Shown in pieces: positions 1 through 33,470 of a stretch of DNA of 33,470 nt. A program made the translations under genes and the position numbers. The notes below the pieces were generated by a model, which did not search any database, was not told where the DNA came from, and saw nothing but the letters and a program-made list of their open reading frames with translations. Position 1 is the first letter of the stretch. Each line of letters begins with the position of its first letter. This stretch comes from a virus. The DNA lies in the IMG/VR virus record IMGVR_UViG_3300024999_000267, positions 1-33,470 of that record; one strand, given 5' to 3'.

Positions 1-146
1 CATCCTGCCAAAAGTGTAGCGAAGACGAAGGTTATCAGGAGTACTTTATCAGGGAATGCATTAATAACGAATCGGATTGCGAAGGCGTAAAAGCTTGGCA
101 GAGCTTGAGGGAGGAAGGAAAGTGCAATGTACAGCAACAGAAATAG
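1..146 (+). CDS. Partial small zinc-ribbon-like phage protein (3' end only)
   Basis: The reading frame beginning at base 3 is open from the left edge to a TAG at 144-146, giving a 47-residue C-terminal piece. It opens with a CxxC pair followed by two further cysteines (FIRECINN and ESDCEG), which suggests a small metal-binding protein. It overlaps the next gene's GTG start by 25 bases, a typical phage coupling. The start lies outside the window. No specific function is recognisable. Confidence 0.5.
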   Translation, partial: SCQKCSEDEGYQEYFIRECINNESDCEGVKAWQSLREEGKCNVQQQK

Positions 147-343
147 ACCCAATCCTATTCACGGAACTCTACATGTCCGGACTAAACGACATCGAAGTCG
201 GCAAAATCATCGGTTGCGGCAGATCGCGGATACAGAAAGAGCGCAACGAGCTGGAATTACCACATAACAAGGACATTTTCGCATGGCAGAAGAGTTTGGA
301 TCGTGCGGAATTAGAGAAGATACCAGCTAAATATCGGAGGTAG
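122..343 (+). CDS. Small helix-turn-helix protein (copy 1 of a duplicated pair)
   Basis: I chose the GTG at 122 because a GAGGAAGG ribosome binding site sits just upstream at 111-118; the open frame runs further up to a TTG at 77 without such support. The 73-residue product carries a helix-turn-helix segment (LYMSGLNDIEVGKIIGCG, then RSRIQKER) ending in an LPHN turn. The same pattern, LYxSGxNDxxIGKxxG with a following LPxN, occurs in the protein at 7405-7815, so the two are paralogues. A sequence-specific DNA-binding role is inferred from the fold; the target is unknown. The repeat-protein gene at 346 follows after 2 bases. Confidence 0.7.
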   Translation: MQCTATEIDPILFTELYMSGLNDIEVGKIIGCGRSRIQKERNELELPHNKDIFAWQKSLDRAELEKIPAKYRR

Positions 344-345
344 CT

Positions 346-861
346 ATGGCTTACCAATACTATATATCCCCCGAGGAATACCAGGTTGCGAAAAATAATG
401 GCATATCTAAGAAAACACTTGAGAATCGCGTTAGGGATATGGCGTGGGACATGAAAAGGGCTATAACGACCCCAATAAGGCAGAGAAGGGATTTGGCACC
501 ATTCTTCGCACTAGCTGAGTCAAATGGTATTTCGGCTAAAGTATTTCACGGAAGGATGCGGAGAGGATGGGAACCGGAAAGGGCTTGCACTCAACCTGTA
601 TCCAAGGTGGGGGAAAAGCTTAATGAACACTGGGAGTCAAAACGGATTTACCCCCTAGAGAGCGTAGCTATGGCGGAGAAAAACGGAGTTTCCTACAAGG
701 CTTTTCAGTGGCGTATGAAGCATGGGTGGAGCCTAGAGGATGCAACGGCAACCAAGAAGCTAACAACAAAGGAATCATCATCAAGGGCATACGCAAAATC
801 TAATTGGAAAACAGGAGTAAGTTTATTCAAGGGGAGAGAAAAGGACGGAGTTAAGCAATAG
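346..861 (+). CDS. Three-repeat phage protein of unknown function (copy 1)
   Basis: This 171-residue protein starts MAYQYYISPEEYQVAK and contains three divergent copies of a unit of about 35 residues. The unit has the core A..NGIS...F..R...GW..E.A, with copies near residues 12-46, 54-88 and 100-135. Each unit looks like a small helical, HTH-like module. The tail after residue 140 is basic. The protein at 6966-7391 (141 residues) begins MAYNFYIPPTAYETAK and has the same three-unit plan. An AGGTAGCT site precedes the ATG. I do not recognise a characterised family; binding of DNA or protein through the repeats is inference. Confidence 0.75.
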   Translation: MAYQYYISPEEYQVAKNNGISKKTLENRVRDMAWDMKRAITTPIRQRRDLAPFFALAESNGISAKVFHGRMRRGWEPERACTQPVSKVGEKLNEHWESKRIYPLESVAMAEKNGVSYKAFQWRMKHGWSLEDATATKKLTTKESSSRAYAKSNWKTGVSLFKGREKDGVKQ

Positions 862-876
862 AAAGGGGATAAATCA

Positions 877-1128
877 ATGAAGCCACTAGGAATCTCGGTA
901 ACAATTGACTCTTTCGGAAGAATCACGATACCCAAATCACTACGATTGACAATGGGTTACGAACCAACTACGCCTTTAGAAATGCTATCGGACGGAAAAG
1001 GGTTGCGTATCCAGAAGCGTTCGGTAGGATGTATGTTCTGCGGATCGGATATCAAGGTTGTGGCGTGGCATGGGGATAAAGTTTGCAGGGCCTGTGCGAG
1101 TGACATTTTGGCTAAAGGCGTGAAATAG
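877..1128 (+). CDS. AbrB/SpoVT-type regulator fused to a zinc ribbon
   Basis: Residues 1-50 match the swapped-hairpin AbrB DNA-binding domain (GISVTIDSFGRITIPKSLR and a hydrophobic LEMLSDGKGLRIQKR strand). The remainder is a treble-clef or zinc-ribbon tail with CMFCG and CRAC pairs. AbrB-family proteins bind DNA as dimers and regulate transition-state genes in Bacillota. A phage copy with a zinc tail probably acts as an early regulator, which is inference. The start follows an AAAGGGG site. The SNF2 helicase gene begins immediately after its stop codon. Confidence 0.85.
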   Translation: MKPLGISVTIDSFGRITIPKSLRLTMGYEPTTPLEMLSDGKGLRIQKRSVGCMFCGSDIKVVAWHGDKVCRACASDILAKGVK

Positions 1129-2505
1129 ATGGAGTATAGCGAGTTTATAGAATCAAAAAAGATCATTACTCAGCCCGTTGGGTTTGAAGTAACGGATATA
1201 AACGATAAGTTGTTCGACTTTCAAAAGGATATAGTTCGATGGGCACTAAAGAAAGGCAGGTCTGCTATATTCGCTGATTGTGGCCTTGGAAAAACTCCTA
1301 TGCAGTTAGAGTGGGGAAAAAAAGTTAATAAGTACACAGGTGGGAACGTGCTTATATTGGCTCCCTTGGCAGTAAGTAAACAAACCGCTAAAGAGGGCGA
1401 GAAATTTGGCATAGCAGTCCATGTGTGCCGAACTCAAGCAGACGTTAAGCCTGGGATAAACATTACAAACTATGAAATGTTACACCACTTCGACCCATCA
1501 AAATTCACAGGAATTATTTTGGATGAATCCAGCATTCTAAAAGGAATGAACTCTAAGACTAGGATTGCCATAACTGATTCGTTTCTAAACACTCCGTATA
1601 AATTAGCTTGTACCGCTACCCCGGCCCCGAACGACTACATGGAATTAGGTAATCATTCAGAGTTTTTAGGGGTCCAGAAACGATCCGAAATGTTAGCAAT
1701 GTTCTTTACGCATGATTCCGGCGAGACAAGTAAATGGCGAGTTAAGGGACATGCTGCTCAGAAATATTGGGAATGGGTATCTTCTTGGGCTGTAGTAATT
1801 CGCAAGCCATCAGACTTAGGGTATGAGGATGGGGATTATGTCCTCCCTGAATTAAAAATGCACCAACACACGGTAACGACTAGTCAACCTCCTGACGGTA
1901 TGTTATTCGCTATCGAAGCAATGACATTACAGGAGCGTCAGGCGGCTCGCAGGACGAGTATAGAGGATAGGGTAAGAAAATGTGCGTTCATAGTAAATCA
2001 AATCCATGAACCATGGGTAATATGGTGCGACTTAAACGCAGAAAGCGAAGCGCTCAGGAAGTCCATAGTTGATGCGGTAGAAGTAAAAGGCAGTGATAAA
2101 CAGGATCACAAAGAGAGTTCGATGGTCGGGTTTTCTAGTGGAGATGTTCGGATACTGGTTACAAAACCTTCGATCGCAGGTCATGGACTTAACTGGCAAC
2201 ATTGCAACAATGTCGCATTCGTTGGACTATCAGACAGCTATGAGGCGTTCTATCAGGCGGTTAGGCGATGTTGGAGATTCGGCCAGAACAAAGAGGTCAA
2301 CGTCCATATAATAACGGCCCATACAGAGGGCGCGGTTGTCGCAAATATAGAGAGAAAAGAGCGAGATGCAATGCTGATGATTAATGAGATGGTCAAGTAT
2401 ACACAAAACATAACGAGTGCTGATGTCCGGGGTACAAAGAGGGAACAGACGGATTATATGCCAACATGCAAAGCTGTTATTCCGGAATGGTTAAAAGGGG
2501 CATAG
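1129..2505 (+). CDS. SNF2/DEAD-like phage helicase
   Basis: The 458-residue protein has an SNF2-type helicase layout. The Walker A motif FADCGLGKT is near residue 48. The Walker B/DEAH-like LDES is at 131-134. Motif III-like CTATPAPNDYMELG is near 160, and the C-terminal motif VI region QAVRRCWRFGQ is near 380. These proteins are ATP-dependent DNA translocases, common in phage early regions next to methyltransferases. The gene directly abuts the AbrB-like gene and lies upstream of the methyltransferase, from which it is separated by an RHH-HNH pair. Its exact role in replication or recombination is not shown. Confidence 0.9.
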   Translation: MEYSEFIESKKIITQPVGFEVTDINDKLFDFQKDIVRWALKKGRSAIFADCGLGKTPMQLEWGKKVNKYTGGNVLILAPLAVSKQTAKEGEKFGIAVHVCRTQADVKPGINITNYEMLHHFDPSKFTGIILDESSILKGMNSKTRIAITDSFLNTPYKLACTATPAPNDYMELGNHSEFLGVQKRSEMLAMFFTHDSGETSKWRVKGHAAQKYWEWVSSWAVVIRKPSDLGYEDGDYVLPELKMHQHTVTTSQPPDGMLFAIEAMTLQERQAARRTSIEDRVRKCAFIVNQIHEPWVIWCDLNAESEALRKSIVDAVEVKGSDKQDHKESSMVGFSSGDVRILVTKPSIAGHGLNWQHCNNVAFVGLSDSYEAFYQAVRRCWRFGQNKEVNVHIITAHTEGAVVANIERKERDAMLMINEMVKYTQNITSADVRGTKREQTDYMPTCKAVIPEWLKGA

Positions 2506-2508
2506 GAA

Positions 2509-2532
2509 AACCGGAAGCTATTTCTTCCGGTT
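2509..2532 (-). terminator. Hairpin terminator for the RHH gene
   Basis: An 8-bp perfect inverted repeat, AACCGGAA at 2509-2516 and TTCCGGTT at 2525-2532, spans the stop codon of the minus-strand RHH gene. Read on the minus strand it is followed by TTTTCC, a short U-tract. It may also terminate the helicase transcript. Confidence 0.55.
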
Positions 2533-2658
2533 GGCGAGTGACTCATCTAATAATATTGATACCATTTTACTTGTACTGCGCTTTTCATTTTCGGCTAATT
2601 CCTTAATTCGCACCATTATTTCCTTATCAATTGTGAAAGATACTTTTTCGGTTGCCAT
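2518..2658 (-). CDS. Ribbon-helix-helix repressor, CopG/Arc type (RHH1)
   Basis: The 46-residue product has the RHH pattern: a short beta strand (EKVSFTIDKE), helix A (MVRIKELAENE), then helix B (TSKMVSILLDESL). The ATG at 2658 is preferred over upstream codons because an AGGGGG site lies 6-8 bases before it. RHH dimers insert the strand into the major groove and typically autoregulate. The gene diverges from the HNH gene at 2771, and a perfect 13-bp inverted repeat lies between the two promoters. Control of both genes is inferred from that layout. It differs in sequence from the RHH proteins at 4487 and 22896. Confidence 0.85.
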   Translation of the reverse strand: MATEKVSFTIDKEIMVRIKELAENEKRSTSKMVSILLDESLANRKK

Positions 2659-2680
2659 ATCAAATCCCCCTGACGTTTTA

Positions 2681-2709
2681 ATTATATCATATACTATCAT
2701 TACTGATAA
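2681..2709 (-). promoter_or_regulatory. Promoter for RHH1
   Basis: On the minus strand, TATAAT (plus 2681-2686) is preceded at 17 bp by TTATCA (plus 2704-2709). The -35 lies inside the left arm of the inverted repeat at 2703-2715, so a bound repressor would occlude it. Confidence 0.65.
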
Positions 2710-2740
2710 GTAAAGGTGTTCACTTATCTTTACTTATCAG
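2703..2740. promoter_or_regulatory. Inverted-repeat operator between RHH1 and HNH
   Basis: CTGATAAGTAAAG at 2703-2715 is repeated in perfect inverse as CTTTACTTATCAG at 2728-2740. A third CTTATC half-site lies at 2723-2728. The arms overlap the -35 boxes of both divergent promoters, as expected for a shared operator of the RHH1 protein. Binding itself is inferred. Confidence 0.65.
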
Positions 2741-2757
2741 ATAAATAATGATATAAT
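2729..2757 (+). promoter_or_regulatory. Promoter for the HNH gene at 2771
   Basis: TTTACT (2729-2734), a 17-bp spacer and TATAAT (2752-2757). The predicted transcript start near 2764 leaves a very short leader, so the AGGGGTGG site at 2767-2774 could favour a TTG start at 2780 over the GTG at 2771. Confidence 0.65.
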
Positions 2758-2770
2758 TAAGGAGATAGGG

Positions 2771-3547
2771 GTGGTTATTTTGAAGTTAGATGTCGTTTGT
2801 ACTAAATGTGGGGCAAATATTAAAAGGTATAAGACTAAGGGTGGTATGCATTTTTGCAACATGGATTGCAAGGCTTCGTGGCAACGCGACCAAAAACCAG
2901 TTAATAAGGAGTGGTTATATCAGAAATACATCGTTGAGGGCCTTAGTTCATATGAGATTGCAGAGATTGTTAAACGTGATCCAAAGCGCGTTTATGAATG
3001 GTTAGTGAATGAAGGTATAGAAACTAGAAAAAGAGGAACAGGGTGGGAGAAAAGGGAAGGATTTAATTGGCATCTAAGGGGTGAAGACCCACCCTTTAAG
3101 GGAAAGCATCACACCGAGGAATTCAAGGAAAACAAACGCATACTTAGGCTTAAAGATGGCCATGTTCCCTACTTAAAGAACGGTAAACATTGGTTGAAAT
3201 ATCCAGGGGCTAAGCCGGCAAGTTGGCGGGGAGGAATTTCTCCCGACAGACAGGCTGAATACTCAAGCCAAGAATGGAAAGACGCGGTAAAGGCTGTATG
3301 GAAAAGGGCTAATGCGATATGCGAACTTTGTGGCAAGGATCATAGACTTGTGGATAAAAACGAAGAAAAATTTAACATCCATCATATGTATCCGTTCGTT
3401 AGTTATAAGTTTTTACGCAAAAATCCAGATAATCTTGTTTTACTATGCAAAAAGTGCCACCTATTTATTCACAGTAAGAAAAATGTTGATAAAAAATTTA
3501 TACTGAAGGAGATGATTTTACCATCATGGTTAATATCTCAGAAATAA
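2771..3547 (+). CDS. HNH homing-type endonuclease with zinc ribbon, HTH and NUMOD3-like segment
   Basis: Domains in order over 258 residues: a zinc ribbon (CTKCG and CNMDC, residues 10-36), a helix-turn-helix (SSYEIAEIVKRDPKRVYEW, about 60-80), a NUMOD3-like stretch (FKGKHHTEEF, about 110-120), and a C-terminal HNH fold with CELCG, the HH pair in FNIHHMY, and NLVLLCKKCH. Free-standing phage HNH enzymes of this type nick or cut specific sites and spread themselves. It sits between the helicase and the methyltransferase and overlaps the latter's start by 22 bases. It has its own promoter and a divergent RHH gene. The start is GTG at 2771 or TTG at 2780. Confidence 0.85.
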   Translation: MVILKLDVVCTKCGANIKRYKTKGGMHFCNMDCKASWQRDQKPVNKEWLYQKYIVEGLSSYEIAEIVKRDPKRVYEWLVNEGIETRKRGTGWEKREGFNWHLRGEDPPFKGKHHTEEFKENKRILRLKDGHVPYLKNGKHWLKYPGAKPASWRGGISPDRQAEYSSQEWKDAVKAVWKRANAICELCGKDHRLVDKNEEKFNIHHMYPFVSYKFLRKNPDNLVLLCKKCHLFIHSKKNVDKKFILKEMILPSWLISQK

Positions 3548-4467
3548 AGGTTGATAATCTTGTTATTAAGGAAAATTACTCAATTTATAACGGAGATTGT
3601 GTAGAGGTTATTAGGGCTATACCTACTGATTCAGTTCACCTAACAATGACGTCCCCTCCATATAAAAATTTATATTGCTATTCAGATTCTCCTAGGGACC
3701 TTGGCAATTGCCGGACTAGCTCAGAGTTCTACAAACACTTTGGATACCTGATAAACGAACTTATGCGGATAACAAAGCCCGGTCGCATAGTCGCGATAGA
3801 TTGCATGAATATCCCAGCCATGAAGGAACGAGACGGATATATTGGGCTACATGACTTTAGGGGTGATCTGATTCGACTATTCATTGATGCAGGGTTCATC
3901 TTTCATAGCGAGCATTGCATGTGGAAGGACCCGCTAATCGAAGCTGTGAGAACTAAGGCATTGGGACTAATGCACAAGCAACTATGCAAGGATTCGGCAA
4001 TGTGTCGGGCCGGAATACCTCAATATCTGTTAGCATTTCGCAAGCCTGGGGTTAATGAGGAACGAGTATTCCATGAAAACGGACTAGATTACTTCATTGG
4101 GGAGAACGAACCAACAGAAGGAACATTGCAGCACGAACGATGGCGCAGATATGCTTCCCCGGTCTGGATGGACATTAACTTTGGAAACACATTGAATCAT
4201 AAAGTGGCTAGAGAGGATGCCGACCAGCGCCATATTTGCCCAATGAGCATGGATATAATTGGTCGCGGTGTGCAGTTGTGGTCTAATACGGGTGATGTTG
4301 TGTTTGACCCATTTGCAGGAGTTGGATCGACTGGTTATGTTGCCTTAGAGATGGGCCGGAAGTCGATAGGAATTGAACTGAAGGAAAGTTATTTTAATCA
4401 GAATAGGAAGAACCTTGAATCTGTAGTGTTGCCAGAGAGTGCGGGGAATATAACGATGTTTGAGTAA
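3526..4467 (+). CDS. Site-specific DNA methyltransferase (N4/N6 amino class)
   Basis: The 313-residue protein carries the catalytic motif IV TSPPY at residues 42-46 near the N-terminus and the SAM-binding motif I FDPFAGVGSTG at 260-270 near the C-terminus. This order is that of the beta class of amino-methyltransferases. SPPY is used by both N4-cytosine and N6-adenine enzymes, so the modified base is unresolved. In phages such enzymes usually protect DNA from host restriction; no cognate restriction gene is visible. An AAGGAG lies about 13 bases before the ATG, inside the HNH gene's end, suggesting coupling. The hairpin at 4474-4499 follows. Confidence 0.9.
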   Translation: MVNISEIKVDNLVIKENYSIYNGDCVEVIRAIPTDSVHLTMTSPPYKNLYCYSDSPRDLGNCRTSSEFYKHFGYLINELMRITKPGRIVAIDCMNIPAMKERDGYIGLHDFRGDLIRLFIDAGFIFHSEHCMWKDPLIEAVRTKALGLMHKQLCKDSAMCRAGIPQYLLAFRKPGVNEERVFHENGLDYFIGENEPTEGTLQHERWRRYASPVWMDINFGNTLNHKVAREDADQRHICPMSMDIIGRGVQLWSNTGDVVFDPFAGVGSTGYVALEMGRKSIGIELKESYFNQNRKNLESVVLPESAGNITMFE

Positions 4468-4473
4468 AAAAAT

Positions 4474-4499
4474 AAGCAAGGGCTTATCATCCCTTGCTT
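4474..4499 (-). terminator. Intrinsic terminator for RHH2
   Basis: A 9-bp stem (AAGCAAGGG at 4474-4482 with CCCTTGCTT at 4491-4499) contains the RHH2 stop codon in its loop region. On the minus strand it is followed by ATTTTTTAC, a good U-tract. On the plus strand the tail is weaker (TCCTTCTCC), so it may only partly stop methyltransferase transcription. Confidence 0.8.
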
Positions 4500-4663
4500 T
4501 CCTTCTCCTTATTCTTATGCTTTTTGACTAAATCCTCTATAGCTTCATCAAGTAACCTGCTAATTGGTATCCTAGTTTCCTTGGCTAATTTGCGTAATTC
4601 GACCAATAACTCTTTATCATAAGCAGCCCCGAATCGTTCCCTGTTCTTTAATTTTCCGGCCAT
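4487..4663 (-). CDS. Ribbon-helix-helix protein (RHH2)
   Basis: The 58-residue product begins MAGKLKNRERFGAAYDKELL, followed by helix A (VELRKLAKETR) and helix B (PISRLLDEAIEDLVKKH), a standard RHH fold with a lysine-rich tail. The start at 4663 is fixed by an AGGTGATT site. It closely resembles RHH3 at 22896: both have LKN near the start, RF in the strand and IPIS in the turn. It diverges from the HNH gene at 4790. A role as local autorepressor is inferred. Confidence 0.85.
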   Translation of the reverse strand: MAGKLKNRERFGAAYDKELLVELRKLAKETRIPISRLLDEAIEDLVKKHKNKEKESKG

Positions 4664-4685
4664 AGTAATCACCTCGTTTATTAAT

Positions 4686-4757
4686 ATTATACAATCTACA
4701 TAAATTAATAGCAACTTATGTTTATAGATTGTTGCTTGTGCCAATTTGTGTTATAAT
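4686..4757. promoter_or_regulatory. Divergent promoters and inverted repeat, RHH2 / HNH
   Basis: Minus strand: TTGCTA (plus 4709-4714), 17 bp, TATAAT (plus 4686-4691). Plus strand: TTGTTG (4729-4734), 17 bp, TATAAT (4752-4757). An 8-bp inverted repeat, ACAATCTA at 4691-4698 and TAGATTGT at 4725-4732, touches the minus -10 and overlaps the plus -35, with inner CATAA and TTATG arms. This is a compact candidate operator for RHH2. Confidence 0.7.
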
Positions 4758-4789
4758 ATTAGTATAGAGAGTGAGGAGTTGGAGTTCAT

Positions 4790-5566
4790 ATGGTAACAAA
4801 AAGAAAAGCTATCCCGAAGAAAATGAGATTCGAGGTATTTAAGCGTGATAGTTTTAAATGCCAATATTGTGGCAAGTCGGCACCAGAAGTAATTCTTCAC
4901 GCCGATCATATTAACCCAGTATACGAAGGTGGAAGGAATACGCTTACGAACCTAATCACATCTTGCGAAGCATGTAATTTAGGTAAAGGTAAAAGAAAAT
5001 TAAGCGACAATACTGCAGTTGAAAAACAAAAGGCTCAATTAGACGAGTTAAACGAGCGGAGAATACAGCTTGAAATGATGATGAAGTGGCGCGAGGGATT
5101 AAACGAAATCGAGGACACAAAATTAAAGTATGTTCGGGAAAAATGGGAGAGTCATGCTAAGCCGTTTACAATTACCGAAAATGGAGTTAAAAACTTAAAG
5201 TCTATCGTTGGTAAATTCCCATTAGAAGTGGTGCTTGATTCTATCGAAGCGTCGTGTGGTCAATATCTCAGAACTGATAATAAAGGCAAGGTGACTATTG
5301 AATCAGTTCAAAAATCTTTTGATTACATTGGAAAAATTTGTGCAAATAAGAAACGTGAACAAGAAAGACCATACCTTAGGGATCTATATTATGTGAGAGG
5401 AATTCTTAAAAATAGGTTTAGTCAGATAGATATGTGGGAGGCTCTCGATCTTCTTGAGGATGCTTATAATAACGGAATTAGTTTAGGCAGGTTAAAAGAA
5501 GTAGTGAGAAGCGTTAGATATTGGGGAGAATTTAAGGATGAGATTAGATATCTTATTAGAGGGTGA
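4790..5566 (+). CDS. HNH endonuclease with long alpha-helical C-terminal region
   Basis: Residues 1-70 form a clean HNH nuclease: RDSFKCQYCGKSAP, ADHINPVYEGG, NLITSCEACNLGKG. Residues 80-258 are helical and charged, with no motif I recognise. The gene overlaps the region just before the replication initiator, whose true TTG start comes 4 bases after its stop. It has its own promoter opposite RHH2. The HNH domain is of the McrA-like type rather than the NUMOD-bearing type of the genes at 2771 and 24045, so its job could be in replication or packaging rather than homing. Confidence 0.85.
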   Translation: MVTKRKAIPKKMRFEVFKRDSFKCQYCGKSAPEVILHADHINPVYEGGRNTLTNLITSCEACNLGKGKRKLSDNTAVEKQKAQLDELNERRIQLEMMMKWREGLNEIEDTKLKYVREKWESHAKPFTITENGVKNLKSIVGKFPLEVVLDSIEASCGQYLRTDNKGKVTIESVQKSFDYIGKICANKKREQERPYLRDLYYVRGILKNRFSQIDMWEALDLLEDAYNNGISLGRLKEVVRSVRYWGEFKDEIRYLIRG

Positions 5567-5570
5567 GGAA

Positions 5571-6416
5571 TTGGCACGTTCAAGAAATATTAAGCCTGGT
5601 TTTTTTCTTAATGACGAACTAGCTGAAATAGAACCACTAGGAAGATTGTTATTCGCCGGGTTATGGACGATAGCGGATAAGGCTGGGAGGCTAAGGGATA
5701 GCCCGAAGAAAATTAAAGCTTGCGTTCTCCCTTATGACGATTGCGATGTAAATAACTTACTGAACGAACTATGGAAAATGAAATTCATAACTCGCTACGT
5801 CGTAGAAGGGGAGAGGTATATCGCGGTGCTTAACTGGAAAAAACACCAAAACCCACATATGAAAGAAGTGGAAAGCGAGATACCTGAACCTGACGAGGAA
5901 ATGCTTTATTCGGAACAAGAACTAAACGAGCATCATACTAGCACCATGCAAGAACAAGTTTTGCACGAAACTAGCCCTGCTGATTCCCTTAACCTGATTC
6001 CCTTAACCCTTAACCTGATTCCTGATTCCAGTACGGGTGCAAGCACCGTACAAAAAAAACCTAAGAAACAAAAGCCCAACAAGATTCAATTTGGTGAAAA
6101 AGTACACTTATCAGAAAAGGAACATCAAACACTGATCGAAAAGAATGGAGAACAAGATACCGAGCAAATGATTTCCATCCTTGATAATTGGTACTTACTC
6201 CACGGTAAAAAACCTTATGCGTCAGATTATCAAACAATGGTTACAAATGGTTGGGTGTTTAAGAAGATGAATGAAGGTAGACAACACGTGCAACGATCAG
6301 AAAAGCCAAAGACAGGATGGATTAATACCTCAAAAAACGAACCATCAGTACAAGACAACATAACAGCACAATGGTTGGCAATGCACGAGGAGGCAGAAAA
6401 CAATGGACAAGCCTGA
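5571..6416 (+). CDS. Phage replication initiator-like protein (DnaD-like)
   Basis: I place the start at the TTG at 5571, because that yields MARSRNIKPGFF, the usual N-terminus of this phage replication family, and AGAGGGTGAGG precedes it. The open frame upstream to 5538 lacks support. Residues 1-105 contain the conserved winged-helix-like block (LFAGLWTIADKAGRL, then ILNELW-type helices and AVLNWKKHQNPH). A low-complexity linker follows, then a C-terminal helical domain resembling replisome-organiser DnaD-like tails (GWVFKKMNEG). The protein probably binds the phage origin and recruits the loader encoded next, which it overlaps by 14 bases. Confidence 0.8.
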   Translation: MARSRNIKPGFFLNDELAEIEPLGRLLFAGLWTIADKAGRLRDSPKKIKACVLPYDDCDVNNLLNELWKMKFITRYVVEGERYIAVLNWKKHQNPHMKEVESEIPEPDEEMLYSEQELNEHHTSTMQEQVLHETSPADSLNLIPLTLNLIPDSSTGASTVQKKPKKQKPNKIQFGEKVHLSEKEHQTLIEKNGEQDTEQMISILDNWYLLHGKKPYASDYQTMVTNGWVFKKMNEGRQHVQRSEKPKTGWINTSKNEPSVQDNITAQWLAMHEEAENNGQA

Positions 6417-6966
6417 GTTTGCTAAATTTTATTCATACATCACGTCAATTACCACCGATACCAAGCCATCACCGCAAAGGATGGAGGTATACTGGGACGC
6501 TCTCAATGACCTGCCTTTCAACATAGCTATGACCGCAGCGAGAAAAGTAATAGCAACCCTTGAAAATCCATTCTTGCCAATGCCAGCAGTATTCCGAGGG
6601 GTGTCCGCACAAATAACAGGACCGAACATCCCACCAGCACCGGACGCATGGGCTGAAGTCTTGAAGTCAATCCGTAACTTCGGTATGTATCGCGAACCGG
6701 AAGCCCTGGCAAGCCTTAGCCCTTTGACAAAAAAAGCAGTTGAAGCGATTGGATTCAAGGATATTTGCCTATCTGAAAACATCGATGTTATACGCGGGCA
6801 ATTCAGGATGGCATATGAAGCGTTAGAGAAAAGGGAAATTACGGACGCAAAAACTCCGCAATCCCTGAAACAAATTATAGCGACAATGCAAGGGGAAAAG
6901 GCATTACCGGAACCAAAACAGATAGTAAAGATGAGTCCCGAAAGAGCAAAGGAGTTTTACTTATAA
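6403..6966 (+). CDS. Replicative helicase loader/inhibitor (G39P-like)
   Basis: The 187-residue protein has the N-terminal helical bundle typical of SPP1 G39P-type loaders (YWDALNDLPFNIAMTAARKV, then FLPMPAVFR). A downstream block is common in phage loader proteins (PPAPDAWAEVLKSI, LSPLTKKAVEAIGFKDIC, RGQFRMAYE). Such proteins bind the host DnaC/DnaB-type hexameric helicase and deliver it to the initiator-origin complex. The gene overlaps the initiator upstream and touches the repeat-protein gene downstream, consistent with one replication operon. Confidence 0.8.
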   Translation: MDKPEFAKFYSYITSITTDTKPSPQRMEVYWDALNDLPFNIAMTAARKVIATLENPFLPMPAVFRGVSAQITGPNIPPAPDAWAEVLKSIRNFGMYREPEALASLSPLTKKAVEAIGFKDICLSENIDVIRGQFRMAYEALEKREITDAKTPQSLKQIIATMQGEKALPEPKQIVKMSPERAKEFYL

Positions 6967-7391
6967 TGGCTTATAACTTTTACATCCCACCAACTGCATA
7001 TGAAACAGCCAAACAAAACGGAATAAGCACAAGGTTACTCACTGACAGAGTAAGAATCTTGGGGTGGAGCATTGAAAGAGCAACTAAAGATCCGCCACGA
7101 AAGCAAGGGGATTGGAAAAAGTGGGTAGCCATTGCGAAAGAAAACAATATCCCTTCTGGAACTTTTTACCGAAGAATTAACGAATCGGGTATGGGACCTG
7201 AGCAAGCCGCAACAATGCCAATAGTGGATACAAAGACAAAAATCAACAACATAGCAATAGCAAAAAGGAAATACCCCAAGGAATACGAGGACATGGCCGC
7301 GGCTAACGGGATAAGTAAGAAAACTTTTGTTAGCAGGATGTTTAGAAGGTGGAATCCGCTAGAAGCGGCAACTAAGCCTGTTAAGAGATAA
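6966..7391 (+). CDS. Three-repeat phage protein of unknown function (copy 2)
   Basis: The 141-residue protein is a paralogue of 346-861. It opens MAYNFYIPPTAYETAKQNGIS and has three copies of the same unit, near residues 10-45, 55-90 and 103-140. Unit 3 reads AAANGISKKTFVSRMFRRW, close to unit 1 of the other protein. Its ATG shares an A with the loader's stop codon. It is followed by the paralogue of the HTH gene at 122, so the two-gene module occurs twice in opposite order. Function unknown. Confidence 0.75.
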   Translation: MAYNFYIPPTAYETAKQNGISTRLLTDRVRILGWSIERATKDPPRKQGDWKKWVAIAKENNIPSGTFYRRINESGMGPEQAATMPIVDTKTKINNIAIAKRKYPKEYEDMAAANGISKKTFVSRMFRRWNPLEAATKPVKR

Positions 7392-7404
7392 GGAGGGAAC
7401 CTAA

Positions 7405-7815
7405 ATGCGAACGCTAAAATTAAACGAACAAAAAGTCTTGCAACTCTACAACTCCGGTAAAAACGATACAAAAATTGGAAAAACGGTCGGAAAAACTCCA
7501 AACACTATAGCGTATTGGAGGCACAGAAGAAATCTCCCGGCCAACATCGGAAGCATAGCCAATGGAACATATCTGACCGGAGTGAATTACCGCGATGTGT
7601 TGGAACCAAATCAAGTCGAGGAAATGGGAAGATTCTTAAAGGCTCTATGTATCGGGGCTAGAGAATGCAAGCGAATAGGCGTGAAACCTGATATATCAGA
7701 GGCTATGCGTGCGTGGGGTAATGTGCCTAAGACGGTGGGAGAACGAGCTATAACGATGGGGTTTGTTGCGAGAGAGAGGGTGGATGCTACTGAAAACATA
7801 AACAATTATGTCTAA
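7405..7815 (+). CDS. HTH protein (copy 2 of the duplicated pair)
   Basis: Residues 5-50 hold a helix-turn-helix (VLQLYNSGKNDTKIGKTVG, then TPNTIAYWRHRRNLPAN) related to the protein at 122-343. The C-terminal 85 residues (EEMGRFLKALCIGARECKR, PDISEAMRAWGNVPKTVGER) are absent from the shorter copy and not recognised. An AAGGAGGG site 6 bases before the ATG sets the start. DNA binding is inferred from the HTH. Confidence 0.75.
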   Translation: MRTLKLNEQKVLQLYNSGKNDTKIGKTVGKTPNTIAYWRHRRNLPANIGSIANGTYLTGVNYRDVLEPNQVEEMGRFLKALCIGARECKRIGVKPDISEAMRAWGNVPKTVGERAITMGFVARERVDATENINNYV

Positions 7816-7824
7816 GCGGGGACG

Positions 7825-8016
7825 TTAATTTTTCAAAATGTCATTAGGGGTGCAGTTTAATGCTTTGCAAATTCTATCAAGTGTACTAAATTGGATTCCC
7901 TTGGTGTTTCCATTAACTAAATCATATCCCGCCTTGTGGCTAATGTGGGCTTCTTTAATTAACCAATATACCGATTTATCGTGCTGTTCCAAATATTCCT
8001 TAAGTGTGCATCTCAT
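7825..8016 (-). CDS. XRE-family Cro/CI-like repressor
   Basis: The 63-residue protein is almost entirely an XRE HTH domain (KSVYWLIKEAHISHKAGYDL, STLDRICKALNCTPNDIL), the size of Cro-type repressors. A GAGGAGG-type site precedes the ATG at 8016. It diverges from the tnpB gene across overlapping promoters at 8049-8092. It could be the phage's own early repressor or a regulator belonging to the TnpB cassette; the adjacency favours control of tnpB and of itself, as inference. I see no clear hairpin terminator after its stop. Confidence 0.85.
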   Translation of the reverse strand: MRCTLKEYLEQHDKSVYWLIKEAHISHKAGYDLVNGNTKGIQFSTLDRICKALNCTPNDILKN

Positions 8017-8048
8017 ATAATCTCCTCCTCCAAACTTATTATAGAAGT

Positions 8049-8092
8049 ATTATACTATAGGTATTGTATAGTAGCAATAAGTGTAGTATACT
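8049..8092. promoter_or_regulatory. Overlapping divergent promoters, XRE / tnpB
   Basis: Minus strand: TTGCTA (plus 8072-8077), 17 bp, TATAAT (plus 8049-8054). Plus strand: TTGTAT (8064-8069), 17 bp, TATACT (8087-8092). Repeated TATAGT/ACTATA motifs, including the palindrome TAGTATACTA over the plus -10, are candidate repressor half-sites. The two promoters interpenetrate, so polymerase binding is probably mutually exclusive. Confidence 0.7.
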
Positions 8093-8115
8093 ATCACTAT
8101 AAGGAGGTGAGGGAT

Positions 8116-9258
8116 ATGAGGTCATACAAAATTGAAATTAAACCGACCCAAGAACAAATTAGTAAGATTAATCAAACCATAGGTGTATGTAGGTATCTTT
8201 ATAATTTGTATCTTGCCACCAATCAAGAAAAATACGACCAAGGATTACCATTTATTTCAGGAATGGACTTCGATAAGTGGATTAACAATGTTCACTCGAA
8301 AGTTGCTGGTTTTGAATGGATCAAGGATGTATCCAGTAAGGCCCGCAAAAAATCAATCATGAATGGAGAGGCGGCATATAAGAAGTTCTTCAAAAAGTTG
8401 AGTAGATTTCCCAAATTTAAGAAAAAGCGTAATCAAGATGTGACGATTTACTTTCCAAAAAACAACGATACTGCTTGGACGGTAGAACGTCACAGAATCA
8501 AGATTCCTACATTGGGATGGATGCGATTAAAAGAGTTTGGATATCTTCCAAGTAACGCTCAAATCAAGAGTGGAACGGTATCATTTAAGGCTGGGCGGTA
8601 TTACGTCAGTGTGTTAGTGGATAAACAATCTATCTCCACTAACGAAGTGACGTATTCACAAGGTGTAGGTATTGACTTGGGGGTTAAGGACTTAGCGATT
8701 GTTAGCAATGGTCAAGTATTTAAAAACATTAACAAAACAGGCAAGGTTAAAAAACTCAAGAAGCTATTGAAGCACGCTCAACGGCAATTAAGCCGTAAAT
8801 ATGAAATGCGGAAGCGGAATGGAGGTACTGCTGCTAATATAAACAAACAATGCTTGAGGGTACAGAAGCTTTATCAAAGAATAACTAATATTCGCTACGA
8901 TCACATCAATAAGGTTATTGCGGAACAGGTGAAAAACAAACCATCGTATATAACCATTGAGGATCTGAATATTAGGGGAATGATGAAGAATCGACATTTA
9001 TCAAGGGCGATTGGAGAACAATGTCTTTCGATGCTTGTAGATAAGTTGATAACCAAGGCTAAGTATTACGGCATTGAGCTACGACAGGCTGATAGGTTTT
9101 TTCCTAGTTCAAAAACCTGTTCGTGTTGTGGAAATATTAAGTCTGATTTGAAACTGAAAGATAGAACATATAATTGCACTTCTTGCGGATTATCTATTGA
9201 TAGAGATGTTAATGCCGCAATTAACTTGAGAGATGTTAAAAAATACAAGATTGCTTAA
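8116..9258 (+). CDS. tnpB: TnpB RNA-guided endonuclease
   Basis: The ATG at 8116 follows AAGGAGGTGAGGG; the frame is open further upstream but that part covers the promoters. The 380-residue protein has the OrfB helix-turn-helix start (EIKPTQEQISKINQTIGVCR) and the split RuvC domain with all three acidic residues: D187 in GIDLGVKD, E282 in IEDLNIRGM, D364 in SIDRDVNAA. A zinc finger lies at C335, C338, C354 and C357. TnpB proteins cut DNA guided by an RNA made from the element's right end. The intact catalytic set argues for an active nuclease rather than a dead TldR-like regulator. Confidence 0.93.
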   Translation: MRSYKIEIKPTQEQISKINQTIGVCRYLYNLYLATNQEKYDQGLPFISGMDFDKWINNVHSKVAGFEWIKDVSSKARKKSIMNGEAAYKKFFKKLSRFPKFKKKRNQDVTIYFPKNNDTAWTVERHRIKIPTLGWMRLKEFGYLPSNAQIKSGTVSFKAGRYYVSVLVDKQSISTNEVTYSQGVGIDLGVKDLAIVSNGQVFKNINKTGKVKKLKKLLKHAQRQLSRKYEMRKRNGGTAANINKQCLRVQKLYQRITNIRYDHINKVIAEQVKNKPSYITIEDLNIRGMMKNRHLSRAIGEQCLSMLVDKLITKAKYYGIELRQADRFFPSSKTCSCCGNIKSDLKLKDRTYNCTSCGLSIDRDVNAAINLRDVKKYKIA

Positions 9259-9408
9259 TTCTCAAGCAACTCGTATATGTACCGATGGCTAGTCGGGAGT
9301 TTATGCCTGCGGAGTGTTAAATCAAACTGCAGTAGGATTCGTCCGGGGCAGGATGCAATGAAACAGGAAAAATCTTGGCATGGGCGTTTGTCTATGTTTT
9401 AAGTAGCA
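9223..9408 (+). ncRNA. Candidate omega-RNA (reRNA) of TnpB
   Basis: The region overlapping the tnpB 3' end and continuing about 150 bases is non-coding but structured. TTGAGA near 9225 can pair with TCTCAA spanning the end of tnpB. There is a CCGA/TCGG hairpin near 9282-9295 and a CCTGC/GCAG pairing near 9307-9333. A final 7-bp G-U-containing hairpin (CATGGGC with GTCTATG) lies near 9380-9396. This position and layout match TnpB guide RNA scaffolds, with the guide expected just past the right end. Boundaries are approximate and the fold is by eye. Confidence 0.6.
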
Positions 9409-9420
9409 GAGGGTGGCGAG

Positions 9421-9876
9421 ATGATGACAAAAAATACACCAAACAAACAATGCGCAGACACTCCTTTTGAGGTATGCCTAACGTATGACGGATGTAACGA
9501 TTGCCCTTCTTGCAATTACTGGAATGCGGCTCGACTACTCCTCCCCCATAGTAACTGCCTAAAGCGTCAGTACGCCTGCGTAATCGTTAAGGGTGGTTAC
9601 ATTATATCCAAGGGTTACAATACGAGTCTTGTAGCATGTACTACGTGCGCTAGGATGGATATTGAGCATAATATTGGTGATTATGCGGAGTGCCAGAGTG
9701 TGCATGCAGAACAGGCGGCATTAATTAAGGCGAGGGAAAACAGCTTACAAGGTGCTGAGTTGTATCTAGTATGCGCGGATGAGGTTGATCCTATACCTTG
9801 TCCAACATGTCAGAAGTTGTTGGACTGGTCTGGGGTTAAACAGGTGAAGGAGGTGCAAGGTGAAGATAATTTGTGA
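9421..9876 (+). CDS. dCMP deaminase-like zinc enzyme
   Basis: The 151-residue protein has the cytidine/deoxycytidylate deaminase signature: HAE in SVHAEQAALIKA supplying a zinc ligand and the catalytic glutamate, and PCPTC supplying the two cysteine ligands. The fold context AELYLVCADEVD fits the family. Additional cysteine clusters at the N-terminus (CNDCPSC, VACTTCARM) suggest a second zinc site as in T4-like dCMP deaminases. It would convert dCMP to dUMP for dTTP synthesis. GAGGGTGGC precedes the ATG, just past the TnpB right end. ATG 9424 is an alternative start. Confidence 0.85.
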   Translation: MMTKNTPNKQCADTPFEVCLTYDGCNDCPSCNYWNAARLLLPHSNCLKRQYACVIVKGGYIISKGYNTSLVACTTCARMDIEHNIGDYAECQSVHAEQAALIKARENSLQGAELYLVCADEVDPIPCPTCQKLLDWSGVKQVKEVQGEDNL

Positions 9877-10051
9877 TTGCGGTAATGGGGTTAATTTATT
9901 AGAGCCGGATGATGGGGAAAATAGAATTGAGGATGAAGAAGAAGGTGTATATGTAAAGCAAAGTAACTACACATTTAATTTTTGGCAGAGACACGATGTG
10001 ATAGGGATTGCTTGCAATAAGTGTGAGAAGAAAGTTTGGATGTTCACATGA
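9860..10051 (+). CDS. Small zinc-ribbon protein
   Basis: The GTG start at 9860 follows GAAGGAGGTG inside the deaminase gene's end. The 63-residue protein has a CDCG motif near the start, an acidic centre, and a CNKC pair near the end, giving four cysteines for one zinc. This is a common type of phage-encoded mini-protein. Function not recognised. Confidence 0.7.
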   Translation: MKIICDCGNGVNLLEPDDGENRIEDEEEGVYVKQSNYTFNFWQRHDVIGIACNKCEKKVWMFT

Positions 10052-10809
10052 AACACGGCAACATGCGCTCCTACGGCACGGTATTAACAGAAAAGCTAGT
10101 CAACGAAAAATGCACAACAAGGGCTAGTCCCTGCGTGAGGTACTTTGTCGATGCGGAGGGCGAGAGGGTGTCGAGTCCTGAAGAGTTTGAGCTGAGCAAA
10201 GATGCGTATATTACTCCTACGGAATACAGAAAGAGGGTTGATAGCTTGAAAAGAGATGGAAAAGGGAAGTTTGTGAAAATGGAAACTGCTCCATTCGAGA
10301 TACCTAACACGCCGGGGAACTACGAGGCGATAGATAAGCTAGTAGAGGGCACGGAAGCACCATCAGGGGCTAATAAAGAGGACGAGGGTGGGATTGTTAT
10401 GGAGGGAGATGAGAAGGTGCTAGAAACGTTATCCGAGGACAAATACCCCTGCCTTGGAGAATACGAAGATATAGATATTGAGTGCAGGGTATGTGAGAGC
10501 ATAGAAGCGTGTCGCGTTGTGACTAATAATCGTGTTCAGGAAGCAATTGATAATCAGACTAATTACCCCGAATGGTACGAAACTAATGATGATCTCGAAG
10601 GATTAGCTGAACCAGAACCTACTTGGACACCTCCCATCGCTAAGGGCGGCAAGGATTACAAAAGCGGAGAATACACGTCTGACGATGAGCTATGGGAGAT
10701 AGTCGCAAAGGATTTGGCACATTTGCGAAAAAGAGCAATCGAGGTTGCGGTTGTTATGGCGAATAGGAATTTCGATGAGAGAATTAATCAAATTTTGGGA
10801 GGAAAATAA
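10048..10809 (+). CDS. Acidic phage protein of unknown function
   Basis: The ATG at 10048 overlaps the previous stop as ATGA; the frame extends only to a TTG at 10036. The 253-residue product is acidic, with a CRVCESIEAC cysteine cluster near residue 150 and a helical C-terminus (LWEIVAKDLAHLRKRAIEVA). It precedes ssb by 2 bases, so it likely belongs to the replication/recombination operon. No family recognised. Confidence 0.65.
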   Translation: MKHGNMRSYGTVLTEKLVNEKCTTRASPCVRYFVDAEGERVSSPEEFELSKDAYITPTEYRKRVDSLKRDGKGKFVKMETAPFEIPNTPGNYEAIDKLVEGTEAPSGANKEDEGGIVMEGDEKVLETLSEDKYPCLGEYEDIDIECRVCESIEACRVVTNNRVQEAIDNQTNYPEWYETNDDLEGLAEPEPTWTPPIAKGGKDYKSGEYTSDDELWEIVAKDLAHLRKRAIEVAVVMANRNFDERINQILGGK

Positions 10810-10811
10810 TA

Positions 10812-11207
10812 ATGAATTCATGTAATCTCGTTGGCCGTTTGTGTGCCGATCCAAGTTTAACGTATAGCCAAACAGGTGTTGCCGTGTGCAAATTCACTCT
10901 AGCTATAAATCGCCCATTCTCAAAGGAAAAAACTGCAGACTTTCTGCCTATTATCTGCTTTAAGGCTACGGCTGAAAATGTTGCTAATTATTTATTCAAG
11001 GGCAGCGAGGCTTCTGTTACCGGATCTATTCAAACTTCGACATGGGAAAAGGATGGGGTAAAGCATTATAAGACTGAGATTCTAGCAGAGAGAGTTGGCT
11101 TTATTGGTGGAAAAGCGCAACAAAGCGACAATAATAATGTACCAGACCGTCCTAACGTTGGTTCGTATGGGCACGAAGTTAATGTAGACTCGGACATACC
11201 TTTTTAG
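10812..11207 (+). CDS. ssb: Single-stranded DNA-binding protein
   Basis: The 131-residue protein shows the SSB OB-fold (NSCNLVGRLCADPSLTYSQT, VCKFTLAINRPF, then an ICFKATAENVANYLFKG block and GSIQTSTWEKDG). It ends in the acidic tip DSDIPF that recruits partner proteins. It coats single-stranded DNA during replication and recombination. GAGGAAAATAAT lies before the ATG. Confidence 0.95.
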   Translation: MNSCNLVGRLCADPSLTYSQTGVAVCKFTLAINRPFSKEKTADFLPIICFKATAENVANYLFKGSEASVTGSIQTSTWEKDGVKHYKTEILAERVGFIGGKAQQSDNNNVPDRPNVGSYGHEVNVDSDIPF

Positions 11208-11245
11208 AATTATTATAAATAAAAAAGAGGATGGGTGCAAAAGGG

Positions 11246-11644
11246 ATGAAGAAAATATTATCAATGGTATTGTGCGCCGGAGTGTTATTGATACCCATGG
11301 CCGGATGCGGTCAAACCGAAGCAGATAAGGTGGCGTATAATTTGTCATTGGAGGCAGACAACTTCAACGTTGTGCGTCAACTTACGGTAATTGATTGCAT
11401 CACAGGAGAAGTGTTATTCCAGATGACAGGAAGAATATCGATTAACGCCGACAGGGAAGATAATCAACTTGAGGTAACTGTTGAAGATGAAAATGGTAAT
11501 TATCAAAAGCATTTTGTAGGCTTATCGGACAATGTAACTTATGTTGTTGAGCAATTAAGAAGTAAAAATGTTGATAAGTACAAATACACTTTGAATTATA
11601 ATCCTAAGATGTGGATTCCGGTTACCGTGGATACGATTGACTAA
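11246..11644 (+). CDS. Beta-sandwich lipoprotein
   Basis: I prefer the ATG at 11246 because it gives a classic lipoprotein signal (MKKILSMVLCAGVLLIPMAGCG) with the lipobox PMAGC; an ATG at 11231 adds five residues. The mature part is a predicted beta-rich domain of about 110 residues (FNVVRQLTVIDCITGEVLFQ, KHFVGLSDNVTYVVEQL). It matches, by memory, a family common in Bacillota phages called beta-sandwich lipoproteins, sometimes suspected in superinfection exclusion. It would sit on the outer face of the host membrane. Role unproven. Confidence 0.8.
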   Translation: MKKILSMVLCAGVLLIPMAGCGQTEADKVAYNLSLEADNFNVVRQLTVIDCITGEVLFQMTGRISINADREDNQLEVTVEDENGNYQKHFVGLSDNVTYVVEQLRSKNVDKYKYTLNYNPKMWIPVTVDTID

Positions 11645-11674
11645 ACAAAGCGAAGTTAGCTAAGGTAAATAAAT

Positions 11675-11696
11675 AGGGGTGCACACTATCACCCCT
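11675..11696 (+). terminator. Hairpin after the lipoprotein gene (weak terminator or attenuator)
   Basis: AGGGGTG (11675-11681) pairs with CACCCCT (11690-11696) around an 8-base loop. There is no real U-tract, so termination would be weak. It lies 9 bases before the next gene's ribosome binding site. Confidence 0.35.
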
Positions 11697-11711
11697 TAAA
11701 GGAGGGCCGCA

Positions 11712-11900
11712 TTGAAAAATACAAAAACAAACAGACTAAAAACCCTCTATCCCACACTTGCTGATTTGGAAAAGGAAATAGAAAAGTTTGGCAACGCATC
11801 AAAACTTGCTTATCATTTGGGCATGAGTCGGACAACTATCACGGATTATAGGTTGACGTTGGGTGGCAATGGTACTATCAGGAGTGCAGGCGGTACGTGA
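11712..11900 (+). CDS. Small HTH protein (TTG start)
   Basis: The TTG at 11712 follows AAAGGAGGG. The 62-residue product contains a helix-turn-helix (GNASKLAYHLGMSRTTITDY). This resembles small phage regulators that select targets by a Fis/RinA-like HTH. Its stop overlaps the GTG of the next mini-gene. Confidence 0.6.
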   Translation: MKNTKTNRLKTLYPTLADLEKEIEKFGNASKLAYHLGMSRTTITDYRLTLGGNGTIRSAGGT

Positions 11901-12001
11901 AGGATTGCGAGCTGGATGAGAATATTCGGAAGGTAGTTGATGGCGCAGGGGTAGTTGGGGTTGGAGAAGTTCATCAGTGGATGGGGAAAGTGAAGATATG
12001 A
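11897..12001 (+). CDS. 34-residue ORF of unknown function
   Basis: GTG at 11897 overlaps the upstream stop and its TGA overlaps the ATG of the DUF1064 gene, a fully coupled arrangement. The product (MKDCELDENIRKVVDGAGVV...) has no recognisable motif. Coding status rests on overlap architecture only. Confidence 0.4.
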   Translation: MKDCELDENIRKVVDGAGVVGVGEVHQWMGKVKI

Positions 12002-12363
12002 GGACTAAGCGTTCAGGCGGAAAATATCACGCTAAGAAAACTGTTGTCGATGGGCTAGTTTTTGCAAGCATTAAGGAATCCGAGAGATACTTAGAGCTTA
12101 AACTCATGCAAGCATCGGGGATAATTAAAAGCTTCACTTGTCAGCCAAGGTTTGTTCTACAAGAAAAGTATAAACGCAAGGACGGGAAACGAATAAGGGC
12201 TATTGAGTATGTTGGAGATTTCGAGGTTGAATATCCTGACGGTAGGGTAGAGATAGAGGATGTTAAAACGAAGGGAACATGCAAGATACCGACATTCCTG
12301 CTAAAGCAAAAAATACTCGAAAAAGTTTATCCTGATATTAATTTTAAGGTGGTAATGAAATGA
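11998..12363 (+). CDS. DUF1064 nuclease-like phage protein
   Basis: The ATG at 11998 gives MRTKRSGGKYHAKK, the usual start of DUF1064 proteins. The 121-residue protein has FASIKESERYLELKLM, RFVLQEKY, YVGDFEVEYPDG, then IEDVKTKGT. This E...D...E-x-K arrangement is that of the restriction-endonuclease-like fold found in VRR and resolvase families. The family is frequent in phage replication regions and probably processes branched DNA; that role is inferred from the fold. It overlaps the next gene by 4 bases. Confidence 0.8.
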   Translation: MRTKRSGGKYHAKKTVVDGLVFASIKESERYLELKLMQASGIIKSFTCQPRFVLQEKYKRKDGKRIRAIEYVGDFEVEYPDGRVEIEDVKTKGTCKIPTFLLKQKILEKVYPDINFKVVMK

Positions 12364-12674
12364 GTAAATGCCAATCATGTGAATATTTTGATTATCGTTG
12401 TGGGGTCAGCTTATCACTTCAGAAAGTTACCGGAATACGCGCACCAACTCAACCAACTTGTTACTGTTCGTTTTCAGGTCAACAATGGCAGAGACATTCT
12501 GGGGAAATAAAGAAGCCTAGAGGTATTAAATGTGAGTACAAGATGCAAGCGATGCAATGTGCAGAGTGTTTGAAGTCGTTGAAGAATCACAACGATATTT
12601 GGATGAAGTTGACAAAGGAAACTTTTATCTGTAAGAAATGCGGGGATAAGAAGAAAGTAACAACACAAAAATAG
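12360..12674 (+). CDS. Cysteine-rich zinc-binding protein
   Basis: The 104-residue protein begins CQSCEYFDYRCG and contains CYC, then CAECLKSL and CKKCGDKKK, so two zinc sites are likely. The last 40 residues look like a ribbon. No function recognised. It is coupled to DUF1064 through ATGA. Confidence 0.6.
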   Translation: MSKCQSCEYFDYRCGVSLSLQKVTGIRAPTQPTCYCSFSGQQWQRHSGEIKKPRGIKCEYKMQAMQCAECLKSLKNHNDIWMKLTKETFICKKCGDKKKVTTQK

Positions 12675-12701
12675 CGCAATAATGGGGGAGGATGATTAAA
12701 A

Positions 12702-13202
12702 TTGAAAACCTGTGAAACCTGTAAAAACAAAGGAAACGATGATATTCCTTGGGATTGTCCAACGTGTACGCCTGATAAATCGAATTGGGAGCCGATAGGA
12801 AGCATTAAGGTTGATAGTGAGGAAAATCCCCCTTTAGATTGTGTAGGAATATTCTCTCTCAATGGCTACCAAATAGCTGCAATGCGAACTGCAGGGATGG
12901 AAAATAAAATTTGTCGTTACGGAAACTTTGCGTTGGGCATCGCCGGGGAAGCTGGGGAAGTTGCTGATTATATCAAGAAAGTCCTCTACCATGGACACCC
13001 GATAGATAAAGACAAGCTTTGCAAGGAGTTGGGGGACGTACTTTGGTACGTGGCAACGCTGGCTGATACGGCTGGTTTAACGCTTGAGGTTGTGGCAAGG
13101 GCTAATATTGATAAGTTGTGGGCTAGATACCCCAATGGCTTCTCGACCGAACGGAGCATAAACCGAGATATTGAGCCGATGAAGAGGGAGGAAATAGTAT
13201 GA
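12702..13202 (+). CDS. MazG-like nucleotide pyrophosphohydrolase with N-terminal zinc knuckle
   Basis: The TTG at 12702 follows GGGGGAGG. Residues 1-25 carry CETC, then CPTCTPDKSNW, a short zinc knuckle seen alone in other phage proteins. Residues 55-150 are the all-alpha MazG core with EAGEVADYIKK and ELGDVLWYVATLA, giving the ExxE and ExxD metal ligands. Such enzymes hydrolyse NTPs or dNTPs, or in phages may lower (p)ppGpp. The gene overlaps the next mini-gene by 4 bases. Confidence 0.85.
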   Translation: MKTCETCKNKGNDDIPWDCPTCTPDKSNWEPIGSIKVDSEENPPLDCVGIFSLNGYQIAAMRTAGMENKICRYGNFALGIAGEAGEVADYIKKVLYHGHPIDKDKLCKELGDVLWYVATLADTAGLTLEVVARANIDKLWARYPNGFSTERSINRDIEPMKREEIV

Positions 13203-13303
13203 TAGACAGTAATATTTGTCCTGAATGTGGTCAAAGGCTTAGAAACGAAGGGGGATGTGTTACGTGCCTTAACCCTGTGTGCGCTTGGAGTGCTTGCTCA
13301 TGA
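13199..13303 (+). CDS. 34-residue zinc-ribbon mini-protein
   Basis: ATG at 13199 overlaps the MazG-like stop. The product has CPECG, CVTC, then a CAWSAC tail, which fits a small phage zinc ribbon with the NEGGCVTC signature. It overlaps the next ORF by ATGA. Function unknown. Confidence 0.65.
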   Translation: MIDSNICPECGQRLRNEGGCVTCLNPVCAWSACS

Positions 13304-13431
13304 TTAATGGATTGAGAGGAATTATAAGTATCGTTTCCATATTTACAAGTTTATATTTATTTAGAACTCACAACGTTGCCGATAGTATCTATTTCGGAGT
13401 AATGGCAGTATGGGTTAGGCCTGAAAAATAG
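13300..13431 (+). CDS. 43-residue single-pass membrane protein
   Basis: ATG at 13300 shares bases with the preceding TGA. The product has a hydrophobic stretch (GIISIVSIFTSLYLF) near the N-terminus consistent with one transmembrane helix. No homologue is recognised. Support is overlap architecture plus hydrophobicity. Confidence 0.5.
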   Translation: MINGLRGIISIVSIFTSLYLFRTHNVADSIYFGVMAVWVRPEK

Positions 13432-13448
13432 AGAGGGAGGAAAGCGTT

Positions 13449-13682
13449 ATGAATGACTATCTTAGCGGTATGGAATTGGTTAAAAACAACTACATGACCA
13501 TCGAACACAAGGAAATTAAGCACAAACACAGACAAAAACGGATACAAAAGAAATGGATCAAGAGGTATGGATATAATTACTCCAATATTCCGAGCCCGGA
13601 TGTTTATGTGTTGTTTGGGGGTAAGATTATAGGTCATCCAGTAACCTTGGAAAAGATAATAAAAGGAGTTAATAAGATATGA
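13449..13682 (+). CDS. Basic hypothetical protein
   Basis: The 77-residue product has a strongly basic centre (HKHRQKRIQKKWIKRYGY) that could bind nucleic acid. GAGGGAGG lies 8 bases before the ATG. It overlaps the DUF1599-like gene as ATGA. Unrecognised. Confidence 0.6.
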   Translation: MNDYLSGMELVKNNYMTIEHKEIKHKHRQKRIQKKWIKRYGYNYSNIPSPDVYVLFGGKIIGHPVTLEKIIKGVNKI

Positions 13683-14098
13683 AAGACAAATTTAGTTCCA
13701 TACTTGAACCGATTGCTGAACTACTCGCGAAGAAACGAAATGACTATGGTGATAATTACGAGCAGGGTAGGGAAAAGCGCGGTCCTGTTAGCTTCTATCT
13801 CCGCATAGAGGATAAGTTGAATCGCATTGAACAGTTGGATTCTAGTCCTGCACAAGTTAAAACGGAGACCATAGAGGACACGCTTAACGACATTATAGGA
13901 TATTGCACTCTTGAGATTAATTATCGAAGGGAGAAGGAATCATCGGAGAGTACAAGGTTAAGGTGCGCTGATGGTTTCTGCACAAATGAGGAAATGGTTA
14001 CAAGCAAAGACGTTACTGAGTGTAAGAATGCCATCACTATAAGCAAGGGTCTTAATTGGTTTGTATCTTGCCCGAGAAGATCTGGGAATGATGATTAA
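13679..14098 (+). CDS. DUF1599-like nucleotide modification-associated protein
   Basis: The first 95 residues (AELLAKKRNDYGDNYEQG, GPVSFYLRIEDKLNRIEQL, then EDTLNDIIGYCTLEI) match the DUF1599/Nmad1 all-alpha family related to MazG-type pyrophosphohydrolases and linked to modified-base metabolism in phages. The conserved EDKLNR and EDTLNDI acidic residues would bind metal. The C-terminal 45 residues are extra. With the MazG-like gene nearby, a nucleotide-pool role is likely but inferred. Confidence 0.75.
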   Translation: MKDKFSSILEPIAELLAKKRNDYGDNYEQGREKRGPVSFYLRIEDKLNRIEQLDSSPAQVKTETIEDTLNDIIGYCTLEINYRREKESSESTRLRCADGFCTNEEMVTSKDVTECKNAITISKGLNWFVSCPRRSGNDD

Positions 14099-14113
14099 GG
14101 GGGAATTAACTAA

Positions 14114-14368
14114 ATGTTAATGGATAAAATTCGCGAAAAAATGGACAAGCGATATAACACAGATTTGACGGTGAAGCTTGCAGATATGGGGTTTACTGCA
14201 CGCACTCATCACGTCCTCAGAAGAGCAGGAATAGAGGTTTCAGGCGACTTAGTGAAGTTGTCATGGAAAGAGCTTATGGGGTACAGAAATGTTGTGCGCA
14301 CGACCTGTCAGGAGGTTAGCGATAAGTTGGAGGACATGGGGTTGTCGTTGAGAAAGGATGGGAAATAG
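14114..14368 (+). CDS. RNA polymerase alpha CTD-like protein 1
   Basis: Residues 18-80 (VKLADMGFTARTHHVLRRAG, GDLVKLSWKELMGYRNV, CQEVSDKLEDMGLSL) follow the helix-hairpin-helix pattern of the bacterial RNA polymerase alpha subunit C-terminal domain. That domain binds UP elements and activators. The protein is only 84 residues, with no assembly domain. It is more diverged than its neighbour at 14370, with NVVRTTCQE replacing the NLGRKS loop. Action on host transcription is inferred. Confidence 0.75.
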   Translation: MLMDKIREKMDKRYNTDLTVKLADMGFTARTHHVLRRAGIEVSGDLVKLSWKELMGYRNVVRTTCQEVSDKLEDMGLSLRKDGK

Positions 14369-14369
14369 C

Positions 14370-14897
14370 ATGGATAAGGTAAAGGTAACGATCGAATACA
14401 AGAGTGACAAGCAGGAATTTGAGTGCGATGTAGTTCTTGTGGGAGGTGCGAATATAGACCATGGAGATGGAGGTCTTCCTCGCATTGCTGTTAGGGGTAC
14501 ATTAACTGGAACTGCAGATTTATTATCCCTAAACAGGATTTACGCTTCAATCGGCAATGAGGTCCATAAAAATAACATTAAACAAGCGTATGGGATGAGC
14601 AAGGAGGAAGCGATAGAAAGCCTTGAAGACATCATACCTAAAGTGGAGAAAATGGAAGATAACTTGCTCGACAAAACCCTTGAGGAATTAGATGTTTCAG
14701 TCAGGGCTTATAACTGCTTGAAGCGTGCAGGAATTGACTCCGTGGGTTATTTAGTCAAGATGTCTGAGGATGATTTGTGCCAGGTTAGGAATATGGGTAG
14801 GAAGCGCGTTGAGGAGATTGTGTGGAAGTTAGGAGATATGGGGTTATGCCTCAAGCAGGAGGAAAACCATGAATCTAAAACTACGCCTGAAGTTTAG
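14370..14897 (+). CDS. RNA polymerase alpha CTD-like protein 2 with novel N-terminal domain
   Basis: The ATG at 14370 follows AAAGGATGGG. Residues 1-85 form a predicted beta-rich domain (KVKVTIEYKSDKQEFECDVV) I do not recognise. Residues 105-165 are a clear alpha CTD: TLEELDVSVRAYNCLKRAG, YLVKMSEDDLCQVRNMGRKR, VEEIVWKLGDMGLCL. The DNA-contacting RNMGRK loop is retained. It is a paralogue of the adjacent gene. Possible roles are redirecting host polymerase to phage promoters or competing with the host subunit; neither is demonstrated. Confidence 0.85.
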   Translation: MDKVKVTIEYKSDKQEFECDVVLVGGANIDHGDGGLPRIAVRGTLTGTADLLSLNRIYASIGNEVHKNNIKQAYGMSKEEAIESLEDIIPKVEKMEDNLLDKTLEELDVSVRAYNCLKRAGIDSVGYLVKMSEDDLCQVRNMGRKRVEEIVWKLGDMGLCLKQEENHESKTTPEV

Positions 14898-15006
14898 CGA
14901 CATCCTGAAGTTGATATTCGGGGCTGATGTGATGATATTGGACCCGTATAGCGACAGTATCTACAGAGTGCAAAAGGGCGAGGATACTTATATTTGTAAG
15001 GGGTAG
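14869..15006 (+). CDS. 45-residue hypothetical protein
   Basis: ATG at 14869 follows GCAGGAGG inside the alpha-CTD gene. The product begins MNLKLRLKFSDILKLIFGAD, partly hydrophobic, and ends in a YxVQKGEDTYICKG strand. Small proteins of this style occur in phage early operons. No function assigned. Confidence 0.5.
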   Translation: MNLKLRLKFSDILKLIFGADVMILDPYSDSIYRVQKGEDTYICKG

Positions 15007-15022
15007 GAAGGGGATTGAGATA

Positions 15023-15424
15023 ATGACAATACAAGAATTTGCGAAGATGCTGGATGGTAATGAATATGGTGATGAATCATGGAATGAAGATGGTAGGGCT
15101 AAAGAACTGGGATTTGTGGTTGTTTTCGGCGCATCAGATGATCTGTGCGAATTAAGGGGCGCGATTGACGGCGAGGTAAGTTGCTTCGAGGGTAGTACAA
15201 TCCATTTCGATGGTGAAAGATTGCTCGAAGAGTGCGAATGCGAATGCTCATATTATTTGTTGGCTAAGGAAAAATGTAAGACAATCGAGGTAGTTTGGAA
15301 TGACCACGAATTACCCTGTTGGACGTATGAGACGGATATACCCCATGCGACATTCGATGTGATGGATGAAGGGGAGAAGTATTGTCGGGGTATTGTGGTT
15401 GATATCAAGAGTTTGGAGGAATAG
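15023..15424 (+). CDS. Acidic hypothetical protein
   Basis: The 133-residue product is acidic and starts MTIQEFAKMLDGNEYGDE. It has a cysteine group (EECECECSYY) near residue 72 and an alternating beta-rich second half ending HATFDVMDEGEKYCRG. The GGAAGGGGAT upstream supports the ATG. It may be a DNA mimic or a small regulator, but nothing in it shows that. Confidence 0.6.
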   Translation: MTIQEFAKMLDGNEYGDESWNEDGRAKELGFVVVFGASDDLCELRGAIDGEVSCFEGSTIHFDGERLLEECECECSYYLLAKEKCKTIEVVWNDHELPCWTYETDIPHATFDVMDEGEKYCRGIVVDIKSLEE

Positions 15425-15428
15425 ATAA

Positions 15429-15584
15429 ATGACTTATAATGACATGATTATATTCGGTTTTGCGATATTAAATATTGGGTGGAACGCCAATAGGATTAAG
15501 AAGGACCCAATTTCATCTACTATTTTTGGCTTACTGTGGACAGGTTTGGCGACTGCAGTAGCTTTAGGGATAAGGATACCTTGA
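15429..15584 (+). CDS. 51-residue two-helix membrane protein
   Basis: ATG at 15429, four bases after the preceding stop. Two hydrophobic segments (MIIFGFAILNIGW and FGLLWTGLATAVALGI) separated by a basic loop (NANRIKKD) suggest two transmembrane helices. Unrecognised. Confidence 0.5.
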   Translation: MTYNDMIIFGFAILNIGWNANRIKKDPISSTIFGLLWTGLATAVALGIRIP

Positions 15585-15598
15585 TGGAGGGGATAATC

Positions 15599-16075
15599 TT
15601 GCAACAAACAGAAAAGAAGCCGCGACATCCTACTTGGCATTACACCACAATAGCCCGTTTAACGCGCTACAAGGGGCGTGCGGACATCATAGACTGCTTA
15701 CTAAGGGAATTATCCGCTATGGGCGTTAAGACAACGCAGGTATATACTGACATGCCACACGGTAGCGGTGTTAGTGACTCGACAGGTGATCTAGCATCTA
15801 CTATAGCTAGTAAAAAGAAAGCTCTACAAGAGGCGAGAAATGAAATAGAAATCATCGACTATGCGGTCGGTAAATTGTCGGAACCTAAACAGCTGATAGT
15901 AAAAGTAAGATACCTTACCGAATTCGGACAGGATAAAGGAGCCTCAATCACCCTTAGAAATCATGCGAAGAAGCACAGTAAAAGGATGTTGAACTACAGA
16001 GTGTATGAGCGCATGAGAGATGAGGCTGTAAGGGAATTAGCTGAAATGTTCGGGGAGATAACAACGCAACAATAG
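15599..16075 (+). CDS. Putative late regulator, ArpU/RinA-like
   Basis: The TTG at 15599 has GGAGGGG six bases upstream; an ATG at 15584 (AAGGA upstream) is an alternative. The 158-residue protein opens with a conserved QTEKKPRHPTWHYTTIARLT block. A helical part follows (EIEIIDYAVGKL, EPKQLIVKVRYL), then a C-terminal HTH-like stretch (GASITLRNHAKKHSKRMLNY). This size, sigma-like helix content and position as last gene of the early operon match ArpU/RinA-type late activators. A late-switch role is inference. Confidence 0.6.
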   Translation: MQQTEKKPRHPTWHYTTIARLTRYKGRADIIDCLLRELSAMGVKTTQVYTDMPHGSGVSDSTGDLASTIASKKKALQEARNEIEIIDYAVGKLSEPKQLIVKVRYLTEFGQDKGASITLRNHAKKHSKRMLNYRVYERMRDEAVRELAEMFGEITTQQ

Positions 16076-16158
16076 TGCAAACACAATACAATAGTAATGC
16101 TTTGGGATTCAGCAATACACATGATACACTTTAGGGGACAAAATAACTCTGCATAAAC

Positions 16159-16200
16159 AAAAGACGCTCGCGGCCTATAATGTGGCGCGGAGCGTCTTTT
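16159..16200 (+). terminator. Strong bidirectional terminator ending the early operon
   Basis: AAAAGACGCTC (16159-16169) pairs perfectly over 11 bp with GAGCGTCTTTT (16190-16200), a GC-rich stem flanked by A and T runs, so it can stop transcription from either side. It separates the plus early operon from the minus block. Confidence 0.9.
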
Positions 16201-16226
16201 CTAATTTTCAGGGGGTGTAACTTATT

Positions 16227-16310
16227 GTGGGTTGCAAATTATGTACTCGACAGAAGCATTGTCCCGATAAGGAAAAGCCCTCTAAGGTAAAAAGGGAGCC
16301 CTATCTTTAG
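16227..16310 (+). CDS. 27-residue cysteine-containing ORF
   Basis: GTG at 16227 follows CAGGGGGTG. The product has CKLC and a later HCPD, enough for a zinc site, and ends in a basic tail. Its stop overlaps the stop of the convergent minus gene. It lies beyond the strong terminator, so expression is uncertain. Confidence 0.4.
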   Translation: MGCKLCTRQKHCPDKEKPSKVKREPYL

Positions 16311-16316
16311 GACTCC
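16289..16316 (-). terminator. Terminator of the minus-strand operon
   Basis: On the minus strand, GGAGTCCTA (plus 16308-16316) pairs with TAGGGCTCC (plus 16295-16303) through 9 bp including one G-U, with loop AAGA and a CTTTTT tail. It contains the stop codon of the last minus gene. Confidence 0.75.
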
Positions 16317-16591
16317 TGAATGTCGAGCAGATAACCTTTTAAAACTTCTTTGACTGCTTGCAGTTGAGTTAATACCTCACCCTCTTTCATCCATGATTCT
16401 TCCTCGTAGTAGGAGTTTGTAGAGTAAAGCCTGTGTACGTTTTGGGTATGTTCCTCTGATTTTGAGGGGAAAACTCTGACATTAATCGACTTGATATGGC
16501 CGGAGAAGTCAATGAATGTGCATAGTTCAGTGTTTTCGTTGATCAGGACAGCGAGGGATATGATTTCCATTACGAGTTTGTAGTTTGTCAT
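16307..16591 (-). CDS. Hypothetical protein, last gene of the minus operon
   Basis: The 94-residue product (MTNYKLVMEIISLAVLINEN...) alternates hydrophobic strands with polar turns, and its C-terminus is helical (TQLQAVKEVLKGYLL). Its ATG overlaps the upstream gene's stop by 4 bases. The stop lies in the terminator hairpin. No family recognised. Confidence 0.6.
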   Translation of the reverse strand: MTNYKLVMEIISLAVLINENTELCTFIDFSGHIKSINVRVFPSKSEEHTQNVHRLYSTNSYYEEESWMKEGEVLTQLQAVKEVLKGYLLDIQES

Positions 16592-16791
16592 AGTCCGAGT
16601 ACCTTCTTTGCTAATTGAACATCATTGTCGCTGAATGATCCAACTGAGTTGTTGGATGCGAGCCACCTGAAGTAAGAAAACCACGATGTGGGAGGGTGGC
16701 CGAACTTAGCGGTGAATAGTTCAATATACCGGGGCGCGTGGGTTTGGATAGCCTCTTGGTTGACGGTCATTAGGTTTGTTGGGTTAAACAT
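16588..16791 (-). CDS. Hypothetical protein
   Basis: The 67-residue product has a helical core (QEAIQTHAPRYIELFTAKFG) and a tryptophan-containing PTSWFSYFRWLA segment. An AAGGAGGAAA site precedes the ATG at 16791. Unrecognised; a member of the antirestriction-bearing operon. Confidence 0.6.
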   Translation of the reverse strand: MFNPTNLMTVNQEAIQTHAPRYIELFTAKFGHPPTSWFSYFRWLASNNSVGSFSDNDVQLAKKVLGL

Positions 16792-16847
16792 GTGTTTTCC
16801 TCCTTACGCCGATTTAGCCCGTCTTGGCTTTGGGGTTTCATGGATTA

Positions 16848-17000
16848 CTACATATACGAATTAAGGACACTAGAGATACTATAGTCAAGTTCGTCGGGAT
16901 CAGTGGTACTCATGTAGATGTTCGCTATTCTCTCGAATGCTTCAATTTTTTGCTCATCGGTCAATCGGAATAGGTTTTCTAGGGTTAGGTTATTTGCCAT
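16848..17000 (-). CDS. 50-residue hypothetical protein
   Basis: ATG at 17000 with AAGGAA upstream. The product MANNLTLENLFRLTDEQKIE... is a short helical acidic protein with a tyrosine-rich end. It lies 1 base from the preceding gene's stop. Unrecognised. Confidence 0.6.
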   Translation of the reverse strand: MANNLTLENLFRLTDEQKIEAFERIANIYMSTTDPDELDYSISSVLNSYM

Positions 17001-17001
17001 T

Positions 17002-17250
17002 TTAATTCCTTCTTTCATTTTCTTCGCTGGATTTTGCGGTCCTCAGTTTATCGAGTAGCCCTTTTAGCTTAGCGTACTCGGTATCGGTGAGTTGAAATGT
17101 TCGGCGAGTGCGGCCTGTTGGTTTGCGACCGGAGCCAGGGCGGTAGCCTCCGTGTTGGGCTTGGGAATTCTTATTAATCGTAACTTTTTCCTTAATTATT
17201 AACACCAACCCTTCTGCCACCAACGCTGGTCCGGACGTCATAACCATCAT
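17002..17250 (-). CDS. Basic GRKP-motif protein, probable RHH-like DNA binder
   Basis: The open frame starts at 17250 but its first 15 residues overlap the upstream gene. A GTG at 17205 behind AGAAGGG is a plausible alternative start. The conserved part is HGGYRPGSGRKPTGRTRR followed by a strand and helix (TFQLTDTEYAKLKGLLDKLR), the pattern of small phage DNA-binding proteins. It resembles the protein at 18359 in having GxGRKP then an RHH-like FxLTDxEY segment. Confidence 0.65.
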   Translation of the reverse strand: MMVMTSGPALVAEGLVLIIKEKVTINKNSQAQHGGYRPGSGRKPTGRTRRTFQLTDTEYAKLKGLLDKLRTAKSSEENERRN

Positions 17251-17458
17251 TTTTGAGCTGCTTAATTTTTAATTCAGCTTTTTTGCTAAGCCCGTTGATG
17301 TAGGTACTGCTCCATATGTGCTGCGAATGGGAAACTCCGCGCACTTTAAAGTTAATTTCGTCGTAATCGGCATCGTTACTTGGACCGTAAAATTCGTTTC
17401 CAGTGTCCTTATTGATGCATTTTTGGGCGGTGATCTCGTAATACTCGTATTTTTTCAT
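17192..17458 (-). CDS. Hypothetical protein
   Basis: The 88-residue product (MKKYEYYEITAQKCINKDTG...) has a helical basic part (GLSKKAELKIKQLKNDGYDV) and ends SVGGRRVGVNN. AAAGGAG precedes the start. Unrecognised. It could be a partner in an anti-defence set by neighbourhood only. Confidence 0.65.
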   Translation of the reverse strand: MKKYEYYEITAQKCINKDTGNEFYGPSNDADYDEINFKVRGVSHSQHIWSSTYINGLSKKAELKIKQLKNDGYDVRTSVGGRRVGVNN

Positions 17459-17481
17459 TTTATAAAACTCCTTTTTTAAAA

Positions 17482-17742
17482 TTAAGCCAGATAAAAACTA
17501 ATACGTTTTTTGGTGTCGTTATTTTGGATTGTAACCCCTTTATACCTTCTGCTGTTTACAAAATAGGACTCAATTAGGTTACGGACTTGATAACTACCAC
17601 CATCTAAGTAAACGTCGATAGTTGATCCACTCCAACCAAAATTGATTGCAGGTAAGGTTGTCGAACATCCCTCCAATACTTTACTAATGGCAGCTTTAAC
17701 TTTTGCTATCCTAGAAAACATAACATCATCCTCGTTAGACAT
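17482..17742 (-). CDS. Hypothetical protein, possibly a polyvalent-protein-associated domain
   Basis: The 86-residue product begins MSNEDDVMFSRIAKVKAAIS and contains STIDVYLDGGSYQVRNLIES, then GVTIQNNDTKKRISFYLA. The alternating strand-helix pattern resembles small domains found in large polyvalent proteins delivered by phages, but I am not certain of that. GGAGG precedes the ATG within the preceding gene's end. Confidence 0.6.
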   Translation of the reverse strand: MSNEDDVMFSRIAKVKAAISKVLEGCSTTLPAINFGWSGSTIDVYLDGGSYQVRNLIESYFVNSRRYKGVTIQNNDTKKRISFYLA

Positions 17743-18189
17743 TTAGCATACCTCCTTGATTAAGTCTGCATCAAATATTATTGCGCCATCTTGCGTTGTG
17801 ACGGCCATGATGCCGTTTGGTTCTGCGATACGCTCCCAAAACCATTGGTATAGATCAGAGTCCCAAGCGTTGGCAGAGTCTACAATGTCGGATGGGTCAA
17901 AGCTGTTGTATATACTGAGTGCGTCAACGTCATTGTCCTTTACGTTGTAATAGTAATCGTCCGTGCAGTTGTTGCCAAAATCCCCAGTAAAGCCGTTTTG
18001 CTGATCGTGCTTCCATGTTTTAACGATGAGCGACTTGAGGGATTTGATTGTCCGGCGATTATCTTTAGTGGATTTAAAGGTAAACTCGTTCTTGCCATAG
18101 TTTTCGACTTTTAATCTATTAGTAGCAAACATCGCATGACCCCAGTTTGACATTGGATTATTAGAGTTGGTAAAGCGGTGGTAGAGCAT
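17743..18189 (-). CDS. Hypothetical protein of the ArdC operon
   Basis: I chose the ATG at 18189 because AAAGGAGG lies 7 bases upstream; the frame extends to 18252 without a site. The 148-residue product starts MLYHRFTNSNNPMSNWGHAM. It is rich in aromatic and acidic residues (DFGNNCTDDYYYNVKDND, SDLYQWFWERIAEPNG), which could fit a DNA-mimicking anti-restriction protein, but this is only a composition-based suggestion. Confidence 0.65.
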   Translation of the reverse strand: MLYHRFTNSNNPMSNWGHAMFATNRLKVENYGKNEFTFKSTKDNRRTIKSLKSLIVKTWKHDQQNGFTGDFGNNCTDDYYYNVKDNDVDALSIYNSFDPSDIVDSANAWDSDLYQWFWERIAEPNGIMAVTTQDGAIIFDADLIKEVC

Positions 18190-18358
18190 GTTGGCGACCT
18201 CCTTTATTTGATCTTGATTTATCGTACTGCTAATCAATATAGATGTCAACATGATTTATGGGAATTTAATCAAAATTATTTTAGGATGGCATGAGCTTAG
18301 TAATTAGCGTTGCAACTGCAATGTTAATCGGTGAGCTTGGGATAAGGAAAGACTCTCG

Positions 18359-18529
18359 CTATTGGAGAGCCTTGGTCCTGACGTATTGGGATGGTGTCAT
18401 TCCGCAGAGTAGCGCGGCCACTGTGATTTCATTCCATTCTGCTTCAGTAAAGCGGATGGTTTTGTTGATGCCTGTAGTGGATCGCAGAGGCTTGCGTCCT
18501 GCTCCTTCTCGTTTGCCGCCTTTAGGCAT
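18359..18529 (-). CDS. GRKP-motif small DNA-binding protein
   Basis: The minus frame from 18529 to 18361 encodes 56 residues: KGGKREGAGRKPLRSTTG, then an RHH-like segment (NKTIRFTEAEWNEITVAALL, GMTPSQYVRTKAL). This resembles MobC-like or mobilisation accessory RHH proteins. It starts in a TAATG overlap with the preceding gene's stop. A plus-strand open frame covers the same bases but has no ribosome site or motif. Confidence 0.7.
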   Translation of the reverse strand: MPKGGKREGAGRKPLRSTTGINKTIRFTEAEWNEITVAALLCGMTPSQYVRTKALQ

Positions 18530-18723
18530 TAAATAACACCTGCGCTTACTAATTCAATTCTGCGCTGATTGAACCATTCCGGTTCTACTTCGCATATCTC
18601 CCCTGTGTGAACCTCGTGGATGATATGGCTGTTGGTTGTTCCTTCGATGATCGCGGTTAGTTCATAGAGTCGATAGTGTGTGTCGATCTTGGATAGTGAT
18701 AAGAAGCGTTGTCCTATTTGCAT
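18529..18723 (-). CDS. Hypothetical beta-rich protein
   Basis: ATG at 18723 follows AAGGAGG; the frame extends upstream to 18876 inside the ArdC-like gene. The 64-residue product (MQIGQRFLSLSKIDTHYRLY...) alternates strands and ends PEWFNQRRIELVSAGVI. It resembles small phage proteins that follow ardC. Unrecognised. Confidence 0.65.
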   Translation of the reverse strand: MQIGQRFLSLSKIDTHYRLYELTAIIEGTTNSHIIHEVHTGEICEVEPEWFNQRRIELVSAGVI

Positions 18724-18773
18724 GTGGTTTCCTCCTTCAACGCCGGGCATTGGTCCCCGGCTGACCTTATTAA

Positions 18774-19604
18774 TTAATACTCTGCTTTGATTCCTCTGAT
18801 GTGGTCGGCTGCTTTCTGCGCTTGACTTGCTGCGAATACTACGAGCTTGGGATCTCCCTTTAATGCTCTGAGCCAAGATGAGACGTAAGATGCTGAGTTT
18901 TCAAAGGTTGTTTGGTCAATTCCTGCGACTGTGCAAAGCATCGCGGCTCCAATCTCTGCTACTAATTCCTCTTTGCTGTATGTTTCACTTCCGAAAGCTG
19001 CAATAGCGGTGATCCCGGTCCGGTTCAATCTTGACTTGTGGCCTGTGCTGTGGACCATCTCGTGAAACATGGTAGAGTAGAATTCCTCGGGGTTGTTGTA
19101 GTCGTTGATTTCTGGTACACTTATTGAGTCGGCGGAAGGCATATAGAAGGCTTTACCTGGCGCGTAGCTTATCGGAGGGCAATTCCGGTAGGCTTCTTTT
19201 ATTTGCTCTGCTGTTTCGATTGGGCTGTGTTCGTTAATGGGTGCGTCCTTGCGCTTGCTCTTTAGTCCTTCGCATTGGGTGTTGATCTCGAAAACTGTGA
19301 AGTAGCGCAGGAAGGGAATTTTCTTACTTGCGTCTTCTTCATTCTCGAACATTTTCCAGAAAACAACCATTTGGCCTTTAGCGCCTTTTTTTACTTTTCC
19401 GCCAGCTTCCTTAATTTTATTGAAGGTTGCATATTCGCCGGGTTCGAGTAGCATTGCATTGATGCCGCGATATTCTTTTTGAGTTTCCCAAGCTACTGCT
19501 CCGCATGAGTTCCAAGGTTTACGCCAAGGGATGACGCCTGATTCAAGTTTTTTGATGATGCGCTCAGTTACCAGTTCGTAGACGCTTTGTTTAGTTGCTG
19601 CCAT
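18774..19604 (-). CDS. ArdC-like antirestriction / zincin metallopeptidase protein
   Basis: The 276-residue protein has the ArdC two-domain plan. An N-terminal ssDNA-binding domain runs to about residue 120 (VYELVTERIIKKLESGVIPW, PWNSCGAVAWETQKEYRGIN, GAKGQMVVFWK). A C-terminal zincin peptidase has HEMVHSTGH (HExxH, about residue 180) and GSETYSKEELVAEIGAAMLC supplying further ligand residues. ArdC of plasmid pSa protects incoming single-stranded DNA from host enzymes and restriction. Here it probably helps the phage early after infection; that role is inferred. Confidence 0.9.
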   Translation of the reverse strand: MAATKQSVYELVTERIIKKLESGVIPWRKPWNSCGAVAWETQKEYRGINAMLLEPGEYATFNKIKEAGGKVKKGAKGQMVVFWKMFENEEDASKKIPFLRYFTVFEINTQCEGLKSKRKDAPINEHSPIETAEQIKEAYRNCPPISYAPGKAFYMPSADSISVPEINDYNNPEEFYSTMFHEMVHSTGHKSRLNRTGITAIAAFGSETYSKEELVAEIGAAMLCTVAGIDQTTFENSASYVSSWLRALKGDPKLVVFAASQAQKAADHIRGIKAEY

Positions 19605-19691
19605 CTTGTTTTCCTCCTCTTAGTTTTTACTTCCACCTCATCAACCCGGCTGTTGTCGAGTTAGTGAGGTGAGAGCAAAAGCTCTCTAGGA

Positions 19692-20162
19692 TTAGTTGAC
19701 GCTTGGATATTCACGTTCAAATGCTTCCGCGGCTACCTTGTGTGCTGCCCTTAGTTCGGATGTTGCGATAAGTACCCATGCTGTACGAGGTAATTCATCA
19801 GGACGCTTTGCGGTCATCTCATCAGCTATGGAGTTTGCATCTCGCATAATACGCCATTCTTTGAACGCGGCATACATTTCTTCGTCGGTGTCGTAGTCGC
19901 TGTATGTCGGCATATCGTGGTTATCGTACTTAGTAACTATGATGTGGTGGCCGTTTGTCTCGACGATGTAGTGGTCGTCTATGTGATCCATGTGGTAAAT
20001 TGCCCAACTCATGCCAGGATATCTGTTGAGTACATCAACGGCGTTCTCATCACCTTTGCGAGCATTTTCGATATACACGTTAATGTCAGTTTGACCAACC
20101 ATACCAGTTAAATTGGTGATACCTTTAGCTTTCAGAGTTTCTAGAGCGTTTATTATTTTCAT
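19692..20162 (-). CDS. Acidic hypothetical protein, first gene of the minus operon
   Basis: The 156-residue product (MKIINALETLKAKGITNLTG...) has an acidic, histidine-rich middle (MDHIDDHYIVETNGHHIIV, YSDYDTDEEMYAAFKEW) and a helical end. Its high negative charge would suit a DNA mimic or anti-defence protein, but no family is recognised. It precedes ardC by 87 bases and follows the promoter at 20203-20230. Confidence 0.65.
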   Translation of the reverse strand: MKIINALETLKAKGITNLTGMVGQTDINVYIENARKGDENAVDVLNRYPGMSWAIYHMDHIDDHYIVETNGHHIIVTKYDNHDMPTYSDYDTDEEMYAAFKEWRIMRDANSIADEMTAKRPDELPRTAWVLIATSELRAAHKVAAEAFEREYPSVN

Positions 20163-20202
20163 TGTTGTTTCCCCCTCGTTATTTGTTTCATTGACTTATA
20201 CT

Positions 20203-20230
20203 ATCATAGCTTTATTGATTTAGCAAGCAA
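20203..20230 (-). promoter_or_regulatory. Promoter of the minus-strand ArdC operon
   Basis: On the minus strand, TTGCTT (plus 20225-20230), a 16-bp spacer, and TATGAT (plus 20203-20208). It lies about 40 bases before the first gene's start, with a GAGGGGG ribosome site between. Confidence 0.55.
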
Positions 20231-20257
20231 TATTCAAAGGGAATGTTATATTTATTT

Positions 20258-20281
20258 TGTTGTGCTGTTGTGCTGTTGTTG
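20258..20281 (+). repeat. Short GT-rich tandem repeat
   Basis: The 8-bp unit TGTTGTGC is repeated at 20258-20265 and 20266-20273, then TGTTGTTG follows at 20274-20281. It opens a G/T-skewed stretch that runs, interrupted by the mini-gene at 20328, to about 20535 with repeated TTGTAG/TTGTGG. It lies between divergent operons and upstream of terS; a packaging or replication signal is possible but unsupported. Confidence 0.5.
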
Positions 20282-20327
20282 GGGTGTTGTGGTTTATAGA
20301 AGGAAGATGGTTTGAGGTGATTAAATT

Positions 20328-20435
20328 ATGGCTGTTACTGTAGTTAATAAGTACGGATGTAATCGCTGTATGTATACTTGGGATGATAGTGAATATTGTC
20401 CTATGTGTGGTCAATCTGCGACACATGTGCTGTAG
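20328..20435 (+). CDS. 35-residue zinc-ribbon mini-protein
   Basis: ATG at 20328 follows TTTGAGGTG. The product has CNRC near residue 11 and CPMCG near residue 24, a textbook four-cysteine zinc ribbon. It is the first plus-strand gene of the late side. Function unknown. Confidence 0.6.
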   Translation: MAVTVVNKYGCNRCMYTWDDSEYCPMCGQSATHVL

Positions 20436-20552
20436 TGTAGTTTTAAGCCTATTATGTTGTTAGTTGGTATGGATTGTAGCTTGATTGTGGTTTGTAGGCT
20501 TAGAAGTGGGTTGTAGGGGTTGTAGTGGGGTATTTAAGGAGGTAGATAGCTG

Positions 20553-21062
20553 ATGATAGCAGAGAGAGTGAAGCATGCAGGAGGTAGGCCTCTGAAGTTT
20601 CAATCAATAAAGGAAATGCAGAGTAAGATAGATGCTTATTTTGATTCATGCTTTGAAATTGATGCTGATACAGGGAAGAAGGTACAGATAGAACCTTTTA
20701 CTATTACTGGATTGGCATTAGACCTCGATACTAGCCGGGAAACATTGATGGAAATAGAGACACAAAGGAGTAATTATGATATTCAGTTTGTTGACGCAAT
20801 CAAACGCGCGAAGCTGAAGTGCCACAATTACGCCGAAAAAGAGCTATACAGAGCCAAGTCTCCCACTGGTGCTATCTTCGCCCTCAAGAACTACGGCTGG
20901 AAGGATGTCCAAACAATAGAGCAAACTGGCCCCAACGGTGGCCCTCTACAAATCCAGAGCATCGCTGCTCTCTCCGACGCTGATCTCAAGCTCATGATAG
21001 AGATCATGGAGCGATCACAAATTCAGGGTGAGGTAGTCGATATCGAGTCATCGGAGGACTGA
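20553..21062 (+). CDS. terS: Terminase small subunit (DNA-packaging gp3-like)
   Basis: The 169-residue protein begins with a GGRPLKFQSIKEMQSKIDAY block. An HTH follows (FTITGLALDLDTSRETLMEI), then AIKRAKLKCHNYAEKELYR and the signature GAIFALKNYGWKDVQ. This is the terminase small-subunit family that recognises the packaging site and loads the large subunit. The ATG at 20553 follows AAGGAGG. Unusually, the large subunit is over 2 kb away, with a RepL-like gene and mini-genes between. Confidence 0.9.
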   Translation: MIAERVKHAGGRPLKFQSIKEMQSKIDAYFDSCFEIDADTGKKVQIEPFTITGLALDLDTSRETLMEIETQRSNYDIQFVDAIKRAKLKCHNYAEKELYRAKSPTGAIFALKNYGWKDVQTIEQTGPNGGPLQIQSIAALSDADLKLMIEIMERSQIQGEVVDIESSED

Positions 21063-21063
21063 T

Positions 21064-21105
21064 ATGTCCGTCAGTGGTGGATTATTGGGGTATTTAGCGC
21101 AGTAG
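21064..21105 (+). pseudogene. 13-codon ORF, possible relic of a terminase large-subunit start
   Basis: An ATG with CGGAGG six bases upstream opens directly after terS and encodes MSVSGGLLGYLAQ before TAG. The same frame continues DPVI past the stop. Some terminase large subunits begin with a similar LAYLA-x-DPV pattern by memory, and a large subunit would be expected here. The likeness is short and could be chance. Confidence 0.25.
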
Positions 21106-21434
21106 GACCCTGTGATCCGCCTATAGGTTGATTCCGAATGTGACACAACAGGAATGTGACACATTCGCATTGACTGGATGTAGCTACTGCTTAGCTAGTA
21201 GAGCATAACGATAGCAACAGAGTGTGTTGATAGTAACCGCTGCTGTAGTCGTATAGTTAGCTCTGCCGTTCTGCTGATCTGTCTGTGCGTGGCTGTGCAT
21301 CTGGGATCGACCGGCTGTGTACCAGAGATTCGAGGACCGGGGGGAGGGCATTGGCCGGGGTTGGTGGATTCTATGTATACTCTCATTAACAACTATAATT
21401 TATTTTTTATAAAAATTTACAAAGGAATGATCTA
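21106..21434. other. Non-coding stretch downstream of terS
   Basis: About 330 bases with no supportable gene. It holds the repeated GAATGTGACACA motif at 21136-21166, several short hairpins (for example CTACT with AGTAG near 21185), a G-rich run near 21339-21362, and then AT-rich DNA from about 21385. It may contain the packaging site or the decayed remains of a gene. No tRNA could be fitted. Confidence 0.4.
21136..21166. repeat. Direct and inverted repeat GAATGTGACACA
   Basis: GAATGTGACACA occurs at 21136-21147 and again at 21152-21163, 16 bases apart. The second copy extends to the odd palindrome GAATGTGACACATTC (21152-21166). It is a candidate binding site, for example for the terminase small subunit. 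Confidence 0.6.
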
Positions 21435-21515
21435 ATGTCTAAAGGATGGGGGTTACTCTACATATATTTGTGGTCATTCATAGTGATCGAAATAGCTATT
21501 GGTGTTCTTGGATAA
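21435..21515 (+). CDS. 26-residue membrane mini-protein
   Basis: ATG at 21435 after AAAGGAATGATCT. The product MSKGWGLLYIYLWSFIVIEI... is almost all hydrophobic after residue 6, consistent with a single membrane helix. No homologue recognised. Confidence 0.4.
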   Translation: MSKGWGLLYIYLWSFIVIEIAIGVLG

Positions 21516-21614
21516 CGGCATGAAAATTAACTAATTACCAAAAATATTTTATAAATTTTTTCTACAGACTCCTTATTTACGAGAGGTTTCCGTTATGCCT
21601 TACAGGAGGTGATA

Positions 21615-22127
21615 ATGCCCATGAGGAAAAGGTCAGTAGACCTAGATACTGGCGAAATTCAATATCAGAAAGCTGAACGATTTACTAAAGTAATGGTGGA
21701 GGTGTGGAGATACGTGAATAAGAAAGATATGTTTACCCCTGCTGAAGAAAAAGCATTACATAGGTTGTCGATGTTTTTGCAAATAAACACAAACGCTGTT
21801 GTCGCTCAGAACGGAGACTACATGGGCGTAGAGAAGATGGCAGAGGAAACAGGTATTGACCGTTCAAATATTCGCAAGGTAATTAAGTTACTGATGAAGA
21901 AAAATGCACTTGGCATGTGGAAGAGTGGGGAATATGAAATTTACTATATGAACCCTTTTCTTTATCAGATGGGCAATGTCCCTAGCTATCTATTTAGCCT
22001 ATTTGATGCTGAGTTTCACAGGCGTTGCAAGGCTGATCATAATCTAATAGCGTTTAAAGCTGGAAAGAAAGTAACTTCAATATTAACGACGAAAGTTAAG
22101 AACGCCGAAGTTAAGAACGCCGTATAG
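21615..22127 (+). CDS. RepL-like replication/winged-helix protein
   Basis: The ATG at 21615 has AGGAGG five bases upstream; GTG 21609 and ATG 21621 are alternatives. Of 170 residues, the central part is a winged helix (GVEKMAEETGIDRSNIRKVI, LLMKKNALGMWKSGEYEI) followed by the RepL-type phrase YYMNPFLYQMG and a VPSYLFSLF segment. RepL proteins initiate replication of Staphylococcus-type plasmids. The position between terminase genes is odd. The C-terminus contains a perfect 15-bp duplication. It may initiate replication or regulate late genes; not resolved. Confidence 0.75.
   Translation: MPMRKRSVDLDTGEIQYQKAERFTKVMVEVWRYVNKKDMFTPAEEKALHRLSMFLQINTNAVVAQNGDYMGVEKMAEETGIDRSNIRKVIKLLMKKNALGMWKSGEYEIYYMNPFLYQMGNVPSYLFSLFDAEFHRRCKADHNLIAFKAGKKVTSILTTKVKNAEVKNAV
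22093..22122 (+). repeat. 15-bp perfect tandem duplication in the RepL-like gene
   Basis: AAGTTAAGAACGCCG occurs at 22093-22107 and again at 22108-22122, repeating the residues VKNAE/VKNAV at the protein's C-terminus. It is in frame, so it lengthens the tail by five residues. Confidence 0.8.
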
Positions 22128-22129
22128 TA

Positions 22130-22178
22130 GAGAGTAAGAGTTAGACGTGAATAGAAAACAGGCCTTAGCCTTACTCTC
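22130..22178 (+). repeat. 9-bp inverted repeat after the RepL-like gene
   Basis: GAGAGTAAG at 22130-22138 and CTTACTCTC at 22170-22178 are perfect inverse copies with a 31-base loop. Without a T-run this is not a standard terminator. Confidence 0.45.
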
Positions 22179-22203
22179 CCAAGGGTTTGATGCCATTATT
22201 TTT

Positions 22204-22243
22204 TGAGGTAGAATTACCGCACTTCTGAGGTAAATTTACCTCA
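22204..22243. repeat. Tandem palindromes (iteron-like or terminator)
   Basis: TGAGGTAAATTTACCTCA at 22226-22243 is a perfect 18-bp palindrome. An imperfect copy, TGAGGTAGAATTACC, starts 22 bp earlier at 22204, so two dyads lie two helical turns apart. This suits a dimeric protein such as the RepL-like product. The second dyad is also followed by TTTTT and could act as a short-loop terminator. Confidence 0.65.
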
Positions 22244-22276
22244 TTTTTAATGTAAACAATTAAAGGATATTGCAAT

Positions 22277-22357
22277 ATGAGTTTAGAGGATATGGAATCC
22301 TGTACAGTGACGGAGAATGAATTCAAGAGTGGTAGGGGTTATGCAAGAAGTGTATGA
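22277..22357 (+). CDS. Candidate 26-residue ORF
   Basis: ATG at 22277 follows AAAGGATATTGCA. The product MSLEDMESCTVTENEFKSGR... has no motif. Its TGA overlaps the ATG of the next small ORF. Coding status is uncertain. Confidence 0.3.
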   Translation: MSLEDMESCTVTENEFKSGRGYARSV

Positions 22358-22443
22358 TGTACCTAGTTTGTTCAACCGCCATGAGTCCTAATTCCAAGGA
22401 GTTAATTGCTGATGCTATGTCTGAATTGGGATTAAAAAACTAA
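22354..22443 (+). CDS. Candidate 29-residue ORF
   Basis: ATG at 22354 overlaps the previous stop. The last part, SPNSKELIADAMSELGLKN, could form a helix. An overlapping 16-codon frame starts at 22341. Evidence is thin. Confidence 0.3.
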   Translation: MMYLVCSTAMSPNSKELIADAMSELGLKN

Positions 22444-22597
22444 TCGTTTTCCCCTCACCCCCTTCTCCCCAACAAAATCCCTTGAATATAACCAAACATA
22501 ACCCATCTATCCATTAAGTCCAAGCTATGCTCAACCAAACGTAGATTTAAACGGAGCAGCAAACGTTAGATCCAAGCTAATTTAGGAGGATAACTCA
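22444..22597. other. Pyrimidine-rich gap with short repeats
   Basis: No gene is visible. The plus strand is C-rich near 22449-22471, so the minus strand has three runs of four or five G. TCCAAGCTA occurs twice, at 22519 and 22571, and similar AAACGT-AGAT words occur near 22538 and 22561. The region ends in the strong ribosome site TTAGGAGG of the next gene. Confidence 0.35.
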
Positions 22598-22705
22598 ATG
22601 GAAAATCAAACAGTAGTTTCATGGATGTTTATTCATCCGTGGATGACATTTTTTATCGGAATAATATTGGCTGAATCTGTTGGAACATTTTTTCGTCGGA
22701 GGTAA
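22598..22705 (+). CDS. 35-residue membrane mini-protein
   Basis: ATG at 22598 is behind TTAGGAGGATAA. The product has one hydrophobic helix (WMTFFIGIILAESVG) followed by an FFRRR anchor, giving an N-out or N-in single-pass protein. The next gene starts 4 bases after the stop and shares the CGGAGG at its end as ribosome site. Confidence 0.5.
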   Translation: MENQTVVSWMFIHPWMTFFIGIILAESVGTFFRRR

Positions 22706-22709
22706 TCCT

Positions 22710-22880
22710 ATGGGAGAAAACAGAAGTTGTAAAAAGTTCATACCATCAGATCCCACCTACGAAAAAACAAACTGCGCTTCATGTACCCTGTGGAATGGAG
22801 TTAGATGCAGGGAAGAGGCATTTGTTGTGGCTAGTCAGGATGAGAGGTATGAGGCTATGATTGGGTGGGCGAAGTGGTAG
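22710..22880 (+). CDS. 56-residue cysteine-containing protein
   Basis: ATG at 22710 with CGGAGG 7 bases upstream. The product MGENRSCKKFIPSDPTYEKT contains NCASCTLWNGVRC, so four cysteines could bind zinc or an Fe-S group. The tail is helical (DERYEAMIGWAKW). Proteins of this kind are frequent near phage packaging genes; function unknown. Confidence 0.6.
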   Translation: MGENRSCKKFIPSDPTYEKTNCASCTLWNGVRCREEAFVVASQDERYEAMIGWAKW

Positions 22881-22881
22881 T

Positions 22882-22914
22882 AAAAAAAGAACGAGCTATT
22901 TTTTTAGCCCGTTC
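22882..22914 (-). terminator. Intrinsic terminator for RHH3
   Basis: On the minus strand GAACGGGCTA pairs with TAGCTCGTTC through ten positions including one G-U, then TTTTTTT follows. On the plus strand the same position is an A-C mismatch, so the orientation is clearly minus. Confidence 0.85.
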
Positions 22915-23048
22915 AGATAATCGGCAATTGCCTTTTCTAATATTTTGCTTATAGGTATTAAAGTCTTGTCGGAACTTTCTTTTAATCTTCTGCTCAATTC
23001 AATTGGTAGTGTGGATGAAAATCGAACCTTGTTCTTTAATTCTCCCAT
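22896..23048 (-). CDS. Ribbon-helix-helix protein (RHH3)
   Basis: The minus frame encodes 50 residues: MGELKNKVRFSSTLPIELSR, RLKESSDKTLIPISKILEKA, then IADYLNGLKK. It is an RHH protein closely related to RHH2 at 4487, sharing LKN, RF and IPIS. AGGTGAG precedes the ATG. It diverges from the terminase ATPase gene across a bidirectional promoter. A local repressor of terminase expression is the simplest reading, as inference. Confidence 0.85.
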   Translation of the reverse strand: MGELKNKVRFSSTLPIELSRRLKESSDKTLIPISKILEKAIADYLNGLKK

Positions 23049-23068
23049 ATTTTTCTCACCTCAAATGT

Positions 23069-23120
23069 ATTGTATCATTTAGTTAAAGTGTTTGCAACTG
23101 CATTAAGCTTATGGTATAAT
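23069..23120. promoter_or_regulatory. Symmetric bidirectional promoter with shared -35
   Basis: The hexamer TTGCAA at 23092-23097 is its own reverse complement. Going right it is followed at 17 bp by TATAAT (23115-23120). Going left it is followed at 17 bp by TACAAT (plus 23069-23074). The same -35 box therefore serves both RHH3 and the terminase gene. Confidence 0.75.
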
Positions 23121-23142
23121 ATAGTTAAGGAGTGATAAGGGA

Positions 23143-24045
23143 ATGGAAGCTAAAAAACCGAGTACCACAAAAGCCGTGCCAAATAAGAAGTCAATCGTAG
23201 AGGAAAAAATCCAAATTAATAATGACCCTACTGAAAAACCAAAGATAAAAGCAAGCGACCTGCCCTCGTTGGCGGCAATGCAGCAAGAGTTAGCCAAAAG
23301 AAACGATTCCGACTGGCTAAAATACTATGTTAAGATTGTAAACAAGAATGGTGCCCAGGTTCCGTTCGTTCTAAACAGTATCCAAGTGCAAATAGAGGAT
23401 AAAATAAAGGAATTAGAATCGCAAGGCATCCCTGCTAGGATAATTGTATTAAAAGCGAGACAGGAGGGAATTTCCACATATTCCCAAGCGAAGTTTCTTT
23501 GCCGAACAATTAAAAACAAAAACCGCAATGCACTTGTAGTAGCTCATCGAGACGATAGCACCAATGCGATTTTCGATAAAGCGAAATACTCTAATTCGTG
23601 TTTGCCTGACCACATTAAACCGCTACAACAAGCCTCAAACGCAAGAGAGTTAATATTCAACAAGCCACCATATTACAAAGGAAAACAGGAGGGTTTAAAT
23701 TCCAAGATAAAGGTACAGACGGCTGGTAGCGATGGGATTGGCAGGTCGGATACATACCACTACGTCCATCTTTCGGAGTTCGCGTTTTACTCAGGAGATC
23801 CACTTAAAACCCTTAATGGAATACTAAACTCTGTTCCGAGTATCGTTGGCACTATCGTAATTATAGAAAGCACAGCTTCGGGAATGAATTCATTCAAAGA
23901 CCTGTGGGACAAGGCGGTAGCTGGAGAAAACGCATTTATACCTATGTTTTTCTCATGGTTTGATTACAAAGACTACGCCATGGCGATGACTGAAACAGAA
24001 GAAGAAGCATGGAGAGTATTCACGGAAAACAAAGGTGGTGACTGA
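23143..24045 (+). CDS. terL: Terminase large subunit, ATPase fragment
   Basis: The 300-residue product contains the packaging ATPase: Walker A variant KARQEGIST at 104-112, Walker B with catalytic glutamate VHLSE at 208-212, and the coupling motif ESTASG at 242-247. It ends FTENKGGD and stops at a TGA shared with the ATG of the HNH gene. The natural continuation of the linker (LPEALQVLNLNDYEKNL) resumes at 24796 in the same frame. It is transcribed from the promoter at 23092-23120. The fragment could work with the downstream pieces as a multi-part motor; this is inferred. Confidence 0.9.
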   Translation: MEAKKPSTTKAVPNKKSIVEEKIQINNDPTEKPKIKASDLPSLAAMQQELAKRNDSDWLKYYVKIVNKNGAQVPFVLNSIQVQIEDKIKELESQGIPARIIVLKARQEGISTYSQAKFLCRTIKNKNRNALVVAHRDDSTNAIFDKAKYSNSCLPDHIKPLQQASNARELIFNKPPYYKGKQEGLNSKIKVQTAGSDGIGRSDTYHYVHLSEFAFYSGDPLKTLNGILNSVPSIVGTIVIIESTASGMNSFKDLWDKAVAGENAFIPMFFSWFDYKDYAMAMTETEEEAWRVFTENKGGD

Positions 24046-24827
24046 TGGGTATGCCACCTAGAATAGTGATAGAGGAATCTGAGCTAAGGAGATTATATAT
24101 TGATGAAAATAAAACCATAGCCGAGATAGGCATTATATTGTCAGTGTCTAAGGGGACAATATACCTCAGGCTTAGAGGATTTGGGATAGATACCAATAGC
24201 GCAAAGAAAGCATTGAGCAGGTACAGCGCGCTTGTGACAATTCAGTGCTGTGAATGTGGAAATGATATACAGAGGATTAGGTCAAGGGCAATAAGGACCG
24301 ACCCTGTATGTGGACCAGAATGCTACGCTAAATCAAAAAGCAGAATTAATAAAGGAGAACTTAATCCATTCTATGGGCATCATTTTAGTAAAGAGCAATC
24401 CAAGACGTTGTCTAAGTCGTTAAAAACATATGTAGACGGCAGAAGAGGTAAGAAACTTTCCGTAGAATGGAAATTAAACATTTCCAAGGGAAGACTGTTG
24501 GGTCTTGGAAGAACTGAACCAAAGTTTGTAACAGAGAGAACTTGTAATGAATACAAGATATTTACAAAGGCAGTGTTCATGAGGGATAACTATACCTGCA
24601 ACAAATGTGGCACGCGTAGCGGATACCTTAATGTGCATCATTTAAAGAACTACTCTAGTTACCCGTCACTTAGATTCATACCTATAAACGGAGTAGTTCT
24701 TTGCAGGAAGTGCCATAAAGAATTTCACGCAATATATAAGAGAAAAGACAACACGGTTCGCCAATATCTAGAATTTATAAAAGCAGGTGATGAGTATGAA
24801 TCTACCAGAAGCGTTACAAGTTCTTAA
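24045..24827 (+). CDS. HNH homing endonuclease inserted in the terminase gene
   Basis: Domains over 260 residues: an HTH (KTIAEIGIILSVSKGTIYLR, about 22-45), a zinc ribbon (CCECG, then CGPEC, about 66-95), a NUMOD3-like segment (GELNPFYGHHFSKEQ, about 106-120), and HNH (CNKCGTRSGYLNVHHLKNYS, VVLCRKCHKEFH, about 185-235). The domains match those of the HNH at 2771, but the ribbon and HTH are in swapped order. It overlaps the ATPase fragment by one base and ends inside the downstream fragment, leaving no room for a separate intron ribozyme. GGTGA sequences precede both its own start and the resumed terminase start. Confidence 0.88.
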   Translation: MGMPPRIVIEESELRRLYIDENKTIAEIGIILSVSKGTIYLRLRGFGIDTNSAKKALSRYSALVTIQCCECGNDIQRIRSRAIRTDPVCGPECYAKSKSRINKGELNPFYGHHFSKEQSKTLSKSLKTYVDGRRGKKLSVEWKLNISKGRLLGLGRTEPKFVTERTCNEYKIFTKAVFMRDNYTCNKCGTRSGYLNVHHLKNYSSYPSLRFIPINGVVLCRKCHKEFHAIYKRKDNTVRQYLEFIKAGDEYESTRSVTSS

Positions 24828-24957
24828 TCTTAATGACTATGAAAAGAACTTAATAAACCTGTATGGAGTTAATTTTAATCAGATCAAATGGTACAGGTGG
24901 AAGTTGAAGAACGACTGTGGTGGGGACGTTGATCTCATGCACCAGGAGAATCCCTAG
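24796..24957 (+). CDS. Terminase large subunit, linker fragment (ends at CCC-TAG)
   Basis: ATG at 24796, preceded by AGGTGAT inside the HNH gene, encodes 53 residues: MNLPEALQVLNLNDYEKNLI, then a QIKWYRWKLKNDCGGDVDL block, then MHQENP. These are standard linker sequences of this terminase type. The TAG at 24955-24957 stops translation just before the conserved SFASEAFLSTGRPVF, which lies in the +1 frame. It needs recoding to join to the nuclease domain. Confidence 0.75.
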   Translation: MNLPEALQVLNLNDYEKNLINLYGVNFNQIKWYRWKLKNDCGGDVDLMHQENP

Positions 24958-25831
24958 CTTCGCCAGTGAAGCGTTCCTTTCTACTGGTAGGCCCGTCTTT
25001 AACTCCAACCAAATTTTCATGCAAATAGAACGCCTTAAAAAACAATACAAAACATCCCCACCAAAACGGGGGTGTTTTCTCTTTGAGTGGAATGACCCCG
25101 AAACAAAAGATAAGATAATAGATAGCTCAATTAAGTTCGTTCAGGGAGTCGGCGACTACATCTATATTTACGATGAACCTAAGCTTGGGCATCCTTTCGT
25201 CTTGGGAGGGGATACAGCTGGTTCTGGCGATGCTGATAGATTTACAGGAACAATGATTAACAACAATACGGGAAAGCGTGTAGCAACTCTATACGGAAAG
25301 GTTGACCCTGATACCTACACGCACCAAATGTATTGCCTAGGCAGGTACTATAACAACGCTCTTATTTCCATAGAAATAAATTTTAATATCTACAGCGTGA
25401 AGGAATTAGAGCGCCTCAATTACCCTAAGCAATATAGACGTGAAGTTATCGACGAAGTTGGTCATAAAAAGCAATACAAAAATGGATTCAGAACTGACTC
25501 TAATACGCGGCCCTATATGATCTCGCTCGAAATCGCGTTAATCCGTGACAACATCGACCTCTTCACACACATCGGTATGCTCCAGGAATGTCTCACTTTC
25601 GTTATGGATAAAAACGGTAGACCGGACGCAGAAAGTGGAAAGCATGATGACATACTTTTCAGTGATATGGTGGCAAACGTGTCAAGATCCCAACAGCGCT
25701 TCACAATCGAACGCAACGCCAAATTCGAACTCCCCGCCAACATGAGCGAAGAAGAAAAGTCGAGGGTCAAGGCTAATATTGATTTTGAAGATAAGTATGT
25801 CGAGATGGCTAAATATCGGAGGAAGAAGTGA
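24917..25831 (+). CDS. Terminase large subunit, nuclease fragment
   Basis: The open frame begins at GTG 24917, but the first 13 residues are out-of-frame readings of the linker and no ribosome site is present. Meaningful sequence starts at about 24956 with SFASEAFLSTGRPVF. The RNase H-like headful nuclease follows: GGDTAGSGDADRF with the first aspartate, ISIEINF with a glutamate, and GKHDDILFSDMV with the final acidic pair. It cuts the packaged concatemer. Translation probably depends on the +1 shift upstream. About 295 functional residues remain. Confidence 0.85.
   Translation: MVGTLISCTRRIPSFASEAFLSTGRPVFNSNQIFMQIERLKKQYKTSPPKRGCFLFEWNDPETKDKIIDSSIKFVQGVGDYIYIYDEPKLGHPFVLGGDTAGSGDADRFTGTMINNNTGKRVATLYGKVDPDTYTHQMYCLGRYYNNALISIEINFNIYSVKELERLNYPKQYRREVIDEVGHKKQYKNGFRTDSNTRPYMISLEIALIRDNIDLFTHIGMLQECLTFVMDKNGRPDAESGKHDDILFSDMVANVSRSQQRFTIERNAKFELPANMSEEEKSRVKANIDFEDKYVEMAKYRRKK
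24952..24958 (+). other. Candidate programmed +1 frameshift site CCC-TAG-C
   Basis: The last sense codon CCC is followed by TAG. A Pro-tRNA moving from CCC to CCT (+1) leads directly into AGC TTC, giving NPSF, the continuation expected for the terminase. CCC followed by a slow stop codon is the type of site reported for +1 shifting in Listeria phage PSA. A single inserted base from mutation or sequencing error would look the same. Confidence 0.55.
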
Positions 25832-25895
25832 GTATACCTGAAGTTTACCGGAATACCTAAGTATACCTTCTCTACGCTTGAAATGAGGTGAAACA

Positions 25896-28118
25896 ATGTC
25901 ACTACTAACCAAAGCAAAAAAGGTGGCTGGTAAAATCATGGGCAAAAAAGAAATGGTTCAAAATGCTGAACAAGAAGAAGCCGACCGCGAACTCATAGAA
26001 AAATGGCAACCAGTATTCGAGGCTGATAAGAGGGCTAAGAAGCCATGGGATGCAAGGTTCGATGAGTGGGAAGCAATCTATGATGCTGGCCGGGACTTCC
26101 AGAATGTCGAGGATGAATTTAGTAATTCCAACCGGACCATGAGGACTAATATCAACTTTCCTCGAATGATCGTAGAAAGTTTGATCGAATTAAAAGTTCC
26201 GGACCCCGATTTCCAAGCTATATCCAAGGATGATGAGGAATCGATTGAAAAGCTCAAACAATACGTCATGTATGTTGTTCGTTCTGCCCAGCCTTCATTA
26301 GAAGAAATCAACCTCCACAATGAACGCAGGGTTATGAAGTTCGGCGGGGCCTTTCATAAAATCCACTGGAATAACAGCGTCAAAAAGGCTGGCTATGTCG
26401 GAGAAATAGAAATCTCTATGCCGCACCCTAAAGACATCATCCCTAACCACGGCGCAACATCAATCGATGATATGGAGCATTACCATCATCCTAACAACCG
26501 CACAGCGAACTACATTACCCGTAAATGGCAGGACATTACAAAAGAAATGCTTGAGCAAAAAGCGCAGCTATTCCACGAATACGACGAAATGTCCGGCTCA
26601 CAGAGAATTAATGTAGGCGACTCTGAATCTGGCGATCAGGAAATGGGCTTAGAGAAGTACACCATCATTGAAACATCATACAAGGATGAAGATGGCGACA
26701 TATGTAAGTTCTGGTGGTCTGGTGACTTAGTGATTAAACACATACCTAAGTTTTATCATCGTCGGGATGAAGATGGCACTTCCATAAAAGCAAGCCATGA
26801 ATATGAAGGCAAGGAAGCCGACTACTACATCCCTAAGTCATGGGACCTCATTTATCAACCATTTATCCCAAGGGACAAGTCCTTTTGGGGAATCTCCATC
26901 ATGGAAGATATTCACGACATCAACGAGGCAATCAAGAAGGCGGTTTATCAACACGAAGAGGAACATTTAAAGGGAAATATTCAGCTTTTAGTTGGAAGTC
27001 AAGAGTTAAAAATAGCATTGGAGTCTTCAATTTCAAAGGTTCATTATGTGCAAGATCCTAACCAAAACGTCAAAGAGATCAACATGAGGGGCAATGTTGA
27101 CGGAGTAGCCTGGATTAATCAACTCAAAGAATGGATGCAATTACTGACCGGGGCAACAAATTCAGCTCTTGGTGTGCGAGATCAAGGCGTAACGTCTGGT
27201 AAGCAAGCACAAGTGTATGTTGAGCAAGCAAACTTCAAGGTAGCCCTTAAATCGGCTTATAAGGCATCGGCGTACAAGAGGATATACAGAACTATTGCAG
27301 ATTTTGCATTAGCCTTTGTAGACGAAGAGAGGCCGTTCAGGATTAAAGGTGAACCACCTGCGCCACCTATGCCATCAGCTCCAGGTACACCAGCTATGCC
27401 GGGGCAAGCCCCTGTACCTCCTACCGCGGACCCCAACGCTACTAAACCAAAAGCTCAGTATGGCAAGTTTGACAGATTGGCAATGCTCAAGGATCAATCA
27501 GGAAACTACATTTATCCTGATTTTGATATCGAGATTAGTGCTGAATCTGGTTTTATGAAGTCGAGAGTTGAGATATTCAACACCTTGAGCAACTTGGCAG
27601 GACAAGGACGGTTTGAACCAAACCCCGGCAATCTAACATTCTTGAAGTTGCTTAATAAGTTGGGTGTTCCCGATCTTCAGGCTGTCATTGATGAGATGGG
27701 CGAGATTATTAAGCAATCTCAACAGGCTCCACCTAAGCAGGAAATACCAAAGCCTCCCACCGAGTCGATACCGTTTAAGGATTTGCCGCCATCGGGACAA
27801 ATACAAATGGCTGCTAAGGCAGGGATACAGCTTACTGTCGAGGATATACAGCAAATGCAAGCTATGATGCAAGCGCAGAACCAAGGAAAGCAACCACAGG
27901 TCACACAATCGCCTGAGAGCAGTAAGCAACCACAGGGCAAGCCGAAACTATCACCTGAGATAATGAAGGCGTTAGAGAAGCTTCCTGAACCTGTGGCGAG
28001 GTTGTTAATGCAGATGGAACCTGATAAGTTGATGGTGTTGCTGGATAATCCGAATGAGTTAATGGCAGTTGTTGAGCAGATTATGGCGCAAGAACAAGGA
28101 GGTGGACAGGGTGCTTAA
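25896..28118 (+). CDS. Phage portal protein
   Basis: The 740-residue protein follows the terminase and has the features of a large portal of the podovirus-like type. An N-terminal helical part (DRELIEKWQPVFEADKRAKK) is followed by a membrane- or ring-forming core (FGGAFHKIHWNNSVKKAGYV, PHPKDIIPNHGATSIDDMEH, YQPFIPRDKSFWGISIMED). The crown region TNSALGVRDQGVTSGKQAQV is typical of portals. The last 250 residues are proline- and glutamine-rich with low complexity. The dodecameric portal forms the DNA channel and binds the terminase. GAGGTG precedes the ATG. Confidence 0.88.
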   Translation: MSLLTKAKKVAGKIMGKKEMVQNAEQEEADRELIEKWQPVFEADKRAKKPWDARFDEWEAIYDAGRDFQNVEDEFSNSNRTMRTNINFPRMIVESLIELKVPDPDFQAISKDDEESIEKLKQYVMYVVRSAQPSLEEINLHNERRVMKFGGAFHKIHWNNSVKKAGYVGEIEISMPHPKDIIPNHGATSIDDMEHYHHPNNRTANYITRKWQDITKEMLEQKAQLFHEYDEMSGSQRINVGDSESGDQEMGLEKYTIIETSYKDEDGDICKFWWSGDLVIKHIPKFYHRRDEDGTSIKASHEYEGKEADYYIPKSWDLIYQPFIPRDKSFWGISIMEDIHDINEAIKKAVYQHEEEHLKGNIQLLVGSQELKIALESSISKVHYVQDPNQNVKEINMRGNVDGVAWINQLKEWMQLLTGATNSALGVRDQGVTSGKQAQVYVEQANFKVALKSAYKASAYKRIYRTIADFALAFVDEERPFRIKGEPPAPPMPSAPGTPAMPGQAPVPPTADPNATKPKAQYGKFDRLAMLKDQSGNYIYPDFDIEISAESGFMKSRVEIFNTLSNLAGQGRFEPNPGNLTFLKLLNKLGVPDLQAVIDEMGEIIKQSQQAPPKQEIPKPPTESIPFKDLPPSGQIQMAAKAGIQLTVEDIQQMQAMMQAQNQGKQPQVTQSPESSKQPQGKPKLSPEIMKALEKLPEPVARLLMQMEPDKLMVLLDNPNELMAVVEQIMAQEQGGGQGA

Positions 28119-28239
28119 ACTTGAGAGGGTAAAGGTAGAGAGCTATAGGAGAGGAAAAGACAAACCGCCGATTATTAGCTATAAGATTGGGTTGTTTCGG
28201 TATACAAAAGGTGAGATCCATACGCTATTTTTAATATAA
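28111..28239 (+). CDS. 42-residue basic protein
   Basis: GTG at 28111 follows AAGGAGGTGG within the portal gene's end. The product MLKLERVKVESYRRGKDKPP is basic and ends in a hydrophobic strand. Unrecognised. Confidence 0.45.
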   Translation: MLKLERVKVESYRRGKDKPPIISYKIGLFRYTKGEIHTLFLI

Positions 28240-28248
28240 GGAGGAGCT

Positions 28249-28383
28249 ATGATGGCTAAGAAAACAGCAAAACAAGCGATGAAAGAGTCCGGCAAGAAGC
28301 CCGATATGGGCAAGATGGAAATGGGAATGATGGGTAAGATGCCGATGAAAAAGGGCGCAGGGAAGAAAGGTAAGGGGTGTTAA
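28249..28383 (+). CDS. Met/Lys/Gly-rich mini-protein
   Basis: ATG at 28249 (or 28252) follows AAGGAGGAGC. The 44-residue product consists largely of Met, Lys and Gly (KPDMGKMEMGMMGKMPMKKG) with one terminal Cys. Such low-complexity basic peptides occur between phage head genes and could be minor structural parts, but no function is shown. Confidence 0.55.
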   Translation: MMAKKTAKQAMKESGKKPDMGKMEMGMMGKMPMKKGAGKKGKGC

Positions 28384-28385
28384 GT

Positions 28386-28595
28386 ATGTCTAATAATCTA
28401 GTTGATCAATGCGGAAGCAAAGTAACGGTGTGGTGCAGTGATGGAAATGCTATGGAGAACCGAACTCTACTAACCTTAGATACATTCGGGATTGTCGTAA
28501 CGCCATGCTCCGGCGAACATGCTGTGTTTGTTCCATGGGTGATGGTCAAGTACATTGACTATAAAGCTTATGGAAACAAGGAAGAAAACGAATAA
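28386..28595 (+). CDS. Hypothetical beta-rich protein
   Basis: The ATG at 28386 follows AAGGGGTG. The 69-residue product (MSNNLVDQCGSKVTVWCSDG) alternates short strands (TLLTLDTFGIVVTPCSGEHA, VFVPWVMVKYIDY), like an Sm-like or small barrel. A role in head assembly is suggested only by position. Confidence 0.55.
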   Translation: MSNNLVDQCGSKVTVWCSDGNAMENRTLLTLDTFGIVVTPCSGEHAVFVPWVMVKYIDYKAYGNKEENE

Positions 28596-28665
28596 TAGCC
28601 AACTGATGAGCTGAGAAGGCTCTTTTATTATGCCTATTTTTATTGGAAAGGAGGTGGATCAACAC

Positions 28666-28809
28666 ATGGGACAGAATTTAAAGACCCCGATGCCGTGTAA
28701 GGCGTCCTTCCAGTTTGGTTCTTCGGGCGAGACTAGCAAGCCTGCTACAAAAATCCTGAAAAATCAGGGGGACCTGAGATCAAAGAAATCAAACAATAAC
28801 GGGAAATGA
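28666..28809 (+). CDS. 47-residue polar protein
   Basis: ATG at 28666 is behind GGAAAGGAGGTGG, a very strong ribosome site. The product MGQNLKTPMPCKASFQFGSS ends in a Lys/Asn/Ser tail. Unrecognised. Confidence 0.5.
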   Translation: MGQNLKTPMPCKASFQFGSSGETSKPATKILKNQGDLRSKKSNNNGK

Positions 28810-28821
28810 GAATAACCCAAC

Positions 28822-28847
28822 AAAGGCGGCAATACGAGCCGCCTTTT
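28822..28847 (+). terminator. Terminator before the scaffold gene
   Basis: AAAGGCGGC (28822-28830) and GCCGCCTTT (28838-28846) form a 9-bp stem with a 7-base loop, followed by TTCC. It may partly isolate the portal transcript from the capsid genes. Confidence 0.75.
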
Positions 28848-28925
28848 CCTATGCCTAGTAGTGGCGGTAACGCTCACCTAACGAGTGATAACGGCGGCGG
28901 CTGACAATACGCAGGAGGTAGACAC

Positions 28926-29801
28926 ATGACACTATTTAATTTGAACTTACGTCCATTTATGGATGAAGTAGACAGCGGTGGAGGTGGAGGGGAACCCGCA
29001 CCCTCAAGCAATGAACCAGTAAACACGGAACCAACAGGAGAACCAAACGGTGGCGTAGCTGACCCGGAACCGGGTACTGACCCCGCCAGTCAGAAAGCGG
29101 TACAAACTCCTGAACAAAATGCTGCCTTTGCCGAGTTAAGGCGCAGTAAGGAAGCGGCCGAACGACGAGCTAGTGAAGTCGAGAATCAGCGCAGACGCGA
29201 TATTGAAGTTGCCAGAAAGTACGGAAAAGACTACAACGTCTACTCTGATGCTGACGTAGCTGCTCAATATGGTAGGTCGCATGGACTTAATACGGTGGCA
29301 GAGTTTGAAGCTGCCTTGCAAAAAGAGAAGCAAGACGCTGAGTACAAAGCTAAGGGGATCGACCCGGACGCAATGAACCAGCTTATCGAGAATCATCCGG
29401 CTATCAAGGCCGCTAAGGTACAACAGGGACAATCACTTGTTAATTCTGAGATTAAAGAGTTAGCTACCGAGTACCCGGATCTCAAGGTAAAGACCTTGGC
29501 CGATATGCAAGCGTTACCGAACTTCGAGGCTATTAAGGAGAAGGCGTACAGAGGGATGACCCTTTTAGAAGCTTATGAGGCTGTTAACCGCGCCGAGATT
29601 CGCCAAAGGGCTAAGGAAGAAGGGGCGCAAGGGGCTATTCGCAATATCGGGTCCAAGAATCATCTTGGGACTGAGAAGTCAGGGAATCAGCAACAGGGTA
29701 AAGAGGTTGAAGTGAGCGCAGAGAAGATGCGCGTTTGGAGGGCTATGGGGTACACGGAAGCGGAGGCCCGTAAGAAAGAAGCAAAGTATTTAAAGAAATA
29801 A
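28926..29801 (+). CDS. Capsid scaffolding protein
   Basis: The 291-residue protein has the usual scaffold layout. A short polar N-terminus and Pro/Gly/Glu-rich tail (EPVNTEPTGEPNGG) come first. A coiled coil follows (NAAFAELRRSKEAAERRASE, ENQRRRDIEVARKYG). Helical middle segments and a basic C-terminus (RVWRAMGYTEAEARKKEAKY) complete it. It sits directly upstream of the decoration and major capsid genes. It guides procapsid assembly and is removed later. GGAGGTAGAC precedes the ATG. Confidence 0.8.
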   Translation: MTLFNLNLRPFMDEVDSGGGGGEPAPSSNEPVNTEPTGEPNGGVADPEPGTDPASQKAVQTPEQNAAFAELRRSKEAAERRASEVENQRRRDIEVARKYGKDYNVYSDADVAAQYGRSHGLNTVAEFEAALQKEKQDAEYKAKGIDPDAMNQLIENHPAIKAAKVQQGQSLVNSEIKELATEYPDLKVKTLADMQALPNFEAIKEKAYRGMTLLEAYEAVNRAEIRQRAKEEGAQGAIRNIGSKNHLGTEKSGNQQQGKEVEVSAEKMRVWRAMGYTEAEARKKEAKYLKK

Positions 29802-29815
29802 GGAGAGTGTGAACC

Positions 29816-30235
29816 ATGGCGTTAAAGATTATCGGTAGCATCCTTGGGAACTACCACGGCAAGTTTGTAGAGGATCTTTACATGACTGATTCGGAGGCGG
29901 CTGTCGTTGGGACAGGCTATTACCTTTCCTCAGGAAGATGGACAAAATCGGCGGCTACTGCTGCGGTTGAGGCTGTTTGCGTTAAGGCGGCTGTTGCCGG
30001 GACTGATGTATTGGCAGTGATGGAGTTGGTTAAGCCGGGTGACATCATTGAGGCTGATTATACCGGGACTGCTGATGCGGCGTTCTTGCCGGGGTTGAAG
30101 TTGGCTGTGTTGGATGCCAATGGGATTAATGTGGCCTCTGCTACTGTGACCGGTGGATGTTTGCGGATCTTGAAAAAGGATGCTGTTAATTTGAAAGTTC
30201 AAGTAATTGCCAGCAAAAACATTTGCCAGGCTTAA
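29816..30235 (+). CDS. Capsid decoration-like structural protein
   Basis: The 139-residue product is beta-rich and alanine/valine-rich (AVVGTGYYLSSGRWTKSAAT, AVMELVKPGDIIEADYTGT). Small proteins of this composition between scaffold and major capsid usually decorate the head surface. The ATG follows AAGGAGAGTG. Identification is by position and composition. Confidence 0.65.
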   Translation: MALKIIGSILGNYHGKFVEDLYMTDSEAAVVGTGYYLSSGRWTKSAATAAVEAVCVKAAVAGTDVLAVMELVKPGDIIEADYTGTADAAFLPGLKLAVLDANGINVASATVTGGCLRILKKDAVNLKVQVIASKNICQA

Positions 30236-30262
30236 ATTTAAGAAAGATAGAGGTGTATTAGA

Positions 30263-31237
30263 ATGGGTGTAATGATTCAAGATTCAAGTAATTTCCAAAA
30301 GATGGTAGGTTTGTATGAAAATCCCATCTTAGAATATTGGCAGGATAAATACGCTGCGGCTTCTAAGGATGCAGGTATTCCGATGTTGTTCGATACCGTT
30401 CAATCAGATAACGCCACTGAAGCAATCAGCGAAATGGTAGGAGCCGTTGACTTTACTCAATGGAATGGAGAATTCACCTACTCATCCGTAAAAGAGGGGG
30501 GTACTAAAGTATGGACTCCCATAATTTTCCAAGCAGGGATGAAGTATGACCGTTTCTTGCTATCTAATGCTAAGTTGATTAACCTCAAAACTGAGCATGG
30601 TATGTTTGCTCTTGGCGCAGCTCGTACTCGTAAGGAATGCGCTGGCGGTATCTTTACCTATGCCGACCAAGCAGGGGGCTATAGCGTCAACGGGGTTCCG
30701 CTCGCGTGGAACAAAACCGCGAATGGACTTCCAATAGCTTCCAGTTCGCAAACTTCGTCTAACTATGAATCGACTCAAGATAACCTTGAAGCCTTAGAAC
30801 TAAATGAAGAGAATCTCGAAGTTGTGTGCCAAAAGATGTTTGACTCAAAAGACGAGAATGGGCGCCGGGCTGGGATGTCTCCAAATTTGCTTGTTGTGCC
30901 TACAGCACTCCGCAAACGGGCATTAGAGATTGTTGGTTCTACTGGTAAGTCGGATACCGCAGACAACAATGCAAACGTGTATGACGGGAACATCGAAGTT
31001 TTGGTGTGGGACCAATTCCGTAGACAGGTTGGGAAGACCGGACAACCTTGGTGCGTTGTTGATAAGCAAGCAGCGAAGGAAAGTCTTAAGATCGTGAACA
31101 GATTAGAGTCAGGAGACGAATACGAGCTAATTTCATGGAAAACAGACAGTGACCAAACATGGACCATTGGTTCGCTAATGTGGCTGTCTATGGGCGCTTT
31201 CTCATGGCATCCTTTTCAATTCTCAATTCCGGCGTAA
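30263..31237 (+). CDS. Major capsid protein
   Basis: The 324-residue protein is the expected size and sits after scaffold and decoration genes. It has sequence blocks of HK97-fold capsid proteins of the Mu gpT-like type: VDFTQWNGEFTYSSVKEGG, WTPIIFQAGMKYDRFLLSNA, LEVVCQKMFDSKDENGR, SPNLLVVPTALRKRALEIVG, and VLVWDQFRRQ. It polymerises into the icosahedral shell. GAGGTG lies before the ATG. It is followed by a new promoter for the HNH gene. Confidence 0.85.
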   Translation: MGVMIQDSSNFQKMVGLYENPILEYWQDKYAAASKDAGIPMLFDTVQSDNATEAISEMVGAVDFTQWNGEFTYSSVKEGGTKVWTPIIFQAGMKYDRFLLSNAKLINLKTEHGMFALGAARTRKECAGGIFTYADQAGGYSVNGVPLAWNKTANGLPIASSSQTSSNYESTQDNLEALELNEENLEVVCQKMFDSKDENGRRAGMSPNLLVVPTALRKRALEIVGSTGKSDTADNNANVYDGNIEVLVWDQFRRQVGKTGQPWCVVDKQAAKESLKIVNRLESGDEYELISWKTDSDQTWTIGSLMWLSMGAFSWHPFQFSIPA

Positions 31238-31255
31238 ATTTACAAGACGTAACGA

Positions 31256-31285
31256 TTGACAAATTAATCCGCGACATGGTATAAT
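31256..31285 (+). promoter_or_regulatory. Near-perfect sigma-A promoter for the HNH gene at 31319
   Basis: TTGACA (31256-31261), 18-bp spacer, TATAAT (31280-31285). Both boxes match the consensus exactly. It lies directly after the major capsid stop, giving the nuclease its own expression in the middle of the late operon. Confidence 0.85.
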
Positions 31286-31308
31286 TAAGGTAGTAAAACG
31301 TGTCGCGG
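31269..31308. promoter_or_regulatory. Inverted repeat flanking the -10 box
   Basis: CCGCGACA (31269-31276) and TGTCGCGG (31301-31308) are perfect inverse copies 32 bp apart, one in the spacer and one just before the GGAGGT ribosome site. The left arm lies upstream of the transcript, so this is more likely a DNA operator than an RNA hairpin. No regulator gene is adjacent. Confidence 0.65.
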
Positions 31309-31318
31309 AGGTATTTGC

Positions 31319-32920
31319 ATGATTAAAAATTGTCCAGTATGTAGTAAGGAATTCAATGCACTTGGTCCAACTGTGAACTGTTCTCCGGAATGTACAAAGC
31401 AAGCCAAGAGGATTAGAAATGGCCACTTTAACACAAGAGAACATTTCTGCCCTAACTGCAAGGAGAAGTTCGAACCAGTTAACGGCAAACAAGTATTCTG
31501 CTCCGAGGAATGTTGGCGCGATGCAAACAGCGAGAGATTGAAAGCCCGATCCAATCGAGGCGCTATGCGTCATCACGACAAAAAGATGTTTGGCGGAAAC
31601 CGGGAGATTGTTCTCCTCAGAGATGGGCATAAATGTACCAAATGTGGTTCTACTAACAAAGTCGGGGTGTACCACAAGGAACAGCCGCGCGATGGAGAAG
31701 ATGTAGACCATAGTCTTGATAACCTAATTGCTCTTTGTGGAACTTGTTATTTTGAGGAATATGTAAAACGCGAGTCAGTTGCATTCTTCTCTACAGCGTG
31801 TCAGCAATGCGGTAAGGAATTCAAAACTACATTGTATCGGCAATCTATTGGTTCAGGAAAGTATTGTTCGAAAGAATGCTCGGATGCTGGTCATGTAAAA
31901 CTTAAAGACTCGGATGAGCTAACTAAAGCCAGTAGGCCGAATTGGTTCAAGGTTGTTTGCTCAAATTGCGGTATCGAATTTGAGGTTCCACCCCATCGCA
32001 TTGCAAGCGGAAAGGCATTATATTGTAGTCGTTCCTGCAGAACCATAGTCGAGAACCGCAAGCGAGCGAAACCAAAACCGGAAAAACCCGTAAAACTAAT
32101 TGCAAAAGAGGGGTATAAATTCTGCATAAAGTGCGGTGACGAATTACTAGCAACGGAAGAATTCTTCCATAAACGTGTTGATAATGGAGTCGCTAAATTA
32201 AAAAGCACTTGCAAGAAATGTACCTCATTGCAAGGGATTGGTAATTACGCCACTAATCGGGATGCGATAAGGGAACGGCAAAAGAAGAGTCATGACAAAA
32301 ACAAGGATGAATCGAACGCTCGTAGTCGCGAAAGATACCAAAACGGCGGCAAAGAAAAGAAGTCGGCATACTACGTAGAAAACAAGGATGTCATAAATGA
32401 AAAGGCAACAAAGCGCAGGGAGGCTAACCGCGAGAACATTCGAGTTATTGCTAGGGAATACAGCAAACGACCCGAAGTAATGAAGCGTAAGGCTGAACAG
32501 CGAAAAGCGAATCCTGAAAAATATCGTAATCGGTATAACCTTTATTATCGCGGAGAGGGCAAAGAGCGCATAATCGCCATTGGCAAGCGTAGGGACGCGA
32601 AGAAGAAAAATGCAGTCGCGACTCTAACTCCTGAGCAGTGGCTTGATACCCTCGAATCTTTCGGAAACTGTTGTGTATATTGTGGCGATAAACTAACCAA
32701 TGTTCAACAGGACCATGTGATTCCGGTATCTTCCGGTGGTGGTTATACTAAGAAAAATATGCTCCCTGCTTGCAAATCTTGTAATTCTAGTAAGCATAAC
32801 CATTCATTAGAAGAGTGGTATCCAAAACAGCCATCGTTCTCCCCCGAACGCCTAACAAAAATCCACTCATGGATCGGCTTCGACTCAAAATCAAACACCC
32901 AACAACTAGCACTCTACTAA
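31319..32920 (+). CDS. Large multi-zinc-ribbon HNH endonuclease
   Basis: This 533-residue protein is about twice the normal size. It has five CxxC...C ribbons: C5/C8/C21/C25, C44/C47/C61/C65, C161/C164/C183/C187, C214/C217/C236/C240, and C269/C272/C298/C301. A first HNH-like fold (residues 85-150, CTKCG, VYHKEQ, ALCGTCYF) has lost its last histidine. A long basic linker (305-440) is followed by an intact C-terminal HNH (CVYCG, QQDHVIPVSSGGG, KKNMLPACKSCN). It sits between capsid genes with its own promoter and terminator, so it is an autonomous, probably mobile nuclease. Confidence 0.85.
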   Translation: MIKNCPVCSKEFNALGPTVNCSPECTKQAKRIRNGHFNTREHFCPNCKEKFEPVNGKQVFCSEECWRDANSERLKARSNRGAMRHHDKKMFGGNREIVLLRDGHKCTKCGSTNKVGVYHKEQPRDGEDVDHSLDNLIALCGTCYFEEYVKRESVAFFSTACQQCGKEFKTTLYRQSIGSGKYCSKECSDAGHVKLKDSDELTKASRPNWFKVVCSNCGIEFEVPPHRIASGKALYCSRSCRTIVENRKRAKPKPEKPVKLIAKEGYKFCIKCGDELLATEEFFHKRVDNGVAKLKSTCKKCTSLQGIGNYATNRDAIRERQKKSHDKNKDESNARSRERYQNGGKEKKSAYYVENKDVINEKATKRREANRENIRVIAREYSKRPEVMKRKAEQRKANPEKYRNRYNLYYRGEGKERIIAIGKRRDAKKKNAVATLTPEQWLDTLESFGNCCVYCGDKLTNVQQDHVIPVSSGGGYTKKNMLPACKSCNSSKHNHSLEEWYPKQPSFSPERLTKIHSWIGFDSKSNTQQLALY

Positions 32921-32932
32921 AGAGTGCTTTTC
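32908..32932 (+). terminator. Terminator of the multi-ribbon HNH gene
   Basis: AGCACTCT (32908-32915) pairs with AGAGTGCT (32921-32928), loop ACTAA, then TTTTC. The stem includes the gene's last codons. Confidence 0.75.
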
Positions 32933-32989
32933 TAATTTAATGCGGCAAAAGCCGTGGGACAATCCTGTTAAATTAAAGGAGGCAAAATC

Positions 32990-33470
32990 ATGGGATTCAC
33001 GCATTTTAGTAAAGTATCGGGCATTGAAGGTATATTCCAAGGTCCATCCGGCTACGAAAGCCAAATCTTCGGCAATGTAGTCGCGGGCAATCGCTACTAT
33101 GTAGATGTAAACTTCGGCGTTGACACAAACAATGGTTCAAGTTGGGAGCGTCCCTTCAAAACACTTGCAGCCGCAATAGTAGCCAGCAACGCCAATATAG
33201 CCTTAAGCTCAAAAGGCTGGGCAGCTAGAAATCAGATCTACTACAAAGGTGACAATAACGAAGCAGCAGCAGAAACCCTTATCACGCTACCTAATAAATG
33301 CGACGTTATCGGCGTGGGCTCCTACGACCACAGACCCACACCTATGATGATCGGCAACCACGTAATCGGTGCAGGTGCCTATATGGGATGCCGATTCTTC
33401 AACATGGGCTTTATGTCACCGGCGGCAGGCGGGGTTATCTTCACTGTCCCAACAACTACCTCCGGGCTTG
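32990..33470 (+). CDS. Structural protein with beta-helix-like repeats (partial)
   Basis: The ATG at 32990 follows AAAGGAGGCAA and the frame is open to the right edge (160 codons). The sequence VDVNFGVDTNNGSSWERPFK followed by TLAAAIVAS is typical of phage right-handed parallel beta-helix proteins, which often act as minor structural, tailspike or adsorption proteins. The rest, with GAYMGCRFFNMGF strands, fits that fold. The gene continues outside the window. Confidence 0.75.
   Translation, partial: MGFTHFSKVSGIEGIFQGPSGYESQIFGNVVAGNRYYVDVNFGVDTNNGSSWERPFKTLAAAIVASNANIALSSKGWAARNQIYYKGDNNEAAAETLITLPNKCDVIGVGSYDHRPTPMMIGNHVIGAGAYMGCRFFNMGFMSPAAGGVIFTVPTTTSGL

Follow-up and report, generated by a model that had tools for sequence, protein, structure and literature searches.

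A Phage Large Terminase Gene Split between Its ATPase and Nuclease Domains by an HNH Endonuclease Gene

In the phage sequence that we have analysed, the gene for the large terminase subunit (terL) is split by an HNH endonuclease gene, which lies between the regions coding for the ATPase and the nuclease domain of the packaging enzyme. The sequence is the IMG/VR virus record IMGVR_UViG_3300024999_000267, the whole stretch of which, 33,470 bases, is called the window hereafter. Two further phage lineages have a split at the same hinge, and the interruption is therefore not a one-off wreck. From comparative sequence evidence, the window and these two lineages probably have a TerL in pieces that has been made by free-standing homing endonucleases and the polypeptides of which remain separate, similarly to the case of nrdA and mobE in phage Aeh1. 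In the window phage, the nuclease half additionally lies behind a putative site of +1 frameshifting.

The Split terL Locus

The packaging module of the window comprises, in this order and on the plus strand, the small terminase (20553–21062; Pfam GP3_package, 1.1e-17; PHROG terminase small subunit, 1.7e-19), the N-terminal piece of the large subunit (TerL-N, 23143–24045), the HNH gene (24045–24827), the C-terminal piece (TerL-C) and the portal protein (25896–28118; PHROG portal, 3e-14). TerL-N is an ORF of 300 aa (PHROG terminase, E 3.8e-14) which is about 81% identical to the N-terminal parts of intact TerLs and contains all three of the motifs that the preliminary description of this DNA had ascribed to it, namely LKARQEGIST (Walker A-like), HYVHLSEFAF (Walker B with the catalytic glutamate) and the coupling motif IIESTASG; it then ends in a new C-terminal tail, TETEEEAWRVFTENKGGD. 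In a profile built from intact relatives, the ATPase part matches T4 gp17 (117–344) and the C-terminal part matches the nuclease of RB49 gp17. Profile and fold searches thus recover the features of large terminases of the T4 gp17 type, ATPase motifs together with an RNase H-type nuclease bearing its acidic residues.

The HNH gene is in a different frame from TerL-N and, as already described, overlaps both of its flanks: its ATG overlaps the TerL-N stop in the sequence TGATG, while its 3′ end and the resumed terminase have 32 nt in common. Its product of 260 aa, with NUMOD3-like and HNH motifs (PHROG HNH families, to 3.6e-18), is a candidate free-standing homing endonuclease. Terminase coding resumes at ATG 24796, which we confirm to be in frame with TerL-N, and the first ORF of TerL-C (24796–24957) encodes 53 aa formed by a new head, MNLPEALQVLNLNDYEK, plus linker helices. 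The similar AAAG..GGTGA sequences that had been noticed before the HNH and TerL-C starts correspond to Shine-Dalgarno (SD) sites, one (AAAGGTGGTGA, 24031–24041) lying inside the end of terL-N and the other (AGGTGA, 24785–24790) inside the HNH gene. The duplexes with the anti-SD sequence have energies of −11.3 kcal/mol for the TerL-N start, −13.1 for the HNH start and −12.3 for the start at 24796, and all three rank within the best 5% of the 1196 ATG and GTG sites of the window (cut at −10.0 kcal/mol). Following the suggestion that another intact terminase might be present, we found no second TerL in the window, nor in the 59.9-kb contig of one of the other split lineages (L181), these contigs being fragments of incomplete genomes.

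Three additional HNH genes are present in the window at 2771–3547, 4790–5566 and 31319–32920, the last coding for 533 aa and following the gpT-like major head gene, and this phage is therefore rich in HNH elements. Among its other genes are a TnpB-like gene of the IS605 OrfB/Cas12f1-like kind (7981–9258) and, on the minus strand, one for an ArdC-like protein (18774–19604), an anti-restriction type gene that combines an ArdC N-terminal domain with a zincin-like metallopeptidase. A RAGATH-18 RNA scoring above the gathering threshold lies at 9306–9369, 48 nt downstream of the TnpB-like gene, and possibly constitutes the guide-RNA end of that element.

Split and Intact Relatives

The two TerL pieces, profiles of intact TerLs, the HNH protein and the TerL-C head served as queries against viral contigs; together with one scan of prokaryote genomes, these searches retrieved approximately 100 TerL loci, about 75 of them distinct; the matches in prokaryote genomes were nearly all from Firmicutes. 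At the split point the approximately 75 distinct TerLs, including those of contigs L131 and L135, L004 and L026, are single open frames, the exceptions being three split lineages, and hence this gene in pieces has uninterrupted homologues in close relatives. Alignment with the intact relatives, which had been proposed for defining the insertion point, places it in the linker between ATPase and nuclease domains.

The first split lineage consists of the window with L002 and L003, the second of L011 (continued by L028 through an exact 48-nt overlap of contig ends) and the third of L179, L180 and L181; they stem from a handful of metagenomes, possibly from a shared site. All three are split at the same hinge. 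In L011 and L181 the pieces are open frames with their own start signals and an unshifted nuclease ORF, whereas the nuclease part of the window follows CCC TAG in the +1 frame. The C piece of L011 runs continuously from GTG 5489, and that of L181 from ATG 4810 for 340 aa, with GGAGGTG upstream; the predicted fold of the latter is that of a TerL nuclease, G20c, T4 gp17 and RB49 being among the best PDB matches. A different sort of damage was seen in the TerL of L136 (2411–4262), in which approximately 45 nt are missing and the frame is shifted just after the Walker A region, an unrelated N-terminal break due to either misassembly or a defective copy.

The genes lying between the pieces are of two kinds. 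The HNH proteins of L011 and the window share 39% identity and have their HNH residues conserved, while the L181 protein (163 aa, HNH_3) comes from an unrelated family. All three lineages therefore have a homing-type endonuclease gene between the terminase pieces, outside any intron or intein.

Introns and Inteins

A self-splicing intron removing the HNH region from the mRNA would restore a continuous TerL, and terL genes with HNH-bearing introns are known in other phages, including that of ICP1, the splicing of which was recognised only by RNA-seq (PMC11878797, PMC5618024, PMC10448857). Searches with Rfam found no intron in the window, L011 or L181, the region 23700–25200 of the window giving no match even at E 5, and a ribozyme core of group I or II is thus absent from these results. 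The sequence outside the ORF would also be too small for such a core: the replaced tract beyond the HNH ORF amounts to only about 84 nt in the window and up to about 170 nt in L181, most of it coding for tail and head, as against 350 ± 108 non-coding bases for the group I introns of Bastillevirinae (PMC11878797). Moreover, the three inserts carry two unrelated HNH families, and tail and head, which come with SD sites, show the conservation of coding sequence, all of which makes an intron very improbable.

Joining of the pieces after translation by a split intein would constitute another type of fractured gene, and homing endonucleases located between the halves of split-intein genes are on record (Dassa et al. 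2009, as cited in PMC10448857; polB of MIJ3, PMC6892783). Here the added tail and head measure only about 10–20 aa, too short for intein halves, and no intein family matched either of the TerL pieces; we consider the chances of this arrangement close to negligible.

Shared New Ends and the Probable Transfer of a Cassette

The new ends of the terminase pieces are common to the three split lineages and absent from intact TerLs: the TerL-N tail contains EAW-V-(Y/F), and the TerL-C head has the pattern M-(N/D)-(I/L)-x-EA-x-x-(V/I)L-x-L-x-(D/E)YEK. Among the split lineages the heads are 71–77% identical and have aligned start codons; their pN/pS is 0.17–0.25, synonymous sites being saturated or nearly so. 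The cores have had a different history from these ends: in the tree of the C-terminal core, a single clade of the three split TerLs was rejected (AU test, p 1.7e-5), and L181 grouped with the intact L131, to which it is 97% identical.

How did L181 obtain its split? Its N core has 100% protein identity with the intact L131 and L135 over 212 columns (91% and 90%, respectively, at the DNA level). Against L131, the 91% DNA identity extends up to position 4231 of L181 and resumes at 83% from position 4894 (79% against L135), leaving 662 bp with sharp edges in place of a 106-bp linker. This pattern is the trace that one would predict for the transfer of a cassette made of tail, HNH gene and head, accompanied by co-conversion. 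Phage homing endonucleases have been documented to co-convert their flanks (PMC2988022), and cases are recorded in which one homing endonuclease gene took the place of another at a fixed site (PMC10448857). To judge from these sequences, the arrival of the HNH gene would be the replacement of a linker by a cassette with co-conversion and not a simple insertion. The values of pN/pS between L181 and L131, 0.05–0.06 in both the N and the C piece, indicate that neither half is decaying, provided that the split on the L181 branch is old enough for decay to show.

In the model of the intact L131 protein, the replaced residues (approximately 260–295) form the helices that lie between ATPase and nuclease, a placement of moderate confidence which locates the insertion in the hinge of the two domains. 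The structure models, derived from shallow alignments, have a mean pLDDT of 70–71, and their confidence in the new head is too low for a contact between the tails to be proposed.

The same comparisons bear upon the possibility that the HNH protein is not a homing element but a part of the packaging machine, like the HNH proteins adjoining the terminases of HK97-like phages; that of HK97 works with the terminase in cos cleavage, according to a statement in PMC10448857. Such a role appears improbable for the protein of the window, given that close intact relatives are devoid of an HNH gene at the split point, that the L181 gene is drawn from an unrelated family, that the HNH gene diverges faster than terL (pN/pS 0.52 vs. 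0.24) and that its flanks bear the marks of cassette transfer.

The Break in the Nuclease Frame

The terminase of the window contains a second break. The frame opened by ATG 24796 stops after 53 codons at TAG 24955–24957, because one extra T follows CCC and leaves the nuclease half in the +1 frame: L011 reads AAT CCC AGC where the window reads AAT CCC T AGC, and all relatives are continuous through QENP-S or its equivalent at this position. The second ORF of TerL-C (24956–25831; PHROG terminase, 5e-14) remains open for 291 codons from AGC; its catalytic residues are all present, and it shows no other lesion. Hence the nuclease motifs do lie after 24956, as the preliminary description had it, but not in the resumed frame; and its statement that each piece can be translated holds for the HNH gene and the start at 24796, both with strong SD sites, but fails for the nuclease half, which is out of frame beyond the 53rd codon.

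Insertion and extra T are identical in two further assemblies, one matching over 7115 nt with 0 mismatches and the other over 5576 nt with 2 SNPs, neither of which lies in terL, and an error confined to the assembly of one contig is therefore unlikely, even if the samples are perhaps not independent.

The sequence around the break, AGGAG-AAT-CCC-TAG-C (24944–24958), presents in order an SD-like AGGAG, a spacer of 3 nt, the pyrimidine slippery codon CCC, the stop TAG and a following C. This is the layout of prfB, the gene for RF2, in which an SD-like element lies 3 nt upstream and a weak stop is followed by C (PMC12421855); a spacing of 3 nt is given for +1 shifts in PMC5009743. The slippery CTTT and the RF2 stop (TGA or TAA) of prfB are replaced in the window by CCCT and TAG. 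Closer in the slippery codon are CCC_UAA in gene 17.1 of SPP1 and CCC_UGA in the Listeria phage gene tsh, both of which are +1 frameshift sites (PMC6316719, PMC5009743). The putative site of the window differs from these and from prfB in that its stop is UAG, read by RF1, its gene is terL and its presence is limited to one lineage.

The exact pattern would be expected 0.02 times in the window. Across 13 intact TerLs, CCC or CTT followed by AA, AG or GA occurs at 74 of 8053 codons, and the SD-like element is in place in 1 of these cases; a random insertion would thus seldom fall on such a site. No relative keeps the site, which belongs only to the genotype of the window (three assemblies), L011, L181 and the intact TerLs all being in frame. 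An 18-base scan of viral contigs for CCC TAG at QENP hit 16 contigs, this TerL appearing among them only in the window genotype.

Other routes to the nuclease frame were considered and rejected. An internal restart would find no useful SD at GTG 24917 (−4.8) or ATG 25019 (+0.6). If TAG were recoded as Gln, the frame would still run into a TGA a few codons later; moreover, TAG is the stop of many other genes in the window. A bypass by the ribosome from one GGTGA repeat to the other is at odds with the nature of these repeats, which are SD sites and do not recur as a pair in L011 and L181, and with the landing frame, which would be that of the HNH gene.

It remains to weigh whether the terL of the window is simply broken, its extra T having arisen through an inactivating mutation or an error of the consensus and the genome being defective or dependent on a helper, while the split works in L011 and L181. 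The T is indeed confined to the lineage of the window, and L136 illustrates that a frame-broken terL can occur in such contigs. A second gene of the window, a small one at 11712–11998 coding for about 90 aa and intact in L244, likewise has an indel, a 1-bp deletion near 11891–11893 with no recognised slippery site. Against a broken gene stand the recurrence of the T in three assemblies, one of which differs by 2 SNPs at other positions, the long and complete nuclease frame beyond the break, the position of the break on a near-ideal +1 site and the open frames of the small terminase, portal and head genes. We regard a broken terL as unlikely, if distinctly less so than the alternatives discussed above, and are inclined, without great assurance, to favour productive +1 frameshifting at CCC_UAG_C in the window phage.

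Proposed Origin and Function of a Divided Terminase

The Aeh1-like reading advanced in the preliminary description emerges as the best supported, with homologous new termini in three diverged lineages, SD starts, intact motifs, no fitting intron or intein and no second TerL in the window or the L181 contig. It had taken into account neither the need for a +1 frameshift nor the replacement of the linker, and we propose the following extension.

The terL-N, HNH and terL-C genes would form a coupled operon in which each start has its own SD site. The HNH endonuclease would cut the intact terL linkers of co-infecting phages, and repair would copy the cassette of tail, HNH gene and head over about 65–106 bp of native linker. 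The cassette would bring stop and start signals together with the new tail and head, and the recipient would then make ATPase and nuclease polypeptides apart. Over time the HNH gene could be exchanged for unrelated ones while the split persists. The N and C polypeptides would meet through their natural domain interface, perhaps with the help of the added helices, and give a working motor on the portal. In the window phage, tRNA-Pro would slip +1 at CCC_UAG_C, moving from CCC to CCU with the aid of the AGGAG that precedes it by three bases, and so complete the nuclease, which would be a minority product in this lineage unless the lineage is defective.

That such a motor should work is surprising in the light of T4, where the hinge must be intact, separated ATPase and nuclease domains remaining active but no longer translocating DNA (PMC9958956), unless tails or ring avidity substitute for the hinge. 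Taken as a whole, a motor with separate ATPase and nuclease, the latter made only by ribosomes that slip +1 at CCC_UAG and thus dosed by translation (and RF1), with a split carried between phages and re-invaded by HNH elements, is a tentative picture to which we give somewhat less than an even chance of being correct in all its parts.

Models of translocation assume that the hinge between ATPase and nuclease transmits movement, and a natural TerL split at this hinge in three lineages offers a direct test of whether the covalent link is needed. It also presents a case in which the cassette of a homing element would alter how an essential machine is built and move the change sideways. If the CCC_UAG site is used, the dose of terminase nuclease would be set by recoding.

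Comparison with Known Systems

The closest parallel is nrdA of Aeh1, in which a free-standing HNH gene, mobE, interrupts an essential enzyme gene to give two polypeptides and the enzyme is described as fully functional (PMC2988022). The present case differs in concerning a packaging ATPase/nuclease, in the recurrence of the split in three diverged lineages, the HNH genes of which belong to two families, and in the putative +1 site of the window copy. Essential genes have been split by homing-endonuclease insertions also in Aeromonas phage 25, of which the gene 43A and 43B products co-purify, and in T4 (genes 39 and 60, mobA) (PMC2988022); in contrast to our case, these are genes for DNA polymerase or topoisomerase, the elements are GIY-YIG or other mob genes, and no cassette crossing lineages is described there. 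With regard to terL itself, homing-endonuclease elements are known in the intron-bearing genes of SIOphi and fRuSau02 and in the spliced gene of ICP1 (PMC11878797, PMC5618024, PMC10448857), but splicing restores a continuous TerL in those phages, whereas the present insert is too small to hold an intron and each piece is delimited by start and stop signals of its own. Our survey of the open literature found no terL gene that a free-standing homing endonuclease gene has divided so as to encode separate polypeptides. The kind of phenomenon is thus already known, from nrdA of Aeh1, gene 43 of phage 25 and gene 60 of T4, as are intron-bearing terL genes; what is new is the gene, the position at the hinge, the occurrence in three lineages that have new ends in common but HNH genes of two families, and the putative frameshift site.
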